Positions 1-38,163 of a stretch of DNA of 38,163 nucleotides are shown one piece after another. The notes beneath the pieces were generated by a model. That model searched no databases and was not told the DNA's origin. It worked only from the letters and a program-made list of their open reading frames with translations. Position 1 is the stretch's first letter; each line of letters begins with the position of its first letter. The DNA comes from a virus: positions 1 through 38,163 of the IMG/VR virus record IMGVR_UViG_3300009509_000056. The stretch is one strand, 5' to 3'. Position numbers and translations under genes: made by a program.

Positions 1-1
1 C

Positions 2-934
2 GCCGGTATCATCAGGGAGGAAGATGCTGTTGCCAGAATCTGCGACAACAGCATCAGGCATTTCATCCGGGACACTGCTGAGTGCTTCAACATCTCGGTC
101 GAGCGAAGCTGCAGGATGCTGAACGAGGCGACAAAGGGCCTGAGCGCAGACGTCTGCCTGGCGTTCGACCAGGTCCTGCTCAATTACAACTTCAAGCCGC
201 GTGTTCCCTCCACGACAGAGGACGTGGCGGAGAGGAGCAAACCGATGAAGACAACCACCAAGGTACAGCCGAACCTCTCGGTGGTGCTGCACGAGGACAG
301 GGACAAGATCGAGATGTACCTGATGGACGGTGGGAAGCATCTGGAACACGCCTCCATTCAGCGCCATGCCCTACAGAGGGAAGGCGCGCTGCGGGACTTC
401 GTTCAGAGGTTCCTCGATACCTGCAGCAAGCTCAACCTCGGGTCCGGCCAGCTCGCCGGCCAAGTCCAACTGCTGAAGATCATCCTGCGTGACACGCCGC
501 GACTGGCAACCAACGGCAACGGTGATGCCTTCCCCACCACCGGCACCAAGATCCACGACATCGCCGAGATCATGCTGGAGAAGCTGAAGACCCCGCCACA
601 GAAGGCGTCCTTCGCTGACGGCTCGCCCTCGGCCGAGATCCAGCGCCGTTGGGCCAAAGCCGCCATGGAGGAGAGCAGCGGCGACCTCTACCAGCACACC
701 AGCGAAGAGTGTCCTACGTGCCGCAAGGTCGGAGGATGTATGTGCCCCAGGCCCGGCGATGAGAACGTGCCGGCTTCCTGCACGTGCGAACGGCTGGTGA
801 AGATCGCTCCTCAGATCGCCACTGAGCTGGGCTACGACGGCGCGAACTGGTACGAGAGTCATGAGAATGAGCTCTACGCCTGCGTGGAGTGTCACGCCGT
901 CACGGTGTGTACCAAGCTCAAGCCGAGAACGTAA
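2..934 (+). CDS. Unknown Cys-rich protein, 5' end cut by window
   Basis: The frame is open from the first bases, so the gene probably starts before the window. An internal ATG at 245 with GAGGAG about 7 nt upstream could instead start a 229-aa protein, and I cannot exclude that. The N-terminal two thirds look helical and have no family I recognise. The C-terminal third is Cys-rich: a CPTC pair, then CMC, CTC and a final CVEC followed by His. This suggests one or two zinc sites, but I see no named zinc-finger fold. It is the first of three plus-strand genes whose products all carry CxxC pairs. Codon use is GC-rich like the rest of the window. Being coding is likely; the function is unknown. 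Confidence 0.7.
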   Translation, partial: AGIIREEDAVARICDNSIRHFIRDTAECFNISVERSCRMLNEATKGLSADVCLAFDQVLLNYNFKPRVPSTTEDVAERSKPMKTTTKVQPNLSVVLHEDRDKIEMYLMDGGKHLEHASIQRHALQREGALRDFVQRFLDTCSKLNLGSGQLAGQVQLLKIILRDTPRLATNGNGDAFPTTGTKIHDIAEIMLEKLKTPPQKASFADGSPSAEIQRRWAKAAMEESSGDLYQHTSEECPTCRKVGGCMCPRPGDENVPASCTCERLVKIAPQIATELGYDGANWYESHENELYACVECHAVTVCTKLKPRT

Positions 935-1145
935 CAAGCGCCCGGAGGAAGAGGCCCAGGAGAACATCGCCTTCTGCCTGAACTGCGCGCTGCCACGCAA
1001 GATTCTGCAGTTCCTGGAGATCGAGGCCAAGCGCCTGGGTGAGGCGGAGGGCAGGAAGATCAAACCGCAGGATATTGTGCGGGCTCTCATCGTGGCGTAC
1101 TATGAGAAGCGTATGCTGAACATGGCAACCACGCCCGATGACTAG
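861..1145 (+). CDS. Small unknown protein with CxxC pair
   Basis: This frame overlaps the end of the preceding gene by 74 nt if the first ATG (or the ATG six bases later) is used. No ATG, GTG or TTG lies after the upstream stop, so either the overlap is real, a rare CTG at 978 is used (GGAGGAAGAG lies about 25-35 nt upstream, which is too far), or the two frames are joined by frameshifting. The convincing part is the last 60 residues: an FCLNC pair followed by two amphipathic helices rich in Lys, Glu and Leu. The stop overlaps the ATG of the next gene in ATGACTAG, which supports translation of this frame at its 3' end. The function is unknown. Confidence 0.5.
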   Translation: MRMSSTPAWSVTPSRCVPSSSRERNKRPEEEAQENIAFCLNCALPRKILQFLEIEAKRLGEAEGRKIKPQDIVRALIVAYYEKRMLNMATTPDD

Positions 1146-1674
1146 ATGCCCAATCTGCAACGAGCTGCACGACTTTGGCAAGTGCCCGCTCTTCGGCTCC
1201 AAAGACGAGTACCTCTCCAGGGCCGCCCCCACACCACCAGCTCCACCATTCCCGGTGGAGCTCCCGCCTGAGCAGCCGCGAGTACGCGGCTCCTTAGCCC
1301 GCACACAGTTCGAGGAACTCTTCGGGCCAGGCGCTGAGGGACTACTGCAGTATGTCTACGACAACCCAGACTTCGCCCCGGATAGCCAGTCTCTTGCACT
1401 ACTCATCCTGGCCGGGCACAAGAAGATCAATGAGCTGGATGCTCACGATCGTACAGTGCTAGATCGAGTCGCGTTGCAGATCGCCACCTCTCCCTCCGAA
1501 TCCAGGCGGGCGGCCGAGGCCCGGGAGAGCGCACGCAGAGACTTCCGCATCACTCCAGGCACCATGCTCCACAAGGACGTCGAGGTGGACGCAGCAGAGC
1601 ATCCTGACTACGAGCGCGGCCTGATGGATGATGCAGGTCTCACTCACCCCGAGTACGGCCCAGACGACAAGTAA
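1138..1674 (+). CDS. Unknown protein with N-terminal zinc-knuckle-like motif
   Basis: A 178-aa protein whose ATG overlaps the previous stop, implying translational coupling. Residues 4-16 read C-P-I-C-N-E-L-H-D-F-G-K-C, a CX2CX3HX4C pattern close to the CX2CX4HX4C zinc knuckle that binds single-stranded nucleic acid. A Pro-rich linker (about residues 30-50) separates it from a helical middle and an acidic C-terminus. Nucleic-acid binding is an inference from the motif only, and the spacing is one residue short of the classic knuckle. A perfect inverted repeat follows the stop within 6 nt, so this is the last gene of the left plus-strand group. Confidence 0.7.
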   Translation: MTRCPICNELHDFGKCPLFGSKDEYLSRAAPTPPAPPFPVELPPEQPRVRGSLARTQFEELFGPGAEGLLQYVYDNPDFAPDSQSLALLILAGHKKINELDAHDRTVLDRVALQIATSPSESRRAAEARESARRDFRITPGTMLHKDVEVDAAEHPDYERGLMDDAGLTHPEYGPDDK

Positions 1675-1678
1675 AATA

Positions 1679-1709
1679 CCCCCGGTCGGGGGCCGAATCC
1701 CGACCGGGG
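1679..1709. terminator. Bidirectional hairpin terminator between convergent genes
   Basis: CCCCGGTCGGG at 1680-1690 and CCCGACCGGGG at 1699-1709 form a perfect 11-bp stem with an 8-nt loop. Read on the minus strand the hairpin is followed by GGTATTTTAC, a short U-rich tail, so it looks like the 3' end of the long minus-strand cluster. On the plus strand it follows the stop codon directly but has no T tract. Confidence 0.75.
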
Positions 1710-1724
1710 ATGAAGACTGTAGCC

Positions 1725-1746
1725 GGTCAGACCGCGGTCAGACCGC
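1725..1746. repeat. Tandem 11-bp repeat in convergent intergenic spacer
   Basis: GGTCAGACCGC occurs twice head to tail. Each unit contains the small palindrome GGTC-A-GACC. It sits between the terminator hairpin and the end of the minus-strand cluster. It may be a second weak hairpin or a protein site; nothing further can be said. Confidence 0.6.
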
Positions 1747-1781
1747 GTGGCTGAGACTGTGGAGGACCCCAGCTACAGTGA

Positions 1782-2777
1782 TCACATGCCCATCGATTGC
1801 TGGAACTGGCCGTAGGGAGTGGGCCCGTAGCCATACTGGACTGGTGACCATGCCGCACCATAAGCCCACGGTGATTGTCTCGACTGTTCCGCCATCCTGA
1901 TCGCAGCCCCACCTGCCCTGGCTACCCCGTACATGCCGAGAGCACCAGCACCCAGAGCCATCGGCTTCCACCACCTACGGAGAAATCCAGGCTGTGACCC
2001 GCCACCAGCCGGACCTTGCTGTACTGTGCCTGCAGGTGCGGCTGCAGGTGGTGGTGTCACAGCCGGTCCCTGCACCGCTTGGCCGGGCTGCCTGGCAACT
2101 GGCGCTCCCGCCCTACTGCCTGGTGCTTGCTCACGAGCACGAAGCCTGCCACCTCTCCTGGTAGCTACCCGCCCCGCCGGAGCAGGCGCGGCCGCAGCGG
2201 CCGCAGGAGCTTGCGCAGCAGGTGCTGGAGCTCCTGGTTGACGAGCCCGCACTCCACGAGTTCGCTTCACCAGCCGTGGGCCGCCTCCCGCAGGAGCGGC
2301 TGCAGCAGGAGCCGCGACGGTACCAGGCGGTGTGGTTGGAGGCGGAGTCACTCTGTACGGAGCGCCACCACGAACAGGACCAGCCGGCGCAGCTTCGCGC
2401 CCAGCTCTTGCTAGCCTGCGCTGCCTGGCTGCAGAAGGAGGCGCCTGCTGTGCCCTGATCTGCGACTTCCTTGCAGCCCAGCTTCTGCTAGGCATCTGGA
2501 CCTTTGGGGCGCGACTGATCACTTTCGGCCCAGCAGTAGGCGCCTTGGTGAAGAGCTTCTTGACGAGGCCCTTTGCCGCACCCCACCACCCAGCCTCCTT
2601 CTCCAGTTCCTCGATCATTGCTGGGCTCAGGTGTGGATACCGCGCCAGCATCATGCCGGCCAGCTTGGCGAGCTCCTCGTTCGTATCGAGACGAGCCAGA
2701 CCCCGGCCGGCCTCATCAGCCTGGTGCAGAGCCGCCAACTTGAGGCGGCTCTTCGTGTAGGTCACGACGTGAGCCAT
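1782..2777 (-). CDS. Ala/Pro-rich virion-cluster protein with hydrophobic segment
   Basis: A 331-aa protein. The first 80 residues are helical and contain NEELAKLAG and a second EELEKEAG, matching the short K-x-A type motifs seen in many proteins of this cluster. Residues 80-260 are low-complexity Ala/Pro/Gly/Arg sequence and very probably disordered. A hydrophobic Gly/Ala segment (about residues 272-295) follows, then a Tyr/Gln-rich tail. The ATG directly abuts the stop of the probable tube gene. It is the last gene of the minus-strand cluster. No family is recognised; a structural or tail-associated role is inferred from location only. The low-complexity DNA makes long spurious frames on the other strand. 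Confidence 0.75.
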   Translation of the reverse strand: MAHVVTYTKSRLKLAALHQADEAGRGLARLDTNEELAKLAGMMLARYPHLSPAMIEELEKEAGWWGAAKGLVKKLFTKAPTAGPKVISRAPKVQMPSRSWAARKSQIRAQQAPPSAARQRRLARAGREAAPAGPVRGGAPYRVTPPPTTPPGTVAAPAAAAPAGGGPRLVKRTRGVRARQPGAPAPAAQAPAAAAAAPAPAGRVATRRGGRLRAREQAPGSRAGAPVARQPGQAVQGPAVTPPPAAAPAGTVQQGPAGGGSQPGFLRRWWKPMALGAGALGMYGVARAGGAAIRMAEQSRQSPWAYGAAWSPVQYGYGPTPYGQFQQSMGM

Positions 2778-3500
2778 CTAGGTCCCGATGCCGAGTGCGC
2801 TTCCTGCAGCTCCGGCGATGAGAGACAGCGCACTGACAGCCACAGGCACGACCCGCTCGAACTGGATCGCCGCGGACTCCTGGATGATCACGCCCTGGGC
2901 ATCCGTTGCCCACGTGTGGTTCGGCACGTAGCAGGTCTCCAGATAGACCGCCCCGTAGGTGTCGAGGTTGCTGTCCCTGATGTAGAGCAGCATGCCGACC
3001 GGCTGGTTGAACAGGTCGGACGCCAGGTTCAGGAACAGGTTCTCGTACCCCGGTGGGATGACCACGTCGTGGGGATTGGCCACGGTCGCGATCCCGGCAT
3101 TCGGGAAGACAGCCGACACGATCGTGGGCGGAATGACGTCCTCGTAGTAGGCGTACAGCATGCGAAGCATGCTTGGCCCGTGATAGAGGATCCGCGCGAT
3201 GGAGAGCTGTCCGATCGTCCTGCCGGAGATGAAGTAGGACCGCTCCGACCCGACCTCGAAGATCCGGTTGAAGGTCCTGTTGTGGGACAGGTTCACGTTC
3301 TGGATGACCCCGATGGGCAGCACCATCTGGTCTGCCGCAGAGGTCGCGAGGGCGCCGGCGGCAACCGTGGCCCCGCCGATGTTGGCGAGCCGAGGTGGGC
3401 CGGCCGCCAGAACCGTGAATCCCGCGTTGAGAAACTGCCCATCGACCATGCCGGCTTGGACGAATTTCTCGTATGGGGACCACTCCGAAAACTGAGCCAT
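2778..3500 (-). CDS. Probable tail tube protein
   Basis: A 240-aa protein encoded 34 nt downstream of the tail sheath gene, the usual place for the tube gene in contractile-tail phages (T4 gp18 then gp19). It has no signal peptide. The central block (about residues 62-120), with IFEVGSERSYFISGR and GPSMLRMLYAYY, looks like a compact beta-rich structural domain. The C-terminus ends in a small-residue hydrophobic stretch. Codons are strongly G/C-ending like those of the sheath and capsid genes, which suggests high expression. A GGGAGG site precedes the ATG. The tube assignment rests mainly on gene order; a different baseplate or virion role is possible. Confidence 0.65.
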   Translation of the reverse strand: MAQFSEWSPYEKFVQAGMVDGQFLNAGFTVLAAGPPRLANIGGATVAAGALATSAADQMVLPIGVIQNVNLSHNRTFNRIFEVGSERSYFISGRTIGQLSIARILYHGPSMLRMLYAYYEDVIPPTIVSAVFPNAGIATVANPHDVVIPPGYENLFLNLASDLFNQPVGMLLYIRDSNLDTYGAVYLETCYVPNHTWATDAQGVIIQESAAIQFERVVPVAVSALSLIAGAAGSALGIGT

Positions 3501-3534
3501 GATAGCCTCCCTTGTACGTTCTTGACTCCCGCGA

Positions 3535-6500
3535 TCAGATGACCAGCGTCAGCCGGATGTAGTTGCAGGGGTACGGCACATCCAGCGTGACATCGATCAG
3601 CACCGTGTCCGGATTCGTGCTGTCCTGCACGATGTTGTTCAGGTCCCCTCCGATGATCACGCCTGCCTCGGTCAGGAAGCTGAGCTGTCCCTGCACGACT
3701 GTGCTCAGTGTGTCGAGGAACGGCTGGGTGATGTTGAACTTGCCGATGAAGTTCCGCAGCCCACTCCTCATGAACTTCGCGCAGAAGTCCACGACCTTGG
3801 TGATCGACAGCTCTCTGGTCTCGATGCTGGTGAGGTCCGTCGTGAGCTGGTGCCGGCAGGTCAGCGGCCCACCTGCGACGTTCTGGACGACCCAGTACGT
3901 GCCGCCCGCCGCCCCGACGTTCATCTGCCTGGCACTGAAGACGTCGTTGGAGCCGTAGACACCCGTGAAGCCGGTGATCGGGAAGTTGGTGAAGCCCTGC
4001 TGCGGCGGCTGCTGACCCACCATGCCGGCGATGGCCGCGCAGAGGTAGTAGCCCTTGATCCGCTGCTCCAGGCTGTCCACCACCGCGCTGACTTCCTCTG
4101 GCGCCACCAGGACCACGCGGCGATTGTCGTAGGCGTTGCCCAGGTCCTGGTACGCCTGGGCGATGGCCGCGTAGTCCGGGTCGCCGTTGCTGTCCACCAG
4201 CTCCTCGCCCCGGACGTAGATGGAGAAGGTCTCGGAGATCAGCGTCGACGGCAGGTTGCTGCCTGAGTAGAACCCGTCATCGTTCTCCCCCGGTGCGAAG
4301 GCCACGCGCGCCGTGATCTTCGTGCCGCTGATCTGGCTGATGTTCCACTTGCTGTTGGAGGAGGCGATCTTCAGGTAGAGCCCATCCTCCACATCGATGG
4401 TGCCTGTTGGATCCACGCCGGCTGCCAGCACATCGGCCGCCAGGTCTGCCAGCTTGGTGTCGAACTCGTTGGTGACGCCCGTGGAGTCGCCATCCGTGCC
4501 GCTGGTGACCAGACTCGGCACCGCCTCGCCCGGCATCACCGGGTTGATGAAGACGATGCGCTCGCCCTTGGCGTCCGGGTCCGACACGCTCGTGACGTGG
4601 GTCATGAAGAGCTGGTGAACCGTCTCGTCCTGGGTTCCCGGAGCCAGGGCGTAGACCTCCTGGGCCTCCAGGAAGCTCATGGCCCTGCTGTAGCCGTCCG
4701 GCGTGCCCTCCGGGTAGTTGCTGCTGGTCTCATCCACGCCCAGGCCCGTGACGGCGATGCCCGTGGCATTGATCAGCATGAAGTACAGCATCAGAGCCAG
4801 CGGGTTGTCCGTGTTGACCGGGTCGAGCGCGTCGTCCAGGTCCTCGGTGTCCTCCAGGGTGAGGAGGCTGGGGTTGCTCGACCTCTGGGTGACGTCCAGG
4901 CGGAGCGCCTTGTAGGAGATGACGAGCTCGCCGGCCGCATCGATCGGGACTCCCTCGGTGTTGCGGACGAAATCGTGCTTGATGACGATGGAGCCGGAGC
5001 TGAGCACCACCAGGTTGGGGGTTGGGCGGTCGCTGGGCAGCGAGCTCGGGATGTTCTGGGCGATGATGTACATCGACCTCCATCCACCGGTCTTGCTGAT
5101 CTCGCGGTCCAGCTTCAGCTTGGTTGCGTCACCGCCCGGGGAGACCACCGCGATGTAGCCCTTGAAGTCGCCCTCGGCGTAGAAGGCGTCACCGGCCTTC
5201 GGCACGAAGGGAGCGCCCCTCTCGACGTTGTTGTTGGTCAGACCGAGCAGTGTGTTGGCCGTACCGATCCCCACTTCGATCTTGGACTCCTCCCCGTCCT
5301 CGCTCGAGTCGAGGTACAGGAAGTTGGTGCCGCCGCCATCGGAGGCCACTCCCGGGAGAGTGGCGTTGATCTGGGAGATGATGTCCGCCTGGGCGAGAAC
5401 CTGGTAGAGGTCCGCGCCGGTGGCGAAGCCCAGGTCGTCCAGCGCGTTGCCGGCATCCAGCAACACCACGTCCCCGCCGTCCACGATGGTCGGCGCGACA
5501 GCGTCCGTGTAGGCCGCCACGTGGATGACGAACACGATCCTTGTGCCGGTGGCGCTGTAGAGGTAGCCGGCACCACTGTCGCTCTTGTAGCAGACCGGCG
5601 TGCCGGCTGCAGCGTTGATCTGCGCGATGGCCTGGTCGATCGTTGGGGTGCCGGAGAAGGTCGTCTGCTTGAGCTGGCCGTTCACCAGCATCTGCAGCAC
5701 CTGGGTGTCGATGGCCACGCTGGAGTAGTCCGATGTGCCCTTGATGGGATCGCCAACGAACGCGATCTCCTGGAGCTGGCCGCCGTCGACCTGGATCTCG
5801 AGGGTCTTGGTGTTGACCTTGTTGTTGGCTGCCGTGGAGAGGTCTGCCGTTCCCACCATCTGGGCCGAGCCCGGGACCGCCCCGTAGTTCTCGCGATCCA
5901 CCACCACGAACGGCGTCGTGGAGTCACCATCTCCGTCGTCCGAGGCCTCGACGGTGTAGGCCTTGTCCCCATCGGTGAAGCCGATCTTGTCGTGGCAGGT
6001 GTCGGCCGAGGGGGCAACCACCTCGTAGTAGCCCGTCGCGCTGATGGCCACGACCTTGGTCGCCCCAGAGTCCTGGTCGAACGTGATGTCGGTGTCCGTG
6101 ACCAGGGCGTTCATGGCGGAGATCAGGGCGGCGAGATCGGCAGGCTCGCTGGCGAAGGTGTACTCCTGCGTCGAGCCTCCCGGCAGCTTCTTGAAGGCGA
6201 ACTTCTTTCCGTTGAAGAAGCCTGCACCGAAGGTGGCTGCTGTCGGCGCCGTGTAGGCCGCCTCCTTCTTCCGCCGCAGGAAGGACTCCGTGCGCTTGAA
6301 CTCCCTCAGCGTCGTGCCGGTGTTCATGAACACGCGGATGGAGCTCTCGTCGATGTCGATCTCGTCGATGATGCCCCGCGGGTCTGGGAAGTTGAGCTGG
6401 GTGACCGTCAGCTTGTCCTGGCGGTACTTCGACACGCCATAGGCGACGAAGTTGTCGTTGAAGCCCAGGATGCTGTTCGCGGTGCCGTTCAGTACCTTCA

Positions 6501-6942
6501 GCTCCTGGCCATCCCCGCCGGCCGTGGACTTGAGCTGGAGGTACTCGCTGCTTCCATCGACCAGCTTGTAGGCTCCCCAGCCGCTCGGCGCCGGGCTCGC
6601 CGCCGCGATCTGGTCCTTCACCTGCCCCACATCCAGGCCGGCAGCGGTAGGATCGGAGAAGGCGACTTCCCAGGGGGCACCGTTGTTGTAGGTGACCACC
6701 AAGGTCTTTCCGTCCAGGCCACTGTACGGGCCTGGATTGCCGGAGGTCAGGATGGCCGGTACCGACGCGACTGCGTCGGTGTTCATCACCCGGTTGCCTG
6801 TCGCGTCGGCAACCAGGGCCTCGAGGACCTGGAAGCAGGGAGCGACGGCGCAGGGGACCAGCGTCGGGGTCACGATGGTCGGACTGACCGTCCGGAACTC
6901 CTGGATTACCGATACGCCAGGTTGAAGAAGCTCAGTTGCCAT
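3535..6942 (-). CDS. Giant contractile tail sheath protein
   Basis: A 1135-aa protein. The N-terminus begins with PGVSVIQEF, the classic sheath start, and the C-terminus ends with a domain around LDVPYPCNYIRLTLVI, like the conserved C-terminal sheath domain. T4 gp18 is 659 aa, so several hundred residues are inserted. The insert (about residues 75-590) consists of diverged copies of one beta-rich module: a strand pair ending in VAF/TTF, a helix with DQI or QINA, then a strand and a GTAN-x-(I/L)LG(F/L) turn. The same module forms most of the 145-aa protein encoded at 11805-12242. The sheath contracts around the tube to drive DNA injection. G/C-ending codons suggest high expression. The annotation as sheath is firm; the role of the inserts (surface decoration or host binding) is inference. 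Confidence 0.88.
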   Translation of the reverse strand: MATELLQPGVSVIQEFRTVSPTIVTPTLVPCAVAPCFQVLEALVADATGNRVMNTDAVASVPAILTSGNPGPYSGLDGKTLVVTYNNGAPWEVAFSDPTAAGLDVGQVKDQIAAASPAPSGWGAYKLVDGSSEYLQLKSTAGGDGQELKVLNGTANSILGFNDNFVAYGVSKYRQDKLTVTQLNFPDPRGIIDEIDIDESSIRVFMNTGTTLREFKRTESFLRRKKEAAYTAPTAATFGAGFFNGKKFAFKKLPGGSTQEYTFASEPADLAALISAMNALVTDTDITFDQDSGATKVVAISATGYYEVVAPSADTCHDKIGFTDGDKAYTVEASDDGDGDSTTPFVVVDRENYGAVPGSAQMVGTADLSTAANNKVNTKTLEIQVDGGQLQEIAFVGDPIKGTSDYSSVAIDTQVLQMLVNGQLKQTTFSGTPTIDQAIAQINAAAGTPVCYKSDSGAGYLYSATGTRIVFVIHVAAYTDAVAPTIVDGGDVVLLDAGNALDDLGFATGADLYQVLAQADIISQINATLPGVASDGGGTNFLYLDSSEDGEESKIEVGIGTANTLLGLTNNNVERGAPFVPKAGDAFYAEGDFKGYIAVVSPGGDATKLKLDREISKTGGWRSMYIIAQNIPSSLPSDRPTPNLVVLSSGSIVIKHDFVRNTEGVPIDAAGELVISYKALRLDVTQRSSNPSLLTLEDTEDLDDALDPVNTDNPLALMLYFMLINATGIAVTGLGVDETSSNYPEGTPDGYSRAMSFLEAQEVYALAPGTQDETVHQLFMTHVTSVSDPDAKGERIVFINPVMPGEAVPSLVTSGTDGDSTGVTNEFDTKLADLAADVLAAGVDPTGTIDVEDGLYLKIASSNSKWNISQISGTKITARVAFAPGENDDGFYSGSNLPSTLISETFSIYVRGEELVDSNGDPDYAAIAQAYQDLGNAYDNRRVVLVAPEEVSAVVDSLEQRIKGYYLCAAIAGMVGQQPPQQGFTNFPITGFTGVYGSNDVFSARQMNVGAAGGTYWVVQNVAGGPLTCRHQLTTDLTSIETRELSITKVVDFCAKFMRSGLRNFIGKFNITQPFLDTLSTVVQGQLSFLTEAGVIIGGDLNNIVQDSTNPDTVLIDVTLDVPYPCNYIRLTLVI

Positions 6943-6957
6943 TTCGGGCCTCCTTCA

Positions 6958-7791
6958 CTAGACCTTGAACTTTGCCGACAACGGAGACGATTCCGCCCCC
7001 GGTCTGGGCTGCTGTTGTATCTCTCTCCCACGTCTACGAGGCGGTCTGATGCCGGCATTGTTGACCTGGGTGCCCCATAGTTGTCGTCCCACGTTCTGGG
7101 TATGCGTCAGATTCGGCTGAGCTATCCCCATCCGAGTCTTCAGCAACATCTCTATGTGCTGCAGCCGATGGATCGGCCGCTGGTTCCAGTCTTCCTTCAA
7201 CGGCGTGACCCGATCTGTCCACTGCAGGAAGAACGGGACCATCACGGCCGTCGAGAGCCACTCACCCTCTGTGTCCCCACTCACGAGCGCGCCACCAGGA
7301 GTTGTGGGGTTGATCATCTGCGTGCGGCCGACCTCGTGGATGTACTTCTCCTTGATGAAGACCTTCCGCAAGATCCAGATGTGGCGGGACACCTGCCAAG
7401 CGATGAATCTGGACTCCGTGCTCTCCCTGGACATGCAGTTGAGTGACATCGTGCCAGGGATCATGTCCGTATGCTGCTCTTGGGCGTTGGTGAAGTCGAG
7501 CTTCTGGAGATCATCCAGCGACAAGCCCTGCCACCTGCACTGACCCAGGACCACGGAGATCACCGGCTTGCGCTCCAGGACATCCACCTTCACGGGATTC
7601 TCTTCCGTGATGACAATCTCGGTGTCCTCGAATTCGGGGGCCCAACGGAAGTAGCCGGCCGGAGCAGTCTCGAATACCGACTGGAGGAAGGCGATGAACG
7701 CACGAACCATGTGGTTGAGAGGATCTTCCTCCCAACTGCGCTCGACGGGCCGAGCAGTGAAGACTCGGCTACTGGGGTCGCTTTCCTTCAT
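6958..7791 (-). CDS. Putative neck or tail-terminator-type protein
   Basis: A 277-aa protein encoded just upstream of the sheath. The N-terminal 70 residues are helical and acidic. The middle (residues 70-205) has alternating beta strands and helices, including a Trp-rich block near WQVSRHIWILRKVF. The last 50 residues are basic, Pro/Arg/Gln-rich and probably disordered. The start overlaps the end of the small upstream gene by 23 nt. In contractile-tail phages this slot often holds tail-completion or neck proteins, which is why I suggest that role. I see no diagnostic motif, so a generic structural protein is equally possible. Confidence 0.6.
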   Translation of the reverse strand: MKESDPSSRVFTARPVERSWEEDPLNHMVRAFIAFLQSVFETAPAGYFRWAPEFEDTEIVITEENPVKVDVLERKPVISVVLGQCRWQGLSLDDLQKLDFTNAQEQHTDMIPGTMSLNCMSRESTESRFIAWQVSRHIWILRKVFIKEKYIHEVGRTQMINPTTPGGALVSGDTEGEWLSTAVMVPFFLQWTDRVTPLKEDWNQRPIHRLQHIEMLLKTRMGIAQPNLTHTQNVGRQLWGTQVNNAGIRPPRRRGREIQQQPRPGAESSPLSAKFKV

Positions 7792-8083
7792 CGATGAACT
7801 CTTTCACCTTCCGCGCCCTGTAGGCCGCAAGGCCTCCCAACGCACCAGTTGCAGCGCCCAACACAGGACCTCCGTACCGCGCCAGCAAGCTAGGCGGGAC
7901 TTTCCGAACCACATGCGGCAGGTGCGGCCTTATGGCCTTTCCTGCCAAGGTCCCCAGCCCCGCGCCGATGGCTGCTCCCGGCACCACTGTCAGCAGGAGC
8001 CGCTTGAGCTTCTCCTTGCTGATGTCCTTCTTCTCTTCCCCGATCTTCTCCAGCTCGTCGTAGAAGGATGGATAGTAGATCAT
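7769..8083 (-). CDS. Small Gly-zipper membrane-type protein with N-terminal DELEKI motif
   Basis: A 104-aa protein. It starts with a short helix containing SFYDELEKIGEE, the same F-x-D-E-L-x-K-I signature found at the start of three other small proteins in this window. Two Gly/Ala-rich hydrophobic segments follow (about residues 33-52 and 70-88), each with GxxxG spacing, then a basic C-terminus. It overlaps the upstream gene by ATGA. The function is unknown; a membrane-active or internal virion protein is a reasonable inference from the hydrophobic hairpin. Confidence 0.75.
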   Translation of the reverse strand: MIYYPSFYDELEKIGEEKKDISKEKLKRLLLTVVPGAAIGAGLGTLAGKAIRPHLPHVVRKVPPSLLARYGGPVLGAATGALGGLAAYRARKVKEFIDEGKRPQ

Positions 8084-8988
8084 CGGCGGTACCCGTAGAC
8101 TGCGAAGACGTCCTTGATCGCCTCTGCCTCAAACGCCTCGAGATTGTGCGGGTTCGTGAAGTTCCGCATCGGACTCGGCTCGAAATCTGTCAGATTCTCC
8201 AGTCGGATCGGCAACTTGAACTCGATGTCGTTCTTTGCGATCTCATGAAGAATCGGCTCCTGTCGAACCACAGCCCGCAACCTCTCGGTCGTGGGTACCC
8301 TGACTACTCTCCACCTCCTATTTTCAGCTTCAACGATTATATCCCTCGGCTTCAGCAGTGGGAAGTTAGGAAGACGACCTGTCGTGTCCGACTGTTGCCG
8401 CTCCGCGATGGGCAACGTCTGCACCGACTTTGGCGACGGGTCGATCTGCATGAACACCTCGATGGGGTTCAGATAGCCCCGCGCGTAGCCGGTGTCGTAA
8501 CACGTCAGGCAGTTGGACCTATTCTTCTTGGATGTGAAACCTTTGCCTTTCTCTGGCCCGTCCCAGCAGTTGGGGCAGTGCTGGCCGAAAGTCCTCACGG
8601 GGAAGATGAAGACTCTACGGCCGGCGAACTCCTCCCACACCAGGCGCTCGAGGCGCCGCACTTCTTCAGCGATCAGATCTGGGGCCGCCTGCATGGTGAA
8701 GGCATCGGAGTAGACCACATCGCTCGTGTCTGCCTTCCGCACGCTCTTGATGCGGTAGTAGAGCAGGCGCCAACGATCGAGCAGATTCACCCGGTTGTCC
8801 ACGAACCTGTACCGGTCCTCGAACGGGCCGGCCACGACATCCCAGGGGCCCATCGGAGCTTCACTCCGCTCGAGCGTCATCTGGAAGTCGTGCACATCCA
8901 TCGTGGTGTCGTCGATCTCCCACGTGACTTCCAGGAAGTCCAGGGAGAACGACCTCACGAGGAGGTTCTGGAACGTCAGGTTCGGCAT
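8080..8988 (-). CDS. Virion structural protein with FN3-like domain and zinc site
   Basis: A 302-aa protein. Residues 10-90 fit a fibronectin type III fold: a VTWE strand, an LERSEAPMGPW strand-turn, and a YRFVDN...YYRIKSV ending. Residues 125-165 contain CPNC and CLTC separated by about 20 residues, followed by YDTGYARGY, consistent with a four-Cys zinc ribbon. The remainder is beta-rich. The combination suggests a connector, neck or baseplate-proximal protein that bridges others, but no named family is certain. The stop overlaps the ATG of the next gene (ATGA), and the gene sits amid head-to-tail genes. Confidence 0.7.
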   Translation of the reverse strand: MPNLTFQNLLVRSFSLDFLEVTWEIDDTTMDVHDFQMTLERSEAPMGPWDVVAGPFEDRYRFVDNRVNLLDRWRLLYYRIKSVRKADTSDVVYSDAFTMQAAPDLIAEEVRRLERLVWEEFAGRRVFIFPVRTFGQHCPNCWDGPEKGKGFTSKKNRSNCLTCYDTGYARGYLNPIEVFMQIDPSPKSVQTLPIAERQQSDTTGRLPNFPLLKPRDIIVEAENRRWRVVRVPTTERLRAVVRQEPILHEIAKNDIEFKLPIRLENLTDFEPSPMRNFTNPHNLEAFEAEAIKDVFAVYGYRR

Positions 8989-8998
8989 CTACTCCGAT

Positions 8999-10153
8999 CT
9001 ACTTCTTGCTCTTCTGCTCCTGCAGTTTTTTGAGCCGCTTGCGCCCCAGATAGGTTCCCAGAGCCCCACCACCAGCTCCACCAGCCGCCCCGCCCAATGC
9101 ACCAGCACCAGTGAGGATGGCCGCTCGGGCCAATCGGCTCTTGAGCCTGCCTCCACCCATGAGCTGGGGTACGCTAGCACCCCAGCCCGTGGCAGTGCCC
9201 AACAAGCCACCGAATCCAGCCCCCGCACCCATCATGCGCTTGTAGCTGGGGCCCTTGGGCTCCTTTTTCTCCTTCGCCTCCTTGCGGAGGTCACCGGAGA
9301 AAGGGGAGGCGCCTACCTTCCTCATCTCCTTGGCGGCCACGCTCACCGCGGCCTTCCTCACGTTCGTGGGAGCGCCCTTGGTGGTCTTCAGCGCCCTGGA
9401 CATGACCTTGGCCTTGGCCTGAGCCTCCGGAGTGGTGAAGTCCTCTGCCTTCTCCATCCCGCCGTTGCCGCTCGTCTCCTCGCCCGTGGGCTCCTCCCCC
9501 GGGCCCTGGGCGCGCTTGCAGGCCGCGATCTTTGCCCAGAAGGCGGCTGCCTTCTTCTCCTCCGAGGCCTGTACATCGGCCGCCGGCTCGTGCTGGCCCT
9601 TCTTCTTGGACTTGTCCGTGGTCTCGTAGCCCTCGCCCGTCGGCATCTCCCCCTCGGTTGGGCCGGCGACAGCCAGCTTACCCATGAAGAGGACAGACGC
9701 GCTCTTCCCGATTCCCCCTTGTTCCGTCTTCCGGATGTTCGCCTTGGAGGTCGGGCTCGCCCCGCCGTGGCGCTCCTGGAAGCCCTCCTTCAGACCCGGG
9801 AACCTGGAGTAGACCTTGCTCCGCACCGCCGCCTTCTCGCCAGGAGTGCCCTTTTGGGACACGCGGGCTAGGGCGTTGCGGGCGTGCTTGATGTCGGGGA
9901 TCGGGTACTTGCCTTTGGCTTCGCCCTTGATCTCTCCACTCACTCCGAGCTTCTTCGCCTTGGTAGCCGGAACCGCGAAGGCCTTCGACGGCAGGGACTC
10001 CCGTCGCTGCAGGCTCATCTTGGCTGCCGTCTTCTCCAAGCCGGCGATGGCGGCGAGCTCCTCCACCGACAGAGAGTCCATGAAGGCCGCCAGGTCTGCC
10101 TGAGAGACCTTCTCCATCTCCTCCTCGTACAGCTTCATCAGAAAGTCACTCAT
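8999..10153 (-). CDS. Lys/Ala-rich virion-cluster protein, possible DUF6582-like region, Gly-rich C-terminal segments
   Basis: A 384-aa protein. Residues 25-50 hold VEELAAIAGLEKTAAK. Residues about 53-120 contain HARNALARVSQKG and a VRSKVYSRFPGL ending, which I recall as typical of a small phage-associated domain family (DUF6582); this is memory, not a search. Near residue 150 lies KSASVLFMGKLA, nearly identical to a motif in the neighbouring 543-aa protein. The C-terminal 80 residues are Gly/Ala-rich hydrophobic segments ending in a Lys/Arg cluster. The gene has a strong AGGAGG site that overlaps the previous stop. A head- or connector-associated role is inferred from its position. Confidence 0.75.
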   Translation of the reverse strand: MSDFLMKLYEEEMEKVSQADLAAFMDSLSVEELAAIAGLEKTAAKMSLQRRESLPSKAFAVPATKAKKLGVSGEIKGEAKGKYPIPDIKHARNALARVSQKGTPGEKAAVRSKVYSRFPGLKEGFQERHGGASPTSKANIRKTEQGGIGKSASVLFMGKLAVAGPTEGEMPTGEGYETTDKSKKKGQHEPAADVQASEEKKAAAFWAKIAACKRAQGPGEEPTGEETSGNGGMEKAEDFTTPEAQAKAKVMSRALKTTKGAPTNVRKAAVSVAAKEMRKVGASPFSGDLRKEAKEKKEPKGPSYKRMMGAGAGFGGLLGTATGWGASVPQLMGGGRLKSRLARAAILTGAGALGGAAGGAGGGALGTYLGRKRLKKLQEQKSKK

Positions 10154-10162
10154 GATCTCCTC

Positions 10163-11794
10163 CTATCCAGCCGGCGGCGCCGGTGGTGGTCCTGCTGCTG
10201 GTCCGGCCGGAGGGCCGGCTGGTGGCGGCGGTAATCCAGGTGGCGGACCAGGAGGACCTGGTAGAGGTCCTGGTGGCGCCATTCCTGGTGGAGGTCCTGG
10301 CGGCCCACCTTCCGCCGGTGGTGGCCCGCCCTCCGGAGGTGCCTCCTCGGGCGGGGCCCCCTCGGGCGGGGCACCTTCCATTCCTGGCATTGGTCCTTCT
10401 GGCACGGCCGGTGGCGGCATCATCTGGGTCGGGTCCTGGGCCAGCAAATCCATCAGCTGCTGCCGGTAGGACGTGATCGCCTGCCGCAGAGCGATGTTCT
10501 GCTGCTGTGCCTGCAGCGACTCATCTCTGGCCATCACCGCGTCCTGCCCCGCCATGTCGGCCTTCTGCGCCGCCATCTGGGCCTGATTTGTCATGGCCTG
10601 CTGCTGCTGTGCGTCCGCTTGATCCTTGGCCGAGGTCTGCTCCTGCATCTGCTGGAGCTGATCTTGCAGCATCTGGATCTGCTCCTGGGCCGCCTCGGCT
10701 GCTTCTTCCGCCTCCGCCGCTCTCTCGCGGAAGAACTCCGCCTCGTTCAGTGCCTGCTGAGCATCCAGGAACTCATCGACCGGGGTCTCCTCGCCGTTCT
10801 CGAATCCTTCCTCGTCCTCGGGTTCCGGCTGGATCGGCAGCTCTTCGTCCTGCGCAAACTTGCCCATGAAGCGTACCGAGGCAGTCTTCATGAACTTCGA
10901 CTTGAAGGCCTTCTTTTTCTCGGGCGTCCACCCCTTCATGAAGCGCCCCTCGAACTCCTCCGGAGACATCGCCTCTTTTCCGATGTCCACCTGATCTTGC
11001 GCCGCAGTCTTTTTCTTCTCTTCTTTCCGCTTCTTCAAGTAGCTGCGAACGGTGTGCAGTCCCCCTCCGAGTGCGGCGCCGGCGAGCAGCCCTTTCAGTG
11101 CCGTCATACCAACATGCTTTGCACGTCCACCAAAAGCGTCTCTCACCATCAGCTTGTGCACCACACTGGCGGGCTTGGACGGATCAGCAGGCTTCAAGAT
11201 CTTGCCCAGGTCAGACCCAGCGGCCTCCCGCACTCTGGCGGCGTGCAGCCCCAAGCCAGCCAATGCACCCGCCCCGGCACCAACACCAGCACCAACACCG
11301 ACCGATTTCTGCCGACTGGTCAGTGCAGCCGCCTTGACGATCGTAGCCCTCTTCTCTGGGTTGTAGCGGGACTTTGTTCGACTGACATCGGATGCCTGCC
11401 CGGCAAGCTGCCCGACCCCGCGACCAGCTGCAGCACCGACCAGCGAAGCCAAGGCCCTGGTGCTGCCCCCTCTGCCCCGAGTGAGAAGCAGAGGAAGAGC
11501 AGCGCCCGCAGCGGTGCCGATCGCCTTGCCGACACGTTCGCCCTTGGTACGGCGCATCCTGGCTACGTGGGCCACATCGCCAGCTGCCCCGCTGCGGATG
11601 CCGCCCAGAATGCCGCGCCGTACCATCTCGCCGGCTTCCTCCTCCGTGACCTGGGCCAGCTTGGTCAGTGCCACGGCCTCATCTCGCTCGAGGCCGCCGG
11701 AGGCGATCTTCAGCATCATGAAGTGTTCGGCGCGAATGGTCCAGGGAATCTCCCTGTCGCTACCGATCAGCTTCTTGTAGAGCTCATCACTCAT
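10163..11794 (-). CDS. Modular virion-cluster protein: Gly/Ala segments, Gln-rich coiled coil, Pro-rich tail
   Basis: A 543-aa protein. The N-terminal 60 residues are helical with MLKIAS and LTKLAQ motifs. Residues 85-260 contain three Gly/Ala-rich hydrophobic stretches, the last followed by a KKRKEEKKK cluster. Near residue 310 is KTASVRFMGKFA, shared with the adjacent 384-aa protein. Residues 345-440 are a long Glu/Gln/Ala coiled coil. The last 85 residues are almost only Pro, Gly, Ala and Glu, encoded by simple GGTGG/GGTCC-type repeats. The domain order suggests a long flexible virion protein such as an internal head, tape-measure-like or ejected protein, but it is too short for a tape measure and no family is recognised. 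Confidence 0.75.
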   Translation of the reverse strand: MSDELYKKLIGSDREIPWTIRAEHFMMLKIASGGLERDEAVALTKLAQVTEEEAGEMVRRGILGGIRSGAAGDVAHVARMRRTKGERVGKAIGTAAGAALPLLLTRGRGGSTRALASLVGAAAGRGVGQLAGQASDVSRTKSRYNPEKRATIVKAAALTSRQKSVGVGAGVGAGAGALAGLGLHAARVREAAGSDLGKILKPADPSKPASVVHKLMVRDAFGGRAKHVGMTALKGLLAGAALGGGLHTVRSYLKKRKEEKKKTAAQDQVDIGKEAMSPEEFEGRFMKGWTPEKKKAFKSKFMKTASVRFMGKFAQDEELPIQPEPEDEEGFENGEETPVDEFLDAQQALNEAEFFRERAAEAEEAAEAAQEQIQMLQDQLQQMQEQTSAKDQADAQQQQAMTNQAQMAAQKADMAGQDAVMARDESLQAQQQNIALRQAITSYRQQLMDLLAQDPTQMMPPPAVPEGPMPGMEGAPPEGAPPEEAPPEGGPPPAEGGPPGPPPGMAPPGPLPGPPGPPPGLPPPPAGPPAGPAAGPPPAPPAG

Positions 11795-11804
11795 GATCTG
11801 CCTC

Positions 11805-12242
11805 CTAGACGTGGACCAGCGAAAACTTGTTGCCGCCCTCGTCCGTCTGGATCACCACGATGTCGGCCTGCGGAATCGCGTTCGCCGCCACCGTGATGTC
11901 TCCACCAGATGTAGGCAACCCCAGTAGGGCATTGGCGGTGCCGGTGGACTTTACCTTGAGCGTCGCCAACACGAAGGCCAGCCTGGGCTTCTGCAGCGAG
12001 GAATGGCCGTAGTTCCGCAGACTTGCTGCGCCGGCCTTCACGGCATTGATCTGTGCCACGATCTCTGTTGGCGTCAGAGAATGGCCAGAGAAAGTCACGG
12101 TCTTGTCCGACCCGTCGTTGACGATCACCGTGAGCCCGTCCAGATCGAGCATCGGCTCGAGGTCCTTCTTGGCCAGCATGATGTCGTTGAGATAGTCGAT
12201 CATCTCGGGAAGAGAGTCGAACTGTCGGCCGGTGAATGCCAT
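11805..12242 (-). CDS. Small protein built on the tail-sheath insert module
   Basis: A 145-aa protein. After a short helical start, residues 35-115 follow the pattern of the sheath inserts: LTVIVNDG, a strand ending VTFSG, a helix with IVAQINAV, a beta strand, then GTANALLGL. This is shared domain architecture read directly from the two sequences. It lies between connector-type genes and has an AGGAGG site that overlaps the previous stop codon. A baseplate, neck or decoration role is plausible, since the module evidently sits on the tail surface in the sheath. The function is otherwise unknown. Confidence 0.75.
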   Translation of the reverse strand: MAFTGRQFDSLPEMIDYLNDIMLAKKDLEPMLDLDGLTVIVNDGSDKTVTFSGHSLTPTEIVAQINAVKAGAASLRNYGHSSLQKPRLAFVLATLKVKSTGTANALLGLPTSGGDITVAANAIPQADIVVIQTDEGGNKFSLVHV

Positions 12243-12251
12243 CTCAGCCTC

Positions 12252-12764
12252 CTAGAAGTCGCCGTACCAACCGTTGGTGAAGAAGTACTCCGAATGCACC
12301 CCACCACCGGTCATGGCGTACTCGATGTTCAGCGAAACCTTGATCCTCAACTTGTCCTGTTCGTACTTCTGCCGAAACGTCGAGATCCATTGTAGCAACA
12401 ACGGAGCCTTGTCGGAAACGGCAACACTCATGCCGCCATCGGAGAAGTTGAGATGGTTCCGTGTCTGCAGAATGCCGATGGATTCCAGTAGCGCACACAC
12501 CGTGCCGCGCAGGGCAAATGACTGCATGTACAACTCGAAGAGATCCTCGAGCGCATAGTAGCCCAGCGGAGGTGGAGTGCCGGCGAAGTCGCTGAGGAAG
12601 TCGTGGATTGCCCAAGCGATCATTCGATCAGACGACTCCTCCCCCTTTACCAGCCGATTGAGCTGGGGATGATCCCGCATGAAGAACCTGACTGTCTGGA
12701 TGAAGGAGTTGAACGTGTCGCTCAATCCCGGGATGCCAGACAGCCCCTGCAGCTCAGCAGCCAT
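12252..12764 (-). CDS. Unknown connector-region protein
   Basis: A 170-aa protein with the start chosen at the ATG that overlaps the upstream stop as TGATG, with GAGG about 9-12 nt before it. A longer frame of 187 aa exists but lacks a better site. The sequence mixes helices (residues 12-75) and a C-terminal beta-rich part ending in Tyr/Phe-rich residues. It has no signal peptide or membrane span. It lies in the stretch between capsid and tail genes where head completion and neck proteins are usual, so such a role is suggested only by location. Confidence 0.65.
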   Translation of the reverse strand: MAAELQGLSGIPGLSDTFNSFIQTVRFFMRDHPQLNRLVKGEESSDRMIAWAIHDFLSDFAGTPPPLGYYALEDLFELYMQSFALRGTVCALLESIGILQTRNHLNFSDGGMSVAVSDKAPLLLQWISTFRQKYEQDKLRIKVSLNIEYAMTGGGVHSEYFFTNGWYGDF

Positions 12765-12949
12765 CAGACCAGGTGCCTCGGACCCTTTTGGGCCTGTCGC
12801 TTGATCTCCCACCACGCAGAAGATAGGCGCTTCTTGAGACCAAGTCCGCTTGGACGGACCAACTCCTTGAGACCCTTCTGCAGACCCCCGCCGGCCTCCT
12901 TGATCTTGTCCAGCTCATCGAGAAACGACGCGATATGATGTTCGTTCAC
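12764..12949 (-). CDS. 61-residue basic protein with N-terminal FLDELDKI motif
   Basis: A GTG start with a near-perfect AGGAGGT site 6 nt upstream. The first 20 residues hold IASFLDELDKIKEAG, nearly the same as the start of the 139-aa protein at 30844-31263 (IASFLDELDEIEKAA), although the rest of the two proteins is unrelated. The remaining 40 residues are basic and helical. It is coupled to the next gene by TGATG. The shared N-terminal motif argues that this is a true gene and that the motif is a signal. The function is unknown. Confidence 0.75.
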   Translation of the reverse strand: MNEHHIASFLDELDKIKEAGGGLQKGLKELVRPSGLGLKKRLSSAWWEIKRQAQKGPRHLV

Positions 12950-12975
12950 GTGCCACCTCCTGACCAGCTAGACGG

Positions 12976-13269
12976 TTACTTCGGCTTCTTCCCGCCTTTC
13001 GGCTTCTCCTCCTCCGCGCTGGTCATCACCTCCGGGGTCTTCGGCTTCTCCTCGACCTTCGGCACTGGGGCTGGTGCCGGAGCCCCAGATGCTGTGATCT
13101 TGATGACACCGGACTTCGCCAGCCTCGCAGCATGTGGGCTGTAGATGACGTCGCCTGGAAGGCTGTCCTTCACTTCCCCAGTGGGGCTGACTGCCTTGTT
13201 GTCGGGCAGCAGCTTCCACCGCTTGATGGGAACGATCTGGTTGGTCAGGTTCTCTACCTTCGGAAGCAT
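12976..13269 (-). CDS. Small unknown protein with Lys/Pro/Glu-rich tail
   Basis: A 97-aa protein with AGGAGC just before the ATG. Residues 1-60 look like a small beta-rich domain (ending SGVIKITASG). Residues 60-97 are Ala/Pro then Lys/Glu/Pro-rich and probably disordered. The KKPK end is strongly basic. It has no recognised family. It follows the helix-hairpin-helix protein by only 3 nt, so the two are probably made together. Confidence 0.65.
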   Translation of the reverse strand: MLPKVENLTNQIVPIKRWKLLPDNKAVSPTGEVKDSLPGDVIYSPHAARLAKSGVIKITASGAPAPAPVPKVEEKPKTPEVMTSAEEEKPKGGKKPK

Positions 13270-13272
13270 GGC

Positions 13273-13872
13273 CTAGCTCCTTTCCTTCGCTGCCGCCACT
13301 GTCTCCTCCACGGCCTCCTCCGGCAGGTTGAAGATCTCCGCCAGCTTCGACGCCCCAGCCTCCACCACTTTGGCGAAGCTGTCGATCCCGACCGCCTTCA
13401 GCTTCTTGGCCCGCCCCGCCCCGATGCCGGGCAGCGCGGTCAGATCGTCGGCGTTGGGCGGCTGGGGCTCCAGCTCCTCTTCCACCTTCGGCGGGGGAGG
13501 AGGTGGATGTGGGGCGCGAGCCGACCCGCCGAAGCAGGACGGCATCTCGCCCGCATCCAGCACCTTGACGGCACCGTTCTTCTTGGTCAGGACGTAGCGG
13601 CCATTCGGCAGAGTGGTGACACGAAGCCCGTCCGGCGTGTGGACTGCGATGATGCCGGCCAGGAGCATCTCCACGATCTGCTTCTCGTGCAGCCTGAACT
13701 CGCCCTCTGTCAGCGGGAGCTTCTTGTTGCGCAGGACGCGCTTGGCGCCGATGAACTGCTTGAACCTGTGGCGCGTGGCTGACCTCGCTCTGTGGAGGCG
13801 AGTGCCCTGCCGCCGCACCATGTTCTCGATGAGGAAGAAAGACGGAGCTTCCTTCTTTGCCGCGTCTGCCAT
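13273..13872 (-). CDS. Helix-hairpin-helix protein downstream of capsid gene
   Basis: A 199-aa protein with the start chosen at the ATG 7 nt after GGAGGG; a GTG five codons upstream lacks a site. The N-terminal 40 residues are basic (RHRFKQF, KRVLRNKK). The middle holds a small beta domain with VLTKKNGAVKVLDAG. A Pro-rich linker leads to residues 142-199, where LPGIGAGRAKKLKAVGI is a clear helix-hairpin-helix, a fold that binds DNA backbone without sequence preference, or mediates protein contact. It is the first gene after the capsid terminator. DNA binding inside the head or at the connector is inference. Confidence 0.75.
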   Translation of the reverse strand: MADAAKKEAPSFFLIENMVRRQGTRLHRARSATRHRFKQFIGAKRVLRNKKLPLTEGEFRLHEKQIVEMLLAGIIAVHTPDGLRVTTLPNGRYVLTKKNGAVKVLDAGEMPSCFGGSARAPHPPPPPPKVEEELEPQPPNADDLTALPGIGAGRAKKLKAVGIDSFAKVVEAGASKLAEIFNLPEEAVEETVAAAKERS

Positions 13873-13891
13873 CGTTGTACCCTCCACAAAG

Positions 13892-13926
13892 AAAAAACGC
13901 CGGGCGCCATCGACTGACGCCCGGCG
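13892..13926 (-). terminator. Strong intrinsic terminator after major capsid gene
   Basis: On the minus strand CGCCGGGCG and CGCCCGGCG form a perfect 9-bp GC stem, extendable by a wobble and a GC pair, followed directly by TTTTTTC. It lies 30 nt after the capsid stop and just before the next ribosome-binding site, so it should limit read-through into the connector genes. Confidence 0.9.
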
Positions 13927-13956
13927 CCAAGGTCACCACGACCGGAAATCGACGAT

Positions 13957-15081
13957 CTAGTAGATGTCGATGTCCGGGAACACCAGCCCAGCGTCCACCC
14001 GGTTGTTCTCCGCGCCGAGATCCTCCTCCGCCACCGGGATGACGCTGGACAGGATGCCGTCCGCGTCATTGGAAGTCGCATCCCCGGAGTACAGCTCCAT
14101 CTTCCGCACCGACGCGATGTTGATCACCGCCATGGCGATGTCCTCCCAGGACTGCCAGGTGATGAGGTTCGCGATCTTGTCGATGTAGAACTTGGTGTTG
14201 TTGAGGATGTAGAACTTCCCGAAGAAGTCCGGCTTGGTGAAGACGTAGATGTTGCCGGGGCGCAGGATGTCCGTCTTGATGGTCCGGGTGTAGGCCCGAC
14301 CCAGGATCAGGTTGTACTTGTACCCGTCCACCGTGGTCTCGGACTGCACCCTGTCGCCGAAGTCCTCCACCGTCCACTGGAGGATGTCGTCCCAGTCCAC
14401 CTCGGTGATGAGGATCTGCTCGGCGCGGAGGCGCCGGCCATCCAGCATCTTGAAGAGGTTGACGAAGTCCGGCCGCTGGACGGGGTAGACCGTCGCGTCG
14501 TCGGCTGCCGCTGCGCGGGCCAGCTCGCCCTTGCGGACGCTGAACTCCACCACGGTGCCGGCGACGATCGCCGAGGCGTTGAGGGTCGTGACGGCGCCAC
14601 CGTTGGCCTCCGCCTGCAGTGCCTGGACCGCTGCCTCGACGTGGATGAGCCACTCGCGGTCCTCGACCTCCTGGATGTCCTTCACCGAGTTGTCCTCGAT
14701 GACCTTGGTCACCGGCATCTCGTAGGCCAGGAGCTCCTGCTCGGTCTTCTCGAACTTCTCGCTCGAGATGGTGAAGAAGGCGACCTCGGCCCTCGGCGCC
14801 CGGATGAACCGTGCGGTCGGCTGGCCGCGGAAGGTGATCGCCATCGCCCGGCTCTTGGGCTCGACGTCCACGATCTTCACCAGGGTGTCGTGGTTGACGC
14901 TCCGCTGGCAGTCGGCCCTGGTGACCATCTGCGGCGGCACGATCTTGCGCGCGAAGCTGACCTCGCGCAGCCGGTCCCGGATGTAGGTCCCGGCGTACTC
15001 CGCGATCTTCTCCTTCCCTTCGCTGGTGTCCAGCTTCTGGGAGAAGAGATCGTTCAGGATCCTTGCTGGTACGCTGCTCAT
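13957..15081 (-). CDS. Major capsid protein, HK97-type
   Basis: A 374-aa protein. Gene order (protease, scaffold-like, decoration-like, this gene, terminator), strongly G/C-ending codons and its own strong terminator mark it as the most abundant head protein. The N-terminal 30 residues include GKEKIAEYAG, a K-I-A site that could mark maturation cleavage. The region around residues 37-120, with LREVSFARKIVPPQ and later LLAYEMPVTKVIEDNSVKD, resembles the N-arm/E-loop part of capsid proteins of large myoviruses as I know them. The C-terminal half has alternating strands and helices. It would assemble into the icosahedral shell. The HK97 fold is inferred from context and resemblance, not from a search. 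Confidence 0.85.
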   Translation of the reverse strand: MSSVPARILNDLFSQKLDTSEGKEKIAEYAGTYIRDRLREVSFARKIVPPQMVTRADCQRSVNHDTLVKIVDVEPKSRAMAITFRGQPTARFIRAPRAEVAFFTISSEKFEKTEQELLAYEMPVTKVIEDNSVKDIQEVEDREWLIHVEAAVQALQAEANGGAVTTLNASAIVAGTVVEFSVRKGELARAAAADDATVYPVQRPDFVNLFKMLDGRRLRAEQILITEVDWDDILQWTVEDFGDRVQSETTVDGYKYNLILGRAYTRTIKTDILRPGNIYVFTKPDFFGKFYILNNTKFYIDKIANLITWQSWEDIAMAVINIASVRKMELYSGDATSNDADGILSSVIPVAEEDLGAENNRVDAGLVFPDIDIY

Positions 15082-15123
15082 GTCCTTCTCCTTGTCTGGT
15101 TCCTCTCCGTCGCTTCTCCCGGC

Positions 15124-15564
15124 CTAGACCAGGGTCTGCAGGAAGCGGAGCCTGCCGCCGTTGTTCGCCGGCATCCGCGTGACGAAACCGATCTCCTTGC
15201 CGGCGGCGAGGACCTTCAGGCCCGACTTGGTCAGGGTGTCCACCGTGACCGCCGCGGAGATCTCCAGGCCACCGCCGAGCGCGAAGCCGGCGGTGAACAC
15301 GCGGGTGTCCGCCTCGTAGGTGCCAGCCCAGAGGACCGTCACCTTGCCGACCGCCTGCACGTCGAAGCGGCCCTTCTCGACGAACATCGCCCAGCCCACC
15401 TCGCCGTTGCCGGCGCGGACGAGCTGATAGGCCGTGTTGAGGTTGAGGAACTCGCCGTCCATCAGCGGGTTCGCGTTGTTGGGGCTGACCAGGTTCCTGT
15501 CTGCGACCGTGAAGTCACGCCGCAGGAGGAATTGCAGCTCCGTTACCAGTTCGAAGTTCACCAT
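15124..15564 (-). CDS. Probable capsid decoration or stabilisation protein
   Basis: A 146-aa protein that is nearly all beta strand, with G/C-ending codons like the capsid gene and only 42 nt separating the two. Small beta-rich proteins encoded directly beside the major capsid gene are commonly head decoration or stabilising proteins. No specific motif proves this. It has no membrane segment or K-x-A cluster, unlike the upstream scaffold-like genes, which fits a surface protein rather than an internal one. Confidence 0.6.
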   Translation of the reverse strand: MVNFELVTELQFLLRRDFTVADRNLVSPNNANPLMDGEFLNLNTAYQLVRAGNGEVGWAMFVEKGRFDVQAVGKVTVLWAGTYEADTRVFTAGFALGGGLEISAAVTVDTLTKSGLKVLAAGKEIGFVTRMPANNGGRLRFLQTLV

Positions 15565-15594
15565 CGGATTTCCTCCTTCAAGTGCTGGAACGCT

Positions 15595-15981
15595 TTACCG
15601 GCCAGCCTCTCCGATCAGGTAGGCCTCGAGCATGTTCATGCCGTTGCCCGACTCGAGCTCGTCCCCGAGGCTGCCCAGCGGCTTCTGCGGAGCCGAGAGA
15701 CCCACGGCCTCCTCGATCACGTCCAGGCTCTTGGCGGCAGCGGCTTTCTCGATCCTGGCGACCTTGTCCTCGTGGGACGTCTCCTGGTCGAGGCCCTTCT
15801 CCTCCATGACCTTGGCGATCTTCTCGATTCGGTCGCGCCTCTTCAGCTCGTTGAGCTCCGCCGTGGCAGACGCCAGCTTCTCCTTCAGACCATCTCGCTC
15901 CCTGACGAGAGCCCGAAGGACGTGCGGCACCTCGGCGTAGACCTGAGCAGCTTTCTCTGCACTGATCTTTACCATTGCCAT
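15595..15981 (-). CDS. Coiled-coil protein, possible scaffold component
   Basis: A 128-aa protein with a strong AGGAGG site. Residues 15-85 form a continuous Lys/Glu/Leu/Ala coiled coil with EKIAKVMEEKGL and RIEKAAAAKSL; the C-terminal 40 residues are acidic and Gly-rich. Helical, charged proteins between the protease and the capsid gene are typically scaffold or core proteins that are degraded during maturation, and the several K-x-A sites would fit such a substrate. This role is inference. Confidence 0.65.
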   Translation of the reverse strand: MAMVKISAEKAAQVYAEVPHVLRALVRERDGLKEKLASATAELNELKRRDRIEKIAKVMEEKGLDQETSHEDKVARIEKAAAAKSLDVIEEAVGLSAPQKPLGSLGDELESGNGMNMLEAYLIGEAGR

Positions 15982-15990
15982 CGTGTCCTC

Positions 15991-17349
15991 CTAGTACCCG
16001 CCCTGAAGCGGAAGCCCGCCGGACGTCTTTTCCTCACCCTCCTTGCCCTCCTCACCGTTGGTCTTCTTTTCCCCCTGATCCCCTTCCCCATTCTGCTTGG
16101 CCTTGACGGCGGCTTCCAGCTTGGCCGCCATCTCCTTCTTCTCGGGGGAAGCGTCTGGCGCCGCCCCCTCCTGCGCGATCTTGCGCAGGAGCGCCCTGGC
16201 CGCCGCGATCTTCTCGGCCGACGACAGCTTCACGCCGGCTCCGGAGGTGGCGTCCAGGTTCTCATGAAGGACCGGATCCGTGGCCTTCCTCTGGGCTGGT
16301 TCATCGAGAACCTCACCCATCCGCGCTTTTGGAACGGCCTTCGCATCTTGCTTGGTGTAGCTGATCGCCCTCTCGATCGAGCCGACGAGGCTCTCCTGCT
16401 TGGAGGTCTCACCCGGCTGCGAGGGCACGCCCTCCTCGGATTGCGCCGCCCCCTCGGGGAGGCTCTGGTGCGGGTCGGTCACCTTCGCACCGACGCTCGC
16501 GGGGTTCTCCGCGTCCGCCGCCATCTTGGCCATGATGTATCTGACCCTCGCCAGATCCACCTCGGCCTTTTTCTTCTTGCCCTCTTCCTTCTTCTTTTTG
16601 CCTAGGCGCGAGAGACCATAGCCGCCCGCACCAACCGTCCCGCCTCCAGCAGCCAGCGACGGTGCCGCCTCGCGTGCCCGCTCTCCCATCCGCTGGAGGA
16701 CAACCTTCCGACTGATCTTCTTCCCCTCCTTCCCGCCCTTGCCAGTGACGAGCGATACCGCGCCACGGCCCAGACCCCTGAGAGCGCGTGCCTGACGGCC
16801 CATGAAGCCGCGTGCTGCCTGCTTCAGCTTGTCCTGGTCGGTCCAGTCCTCGCTCCCGCCCGGCGGGGAGTTCATGTCCGTCTCCAGCGCCGTGTCGGGA
16901 TTGGTCTGGCCCTCAGACTTCACGTCAGCCCCCGGCTTCATCGGGGGCTGCTGCTGATCTGTGGCCTGACCCGTTCTCTCCGACTGTGTCCCTGGAGTCG
17001 GGGAATCCGCGTTGGTCGGTGTGGGGCTTGGCCCCTTGTCGGGGCCCATGGGCGAGCTTTCCGGCGCCTGTGCCACCTTCCAGAAGTGTCTGTTGAGATG
17101 CTCGCACGCACTGGCCAGCTTCTCGACAAACGCCGAAGAGGTCTTCTCCCCCTCGGTCGAGGTCATCGTCTCCTCGTTCCGCTCCGGAGCCGTGGCCGTG
17201 TTGTCTGGTGGGGTCTTCGCCGGAGGCTTGCCCTTCTCCTCTTCCTTCTTCTTCTCAGAGGTCTCTTCGCCCTCCGCCTGCGCCCACTTCTCACGTTCCG
17301 CGGCCGCTGCGAGGGTCTGCTTGACCATCTGGTGGAGAGAGAAGTCCAT
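15991..17349 (-). CDS. Scaffold-like Lys/Glu-rich disordered protein
   Basis: A 452-aa protein dominated by Lys, Glu, Pro, Ser, Thr and Gly, mostly predicted disordered by eye. It contains short helices with SAFVEKLASACEHL, FWKVAQAPE, YIMAKMAADAE, SAEKIAAARALL and LLRKIAQEG, each with a K-[LVMI]-A core. A Gly-rich hydrophobic stretch (about residues 232-250) followed by a KKKKEEGKKKK run sits in the middle. It lies between the protease and the capsid gene, the normal slot for the head scaffold or core. A scaffold function and cleavage at the K-x-A sites are inferred; no family is recognised. Confidence 0.65.
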   Translation of the reverse strand: MDFSLHQMVKQTLAAAAEREKWAQAEGEETSEKKKEEEKGKPPAKTPPDNTATAPERNEETMTSTEGEKTSSAFVEKLASACEHLNRHFWKVAQAPESSPMGPDKGPSPTPTNADSPTPGTQSERTGQATDQQQPPMKPGADVKSEGQTNPDTALETDMNSPPGGSEDWTDQDKLKQAARGFMGRQARALRGLGRGAVSLVTGKGGKEGKKISRKVVLQRMGERAREAAPSLAAGGGTVGAGGYGLSRLGKKKKEEGKKKKAEVDLARVRYIMAKMAADAENPASVGAKVTDPHQSLPEGAAQSEEGVPSQPGETSKQESLVGSIERAISYTKQDAKAVPKARMGEVLDEPAQRKATDPVLHENLDATSGAGVKLSSAEKIAAARALLRKIAQEGAAPDASPEKKEMAAKLEAAVKAKQNGEGDQGEKKTNGEEGKEGEEKTSGGLPLQGGY

Positions 17350-17364
17350 GTGAATCCTCCTTCT

Positions 17365-17658
17365 CTAGCGTGCCCCAAAAACTACGTTGGGTGGTGGTAC
17401 AGCGCGCAACTCTGCGCTCTGCGCCGGATTCTTCCCTGGGGCTGTCGCTACGTTCACTCGTGAGTAGTTCTGCCGCTTACCGTACTGGGGAGCAGGCTTG
17501 ATCACCTTCGGGCTGAGCTGGCCAGGAGCCGTGGGAGCCTTCGGCGACTGCTCACCAGGCACCTTGGACCGCGGCGCACCCACCGTAGTGGATTCCCACG
17601 GACCAGGACCTCGCTGCTGCGCAGCGATCTTGGCCAGCTCGTCGAAAAACGCTCCCAT
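17365..17658 (-). CDS. Small Pro-rich protein with N-terminal FFDELAKIA motif
   Basis: A 97-aa protein from the ATG preceded by GGGA; a GTG five codons upstream gives 102 aa and cannot be excluded. It starts MGAFFDELAKIAAQQ, another copy of the F-x-D-E-L-x-K-I signature. The rest is Pro/Gly/Ser/Lys-rich, basic and probably disordered. Apart from the N-terminal helix it shares no sequence with the other motif proteins. In the head-gene context this looks like a small internal head protein carried by a targeting helix, which is inference. Confidence 0.65.
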   Translation of the reverse strand: MGAFFDELAKIAAQQRGPGPWESTTVGAPRSKVPGEQSPKAPTAPGQLSPKVIKPAPQYGKRQNYSRVNVATAPGKNPAQSAELRAVPPPNVVFGAR

Positions 17659-17696
17659 GTCTATTCCCAACACAGCTCAGTCCAAAGGATCAAGAA

Positions 17697-18644
17697 CTAC
17701 CGGTTCCACTCCACCGGGTACCCCAGCTCCTCCAGGCGCTGCAGCGCCGCCACCTCGAGCTCCTCCGCGGAAGCCACCTTCTCCTCCTGCGGTGGGATCA
17801 CGTTGCCCGCAGCGTCCACCCAGCCCGCCTGCTTGAGGATCTCGTAGGCGCGCTCGTCCACGATCTCCACCGAGCCCTTCTTCTCCTTGCCCTTCTTCAT
17901 CCTCCGGTAGGCCGCCAGCGCGGTGCCGCCCAGGGCCAGAGGGAGGGCCACACGCTTGCCGAACCGCTTCGCGCCGCCCTTCAGGGCCTCCAGGCCGGCC
18001 TTTCCGGTGGGGAAAGCAGCCAGAGGACGAGCAGCGGCCCCGACCCCCTTCTCGGCCGCCTGCATGCCGCGCGCCTTCTGGAGCTGCTTGATGCCCGAGA
18101 TCATCTCGCTCACGCCGGTGGCCCTTCCTGCCGCCGCCACGCCCCTGCGGACGGCACCAGGAGCCGCCTCACCCTGAGCCGCCTTCTCGATCTCCCGCCG
18201 CTCCTGCTCGTAGGCGTGAGCCATCACGCGACCCAGGAAGTCGGACTCGGCGACCTTCTCCTGGAACTCGGTGTCCCCCTGCCCCTCGACTTCACCCTCA
18301 TAGGGGCAGAGCGCCTGGCCCTCGTCGTCCACGACCCACAGAGAGCCGTCCTGGGCCTGGGCCACCTTGACCTCGCCCTCGAGCATCTCGAGGGCGTTGT
18401 CGTTCTCGTCGAAGATGTAGAGGTTGCCGTCCGTGGCGTGCGCCACCTTGACGTTCCCTTCCTGCCCGCCGCCACCCTCCACTGCGGTGACGAGCTCTGC
18501 GATCTGCTCATCGGACAGGCTGTCGATGTCGATGTCGTTCTCCGCCGCGATCTTCATCAGAAGCTCTGCGGAAGCTACCTTCTCCAGGTCATCCCCACTG
18601 TGGGGGGTCCCGTAGATCTCAGCGAGCTGCGCGTCCATTGGCAT
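17697..18644 (-). CDS. Virion-cluster protein with tandem acidic repeat and multiple K-V-A motifs
   Basis: A 315-aa protein. Residues 65-118 hold two 27-residue copies that begin VKVAHATDGN and VKVAQAQDGS and end in acidic LEGE and YEGE. Other K-x-A sites are LEKVASAELLMKIAAEN near the start, FQEKVAESDF, EIEKAAQGE and EEKVASAEE. A hydrophobic Gly/Ala segment (about residues 233-247) is followed by a Lys cluster KKGKEKKG. AAGGAGA precedes the ATG, and an 85-nt gap with a weak inverted repeat separates it from the protease gene, so a separate promoter is possible. The function is unknown; its position next to the protease suggests a head core or internal protein. Confidence 0.7.
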   Translation of the reverse strand: MPMDAQLAEIYGTPHSGDDLEKVASAELLMKIAAENDIDIDSLSDEQIAELVTAVEGGGGQEGNVKVAHATDGNLYIFDENDNALEMLEGEVKVAQAQDGSLWVVDDEGQALCPYEGEVEGQGDTEFQEKVAESDFLGRVMAHAYEQERREIEKAAQGEAAPGAVRRGVAAAGRATGVSEMISGIKQLQKARGMQAAEKGVGAAARPLAAFPTGKAGLEALKGGAKRFGKRVALPLALGGTALAAYRRMKKGKEKKGSVEIVDERAYEILKQAGWVDAAGNVIPPQEEKVASAEELEVAALQRLEELGYPVEWNR

Positions 18645-18729
18645 GGTTCGTCTCCTTGTTTGCCTTCTTCCTATTCCAGGTCGGCGATCCGTGTCATCGA
18701 GGTCTGTGGCCTCTAACGCTCACCGAGAC

Positions 18730-20676
18730 CTACCACCGCACCGCCCCTAGCGCTCCCTTTGCTGCGCCCAATGCGCCGCCGAGCAATTTGGACGGTGCTT
18801 TCGATCCTGCGAGATGCAGCCCACCGAGTCCCGCCGCCAAGGTCGTGACCATGGGATAGTCAGCCATGAACTGTGTCACCCGCCCAATCGGTGCCCTTGC
18901 TCCCTGCATCGCGCGCTCTTTCTGATACTGTGACCAGCGCGACAGCAGATAGCCGCCACCAGCAGCCCCCAACAACAGTCCTGGCTTGATCCCGGCCGAT
19001 ACCTTTTCCAGCTCATCACCCACACTCAACCCGTGTACTGCCTCCCAGAGATCAACATTTTCCTCAAGAACCCGATCTGCGCCAAGCATGCATCCCACTG
19101 CTTGGTCGAGATAACCGTTGTAGGCTGCTGCGACCTTGTTCAGCAGAGCATCGTTCTCAACGCGATCAGGTGTCCTTACTTCTCCTTCAACCGGTTTCGC
19201 ACAAACCGTGATCCTAACGATTCTACGTTTGATGACCGGGTCGAAGCAACTACGATTCGACAAGAACGGCATCAGCAGGTCTTTGAGCGACGGACTGAAT
19301 CTGTCTGCACCCATCGGGACAGATCTATCGATGTCGGTCGCTGGCGAAAAGACCTGACCATTCCCGTCCATTTCGTCAGCCAGAGGCTTATTCCCCAACC
19401 TGACGATCGTGATTCTTTGGAACTCCCGCGGCTTCAGCAGAATGCCCATCGAGCTGGGAGTAGACAGAGCCTCGCTCAAATCGCTCTCACCAAGTCGATC
19501 GAGGACCTCGTTGGGAAGGTCTGGCTCTATGTTCTCCAGTGGCACGGCCTTGCTACCAAACTGCGAGGGTACGGTATCCTTTATAATCTCCGCGCCCTTG
19601 CTGTGGGAAGCTCTTTTTTGGACCGCCGCCTTGATTGCAGCAACCTTCGATACAGGGACAGCACTCGGCGCGGCAATGACTGGAGCCTCACTCTTCGTCT
19701 TCTTCCTGATCTTGTAGGCCGTAGCTACCGCCTTCTCAACCGCCTTCGGGCGATACCAGGCTGCCGCCTTCTCGAAGTCCTTGTCAGTGGTGGGCTGATC
19801 GTATCCCATCATCTCGGCAATTTTCCAGGATGGGACAACATATATCGACCCCCCAGTATATGCCCCCGCCAGTTTTGCCATGACTTTTGCTGTCTTGTCC
19901 GCGCCGATGAACACGAAAGACAGATCAAAGAATCGCGGGTAGTCGTTGATCATGTAGACCTTTCGACCATCCGGCAAGATCTTGTTCAGCATCTCCGTGA
20001 GATGCTCGCAATAGTCATGGCGTGTTGGGGACAGGCCTCGAATCGGATCGATCTTGTGCCAGGCCAGCACTGCTTTGCCGACCGTAGGATGAATCCGCGG
20101 GTCGAATGTGGCCTGGGCGCGGCGGTACTTGGACCAGTCTGTGCAGATGGAGCAGAGATCGTAGGGAACACGACAACCCATGCTGACGTCTGGGAACTGC
20201 CCAGCATCCAGCTTGTCCACCACGTCCTGGGCCGCCACTTTCTCTGCTCTGGCTCTGTCGATCGCGATGATGAGCTCGACCCGCCTCATGTGCGGGTGCC
20301 ACACCGCTAGGATGACGTCGCCGAAAGACTTCGCCGGGTCCTTGTTGACGTGGTGCTTGAATGGATGCGCGCCGTAGAAGGTCTTGTAGCCGTAGTCGGG
20401 GCCCTCGTGGATGAGGGAGGCCTCTGGGAAGTAGTCCCCGTTGATGTTCGAGCCCCAGTATTCCCCTGCGCCCAGGGCGTTGACCAAGATGTAGAGCTTG
20501 CCTGGATCAGCCCTCAGCCCCTCTAGGAACTTCTGCACCTCGGGAAGCATCGGCGCGGCGGTCTTGTGCATGCCAAAGAACTGCGCCGCACCATCGATGT
20601 CACCAGGCTGGAAGATCTGGACGAGCTTCTCGCCCTGATCCCTCCTAGCCTTGTACTGACAGACCTTGGTGATCAT
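18730..20676 (-). CDS. Prohead maturation protease with long C-terminal extension
   Basis: A 648-aa protein. Residues 60-255 match the herpes-assemblin-like prohead protease fold. His108/109 precede NKDPAKSFGDV. The VSMG nucleophile motif puts the catalytic Ser at 165. FFDLSFVF carries an Asp at 251 where other family members have the acidic third residue before S-x-V. CSIC (175-178) and DYCEH (about 221-225) may bind zinc within the domain. After residue 260 follow KTAKVMAKLAG, several further K-x-A motifs, an acidic and beta-rich middle, and a C-terminal part with Gly-rich hydrophobic segments. Classical prohead proteases are 200-250 aa, so about 390 residues are extra, perhaps a fused scaffold or core domain. 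The protease assignment is confident; the extension's role is unknown. Confidence 0.85.
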   Translation of the reverse strand: MITKVCQYKARRDQGEKLVQIFQPGDIDGAAQFFGMHKTAAPMLPEVQKFLEGLRADPGKLYILVNALGAGEYWGSNINGDYFPEASLIHEGPDYGYKTFYGAHPFKHHVNKDPAKSFGDVILAVWHPHMRRVELIIAIDRARAEKVAAQDVVDKLDAGQFPDVSMGCRVPYDLCSICTDWSKYRRAQATFDPRIHPTVGKAVLAWHKIDPIRGLSPTRHDYCEHLTEMLNKILPDGRKVYMINDYPRFFDLSFVFIGADKTAKVMAKLAGAYTGGSIYVVPSWKIAEMMGYDQPTTDKDFEKAAAWYRPKAVEKAVATAYKIRKKTKSEAPVIAAPSAVPVSKVAAIKAAVQKRASHSKGAEIIKDTVPSQFGSKAVPLENIEPDLPNEVLDRLGESDLSEALSTPSSMGILLKPREFQRITIVRLGNKPLADEMDGNGQVFSPATDIDRSVPMGADRFSPSLKDLLMPFLSNRSCFDPVIKRRIVRITVCAKPVEGEVRTPDRVENDALLNKVAAAYNGYLDQAVGCMLGADRVLEENVDLWEAVHGLSVGDELEKVSAGIKPGLLLGAAGGGYLLSRWSQYQKERAMQGARAPIGRVTQFMADYPMVTTLAAGLGGLHLAGSKAPSKLLGGALGAAKGALGAVRW

Positions 20677-21299
20677 CTACCGTAGTGCTTCCTCGTCTCG
20701 CGGATCTGGCCGATGCCACCTGGACCTTCGCGGCTCCAACTGGTCTCGCCAACCAGCTGAGGCTCCGGCGCTCTCTCGGTGGGCGCCAGGGCTATGGGAG
20801 GCATCCCCGGCAACTGACGGGCTATGCCCTCCCCCTTCGCCTGCCGTATGTTCTTCTGGGTCTCTGCCAGCATCTTCGCCGTCGCCGGAGGTACTGCCGG
20901 GCCGCTCTCCGGTGAGAGCTCCAACGAGCTGCGGACGAATGACCCTGCGATGAGCGGGTCCTTTGCCATGGCAGGGGACATAGAGTGCAGGGAGTTGTAG
21001 AGCATCTGGACCTTGCTGGCATCCTCCCGGCCCAGTGTGGGGTTGGCCTCCAGCATGCTCTTGTAGTTCCGCTGCTTGGTCAGGCGGTTCTTGATCGCAT
21101 CGAATGCCTTGCCGATGCCAGCGGCGACGCCAGCTACGCCGAGAGAGACAGCCGCGGCCGGCAGGTAGCGTCCGAGCGTGCCGGTGAGCCCGCCGCTACG
21201 AGTCCACTCACTGGACAGCTCGCCTAGGAAGCCAGCCCGCTTCTCTTTCCCCTCTGCCTCGTCCTTCGCTGCCAGGAAATCGTCGACTGGGTCGCTCAT
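20673..21299 (-). CDS. Unknown head-region protein
   Basis: A 208-aa protein. The start has an acidic helix with DDFLAAKDEAEGKEKRAGFLGEL, a looser relative of the N-terminal motif seen in other small proteins here. A hydrophobic Ala/Gly/Val segment (about residues 45-65) is followed by a basic helix with KNRLTKQR. The central part (residues 80-160) is helical; the C-terminal 45 residues are Pro/Gly/Glu-rich. Its stop overlaps the protease ATG (ATGA), so the two are translationally coupled. It may be a minor head protein or protease partner; no family is recognised. Confidence 0.7.
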   Translation of the reverse strand: MSDPVDDFLAAKDEAEGKEKRAGFLGELSSEWTRSGGLTGTLGRYLPAAAVSLGVAGVAAGIGKAFDAIKNRLTKQRNYKSMLEANPTLGREDASKVQMLYNSLHSMSPAMAKDPLIAGSFVRSSLELSPESGPAVPPATAKMLAETQKNIRQAKGEGIARQLPGMPPIALAPTERAPEPQLVGETSWSREGPGGIGQIRETRKHYGR

Positions 21300-21300
21300 G

Positions 21301-21627
21301 CTAGTACCCCATCGCTCGTTGCTGTTGCTTCATCATCTTGCGGTACTTCCGCTCGGCGAGGTACTGCTGGACCCGCTGCTTCGTCCGCTGCCCCGTCTCG
21401 GATTTGTAGGCCGCGACGCCAGCGCCGGCAGTCGCCAGGTGCGGTGCGTATCTTGCTACGCTTGCTGCCGTGGGATAGCCGGCCTCCTGCAGCACCTTGG
21501 CGCCAGCCTTTCCAGCAGAACCCAGTGCCCGAGCCCCCTGAGCCAGGAAGTGAATGCCCGCGATCTTCTCCCGCGGGTTGTCGCGGATGATGCCAACCAG
21601 CTTGGTCAGCATCTCGAAGCGGTTCAT
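21301..21627 (-). CDS. Small helical protein with Gly/Ala segment and basic tail
   Basis: A 108-aa protein with an ATGA overlap with the upstream stop. Near the start is PREKIAGIHFLAQGA; residues 35-75 are Ala/Gly-rich and moderately hydrophobic; the last 30 residues are very basic (Lys/Arg/Gln). The layout (motif helix, small-residue segment, basic end) is the same as in several other small proteins of the cluster. The function is unknown. Confidence 0.7.
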   Translation of the reverse strand: MNRFEMLTKLVGIIRDNPREKIAGIHFLAQGARALGSAGKAGAKVLQEAGYPTAASVARYAPHLATAGAGVAAYKSETGQRTKQRVQQYLAERKYRKMMKQQQRAMGY

Positions 21628-22550
21628 TTCAGCCTCCTCTGCAGCTCGGGCCGAACCTCGGCAAGCTGCTCATCCAGGATGTCGATGGCGTGGCGGAGCT
21701 TGCGGTGCTCCGTCGCTACCTTCACGAAGGCCTGGAACCTCTCGATGAGTGGGTGATTCGGGTTGACCACCTTGGCCGAGGATACCTTCCGCATGGAGTT
21801 GACCTGCTGAACCTTGTTCAGAGTGCCCAGCTTCTCCAGGTGATCGCTGGCGATCTTCATGGCGTGCTTGAACATGAATGGCGTGCCGAAGCCGCGGCAC
21901 GCCCGGCTGATGTCGCCCATGCTCCTGCCATTGACCACTTCCTGCTCCACCGCATCGCAGAAGTCTTTCTGGATATCATCCAGAAAGACCTGGGACGAGG
22001 AGAGCTTGCTCATGAAGTGGTTCCTGGTTCCCTCCAGCCGCACCTTCAGATCGTAGATCTCCTCCAGCCCGCTGGCCTTGATCGAATGGCCCGGCGCTGC
22101 ACTGGCCGTCTTGTCCATGCCCTGGCCGATCCCAAAGGCTCCAGCCAGGAGCGAGTCCGCAGAGGACAGCTTGTAGCTTCCCCCTGGCGGGGCGTAGTCC
22201 TCATCAGATACCTGGTGGATTGCCGGCGCGGACCCGTCGTTGAGCTCCTTGAGCACCACTGATGGGTCGGCCGGGCCAGGCCCCTCGAAGGTGACGTTGC
22301 GGACCTCGCCAGCCTTCTCGAACTCCTGCAGATAGGCACTCGTGTTGGCGAACTCGCACACCCTCTTCACCTGCTCTGGGGACAGCCTGGCTTCCTTCAC
22401 GACCTCGACTACGGCATCGCTCAGCGAAGAACCCTGCCCGTAGAGGGCTGCTGCCTTCTTGCCGAACATCTCGAGCTGTCCTGGATCGACGGGGTTGGCC
22501 ATCTGCTGCTGGAGCATGCCCAGCGAGAGCCCAGAGTCTTGATCGCTCAT
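21624..22550 (-). CDS. Unknown head-region protein, first gene of the capsid block
   Basis: A 308-aa protein. I chose the ATG preceded by GAGGTGAAGGCA; the open frame continues upstream only to a TTG without a site. It is mostly helical, with K-x-A motifs FGKKAAALYG, MDKTASAAP, HAMKIASDHL and FVKVATEHRK spread along it. A Gly-rich loop region lies around residues 110-150. As first gene of the minus-strand block it faces a plus-strand gene across a 124-bp spacer that must hold divergent promoters. It is too short and lacks the shape of a typical portal. The function is unknown; a head structural or core protein is inferred. Confidence 0.7.
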   Translation of the reverse strand: MSDQDSGLSLGMLQQQMANPVDPGQLEMFGKKAAALYGQGSSLSDAVVEVVKEARLSPEQVKRVCEFANTSAYLQEFEKAGEVRNVTFEGPGPADPSVVLKELNDGSAPAIHQVSDEDYAPPGGSYKLSSADSLLAGAFGIGQGMDKTASAAPGHSIKASGLEEIYDLKVRLEGTRNHFMSKLSSSQVFLDDIQKDFCDAVEQEVVNGRSMGDISRACRGFGTPFMFKHAMKIASDHLEKLGTLNKVQQVNSMRKVSSAKVVNPNHPLIERFQAFVKVATEHRKLRHAIDILDEQLAEVRPELQRRLK

Positions 22551-22636
22551 TGCCTTCACCTCGTCCAAGCGGGTATAGGAAATTGCACCCGTCAATCATA
22601 GCGCCGGCTTGTGGACCGTGCCAAGCAGAACATATA

Positions 22637-22645
22637 GTATAAGTA
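22637..22645 (+). promoter_or_regulatory. Candidate promoter element GTATAAGTA
   Basis: The 9-mer GTATAAGTA lies 29 nt before the ATG of the next plus-strand gene, in an AT-rich patch (ACATATAGTATAAGTA). The identical 9-mer occurs in the noncoding region upstream of TerL. It differs by one base from the T4 late promoter core TATAAATA. Assignment as a promoter is inference. Confidence 0.5.
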
Positions 22646-22674
22646 CCACGTGCTCCAGCCGAGTGGGAAGACCA

Positions 22675-23178
22675 ATGAAGGACGACAGATTGGATCGCTT
22701 GGAAGCCCAAGTCAGGAACATGGAAGCTCAAATCGCCTTCCTGTTGAGGATCAGCGGCCTAGACGTGTCCAAGCTACGCAACTCCACCGACGAAGAGCTG
22801 CTCTCCACCTACCAGAGCGCGGTCCAGCTTCTTGGATTGCCCTACCGTGAACTAGAGCTAGAGGCCATTCTGCAGTGGTCTGAACTGTTCCTCCAGCTCA
22901 GCGAGTACGAGATGCTCAGGCTGAAAGGCATCGTGGACTACACCCACACCTGGGAGCCGTTCTATCAGCTCTGCATTCGAATGATGACAGTCGTCCGGCA
23001 ACACCCACAGCTCCCTGTCGAAGCCAAGATCCAGCAGCTCTTCGCCGTGCTCGAGCGTGGACGGTCGAACATCAGAGATTCTGCAGTGATCATGTGCCAG
23101 AAGTTCCCAGAAGACCTATCTAAGCGATCAAAACTGCTTCTACAGGACGATAACATCGCTTTTGCCCTGCCTCGCTGA
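22675..23178 (+). CDS. Unknown helical protein on opposite strand to virion block
   Basis: A 167-aa protein. The start was chosen at the ATG preceded by GGGAAGACCA. Residues 1-25 form a coiled coil (DRLDRLEAQVRNMEAQIAF) and most of the remainder is helical and Leu-rich. It has no membrane segment, Cys cluster or catalytic motif. It is transcribed away from the capsid block, from the candidate GTATAAGTA promoter, and codon use is less G/C-biased than in the next gene, so the two may be expressed differently. A regulatory or host-interaction role is possible but unsupported. Confidence 0.7.
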   Translation: MKDDRLDRLEAQVRNMEAQIAFLLRISGLDVSKLRNSTDEELLSTYQSAVQLLGLPYRELELEAILQWSELFLQLSEYEMLRLKGIVDYTHTWEPFYQLCIRMMTVVRQHPQLPVEAKIQQLFAVLERGRSNIRDSAVIMCQKFPEDLSKRSKLLLQDDNIAFALPR

Positions 23179-23208
23179 AAATCTGATCAGTTACTAGAGA
23201 TAAGAGAA

Positions 23209-23236
23209 ATAGAGAGGCGAAGAGGTACCTCTCTAT
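23209..23236 (+). promoter_or_regulatory. Leader hairpin before highly codon-biased gene
   Basis: ATAGAGAGG and CCTCTCTAT form a perfect 9-bp stem with a 10-nt loop, between two plus-strand genes. No T tract follows, so it is more likely an mRNA 5'-end stabiliser or processing signal than a terminator. A smaller CCTT/AAGG hairpin follows at about 23238. Confidence 0.5.
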
Positions 23237-23283
23237 CCTTTGCGCAAGGGATTTGCGTTAACCCCTCTACAGAAAGGAGCACC

Positions 23284-23895
23284 ATGAGCAAAGGAAAGGA
23301 CCAGGCGACTGCAGCCGCAGTCGCGAGCCTCCCCGGAGGCGAGGCCGGCGACCTCGCCTCCAATCCCGTCGTCCAGCAGATGATCCGGACGGCGGTGGAG
23401 GAGGCCCTCACCCTCGCCAACAAGCAGCCCCCGATCCAGGCGTCGATGCCGGCCCCCGCATCGACCGGTGCCGTCTCCTTGGCGGAGGCGGTGGAGGAGA
23501 TGGCCTCCGACTCGACCATCAAGAAGCTGATGGAGGCGGAGGCGGCGGCCATCGCCACCACCGTCAACACCTTCCTCGCGAAGAAGATGGAGGAATACGT
23601 CGATCGCCTCAACAAGCTGGCGGGCGAGAGGACGGTCGCCACCCCGACCCTCCAAGACGTGGCGACCATCTACAACGGCCTCGACAAGGCGCAGAAGCAC
23701 GCGCTCCACAGAAAACTGGGCGTGATGCCGGCACCCAACGGCCTGTGGACCTGCGTGGTGGGGCACGACTTCTCCCTCTTCAGGCACGGCGGCTGGGGCA
23801 TCGCCGCCGGCAGCATGAACCTCGGCCTCAAGAGCCTCGGCGTCTGGAAGGGCGTCGACATCGCCCGGTGGCTGATCGGGATGATCCTCGCCTAG
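23284..23895 (+). CDS. Probably abundant unknown protein
   Basis: A 203-aa protein with an excellent AAAGGAGCACC start context. Codons end almost always in G or C, as in the capsid and sheath genes, which implies high expression. The N-terminal 60 residues are Ala/Pro-rich; residues 65-115 are a charged helix or coiled coil; the C-terminal 60 residues contain Trp/Gly/His-rich sequence and end in a short hydrophobic stretch WLIGMILA. A leader hairpin precedes it and a 7-bp hairpin follows. It has no recognised family. Its isolated position and strong signals suggest an independently controlled, abundant phage product, structural or host-directed. Confidence 0.75.
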   Translation: MSKGKDQATAAAVASLPGGEAGDLASNPVVQQMIRTAVEEALTLANKQPPIQASMPAPASTGAVSLAEAVEEMASDSTIKKLMEAEAAAIATTVNTFLAKKMEEYVDRLNKLAGERTVATPTLQDVATIYNGLDKAQKHALHRKLGVMPAPNGLWTCVVGHDFSLFRHGGWGIAAGSMNLGLKSLGVWKGVDIARWLIGMILA

Positions 23896-23913
23896 AAGTA
23901 CCACTCCCCCCGC

Positions 23914-23937
23914 TGGGCTCCCGAAAGGTCGAGCCCA
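23914..23937. terminator. Hairpin between convergent genes
   Basis: TGGGCTC and GAGCCCA form a perfect 7-bp stem with a 10-nt loop in the 45-bp space between the plus-strand gene and the end of TerL. There is no T tract on either strand, so termination is likely but not certain. Confidence 0.55.
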
Positions 23938-23940
23938 ACC

Positions 23941-25779
23941 TTAGCCATGGAACTTGGGCAATCCGTCCTCCTGCATCGGACGAACGAGGTCTGTCCTTGG
24001 GTGCTTGATCATGCTGGCGAGCAGGCAGTACAACATGGAGTGGAATGTGTCGTCCGTCTTGCCCGGGGACTTCTTGTACTCCAACATCCGGAGCTGGTTG
24101 TTGTACTCACTGAAGATGTTGAGGCAGTCCTGGCCGTAGGGATCGAAGAACTGGTCCCAAGACGGCAGGTCGATCTGCTTCCGCTTGATCATCGTAAAGA
24201 GGAGAGTCATGACCTCAGTACGGTGGCACATCCAGCGAAGCAAGTTGGGTTCCCAGTACACCATCTTCTTCTGCCTCGGGTTGTACTGGAACTTCATGAC
24301 CTTCGCGGGGCCGAAGCGCCTGGTCAGGGTATCGTTGGGATGGAATCCACCACCGTAGTCCACTCCACAGATCTGCACGTCGAGCTGTGCCAGCATCTGG
24401 GAGATGAGATCGAGCTGCCTCTCCGGCTCGAGGTCCTGTCCGGTGAAGCGATGAGTCCAGAAGATGGTGAAGTTGCCTCGGCCGACGTAGCCGCCGAAGG
24501 AGATGACCGTGTAGGTGTTCTCACCAGTGCCCCAGTCTATCCCAGCAAAGACCTCGCGGCCGCGCATGACGTACTTGAAGTGCTCGATGTCGCCTAGTCG
24601 GATCTCTTCTTTACAGCAAGCCTTGAGCTGGCCCCTGGTGATGGGACGGATGCCGGAGTCGTAGGAGAGTCCGAGCTTCTCGTTGTAGAACTGGGCTCTA
24701 GGATACTGCTCCTGCGCCTGCAGAATCTCGATCCAATCCACCCACGGCACCATGATCTGGGGGATGCGGTAGCCTTCGAAGGTGACCTTGTCTTTGTTGC
24801 TCTCGGTCGGTGGGTTCATGGACACCCACTTCGCCTCCGGGTGCTTTGCGTTGATCAGCTCCTTGCACTTGTCGCAGATCAATCCCTTCTCGCCTATGTT
24901 ATCCTCACCCAGGATATTCCAGTGCCAGCTCGAGGGATTCTTCGGAGTGCCGCACCGCTCACACGGCACAGCCCACTCGTTCTGCGTGGAGAAGTTCGAC
25001 CAGTAGTGCTCGATGGTGTTGTCTTCCGACTTCGGGGTGCCGGAGTAGACGAAAAGCTTGTACTTGGAATGGAATGCACACTGCTCGATGATCGGGATGT
25101 TGTCGATGAGAATGTCCTGCAACTCGTCGATCTCGATCAGGTCAGCGGGGATTCCACGGACGCGGTCAGCGGTGAGGTAGGCGTAGCGCAGGCGGATCTG
25201 GGAGAAGTTGATGAACTTCTTGAAGAAGACCGCCTGGTTCAACTTGGTCGTGACGTAGGCGCTGAGGAGCGGAGAACACTCCATCACGTCTTTGATCCGG
25301 TCGTTAGAGAAGACCTTTGCCTGCTCCGCAGAGGGTGCCACGTACAGCGTTCGGAAGTTGGTGTTCAAGCAGGAGTAGCAGAACAGCCGGTTGCCCAGCG
25401 TGGTGGACTTCTCCACCTGCCTCCCGCACTTGAGTAGCAGTCGGTCCGTGGGAGTATCGTAGATTCTCCTCAGATACTCACGACCCTCGAACCTGAAATC
25501 GGAAATGCGCCCGGCTTCCGGGATGCGGATTGCTGTCTCAGCAAACTGGCTGGGAGTGACGTCGTAGATGAACCTGCTGACATCGAGGTGTTGGAGATCG
25601 TCGAATGCCGGATCCGGCGGCTCGACATCGAACTCGTAGAGCCTGGGGTTACCTTCATCGTCTAGATCAAACCACGGCTCCTTGATGACCTTCCCACCCA
25701 TGTCCCAGGCAGAGTAGACCAGCGGCAACGTATCAGCCGACTGGATGAGACTGACCTGGGCGAGGTCGATCACGGACAT
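23941..25779 (-). CDS. terL: Terminase large subunit (TerL)
   Basis: A 612-aa DNA-packaging motor. The ATPase half has an unusual Walker A at 118-126 (CGRQVEKST, with Glu where Gly is usual), Walker B LIEIDE at 214-219 and a coupling motif SGT at 246-248. A four-Cys zinc ribbon (Cys273, 276, 302, 305) is inserted between the ATPase and nuclease halves. The RNase-H-like nuclease starts at AGIDWG with Asp415, continues with VDYGGG Asp474 and ends with a DDTFHS acidic pair near 576-577. It cuts and pumps DNA into the prohead through the portal. The ATG lacks a clear Shine-Dalgarno site, unlike most genes here, and follows a 273-bp noncoding region. The family call is secure. Confidence 0.93.
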   Translation of the reverse strand: MSVIDLAQVSLIQSADTLPLVYSAWDMGGKVIKEPWFDLDDEGNPRLYEFDVEPPDPAFDDLQHLDVSRFIYDVTPSQFAETAIRIPEAGRISDFRFEGREYLRRIYDTPTDRLLLKCGRQVEKSTTLGNRLFCYSCLNTNFRTLYVAPSAEQAKVFSNDRIKDVMECSPLLSAYVTTKLNQAVFFKKFINFSQIRLRYAYLTADRVRGIPADLIEIDELQDILIDNIPIIEQCAFHSKYKLFVYSGTPKSEDNTIEHYWSNFSTQNEWAVPCERCGTPKNPSSWHWNILGEDNIGEKGLICDKCKELINAKHPEAKWVSMNPPTESNKDKVTFEGYRIPQIMVPWVDWIEILQAQEQYPRAQFYNEKLGLSYDSGIRPITRGQLKACCKEEIRLGDIEHFKYVMRGREVFAGIDWGTGENTYTVISFGGYVGRGNFTIFWTHRFTGQDLEPERQLDLISQMLAQLDVQICGVDYGGGFHPNDTLTRRFGPAKVMKFQYNPRQKKMVYWEPNLLRWMCHRTEVMTLLFTMIKRKQIDLPSWDQFFDPYGQDCLNIFSEYNNQLRMLEYKKSPGKTDDTFHSMLYCLLASMIKHPRTDLVRPMQEDGLPKFHG

Positions 25780-26052
25780 GGATCTATTCTACCGCAAGAG
25801 ACAGAAGTGAAAAGGTATAAGTAGAATCGAAGGGAGAGGCACGTACCCTTCACCCACTAGCTGGTGGTCCACGCGGTGCAGCGGACTTCCTGGCTTGATC
25901 CGAGTTCCCTGGGTCCTTAACTTCGTACAGCGTACAATGGCCAACGGACCAGGGCAAAGGTTCATATCTGTGGGAGACCCGTGCCCAAGGGGGGCCGTTT
26001 GGCTGTTGTAACGCCCGTCATTTTTGGCTGACCGGCGCAAGCCGGTCCCAAT
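25780..26052 (+). ncRNA. Structured noncoding region, candidate RNA or packaging site
   Basis: It is the longest stretch without a credible gene. It holds several inverted repeats: GAAGGG/CCCTTC (25829-25851), CCCTGGGTCC with GGACCAGGG (25907-25954, one bulge), GGGCA/TGCCC (25952-25986) and GACCGGC-GCAA-GCCGGTC (26030-26047). The last has a GNRA tetraloop only when read on the plus strand, and a GTATAAGTA promoter-like element precedes the first hairpin on that strand, so a plus-strand RNA of about 220 nt is my preferred reading. As the sequence just upstream of TerL it could also be a pac or cos site or a TerL leader. It does not fit tRNA or tmRNA. Confidence 0.4.
25815..25823 (+). promoter_or_regulatory. 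Second copy of GTATAAGTA element
   Basis: This 9-mer is identical to the one before the plus-strand gene near 22.7 kb. No plus-strand gene follows it; instead it precedes the hairpin-rich noncoding region, which is why I read that region as a possible transcript. Promoter activity is inferred. Confidence 0.45.
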
Positions 26053-26655
26053 TTAGCCCCGAGACCTCGACAGCTCGAAGCTGGCAGCGTACGCCTCGGC
26101 CAGGCCAGCCGGCTCGGTGAGGACCTCCTCGGGCATGGGCAGAGGGGTCCTGGGCTCGGGCATGGCCACGGACCAGCTGTCCACCTCGGGAAAGTAGTTC
26201 ACCTTGAACCCGGTCCGGAACTTGAAGACCTGCGGGAACATCTTGCCCAGATACTCGCCGAATCCATCCCACCAGGGCTTCTCATCCAACGCAGCGTGCA
26301 CGTCCCTGGAGATCTGTTGCTGCTCCAGGTCTCTGGCGCGTGCCGCTACCCGCTTGTCGTTGTCGCTGGCCCCTTTACATGCAGCCTCGAATCGGTCGCG
26401 CGTGCTCTCCATCGCCGCATGGCCCGCATCGATGATCTCTTTGCGGTACCGATGATAGAAGTGGTAGTTCAACACCCCGTCCTTCACGCCGTACTCCACC
26501 AGCACGTGGTCGTGCTTGACCGTCGTGAGCTCTGGGACTTGGACTTGGTCTGCGATGTTCTCACCGGGGAGCTTGGGCAGGTTTTTCTGCTCCCACTCCT
26601 CGTCGGTCATCCAGAAAGGCTTACGTTTCCCCGTCGTCTCCTGCGTCGTCGTCAT
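26053..26655 (-). CDS. Unknown protein upstream of TerL
   Basis: A 200-aa protein whose start overlaps the previous gene by 35 nt and has an AGGAGG site about 8 nt upstream. The N-terminal 35 residues are Lys/Thr/Glu-rich with WMTDEEWEQKNL; the middle (40-140) mixes strands and long charged helices; the C-terminal part has aromatic residues and a Pro-rich loop (about 165-180). It has no recognised motif. It lies in the spike-to-TerL block and may be a small structural or packaging accessory protein, but that is location only. Confidence 0.7.
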   Translation of the reverse strand: MTTTQETTGKRKPFWMTDEEWEQKNLPKLPGENIADQVQVPELTTVKHDHVLVEYGVKDGVLNYHFYHRYRKEIIDAGHAAMESTRDRFEAACKGASDNDKRVAARARDLEQQQISRDVHAALDEKPWWDGFGEYLGKMFPQVFKFRTGFKVNYFPEVDSWSVAMPEPRTPLPMPEEVLTEPAGLAEAYAASFELSRSRG

Positions 26656-27532
26656 CGTCTGGTCCTCCTCTTGGCCATGGGTCCTCGGCTAGATCGCGCA
26701 CGGTATCTGTGCCCTCTCCTGATCTGCTGAAGTTGGGGCCAGCCACCTCCTCGATGGAGGGTACCGCGCCGGTGTCCTTCCGCAAGCGGAACTTCTCGAA
26801 CGCCTTGAGCACATCCTTCAGAGCCACGTCACTCTGGCGCATCTCAGCTTCCATGCCCCGGATGACGTCGTGGTAGTTCTTCATCATCTTGGAGTGAGCC
26901 AAGGTCGCTGGCTGGCGTTCGATCTCCAAGACCTTCAGGAATGCCACGTCTCGCACACGTCTCGCGACGACGCCGGTGTTGAGGTCCTGCGGGATCCCAC
27001 CGACACCAGTGACCCACGGCACGACAGCCGTGGCCACATCGGGACTGGCCCGCATGACTGTGATGCTCTCGTAGGCCGACGGCCTGCCGTCCAGGAAGTG
27101 GACCCACTCCTCTTGGGAGAGCAGCTTCTTGTTCCAGAAGTAGTGCCCAAAGGCTTGGATGCCTTCTGGAGATAGACTGATCTCGAACTTCTTGTTGATG
27201 CGCTTGGTGATGTCCTCGAGACGCAGCGGGGAAAGAAGAAGCGACTGCACCGTTGACCGAAGGTTCGGCTCGGACAGGATGGTGTACGCTTCCTGAATCG
27301 TGTCGTTGGGAAACCACAGGTCCCTGATGCCGTGCCTCCTGAGCCAGTCCTTGAACTCGCTGTCCTTCAGGTCTGCCTTGGGGACCGGATCCATCCTTGC
27401 GCGCAGCGCATCTATGTACATGCTGGAGATGCCGTCGAGCCCATAGTCCTCCAGTATCCGCAGGATCATGGTGGAGTCATGCTTGCCCTGCGAGATCAGG
27501 AACCTGATGAAATGCTCGGACGGACTGCGCAT
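26621..27532 (-). CDS. Unknown helical protein, possible packaging or baseplate partner
   Basis: A 303-aa protein starting 2 nt after the upstream stop. The N-terminus (EHFIRFLISQGK, then MILRILEDYGL) and the stretch at 110-150 look like helical bundles that could include a helix-turn-helix. The C-terminal 40 residues are very acidic (a run of Asp and Gly). Being two genes before TerL, a small-terminase role was considered, but that family is very divergent and I see no proof. The function is unknown. Confidence 0.7.
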   Translation of the reverse strand: MRSPSEHFIRFLISQGKHDSTMILRILEDYGLDGISSMYIDALRARMDPVPKADLKDSEFKDWLRRHGIRDLWFPNDTIQEAYTILSEPNLRSTVQSLLLSPLRLEDITKRINKKFEISLSPEGIQAFGHYFWNKKLLSQEEWVHFLDGRPSAYESITVMRASPDVATAVVPWVTGVGGIPQDLNTGVVARRVRDVAFLKVLEIERQPATLAHSKMMKNYHDVIRGMEAEMRQSDVALKDVLKAFEKFRLRKDTGAVPSIEEVAGPNFSRSGEGTDTVRDLAEDPWPRGGPDDDDDAGDDGET

Positions 27533-27534
27533 CT

Positions 27535-29544
27535 CTACGCCTGGGCGCCGCCAGACAGCGTCTTCAGACCCGCCACCACCTTGTCTAGGTGAACGACGGC
27601 CTTCTGCAGCGCGCCCTCGTCCACAGCAGTGTGACCCAGCCGGGATGCCAGCAGCAACTCCGACAGCTTCTTGACCGTGCCCTCGATCTCAGGCGTGTAG
27701 CTGGCAAAGATCGAGAGGTTCTCTGGGTTGATGAAGCCCACCGACAGCACCTTGTCCACAGATGTGGGGTCGTCCAGTGGAGCAGCTTCCTTGAAGAGCT
27801 CCGCCCGTAGATCTGGGTAGCTGTCCAGCAGCGCCTGTGCCCGCTCCATCGCGGCCGCCACTTTCTCTCTCGCCGGCGTGGCCTCGCGCACAGGGATCAT
27901 CATGTCAGTGACACCACGACCACGCATGCTGTCCAGCATGTGGGCAAACTTCGCAGGCTCGTGACCCAGTACCGCTCCCAGGAACACGGCCCCATCCTTG
28001 TCCAGGAAGGTCGTGTTGATCGCCCCCGCGATCTTGTCGATCGGCGGGCCGTCGAAGGAGTAGCAGATGCCATCCGTGATGACGCGCGCCATGCTGTTGA
28101 TCTTTCGCGCCATCGCCGTCTTGGCCACATCTTCTGGCGATGAGACCAGGTCAACGACTTCGGGCAGCGGCATGAACTTGACTGTGTCCGGGATGCCCAC
28201 CCTGGCGTTGCCCAGGGGCGTAATCGTCTTGAGTCCTGGAACCAGTACGACAGTCACGGACTCGCCCAGGACCGTGTTGCAGTTGTAGGAGATGCCCTCC
28301 GGGTCCTCGAGCTGCGCCTTGATGGACACAGGCACCAGGCCTGTCGCTCCCGAACCATCGGTGTAGTAGAAGCAGCCCGTTCCTCTGGGTTCTCCGTCCG
28401 GCATGTCCGTGTTCCTCGCCACGGGTGTTCCAGCAATGTTCTCCTGGATCGCTGCCTCACTGCCGTTGGAGAACACAGCCAGGGGAAGGACTGTGCCGTC
28501 GAGGTCCACCACCTTGGGGAAGACCCAGCCGACGAGCTCCCGGTTGTCTCCGACTGTCCTGACCTTGTGCAATCCGAACTCGTCGACAACCTTCACCAGC
28601 TCGTCGTCGAGGGTCTCCTTGATGGCTGGCTGGGACGTCACGGTGACGGTCCCATCTGTCTCGGCCTTGGATACTAGGTCACCGCCCAGAGCACCCACCG
28701 CCTCTGGCCTCGGCACGTCGTCTGACGTGGGAATGAGCGCCTCCGGATTGGCGGTCTTGATCCTGAACCCACCGGCGATCTTCTGGATCTGCACGACGGT
28801 GGGCGGGATGGAGGTCAGTGCCTTCTCCAGGCACTGCCTGCCGGACATCTCGTCGTTGAGCTCCACCTGGGCCAGCTTGGCCATGAAGGGGATGATTGCA
28901 TCGTTGCCGAAGAGTGCGGACCGCATGGTGTGGTCCTGGTTGAGCTGCCTAGTCAGGGACGCGACGTGGGCCTTCTTGATCGTGGGAAGGATGGCGTCCA
29001 GCAGATAGGGCTTGGCTGAGCTCGCCTTGGGCATGCCGCCACCAGCTTCTGCCAGCAGGGGACCACGGGCACCGCCGTACTGGCGCTGAGGCGGGTAGAG
29101 CTGCTCGATGAGGCTCATGTCACCGGGCCGCTTCTTGATGGCCTCGAAGAGGGACGGACGGAACATCGCCCTACGTAGCCGCTCATCCGTCAGCGGCTCC
29201 ACCTCTCCGTTGCTCAGCAACAGATCCAGTGGGGCCAGCCTGCCATCGTTGATGATGACCGGAATGACGACCTTCTTTTGCCCACGCACCTCCGGAGGAG
29301 TGGCATCGTCCCTGGGGTTGATCGAGAGCGTGTTCATCAACTCGATCTGACCCATGCCGTACCGCTTGTCCGGGTCCGTGGAACGCATCACCACCCGCGG
29401 CGTGTAGTCGCTGGTGAAGGGGGCCTGCTTGAACAGCTCGTCCAAGATCTCCTGGGGCCAGTCGTTCGGATCCTCCGACAACCTGGCTTCGTACCCCATC
29501 TTCTCGAAGGTCAACTTCTCGTCATCAAGGAATAGCCCCTTCAT
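27535..29544 (-). CDS. Large unknown virion-type protein
   Basis: A 669-aa protein with AGGAGCAGATC before the ATG. The N-terminal 150 residues include DYTPRVVMRSTDPDKRYGMG and a region rich in charged helices. The middle (about 320-460) is a beta-rich domain. K-x-A motifs occur in FMAKLAQVEL, IQKIAGG, IDKIAGA, VAKTAMA and REKVAAAME, and LFKEAAPLDD lies near the C-terminus. I checked whether it could be the portal, the expected large protein near TerL, but it lacks an obvious helical stem-and-clip layout. Its density of K-x-A motifs groups it with head proteins rather than the neighbouring spike. The function is unknown. Confidence 0.75.
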   Translation of the reverse strand: MKGLFLDDEKLTFEKMGYEARLSEDPNDWPQEILDELFKQAPFTSDYTPRVVMRSTDPDKRYGMGQIELMNTLSINPRDDATPPEVRGQKKVVIPVIINDGRLAPLDLLLSNGEVEPLTDERLRRAMFRPSLFEAIKKRPGDMSLIEQLYPPQRQYGGARGPLLAEAGGGMPKASSAKPYLLDAILPTIKKAHVASLTRQLNQDHTMRSALFGNDAIIPFMAKLAQVELNDEMSGRQCLEKALTSIPPTVVQIQKIAGGFRIKTANPEALIPTSDDVPRPEAVGALGGDLVSKAETDGTVTVTSQPAIKETLDDELVKVVDEFGLHKVRTVGDNRELVGWVFPKVVDLDGTVLPLAVFSNGSEAAIQENIAGTPVARNTDMPDGEPRGTGCFYYTDGSGATGLVPVSIKAQLEDPEGISYNCNTVLGESVTVVLVPGLKTITPLGNARVGIPDTVKFMPLPEVVDLVSSPEDVAKTAMARKINSMARVITDGICYSFDGPPIDKIAGAINTTFLDKDGAVFLGAVLGHEPAKFAHMLDSMRGRGVTDMMIPVREATPAREKVAAAMERAQALLDSYPDLRAELFKEAAPLDDPTSVDKVLSVGFINPENLSIFASYTPEIEGTVKKLSELLLASRLGHTAVDEGALQKAVVHLDKVVAGLKTLSGGAQA

Positions 29545-29553
29545 GATCTGCTC

Positions 29554-30843
29554 CTATGCCGGGGGTAGGAACACCCGCTTGCTCACTACGAGGTCCAGCA
29601 GCGCCTCGGTCAACGGCTCCTTGGTCAGCACCACCGCATCGACAGGCGGAGGGATCGGGACTTTGTGGGTGTGAGTCCTGAGCCATGCCACCAATTTTAG
29701 TCCAAGAACCGCCGGCTCGGAAGCCACTTCGTCACCTAAGTTCAGCTTGGCTGCCCGGATGGTCTTGACCGAGGCGATGTCCTCCTTGCTCGACGCCGCC
29801 TTCAGCTCGTGACTGCCGGTGACAGTCGTACTGTCAGTACCGCCCACTGTAGTGGTGCGACTTCCTTTGACGGAGATATCCTGGTTGCCGGAGACCGTCA
29901 ACTTATCCGCGCCCTTAACCTCCACAGTCCGCTTCCCAGCCTGCATGAGGTAGGTGTTTCCGGACTTGTCGATCCTGATCACATACTCCGGCGTACCACT
30001 CACCTTGCCATCATCCGCAGCGATGCTCTCTGGCGCAATCACCACCTCGATGAAGCTCGTATCCCCACCGGGTGGCTTGTCTGCCTTCTCCAGTGACCCT
30101 ACACTGATCTTGATCGACGCCTTCTTGTCCTGGGCATGCTCCCTGGCTAGCAGAACCAGCTCCGTGGGTGCGTCACCGGAAGGGTTGTCATCCTGACGCA
30201 ACGTCTCCCAGGAAAGCGAACCTGCTGCGGTGTTCAGCTCGTAGTTCTCGCAGAAGTCACGGATGAAATTGCGGATGGGGAGATAGATGCGCTGAGCAAT
30301 CCTGGTCGCTCCGATCTGCAGCACCCCACCACGCCGGAGAATGACGAAGTTCTCGTCGCGACCCTGCCACAGCATGTCCCCCGGGTTGAGCATCGGTCTA
30401 CCAGCACGGTAGCTGGCATCTGACAGATTGGCAGTCGGCGCAGTAGACCCCCCAGAAGTAGTGCCCTTGGTCTTTGCCTGCCCTTCCTCCGCCTCCTCAG
30501 TCTCCGTCTTTGGATCATCGATCCGCCTGGTCACATCTCCAACCTCAGCTCCCTCTAGCTCCGGTGCAGCCAAGAACCCCATGACGAAAGGAGACTCGTC
30601 ATCTGATGGGAAGCACAGAACACAGATGGCTCCGGTCTCTGGGACGCAGGTGAAGCCCTCGCCGTTGTTGTAGTGAAGGTACGGCACCATGATCTGGATG
30701 TCTGTGATCTGCTTGCCGGTGTATTGAGAGACCCAGTCAATCGTCAGGTTCTTGACGTTGACGTTGGCAACCACGCCCGTCTCGACCCATGCGGGCTCGA
30801 GCCCTGACGTGGCCAGAGAGTTGGAGAAGGTCGAGCCAGGCAT
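29554..30843 (-). CDS. Baseplate spike protein, gpV/gp5-like
   Basis: A 429-aa protein. Residues 22-94 form an OB-fold typical of gpV, gp5 and VgrG proteins: GVVANVNV, a strand ending QIMVPYLHY, and GAICVLCFPSDDES. A charged, disordered linker (95-150) follows, then a mixed domain with ILRRGGVLQIGATRI. Residues 298-350 are short beta repeats such as VEVKGADKLTVSGNQDISV, the pattern of a trimeric beta-helix. A THTHK motif near 393 resembles the His-containing end of such spikes. It would sit at the tip of the tail tube and pierce the outer cell surface. No lysozyme domain is inserted, unlike T4 gp5. The ATG directly abuts the upstream stop. Confidence 0.82.
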   Translation of the reverse strand: MPGSTFSNSLATSGLEPAWVETGVVANVNVKNLTIDWVSQYTGKQITDIQIMVPYLHYNNGEGFTCVPETGAICVLCFPSDDESPFVMGFLAAPELEGAEVGDVTRRIDDPKTETEEAEEGQAKTKGTTSGGSTAPTANLSDASYRAGRPMLNPGDMLWQGRDENFVILRRGGVLQIGATRIAQRIYLPIRNFIRDFCENYELNTAAGSLSWETLRQDDNPSGDAPTELVLLAREHAQDKKASIKISVGSLEKADKPPGGDTSFIEVVIAPESIAADDGKVSGTPEYVIRIDKSGNTYLMQAGKRTVEVKGADKLTVSGNQDISVKGSRTTTVGGTDSTTVTGSHELKAASSKEDIASVKTIRAAKLNLGDEVASEPAVLGLKLVAWLRTHTHKVPIPPPVDAVVLTKEPLTEALLDLVVSKRVFLPPA

Positions 30844-31263
30844 CTACTGATATTGGGGCTGGCCGCCACCAAGGAGCCTCTTACCGGCCCAGATCCCGCC
30901 TCCAGCAACCAGCGGCACCGCCGCCATCTGCCCGTAGCGGGACCTCGCCACAGCGCCTAGCCCGCCGAGCAAGCTGGACTTGCCTGCTGCCATGGCGCGC
31001 TGTGATCCGGCGCCCCAAATCTGCCTCATGTGTGGGATGATACCGCCCGCACGCTGAGCTCCGGCTCCTCCTATGCCGGCAAAAAATCCGGGCCTACCGG
31101 CGATCACTTTGCCGCCCTTGCCAGTGACCTCCCGTTTGCCCATAGACATCAGACCTTTGCCGAGGTGCCTTGCCCCGCTTACTAGAAACCGCAGTGGGGC
31201 AAAGGCCGCCTTCTCGATCTCGTCGAGTTCGTCGAGGAACGATGCGATGGTGTTCTCATCCAT
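30844..31263 (-). CDS. Small Gly-rich protein with N-terminal FLDELDEIEKAA motif
   Basis: A 139-aa protein with AGGAGAGCCAG before the ATG. It starts with IASFLDELDEIEKAAF, nearly identical to the start of the 61-aa protein near 12.9 kb. The rest is Gly/Ala-rich and basic, with a hydrophobic segment AAVPLVAGGGIWAG followed by KRLL near the C-terminus. It lies between the RNA polymerase and spike genes. It could be a small internal or ejected virion protein guided by its N-terminal helix; this is inference. Confidence 0.75.
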   Translation of the reverse strand: MDENTIASFLDELDEIEKAAFAPLRFLVSGARHLGKGLMSMGKREVTGKGGKVIAGRPGFFAGIGGAGAQRAGGIIPHMRQIWGAGSQRAMAAGKSSLLGGLGAVARSRYGQMAAVPLVAGGGIWAGKRLLGGGQPQYQ

Positions 31264-31272
31264 CTGGCTCTC

Positions 31273-34200
31273 CTAATACTCGAACTTGTCTTTCCCTCTG
31301 CCGATCTCTGCCCCGAAGGCAACAGCCGGTATGGGGTGCTTACCGTGGAGACGACTCGTCCATCCCTGCTGCGCAGCCTCCGTGATGGTCTGGTGCAGCC
31401 GCTCGTGGTTGAGCTTGGCCTGCCAGTCTTCCTGCATGTCCAGTGGCAGCACATCCACTCCCTTCAGAACTGGCACGTGCCTGATTGGCGCCTTCCCTTT
31501 CAGTACCGTTCGATTTATCTTAGCGATTCTTGAGTGCGGTGCAAAGTCCCCACGTATGAACTCGCCGTGATCTCCAGGATCCTCCACCCTGGTGAGGTTG
31601 GTCAAGGACTTCACCACCACTTCCGCATTCCGCCTACGTATTCCCTCACCTGCGAAGAGTCCGTGCAGTTGATTGGTCAGATGGCCCTGTACTTTCTCTA
31701 TGCCAGTGAGTGGAAGCATCTCTCTGGGATTGATGTCTCCGGTCGAGATGGGATCTCCCTGCCTCACCGACATCCCCTGGCGGAGCGCCCTCCCGTTGTG
31801 TGTTGGGGTGCCCAACTTGTTGGGTACGTAGTGGCGCTGTCCGCCGATGAAGACGTTGTGCCCGCCTGCTGGGTCGCGCTGGATCTCCTCCACCTTTCCT
31901 CCCACTGTGGCGAGAGTAGCAGATCCAGGCAGCGTCTTCGGGAAGCGGAACATCTGCTTCACCCTGGTGAAGTCGTCGACCAACCCCTCTTTTGTGGCGA
32001 CTGTCCCTCCCGTGTGGAACGCTTTCATGGCCAGCTGAGTAGTCCGCTCACCCAAGGCCTGGCCGGCCAGCACTCCGACATTCAGTCCACGTTCCGGTTC
32101 CCTACCATCCTCCGTCAGGCCGTAGCACTTCTTGCAGATACCCGGTCCGTGGTTGCACCGCAACGGAGATCGCACCGAGACTCTTCCCACCTTGTTGTTC
32201 CTCAGCGAGTTCCTCACCTCCGGGGTGATCAGCGTGCCTGCTGGAAAGGTCTTCTTCCCGACCTTGATCGGAGTGGCCAGGTACCTATCGAGCAGATCTT
32301 TGTCGTCTGTGGCCAGCGCGACGCCCTTATCGGTCCCACAGTCATCGTCGAGGATGACGTTGTCCATCACCGAGTTCATCACCTGCTTCGAGATGTATCC
32401 GGGCTCTTGTACGGACTGGACCTTCTGGATGATGCCTTTGCGGGCTCCGCTCATGGAGGTCCAGTAGTCGGAGATGTCCAGTCCCTCTGAGTAGGACTTG
32501 CGCACAGGAGATGGAATGACCTCGCCTTTGGCGTTGGCGATCAGCATCGGTGCCATTTTGATCTGCCGCAATGTGTCCGTGTAGGGCTTGATGCCAGAAC
32601 GATTCATCGTGAGCAGGTTGCTCTGTGACTCTGGCATCTGATCGAGGCGCCTCATCATCTCCTGGGTCGCTGCATCGTACACCTTGATCGCTCTAGCCTC
32701 CTTCGCCTGGGCCGTGCCCGGCCCCGCCATGGCCTTCGCTACCTCCTTGTCTGCCTTCGCCATGATAGAGGAGCGCAGCGCCTTCTCGGGCCTGATATCA
32801 TCCAGACCCAGGGAGAACGCGGTCTCTGTTGCCCAGCGATTGCCCAGATCCTTGAGCTTGTTGACCGCCTCTCCGTAGTCATTCCGGTAGTTCTTGGCAA
32901 GGTCGGTCAGCAACGCCTTCTGTTCCTTGCCACCCAGCGGCTTGTTGCCTCTGACAAAGGCTGACCGCATGTCCTCCGGCAGGGCCTCGCCAACCATCAG
33001 CCGACCAGGCGTAGACTTGATATGCCCGACACGCACCTGATCAGTTAGCCCGACGGTGCCGCTATCAACAGCCCGCTTCATCTCATCCACGTTTTTGAAT
33101 GAGAGGTTCGTCCTCTTGCCGATCTGCGTCGCTCCATACAATCCTAGCTGGCTCTCTTGCGACGGTGTGTACATGACGTTGCCAGTGGCTGGGCTGAAGA
33201 GGTTCCTGGAAGGCATCATCTTGTGCGCCTCCTCCACCGCTTCCTTGCCCACAGGGACGAAAGCCGCCATCGTATCGCCGTCGAAGTCCGCGTTGTAGCC
33301 CGAAGTCACGAGCGGATGAATCTGCACTGCCTTCCCGCCTACGATCCTCGGCTTGAATCCCTGGACGTTGAACTTGTGAAGCGCGGGGTCGCGCTTCAGA
33401 AGTACCGGCCGCTCAGACATCACTCGCTCGAGCGCCTTGTCGACGATGGGCTGCCCCTCCTTGATCGCCTGCTGCGCAGCCAGAGGCGTCAGGCCGGCCA
33501 GCGTCCGTAGTTCACGGACAATGAAAGGCTTGTAGAGCTCGCGCGCCGCGTCTCTGGGCAGCCCCACCTCGTCCAGCCCCAGAGCCGGCTCTGGGATGAT
33601 GGTGGAACGCATGGAGAGATCTTGCTTCCTCTGCACCAGCTTCTTCTGGAAGAACCCCTCCTTGGGCGGGCCAACCTTCTGCCCTGTCTCCCGCTCCGGC
33701 TTCTTCCCAGCGATGATATCCAGGATGCCGCGGAACTCCCTGTTGGCATGACCACCGATGCCCGTGAGAGACTTGAGGCCATCGTAGACCTCGGCTCTGA
33801 TCTCGTTCTTCTCTTCTTCCGGCAGGAGAGGAGACATCGTCTTCAAACGTCCGGCAGACAGAGCTATGCCCTTATACATGTGGTTGAGATCATCCACATT
33901 GAGATCGCCATTGGGCAGCTGAGAGAGTGGACGCATCGACGGCGGCATGACCGGCACGTTCTGCACCATGTAGGCGTCCTTGGCCGTCAGCCCTGCCTGA
34001 TTCAGTGCACTGAGGTACTTGACCTTCTTGTGCGCCCGATCCAGCCGATTACCTTTGAGGCCCGGAGCCTGAAGAGCTTCTTGCGCTGCCTTGAGCTCCT
34101 TCTGCACGTCGACCTGACCCAGCATCGCTGAGAAAGCCTGGCCGCCAACCAGTCCTTTGTCTGGACTGACGAACTTGCCGGTCTTTGGATCGTAGCCCTG

Positions 34201-37200
34201 TGTTCCAGCGATGACCTGGTTGTACTGCTTGCCGGTGATGCCAGTGAGCGACTGGATCGATTTCTCGAACAGCGGATTCGGCATCGGCTCCGGTAGCTTG
34301 ATGTGTCCCCACTTCGTTCCCTCCATTCCGCCAGTCACGGAGGGATCGAACAATCCATGCTTCTCTGGCCGCAGGTCCTTGGCGCGGACCATCTTGCCGC
34401 CGTCTTTGATCTCTCCGTTGCTCATCTCCTTCACCTGCTGATCTGTGAAAGGAATGAGCTGGAGATTGTTGCCGTCCTTCCTGACGTTCAGGCCCAGACC
34501 ATTGAGGTAGCCGAGAAACTTCTTGTAGGCGAAGGTCGGGCGTGGTGCTGGAAGTGGCTCGCCGGCCTGCAGCGCGGACCAGAACTCGTCGTTCTGTCCA
34601 GCGTCGCTCTTGACGGTCTGCATCTCGCGAAGATTGGCCTTCGCTCCGTGTGCGAGCATGGAGTAAAGGCCGAGGGTCCCCAGGGCCTGAGCACCATGGG
34701 GACCCCCGCCCTTTGGCACCAGGTTTCTGTCGTACGCGTAGCCAGGACCGCCAGCCCTGGCGACCAGCTTCTTCTCGACCTGGTGCTTCAGCTTGACGAT
34801 GTGCTGCGGCCCCACCAGCGCCTCACCCAGTGGGCGATTGGTGATGGGGTCGATGACCGTTTCCTTGTCTGTCAGACCGTGGGCCTTGAGATCATTCGAT
34901 ACCTGTGCGTGCAGGTCCGAGTCTGGTAGAAAGTTCTTGACCTTGTACGGCTTGCCGGTCGCCTCAGCGATCTTTCCAGCTGCAGTCTCCAAGATCTGAC
35001 CGAGATTGGTGCGGCCAGGGACGCCAGTTGGATTCATCAGCACGTCGATCTGTTTGCCAGCCACAGTTCTGGGCATCTCTCCATCAGGTACGATCTTCGT
35101 CACGATGCCCTTGTTTCCATGACGGCCCGCCAGCTTGTCTCCCACCTCCATGGGTTCGATAGTCTTCACGTGGACCGCAGTCTTGCGACCACGCTTGACC
35201 ACTTCCTCTACCACCCCGGCGTGATCTCCCTCCCACCTCACGCTGTCATCCCTGAACGGCTTGACAAGTGACTTATGCAGGCGCGCAAGCTCTTTGTCCT
35301 CCACCCGGTCAGTCTTCTCGCGTAGTGCTGCAATGAGCGTGTCCCCAGGCATGACCCTCATACCTGGTTTGATCACACCATCATCGTCTAGCTTTTCCGA
35401 TTGCTCTCTGGTGAGCGCGTCTGGAACGTAGGCCTGGAACTTCTTCTTGCTGAGGACATGGCTGCTGTCCATGTCCAGAGTCTTGCGATGGAGATGTTCA
35501 CTCGACAGCCGCTGCGCTGCCCGCTCGCTGATCACCACACCATCCTCGTAGTTGTACCCCTTGAACGGCATGTATGCGGTGCGGAGATTCGTGCCCAGCG
35601 CAAGGACTCCATCCTTGGTGAAGTTGGTGTCCGCTACTGGCTGACCCTTCTTCACAGTGTCGCCTACCTTCACCGTCGGAGTCGAGTGGAGGAACCCCTT
35701 GTCTGCATTCAGCGGGAAGTTGTTGTAGAGCTGAACCTCATGGCTCTTGCCGCTGGCATCCTTGATGTAGACACCGTCCTTGGTGACCTTGGACACCGTG
35801 CCCGATACCCTGGCGTTGTGCCCAGCGTACCCTCCCATCACCTCGTCGAATGTCTTCGTGCCGGCCAGGCTCTGCACCAATGGCGCCTGCCTGTCCACCA
35901 GGCCGATGGCCTGCTCCATGTGGCGGCCAGCCATGGTGCTGCGCGCCGGGTGATCTGCCGCGATGAACGGCACCATGTTCGACCCGATCGAGAACATCTG
36001 GATTGGATCGCGCATGACGTAGTCGGCTTTGCCCAGAGAACCCTCAACGATCTCATTCCCAGGGCCGCTCATCTTCACAGTCCGGCCCAGCGGCTTCGGC
36101 TTTCCCTTTTCCCATGAGACCTGATCCGGTAGAACGACGTTGGACTGCATCGCCTTTTCCGGATTCACATCCACGAGCTTGCCCTTCTTGACGTCGAACA
36201 TCTTCACGGTGACGTCGTGCCCCTTCTTCTTGACACCGATCGGCAAGCGAAGGCTCACACCCGTGGCCTGGCCCTCTGGTGTATGGATAGGATCGAGGTA
36301 GCCAAGATGTGATGGGTCGATCAGCTTTGCTTCTTCACTGATCCCATGCGCACTCTTGATGCCGCCTTCGCCAGTGATGGTCGTCTTCATCTGGCCGGAC
36401 ACCATCTCCAACGGGTTCGTCTGGTCTGGGATGTTAGCCAGGGACGTGCGGAACATGGAGTTCACAGGACGCTGGAAGATGTCGGGGCCGACAATGTCCA
36501 TCACCCTGTTCCTGCGGTCGATGTTGTTGCCGAGCCGGCGCATGATGTCGTGCGTTCCCTTCTGAATGCGCTCGGCAAAGAAGTCCTCGGTGGAGTGAAG
36601 CTCCTTGAACGGCAGAGCATCACGGGCATCGGGCTGGGCTTTGCCCTGGCTGATCCGCAGTAACTTGGTGGCGGCATCGAACAGGGCGGGACCGGTAACC
36701 TGCTTGTACTCCTTGCCCAGAGTCAGCTTGGTGGTCTCAGGCATGATCTCTGTCCCACGGAAGGTGTCCATGAGATGCTGTCTAGCCTGTCCCACATCCG
36801 TAGCCTTCTCTCCAGTGGAGGCCTTGTAGAACTTCATCAGCGCCTGTTCACCGCTCTGCTGGTTGGCGCCGGAGATCTGCTTGCCCCATTCCCTGTCGAT
36901 CTGTTCTTGCCCCACCCCCATCTCGCGAAGCAGTGGTTGTAGTGGGATCTTGGAGGTGCCGTACTCCATAACGAACTGGCGTGACTCCGGGTCGAAGTTG
37001 AGATCGAACCCACGGCCCTTCCGGAGATTGAAGAAGGACTCGAGCTCGCCGTTGTCCCGCACCCTGGCATAGATGCCAGACTTCAGACGCCACTGGTTAT
37101 CGATCTGGTACTCCTGACCTTCCTTGATCTGAGTGTAGCGGCGCGTGGTCTTGGGGAGAGTGAACAGCCGAAGATGCTGGGAGTCCACTTTCTTGCCGGT

Positions 37201-37431
37201 GTCGTTGTCAACCAATGACACCTTGGCTTCGACCGGCACGGCCCAGTCCCTTCCACGGACTTTGGCCTGCTTCTGAGATCGGATGTCGTCGATGTGAAGA
37301 TTGTCTTTGACCGCGACGTTGTCGAGCTGCAGGGTGTGCTTCTTTCCCACTACGGGAAAGAGGCCACTGACAGTCTCTGTTACCCGGTCACTGAGAGCCT
37401 TGAAGCCCTCTTCCGGTGACAGACGAGCCAT
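31273..37431 (-). CDS. rpoBC: Single-chain fused beta-beta' RNA polymerase
   Basis: A 2052-aa DNA-dependent RNA polymerase. Residues about 1-1000 are beta-like: PDQTNPLE at 335 (rifampicin region), IHTPEG, ADHPARSTMAGRHM near 493, GYNYEDG near 626, GDKLAGRHGNKG with Lys766 and Lys774, and REMQTVKSD near 937. Residues from about 1010 are beta'-like: HGLFDP start, clamp helices near 1175-1220, LLKRDPALHK with Arg1347, NADFDGD with catalytic Asp1382, 1384 and 1386, a bridge-helix region near 1658-1697, Zn2 cysteines 1698, 1759, 1766 and 1769, and trigger-loop MKAFHTGG with Lys1803 and His1806. The spacing Arg1347 to Asn1380 equals that in E. coli beta' (425-458). The beta' N-terminal zinc ribbon is missing. 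AGGAG precedes the ATG. No alpha, omega or sigma gene is visible in the window. Confidence 0.97.
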   Translation of the reverse strand: MARLSPEEGFKALSDRVTETVSGLFPVVGKKHTLQLDNVAVKDNLHIDDIRSQKQAKVRGRDWAVPVEAKVSLVDNDTGKKVDSQHLRLFTLPKTTRRYTQIKEGQEYQIDNQWRLKSGIYARVRDNGELESFFNLRKGRGFDLNFDPESRQFVMEYGTSKIPLQPLLREMGVGQEQIDREWGKQISGANQQSGEQALMKFYKASTGEKATDVGQARQHLMDTFRGTEIMPETTKLTLGKEYKQVTGPALFDAATKLLRISQGKAQPDARDALPFKELHSTEDFFAERIQKGTHDIMRRLGNNIDRRNRVMDIVGPDIFQRPVNSMFRTSLANIPDQTNPLEMVSGQMKTTITGEGGIKSAHGISEEAKLIDPSHLGYLDPIHTPEGQATGVSLRLPIGVKKKGHDVTVKMFDVKKGKLVDVNPEKAMQSNVVLPDQVSWEKGKPKPLGRTVKMSGPGNEIVEGSLGKADYVMRDPIQMFSIGSNMVPFIAADHPARSTMAGRHMEQAIGLVDRQAPLVQSLAGTKTFDEVMGGYAGHNARVSGTVSKVTKDGVYIKDASGKSHEVQLYNNFPLNADKGFLHSTPTVKVGDTVKKGQPVADTNFTKDGVLALGTNLRTAYMPFKGYNYEDGVVISERAAQRLSSEHLHRKTLDMDSSHVLSKKKFQAYVPDALTREQSEKLDDDGVIKPGMRVMPGDTLIAALREKTDRVEDKELARLHKSLVKPFRDDSVRWEGDHAGVVEEVVKRGRKTAVHVKTIEPMEVGDKLAGRHGNKGIVTKIVPDGEMPRTVAGKQIDVLMNPTGVPGRTNLGQILETAAGKIAEATGKPYKVKNFLPDSDLHAQVSNDLKAHGLTDKETVIDPITNRPLGEALVGPQHIVKLKHQVEKKLVARAGGPGYAYDRNLVPKGGGPHGAQALGTLGLYSMLAHGAKANLREMQTVKSDAGQNDEFWSALQAGEPLPAPRPTFAYKKFLGYLNGLGLNVRKDGNNLQLIPFTDQQVKEMSNGEIKDGGKMVRAKDLRPEKHGLFDPSVTGGMEGTKWGHIKLPEPMPNPLFEKSIQSLTGITGKQYNQVIAGTQGYDPKTGKFVSPDKGLVGGQAFSAMLGQVDVQKELKAAQEALQAPGLKGNRLDRAHKKVKYLSALNQAGLTAKDAYMVQNVPVMPPSMRPLSQLPNGDLNVDDLNHMYKGIALSAGRLKTMSPLLPEEEKNEIRAEVYDGLKSLTGIGGHANREFRGILDIIAGKKPERETGQKVGPPKEGFFQKKLVQRKQDLSMRSTIIPEPALGLDEVGLPRDAARELYKPFIVRELRTLAGLTPLAAQQAIKEGQPIVDKALERVMSERPVLLKRDPALHKFNVQGFKPRIVGGKAVQIHPLVTSGYNADFDGDTMAAFVPVGKEAVEEAHKMMPSRNLFSPATGNVMYTPSQESQLGLYGATQIGKRTNLSFKNVDEMKRAVDSGTVGLTDQVRVGHIKSTPGRLMVGEALPEDMRSAFVRGNKPLGGKEQKALLTDLAKNYRNDYGEAVNKLKDLGNRWATETAFSLGLDDIRPEKALRSSIMAKADKEVAKAMAGPGTAQAKEARAIKVYDAATQEMMRRLDQMPESQSNLLTMNRSGIKPYTDTLRQIKMAPMLIANAKGEVIPSPVRKSYSEGLDISDYWTSMSGARKGIIQKVQSVQEPGYISKQVMNSVMDNVILDDDCGTDKGVALATDDKDLLDRYLATPIKVGKKTFPAGTLITPEVRNSLRNNKVGRVSVRSPLRCNHGPGICKKCYGLTEDGREPERGLNVGVLAGQALGERTTQLAMKAFHTGGTVATKEGLVDDFTRVKQMFRFPKTLPGSATLATVGGKVEEIQRDPAGGHNVFIGGQRHYVPNKLGTPTHNGRALRQGMSVRQGDPISTGDINPREMLPLTGIEKVQGHLTNQLHGLFAGEGIRRRNAEVVVKSLTNLTRVEDPGDHGEFIRGDFAPHSRIAKINRTVLKGKAPIRHVPVLKGVDVLPLDMQEDWQAKLNHERLHQTITEAAQQGWTSRLHGKHPIPAVAFGAEIGRGKDKFEY

Positions 37432-37557
37432 GGCCCACTCCTATGTCTTCTAGGTGTTGAAAATAACAGATCAATCCCCGATCAGTCAACGAAATATTAC
37501 ACAATGATTCCGTTATAAGGGGAATGAAGCACAAACCGTTAACCTGGAGGTGAAATT
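37432..37557. promoter_or_regulatory. AT-rich divergent promoter region
   Basis: This spacer is far more AT-rich than its surroundings. Toward the plus strand GTTATAAGGGG (37512-37522) shares TATAAG with the two GTATAAGTA elements. Toward the polymerase gene the minus strand reads TTGTGTAATATTTCG, with a TAATAT -10-like hexamer. GATCA occurs twice (37468-37484). AGGAGTGGGCC is the polymerase ribosome-binding site and GGAGGT serves the plus-strand peptide. Exact start points cannot be given. Confidence 0.5.
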
Positions 37558-37701
37558 TTGAACTTCGGACCCGAAGACGAGGAGGAGCAAGACCAGGGCT
37601 ACGACCAGCAGGACGACACCTCCGACAATGGAGGCGACTCCTGCAGCGATTTCGAGTCCGACCTGGACTCGCAGATCGATGACGCGGACGAGGAGGGCTA
37701 G
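37558..37701 (+). CDS. Very acidic 47-residue peptide, TTG start
   Basis: TTG lies 6 nt after a GGAGGTG site; the in-line GTG would meet a stop after two codons, which supports TTG. The product begins NFGPEDEEEQDQGYDQQDD and is almost entirely Asp, Glu, Gln, Ser and Gly with one Cys. Very acidic small phage proteins can act as DNA mimics or bind RNA polymerase, and this gene is divergent to a polymerase gene, but that is only suggestive. It ends in a TAG followed in frame by another open stretch. Confidence 0.6.
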   Translation: MNFGPEDEEEQDQGYDQQDDTSDNGGDSCSDFESDLDSQIDDADEEG

Positions 37702-37809
37702 CTGTTCTTCCAGGTTCTGATTCTCAGCTTTCTCGTCGCTCTCGGTAACGAGCTGATCGATGGCACGAAAGAAGCCATCATCGAAGTGCTCTCCGAAGAG
37801 GACGAGTGA
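37702..37809 (+). CDS. Possible 35-residue membrane peptide (CTG start or TAG read-through)
   Basis: The frame continues in phase after the preceding TAG and reads LFFQVLILSFLVALGNEL, a plausible membrane span, then an acidic amphipathic end (IIEVLSEEDE). A GAGGAGG sequence lies 6 nt before the CTG, so either an unusual CTG start or suppression of the TAG would make it. A strong terminator follows 15 nt after its TGA. Coding is uncertain. Confidence 0.35.
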   Translation: MFFQVLILSFLVALGNELIDGTKEAIIEVLSEEDE

Positions 37810-37823
37810 GGATCAGCAACCTG

Positions 37824-37863
37824 TGCGGGGTGAGGTGTACCGTCTCCCACCCCGCAATTTTTT
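37824..37863 (+). terminator. Intrinsic terminator
   Basis: TGCGGGGTG (37824-37832) and CACCCCGCA (37848-37856) form a perfect 9-bp stem followed by ATTTTTT. This is a textbook Rho-independent terminator for the small plus-strand genes. Confidence 0.93.
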
Positions 37864-37878
37864 CCCTGGAGAAGATCA

Positions 37879-38163
37879 ATGTGCAGGACTCTCGACCCCG
37901 TAGATCCCAGCGAGACTTGTCTTGTCTGCGGTAAGCCATTCAGCAATCGCCCGCTCGTCAGATTCGAGATGGGCGAGTACGCGATGAGTAGGAAGAAGGG
38001 GTACCCAGACTTCCAAGTAGATGAAGAAGAGGGAGGGCCGCAGTACTTCCACTTTGACTGCGTGCTATCCCGCATGGACTTCCCAAACAGCGGACTCGAT
38101 GGGCGGTGCGGCGTGTGCGGCGATGAGCTAGAGCACGAGATGGTGGTCTACAGATTGACGTAC
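37879..38163 (+). CDS. Zinc-finger-like protein, 3' end cut by window
   Basis: The ATG is preceded by GGAGAAGATCA. The visible 95 residues contain CLVCGKPF near residue 14, HFDC near 58, and CGVCGDELEHE near 76, a spacing consistent with one or two small zinc-binding domains of the treble-clef type. The middle is charged and acidic. It starts 16 nt after the terminator, so its promoter may overlap the terminator or transcription may read through. The function is unknown; nucleic-acid binding is a possibility from the motifs. Confidence 0.7.
   Translation, partial: MCRTLDPVDPSETCLVCGKPFSNRPLVRFEMGEYAMSRKKGYPDFQVDEEEGGPQYFHFDCVLSRMDFPNSGLDGRCGVCGDELEHEMVVYRLTY

Follow-up and report, generated by a model that had tools for sequence, protein, structure and literature searches.

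What a stretch of 273 bp is doing between two genes of a phage virion block is the question raised by positions 25780-26052 of the window, the term used here for the whole 38,163-base virus record IMGVR_UViG_3300009509_000056, which comes from an uncultured large phage. Both flanking virion genes lie on the minus strand: the terminase gene TerL (23941-25779; PHROG 675, E 4.8e-62; Pfam GpA_ATPase, 1.6e-14), whose 5' side ends at 25779, and the adjoining gene 'up' (26053-26655), which is syntenic in relatives, has no assigned function and has its stop at 26053. The gap, to which an earlier note had drawn attention, is real and free of both flanking genes. Neither 'up' nor the gene up2 has a match in Pfam or PHROGs; up2 was considered as the small terminase, and its AlphaFold model (302 residues, mean pLDDT 66.4) has no Foldseek match below E 0.001. 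The reading that best accommodates the observations is an independent gene that encodes a structured noncoding RNA on the plus strand, opposite TerL, and is served by its own promoter; this reading is considered likely. Comparison of sequences speaks firmly for the promoter, the strand, the noncoding nature and, in the relatives, selection on the structure.

No cultured phage is close to this one, the nearest TerL among 50,697 phage records being 29% identical, and relatives were gathered from uncultured virus contigs, 52 loci through a single TerL query and more through alignments (the TerL alignment omits L039, which has a stop inside its TerL). A test for conserved protein coding in these relatives (32 regions; 433 loci) was negative. 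The sole ORF that fills the gap (25789-26040, minus strand, 83 aa, TTG start) has no relative below E 0.5 among 433 loci, and no ORF led by a Shine-Dalgarno (SD) sequence recurs across the 32 regions examined, single regions having one. There is no tRNA in 25780-26052; a search of the window and 10 loci against Rfam 15 gives no match at the gathering threshold, and the window's gap has none even at E <= 10; matches at low threshold in L062 and L068 scored far below gathering and were taken as chance. By these searches the proposed RNA family is absent from Rfam 15. Among the blastn matches listed for the gap against the 433 loci there are only 19-29-nt pieces with E 0.21 or worse, and the gap sequence has no match among the 50,697 phage records. 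A literature search, mostly of papers outside subscription, found no RNA gene of such kind beside a terminase gene.

The gap begins to make sense with its promoter. Positions 25794-25821 of the plus strand read [GCAAGA/TGAAAA]-N14-GGTATAAG, with the -35-like element GCAAGA at 25794-25799 and the -10 element GGTATAAG at 25814-25821; GGTATAAGTA occupies 25814-25823 and GTATAAGTA occupies 25815-25823. In the relatives that have the gap, GGTATAAG or a near variant lies 10-46 nt from the TerL start and points away from TerL (CATTAG in L363, CATAAG in L380 and TTATAAG in L332 stand in the -10 place), and GCAAGA, GAAACG, TGAAAA or similar precedes it at a fixed spacing of about 14 nt. Across 11 records, GGTATAAGNNNNNTG matches at 52 places and its reversed control at one. 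At the sites read outside the TerL slot, the -35 element is present in 37/44, and an SD sequence with an ORF follows in 37/44. Around TerL, in 66 loci comprising 789,202 bases (four genome-contig loci were left out), GGTATAAG is found 56 times on the strand opposite TerL and never on the TerL strand, the matching count for its reversed letters being 10 and 1. Taken together, the excess over the control, the context of the sites and the strand bias argue that the GGTATAAG pattern is very probably a genuine promoter class, unused on the TerL strand around TerL. The earlier proposal of a small plus-strand RNA preceded by GTATAAG is thereby strengthened, the motif being in all likelihood the -10 element of a promoter class found across the group. 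At five further sites (in L396, L404, L411, L423 and L425), GGTATAAG and a -35 element are followed by no SD-led ORF within 220 nt, and these are possibly further RNA genes.

A candidate reader for the promoter is encoded in the same virion gene block. The minus strand at 31273-37431 encodes a single chain of 2052 residues in which the bacterial-type beta and beta-prime subunits of RNA polymerase are fused, with homologs in 11/11 relative records examined, and we infer that this fused polymerase could read the GGTATAAG promoter. In several records the homologs carry long in-frame insertions, giving open frames of up to 3596 aa, and these insertions look like inteins. As a separate observation, a promoter variant (GAAAT ... 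GTTATAAG) lies at 37493-37519 on the plus strand, just upstream of the polymerase gene and facing away from it; in five relative records GGTATAAG likewise lies upstream of the polymerase gene and is followed by an SD sequence and an ORF of about 44-51 codons.

From the phage-specific promoter of the gap, plus-strand transcription would start at about 25829 and, we infer, yield an RNA of about 219 nt (25829-26047), the -10 element being used to place its 5' end and the last hairpin to place its 3' end, which is uncertain because this hairpin has no U-tract. The RNA would fold into a chain of hairpins closed by a GC-rich hairpin with a stable tetraloop. The first hairpin, P2 (25829-25851), pairs GAAGGG at 25829-25834 with CCCTTC at 25846-25851 in a position common to the relatives, and taken alone in the window is not above chance (z 0.23). 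The long imperfect stem P1 (25933-26010) pairs 25933-25947 with 25995-26010; it is significant in most relatives and is the best inner stem of the window, where 14/100 shuffles equal it. The last hairpin, P3 (26030-26047), reads GACCGGC-GCAA-GCCGGTC, a perfect 7-bp stem with a GCAA loop that ends 5 nt before the stop codon of 'up', so that the GNRA-capped plus-strand hairpin previously described is indeed present.

The 'several stems' of the earlier note fare differently in the window and in its relatives. The window's stretch folds no better than shuffled sequence (z -0.62 for the plus and -1.19 for the minus strand of the gap), and the RNA proper, at z -0.64, is the weakest among 32 sequences tested; since the window copy does not exceed its shuffles, positional homology is the basis for its inner stems. 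The relatives, on the other hand, show structure beyond chance. At the equivalent place 35 RNA sequences, the window included, fall into four groups and are roughly 120-370 nt long, and for 32 of them the fold was compared with those of 100 dinucleotide shuffles per sequence, together with 64 matched controls inside neighbouring genes. Mean fold z was -4.20 in group 1 (8/11 below -3), -7.01 in group 2 (8/8), -2.97 in group 3 (3/6) and -3.69 in group 4 (5/7), so that 24/32 RNA sequences fall below -3 as against 1/64 controls, the near-duplicates L079 and L080 both being counted in the 32. In groups 1-3, 14/25 sequences have an inner stem left unequalled by 100 shuffles. These inner stems have little or no sequence in common across groups, and RNAalifold on the group 1 sequence alignment recovered the last hairpin alone, because the inner stems of that group lack common sequence; per-sequence shuffle tests were therefore used. 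L332, L363 and L380 enter the covariation of the group-4 motif, the larger mismatch count, the inner tetraloops and the U-tract count given below, and are left out of the fold z, the last-hairpin loops, the stricter mismatch count, the ORF survey and the inner-stem shuffles.

Covariation, which had been suggested as a check in related genomes, is found at two places. Across the last hairpins of 18 sequences, pairing holds in 99.2% of cells and 10 cells are changed on both sides, as against 2.4 in shuffles, with a covariation score of 0.288 compared with 0.103, none of 500 shuffles scoring as high; the 18 exclude L061 and L100 (misaligned by MAFFT), L054, L091 and L081 (3-nt loops), L029 (same hairpin as L062) and the whole of group 4. 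Group 4 itself has a 48-position motif, UC-UAGYU-[hairpin]-YUCAUCC-GA, with a conserved internal loop, in which 11 cells are doubly changed as against 3.3 in shuffles (0/500). Group 3 has an internal complementarity of GCCAYCAC with GUGGUGGC (C there in L103), and group 2 a 100-130-nt anatomy of three hairpins. A motif seemingly common to the window and group 4 (CUAGCUG...AUCCGAGU), seen by regular expression, was dropped, because the group-4 covariance model R1 finds 9/9 of the group-4 loci given to the search (44.5-57.8 bits) and misses the window RNA even at E 10 with filters off. A collection-wide scan for that motif returned at least 120 stretches; TATAAG lies within 220 nt upstream in 7/121 records examined, convincingly only in L172, a contig already in the set, and a scan for the promoter with a GNRA hairpin returned one stretch, again on a contig already in the set. 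Judged from these sequences, the groups lack common inner motifs, and homology of the RNA beyond promoter and last hairpin is positional, since the architecture differs between groups.

The strand opposite the proposed RNA folds nearly equally well (mean z -3.73, -6.51, -1.90 and -3.41 for groups 1-4), and the asymmetry appears in the details. The loop of the last hairpin is GNRA in 14 and UNCG in 3 sequences on the RNA strand, that is 17/32, as against 1/32 on the other strand; that of L111, GUUA, is neither. A strand-neutral search for stems gives 86 G-U and 51 A-C mismatches, compared with 55:56 expected from composition (p 0.002). A stricter and smaller count, 8 and 6, favours neither strand clearly, and inner hairpins carry GNRA or UNCG tetraloops 6 times on the RNA strand and 3 times on the other, which is not a strong bias. 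The direction of the promoter, the last-hairpin loops and the G-U excess thus agree in pointing to an RNA strand opposite TerL.

The same asymmetries bear on the view that the gap is a DNA element, either a cos or pac site, as the earlier note had allowed, or a replication origin with inverted repeats, its RNA-like features being incidental. Recognition sites of terminases often sit near terminase genes, as this gap does, and inverted repeats work on both strands. Nevertheless, the loops and G-U mismatches mark an RNA strand, and apart from the promoter and the last hairpin no DNA sequence is conserved among the blastn matches listed for the 433 loci, which speaks against a cos or pac site and leaves a DNA element very improbable. 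Alternatively, the last hairpin, which in the relatives follows shortly after the 'up' stop codon, could be a terminator or a barrier to convergent transcription where the 'up' operon ends, with the remainder of the gap as spacer. At least 5 U are found in the 9 nt after the hairpin in just 4/35 sequences, on either strand, and for this reason a terminator alone is improbable; a terminator-like hairpin of this phage group (L062, near 8430) does have a U-tract, and the promoter and the other stems would be left unexplained. A third possibility, a regulated leader of TerL, had been raised since TerL lacks a clear ribosome-binding site. By eye no SD-like sequence is indeed present upstream of TerL; in its place TAGAAT (25786-25791, minus strand), a candidate -10 element, lies 6 nt before the ATG, and TAGAAT, TAGACT or TAGGAT stands at the equivalent place in the window, L001, L003, L004, L006 and L036. 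The TerL mRNA may accordingly be leaderless, which would explain the missing ribosome-binding site, and a leader as the main role of the gap is disfavoured by the strand asymmetries of loops and G-U pairs, which favour the other strand. A cos or pac site, a terminator and a TerL leader all fit worse than a noncoding RNA gene.

The distribution of the putative RNA gene among relatives suggests what kind of product it may be. Wherever 'up' and the TerL start are both found, the gap measures 153-276 bases, except in L007, which has no gap, and L033, whose gap of 656 bases has an HNH-like insert; in the latter an ORF for an HNH-like endonuclease (1610-2266, named by eye) lies between the RNA promoter and TerL. 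In L060, with a TerL 67% identical, 'up' overlaps TerL, leaving no gap and no RNA, and GGTATAAG occurs nowhere in the 29-kb record. L343 and L130 have an ORF overlapping TerL, and the gap is short in L132 (34 bases) and L051 (62 bases). At more distant loci a promoter-like site is followed by an SD sequence and an ORF of 100-289 codons before TerL in 10/10 read, one of the ten ORFs extending past the end of its locus. The slot would thus be a divergent transcription unit whose payload changes: some members of the group apparently have an RNA there, others a protein, and a few have no payload at all. This distribution speaks for an accessory product over a part indispensable to TerL.

These facts weigh against the possibility that the RNA binds the packaging motor (TerL, portal or small terminase) as does the pRNA of phi29. 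In its favour, the RNA lies beside TerL in all relatives having it, and its structure is kept amid sequence turnover, as the accessible text of PMC12670572 reports for phi29-type pRNAs. On the other hand, there is no Rfam match even at E 10, TerL is of the GpA type and not phi29 gp16, the architecture varies between groups, the close TerL of L060 does without the RNA, and in distant relatives the slot is occupied by a protein gene, so that this reading is considered very unlikely. The likeness to phi29 consists in a phage RNA whose structure outlasts its sequence, here adjoining the packaging ATPase gene; the differences include the tail sheath gene of this phage and an RNA that is not always present. 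One would have to suppose that a GpA-type TerL, in phages that are not phi29-like, uses an RNA cofactor in packaging or in the virion, and that some relatives have lost this RNA or put a protein in its place; the chance of this is slight. A role of the RNA in packaging, if true, would give phi29 a rare counterpart, the second of its kind.

An action in trans is the most likely one, if tentatively so: the folded RNA would bind a phage or host protein and play an accessory role. Its stems are stable and capped, no unpaired seed is common across groups, the internal loop of group 4 is conserved, and the slot elsewhere holds a protein gene or is empty, all of which favour such an action. Alternatively, the RNA could work in cis, as the exact complement of a TerL leader produced by read-through, and hold TerL down early, in the way that RNAI and CopA act on their targets. 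That it lies antisense to the virion block, as first proposed, holds for its strand, which is the opposite one; it would be antisense in fact only given late read-through of the gap, because it occupies the gap, and its last hairpin ends before the 'up' stop codon is reached. Regulation in cis would likewise need late read-through into TerL, since its target is the leader of the read-through mRNA. The opposite strand, a promoter class that the TerL strand lacks in the vicinity of TerL, the three-hairpin anatomy of group 2, the nearly equal folding of both strands and the early antisense RNAs over structural genes described for phage PAK_P3 in the available text of PMC4933390 are all consistent with such regulation. 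However, with TAGAAT six bases before the ATG, TerL may be leaderless and the target leader may not exist. Moreover, the last hairpin is located where 'up' ends, the G-U excess favours one strand, and a conserved internal loop as in group 4 is unnecessary for pairing with a perfect complement, and regulation in cis is on balance unlikely.

The putative RNA can be set beside several known systems. RNAI of ColE1 and CopA of plasmid R1 are short chains of hairpins encoded opposite the leader of their target, with fast sequence turnover. The RNA proposed here shares the short hairpin chain, the turnover and the position opposite a possible target leader; it differs in that this leader is only putative, the last hairpin has a stable tetraloop and one group has a conserved internal loop. 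GOLLD and ROOL are linked to phages and are much larger than the RNA considered here. They are likewise structured RNAs whose role is unclear in the accessible text of PMC12286853, and differ in that the window and 10 loci have no match to them in Rfam at the gathering threshold. Phage noncoding RNAs as such are already known, for example in the Pseudomonas phage PAK_P3, where the available part of the report describes noncoding and antisense RNAs detected by RNA-seq, nearly all of the antisense ones within genes (PMC4933390). As far as that part goes, the likeness lies in noncoding phage RNAs of about 100-200 nt and in antisense transcription over the structural region; those RNAs were seen by RNA-seq and are mostly intragenic antisense, whereas the one proposed here would be intergenic, with a dedicated promoter and a conserved fold. 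The present analysis adds a putative RNA family missing from Rfam 15 and associated with a core virion gene; the large uncultured phages of the group have their own bacterial-type RNA polymerase, and the probable promoter-class sequence makes part of the transcription of this phage group readable from sequence.

Two further observations concern the terminase gene and its other flank. TerL is interrupted by about 1 kb or more in L024, L026, L027, L030, L033, L036, L038 and L051, near residues 120-130, 206-216 or 432, in the manner of inteins or introns. In the stretch of the window from TerL to the next clear genes on the minus strand (22600-23900) the coding strand is ambiguous, with plus-strand ORFs of 189 and 203 aa lying opposite ORFs of the minus strand, and the matching region of the relatives contains small opposite-strand genes with a GGTATAAG promoter.
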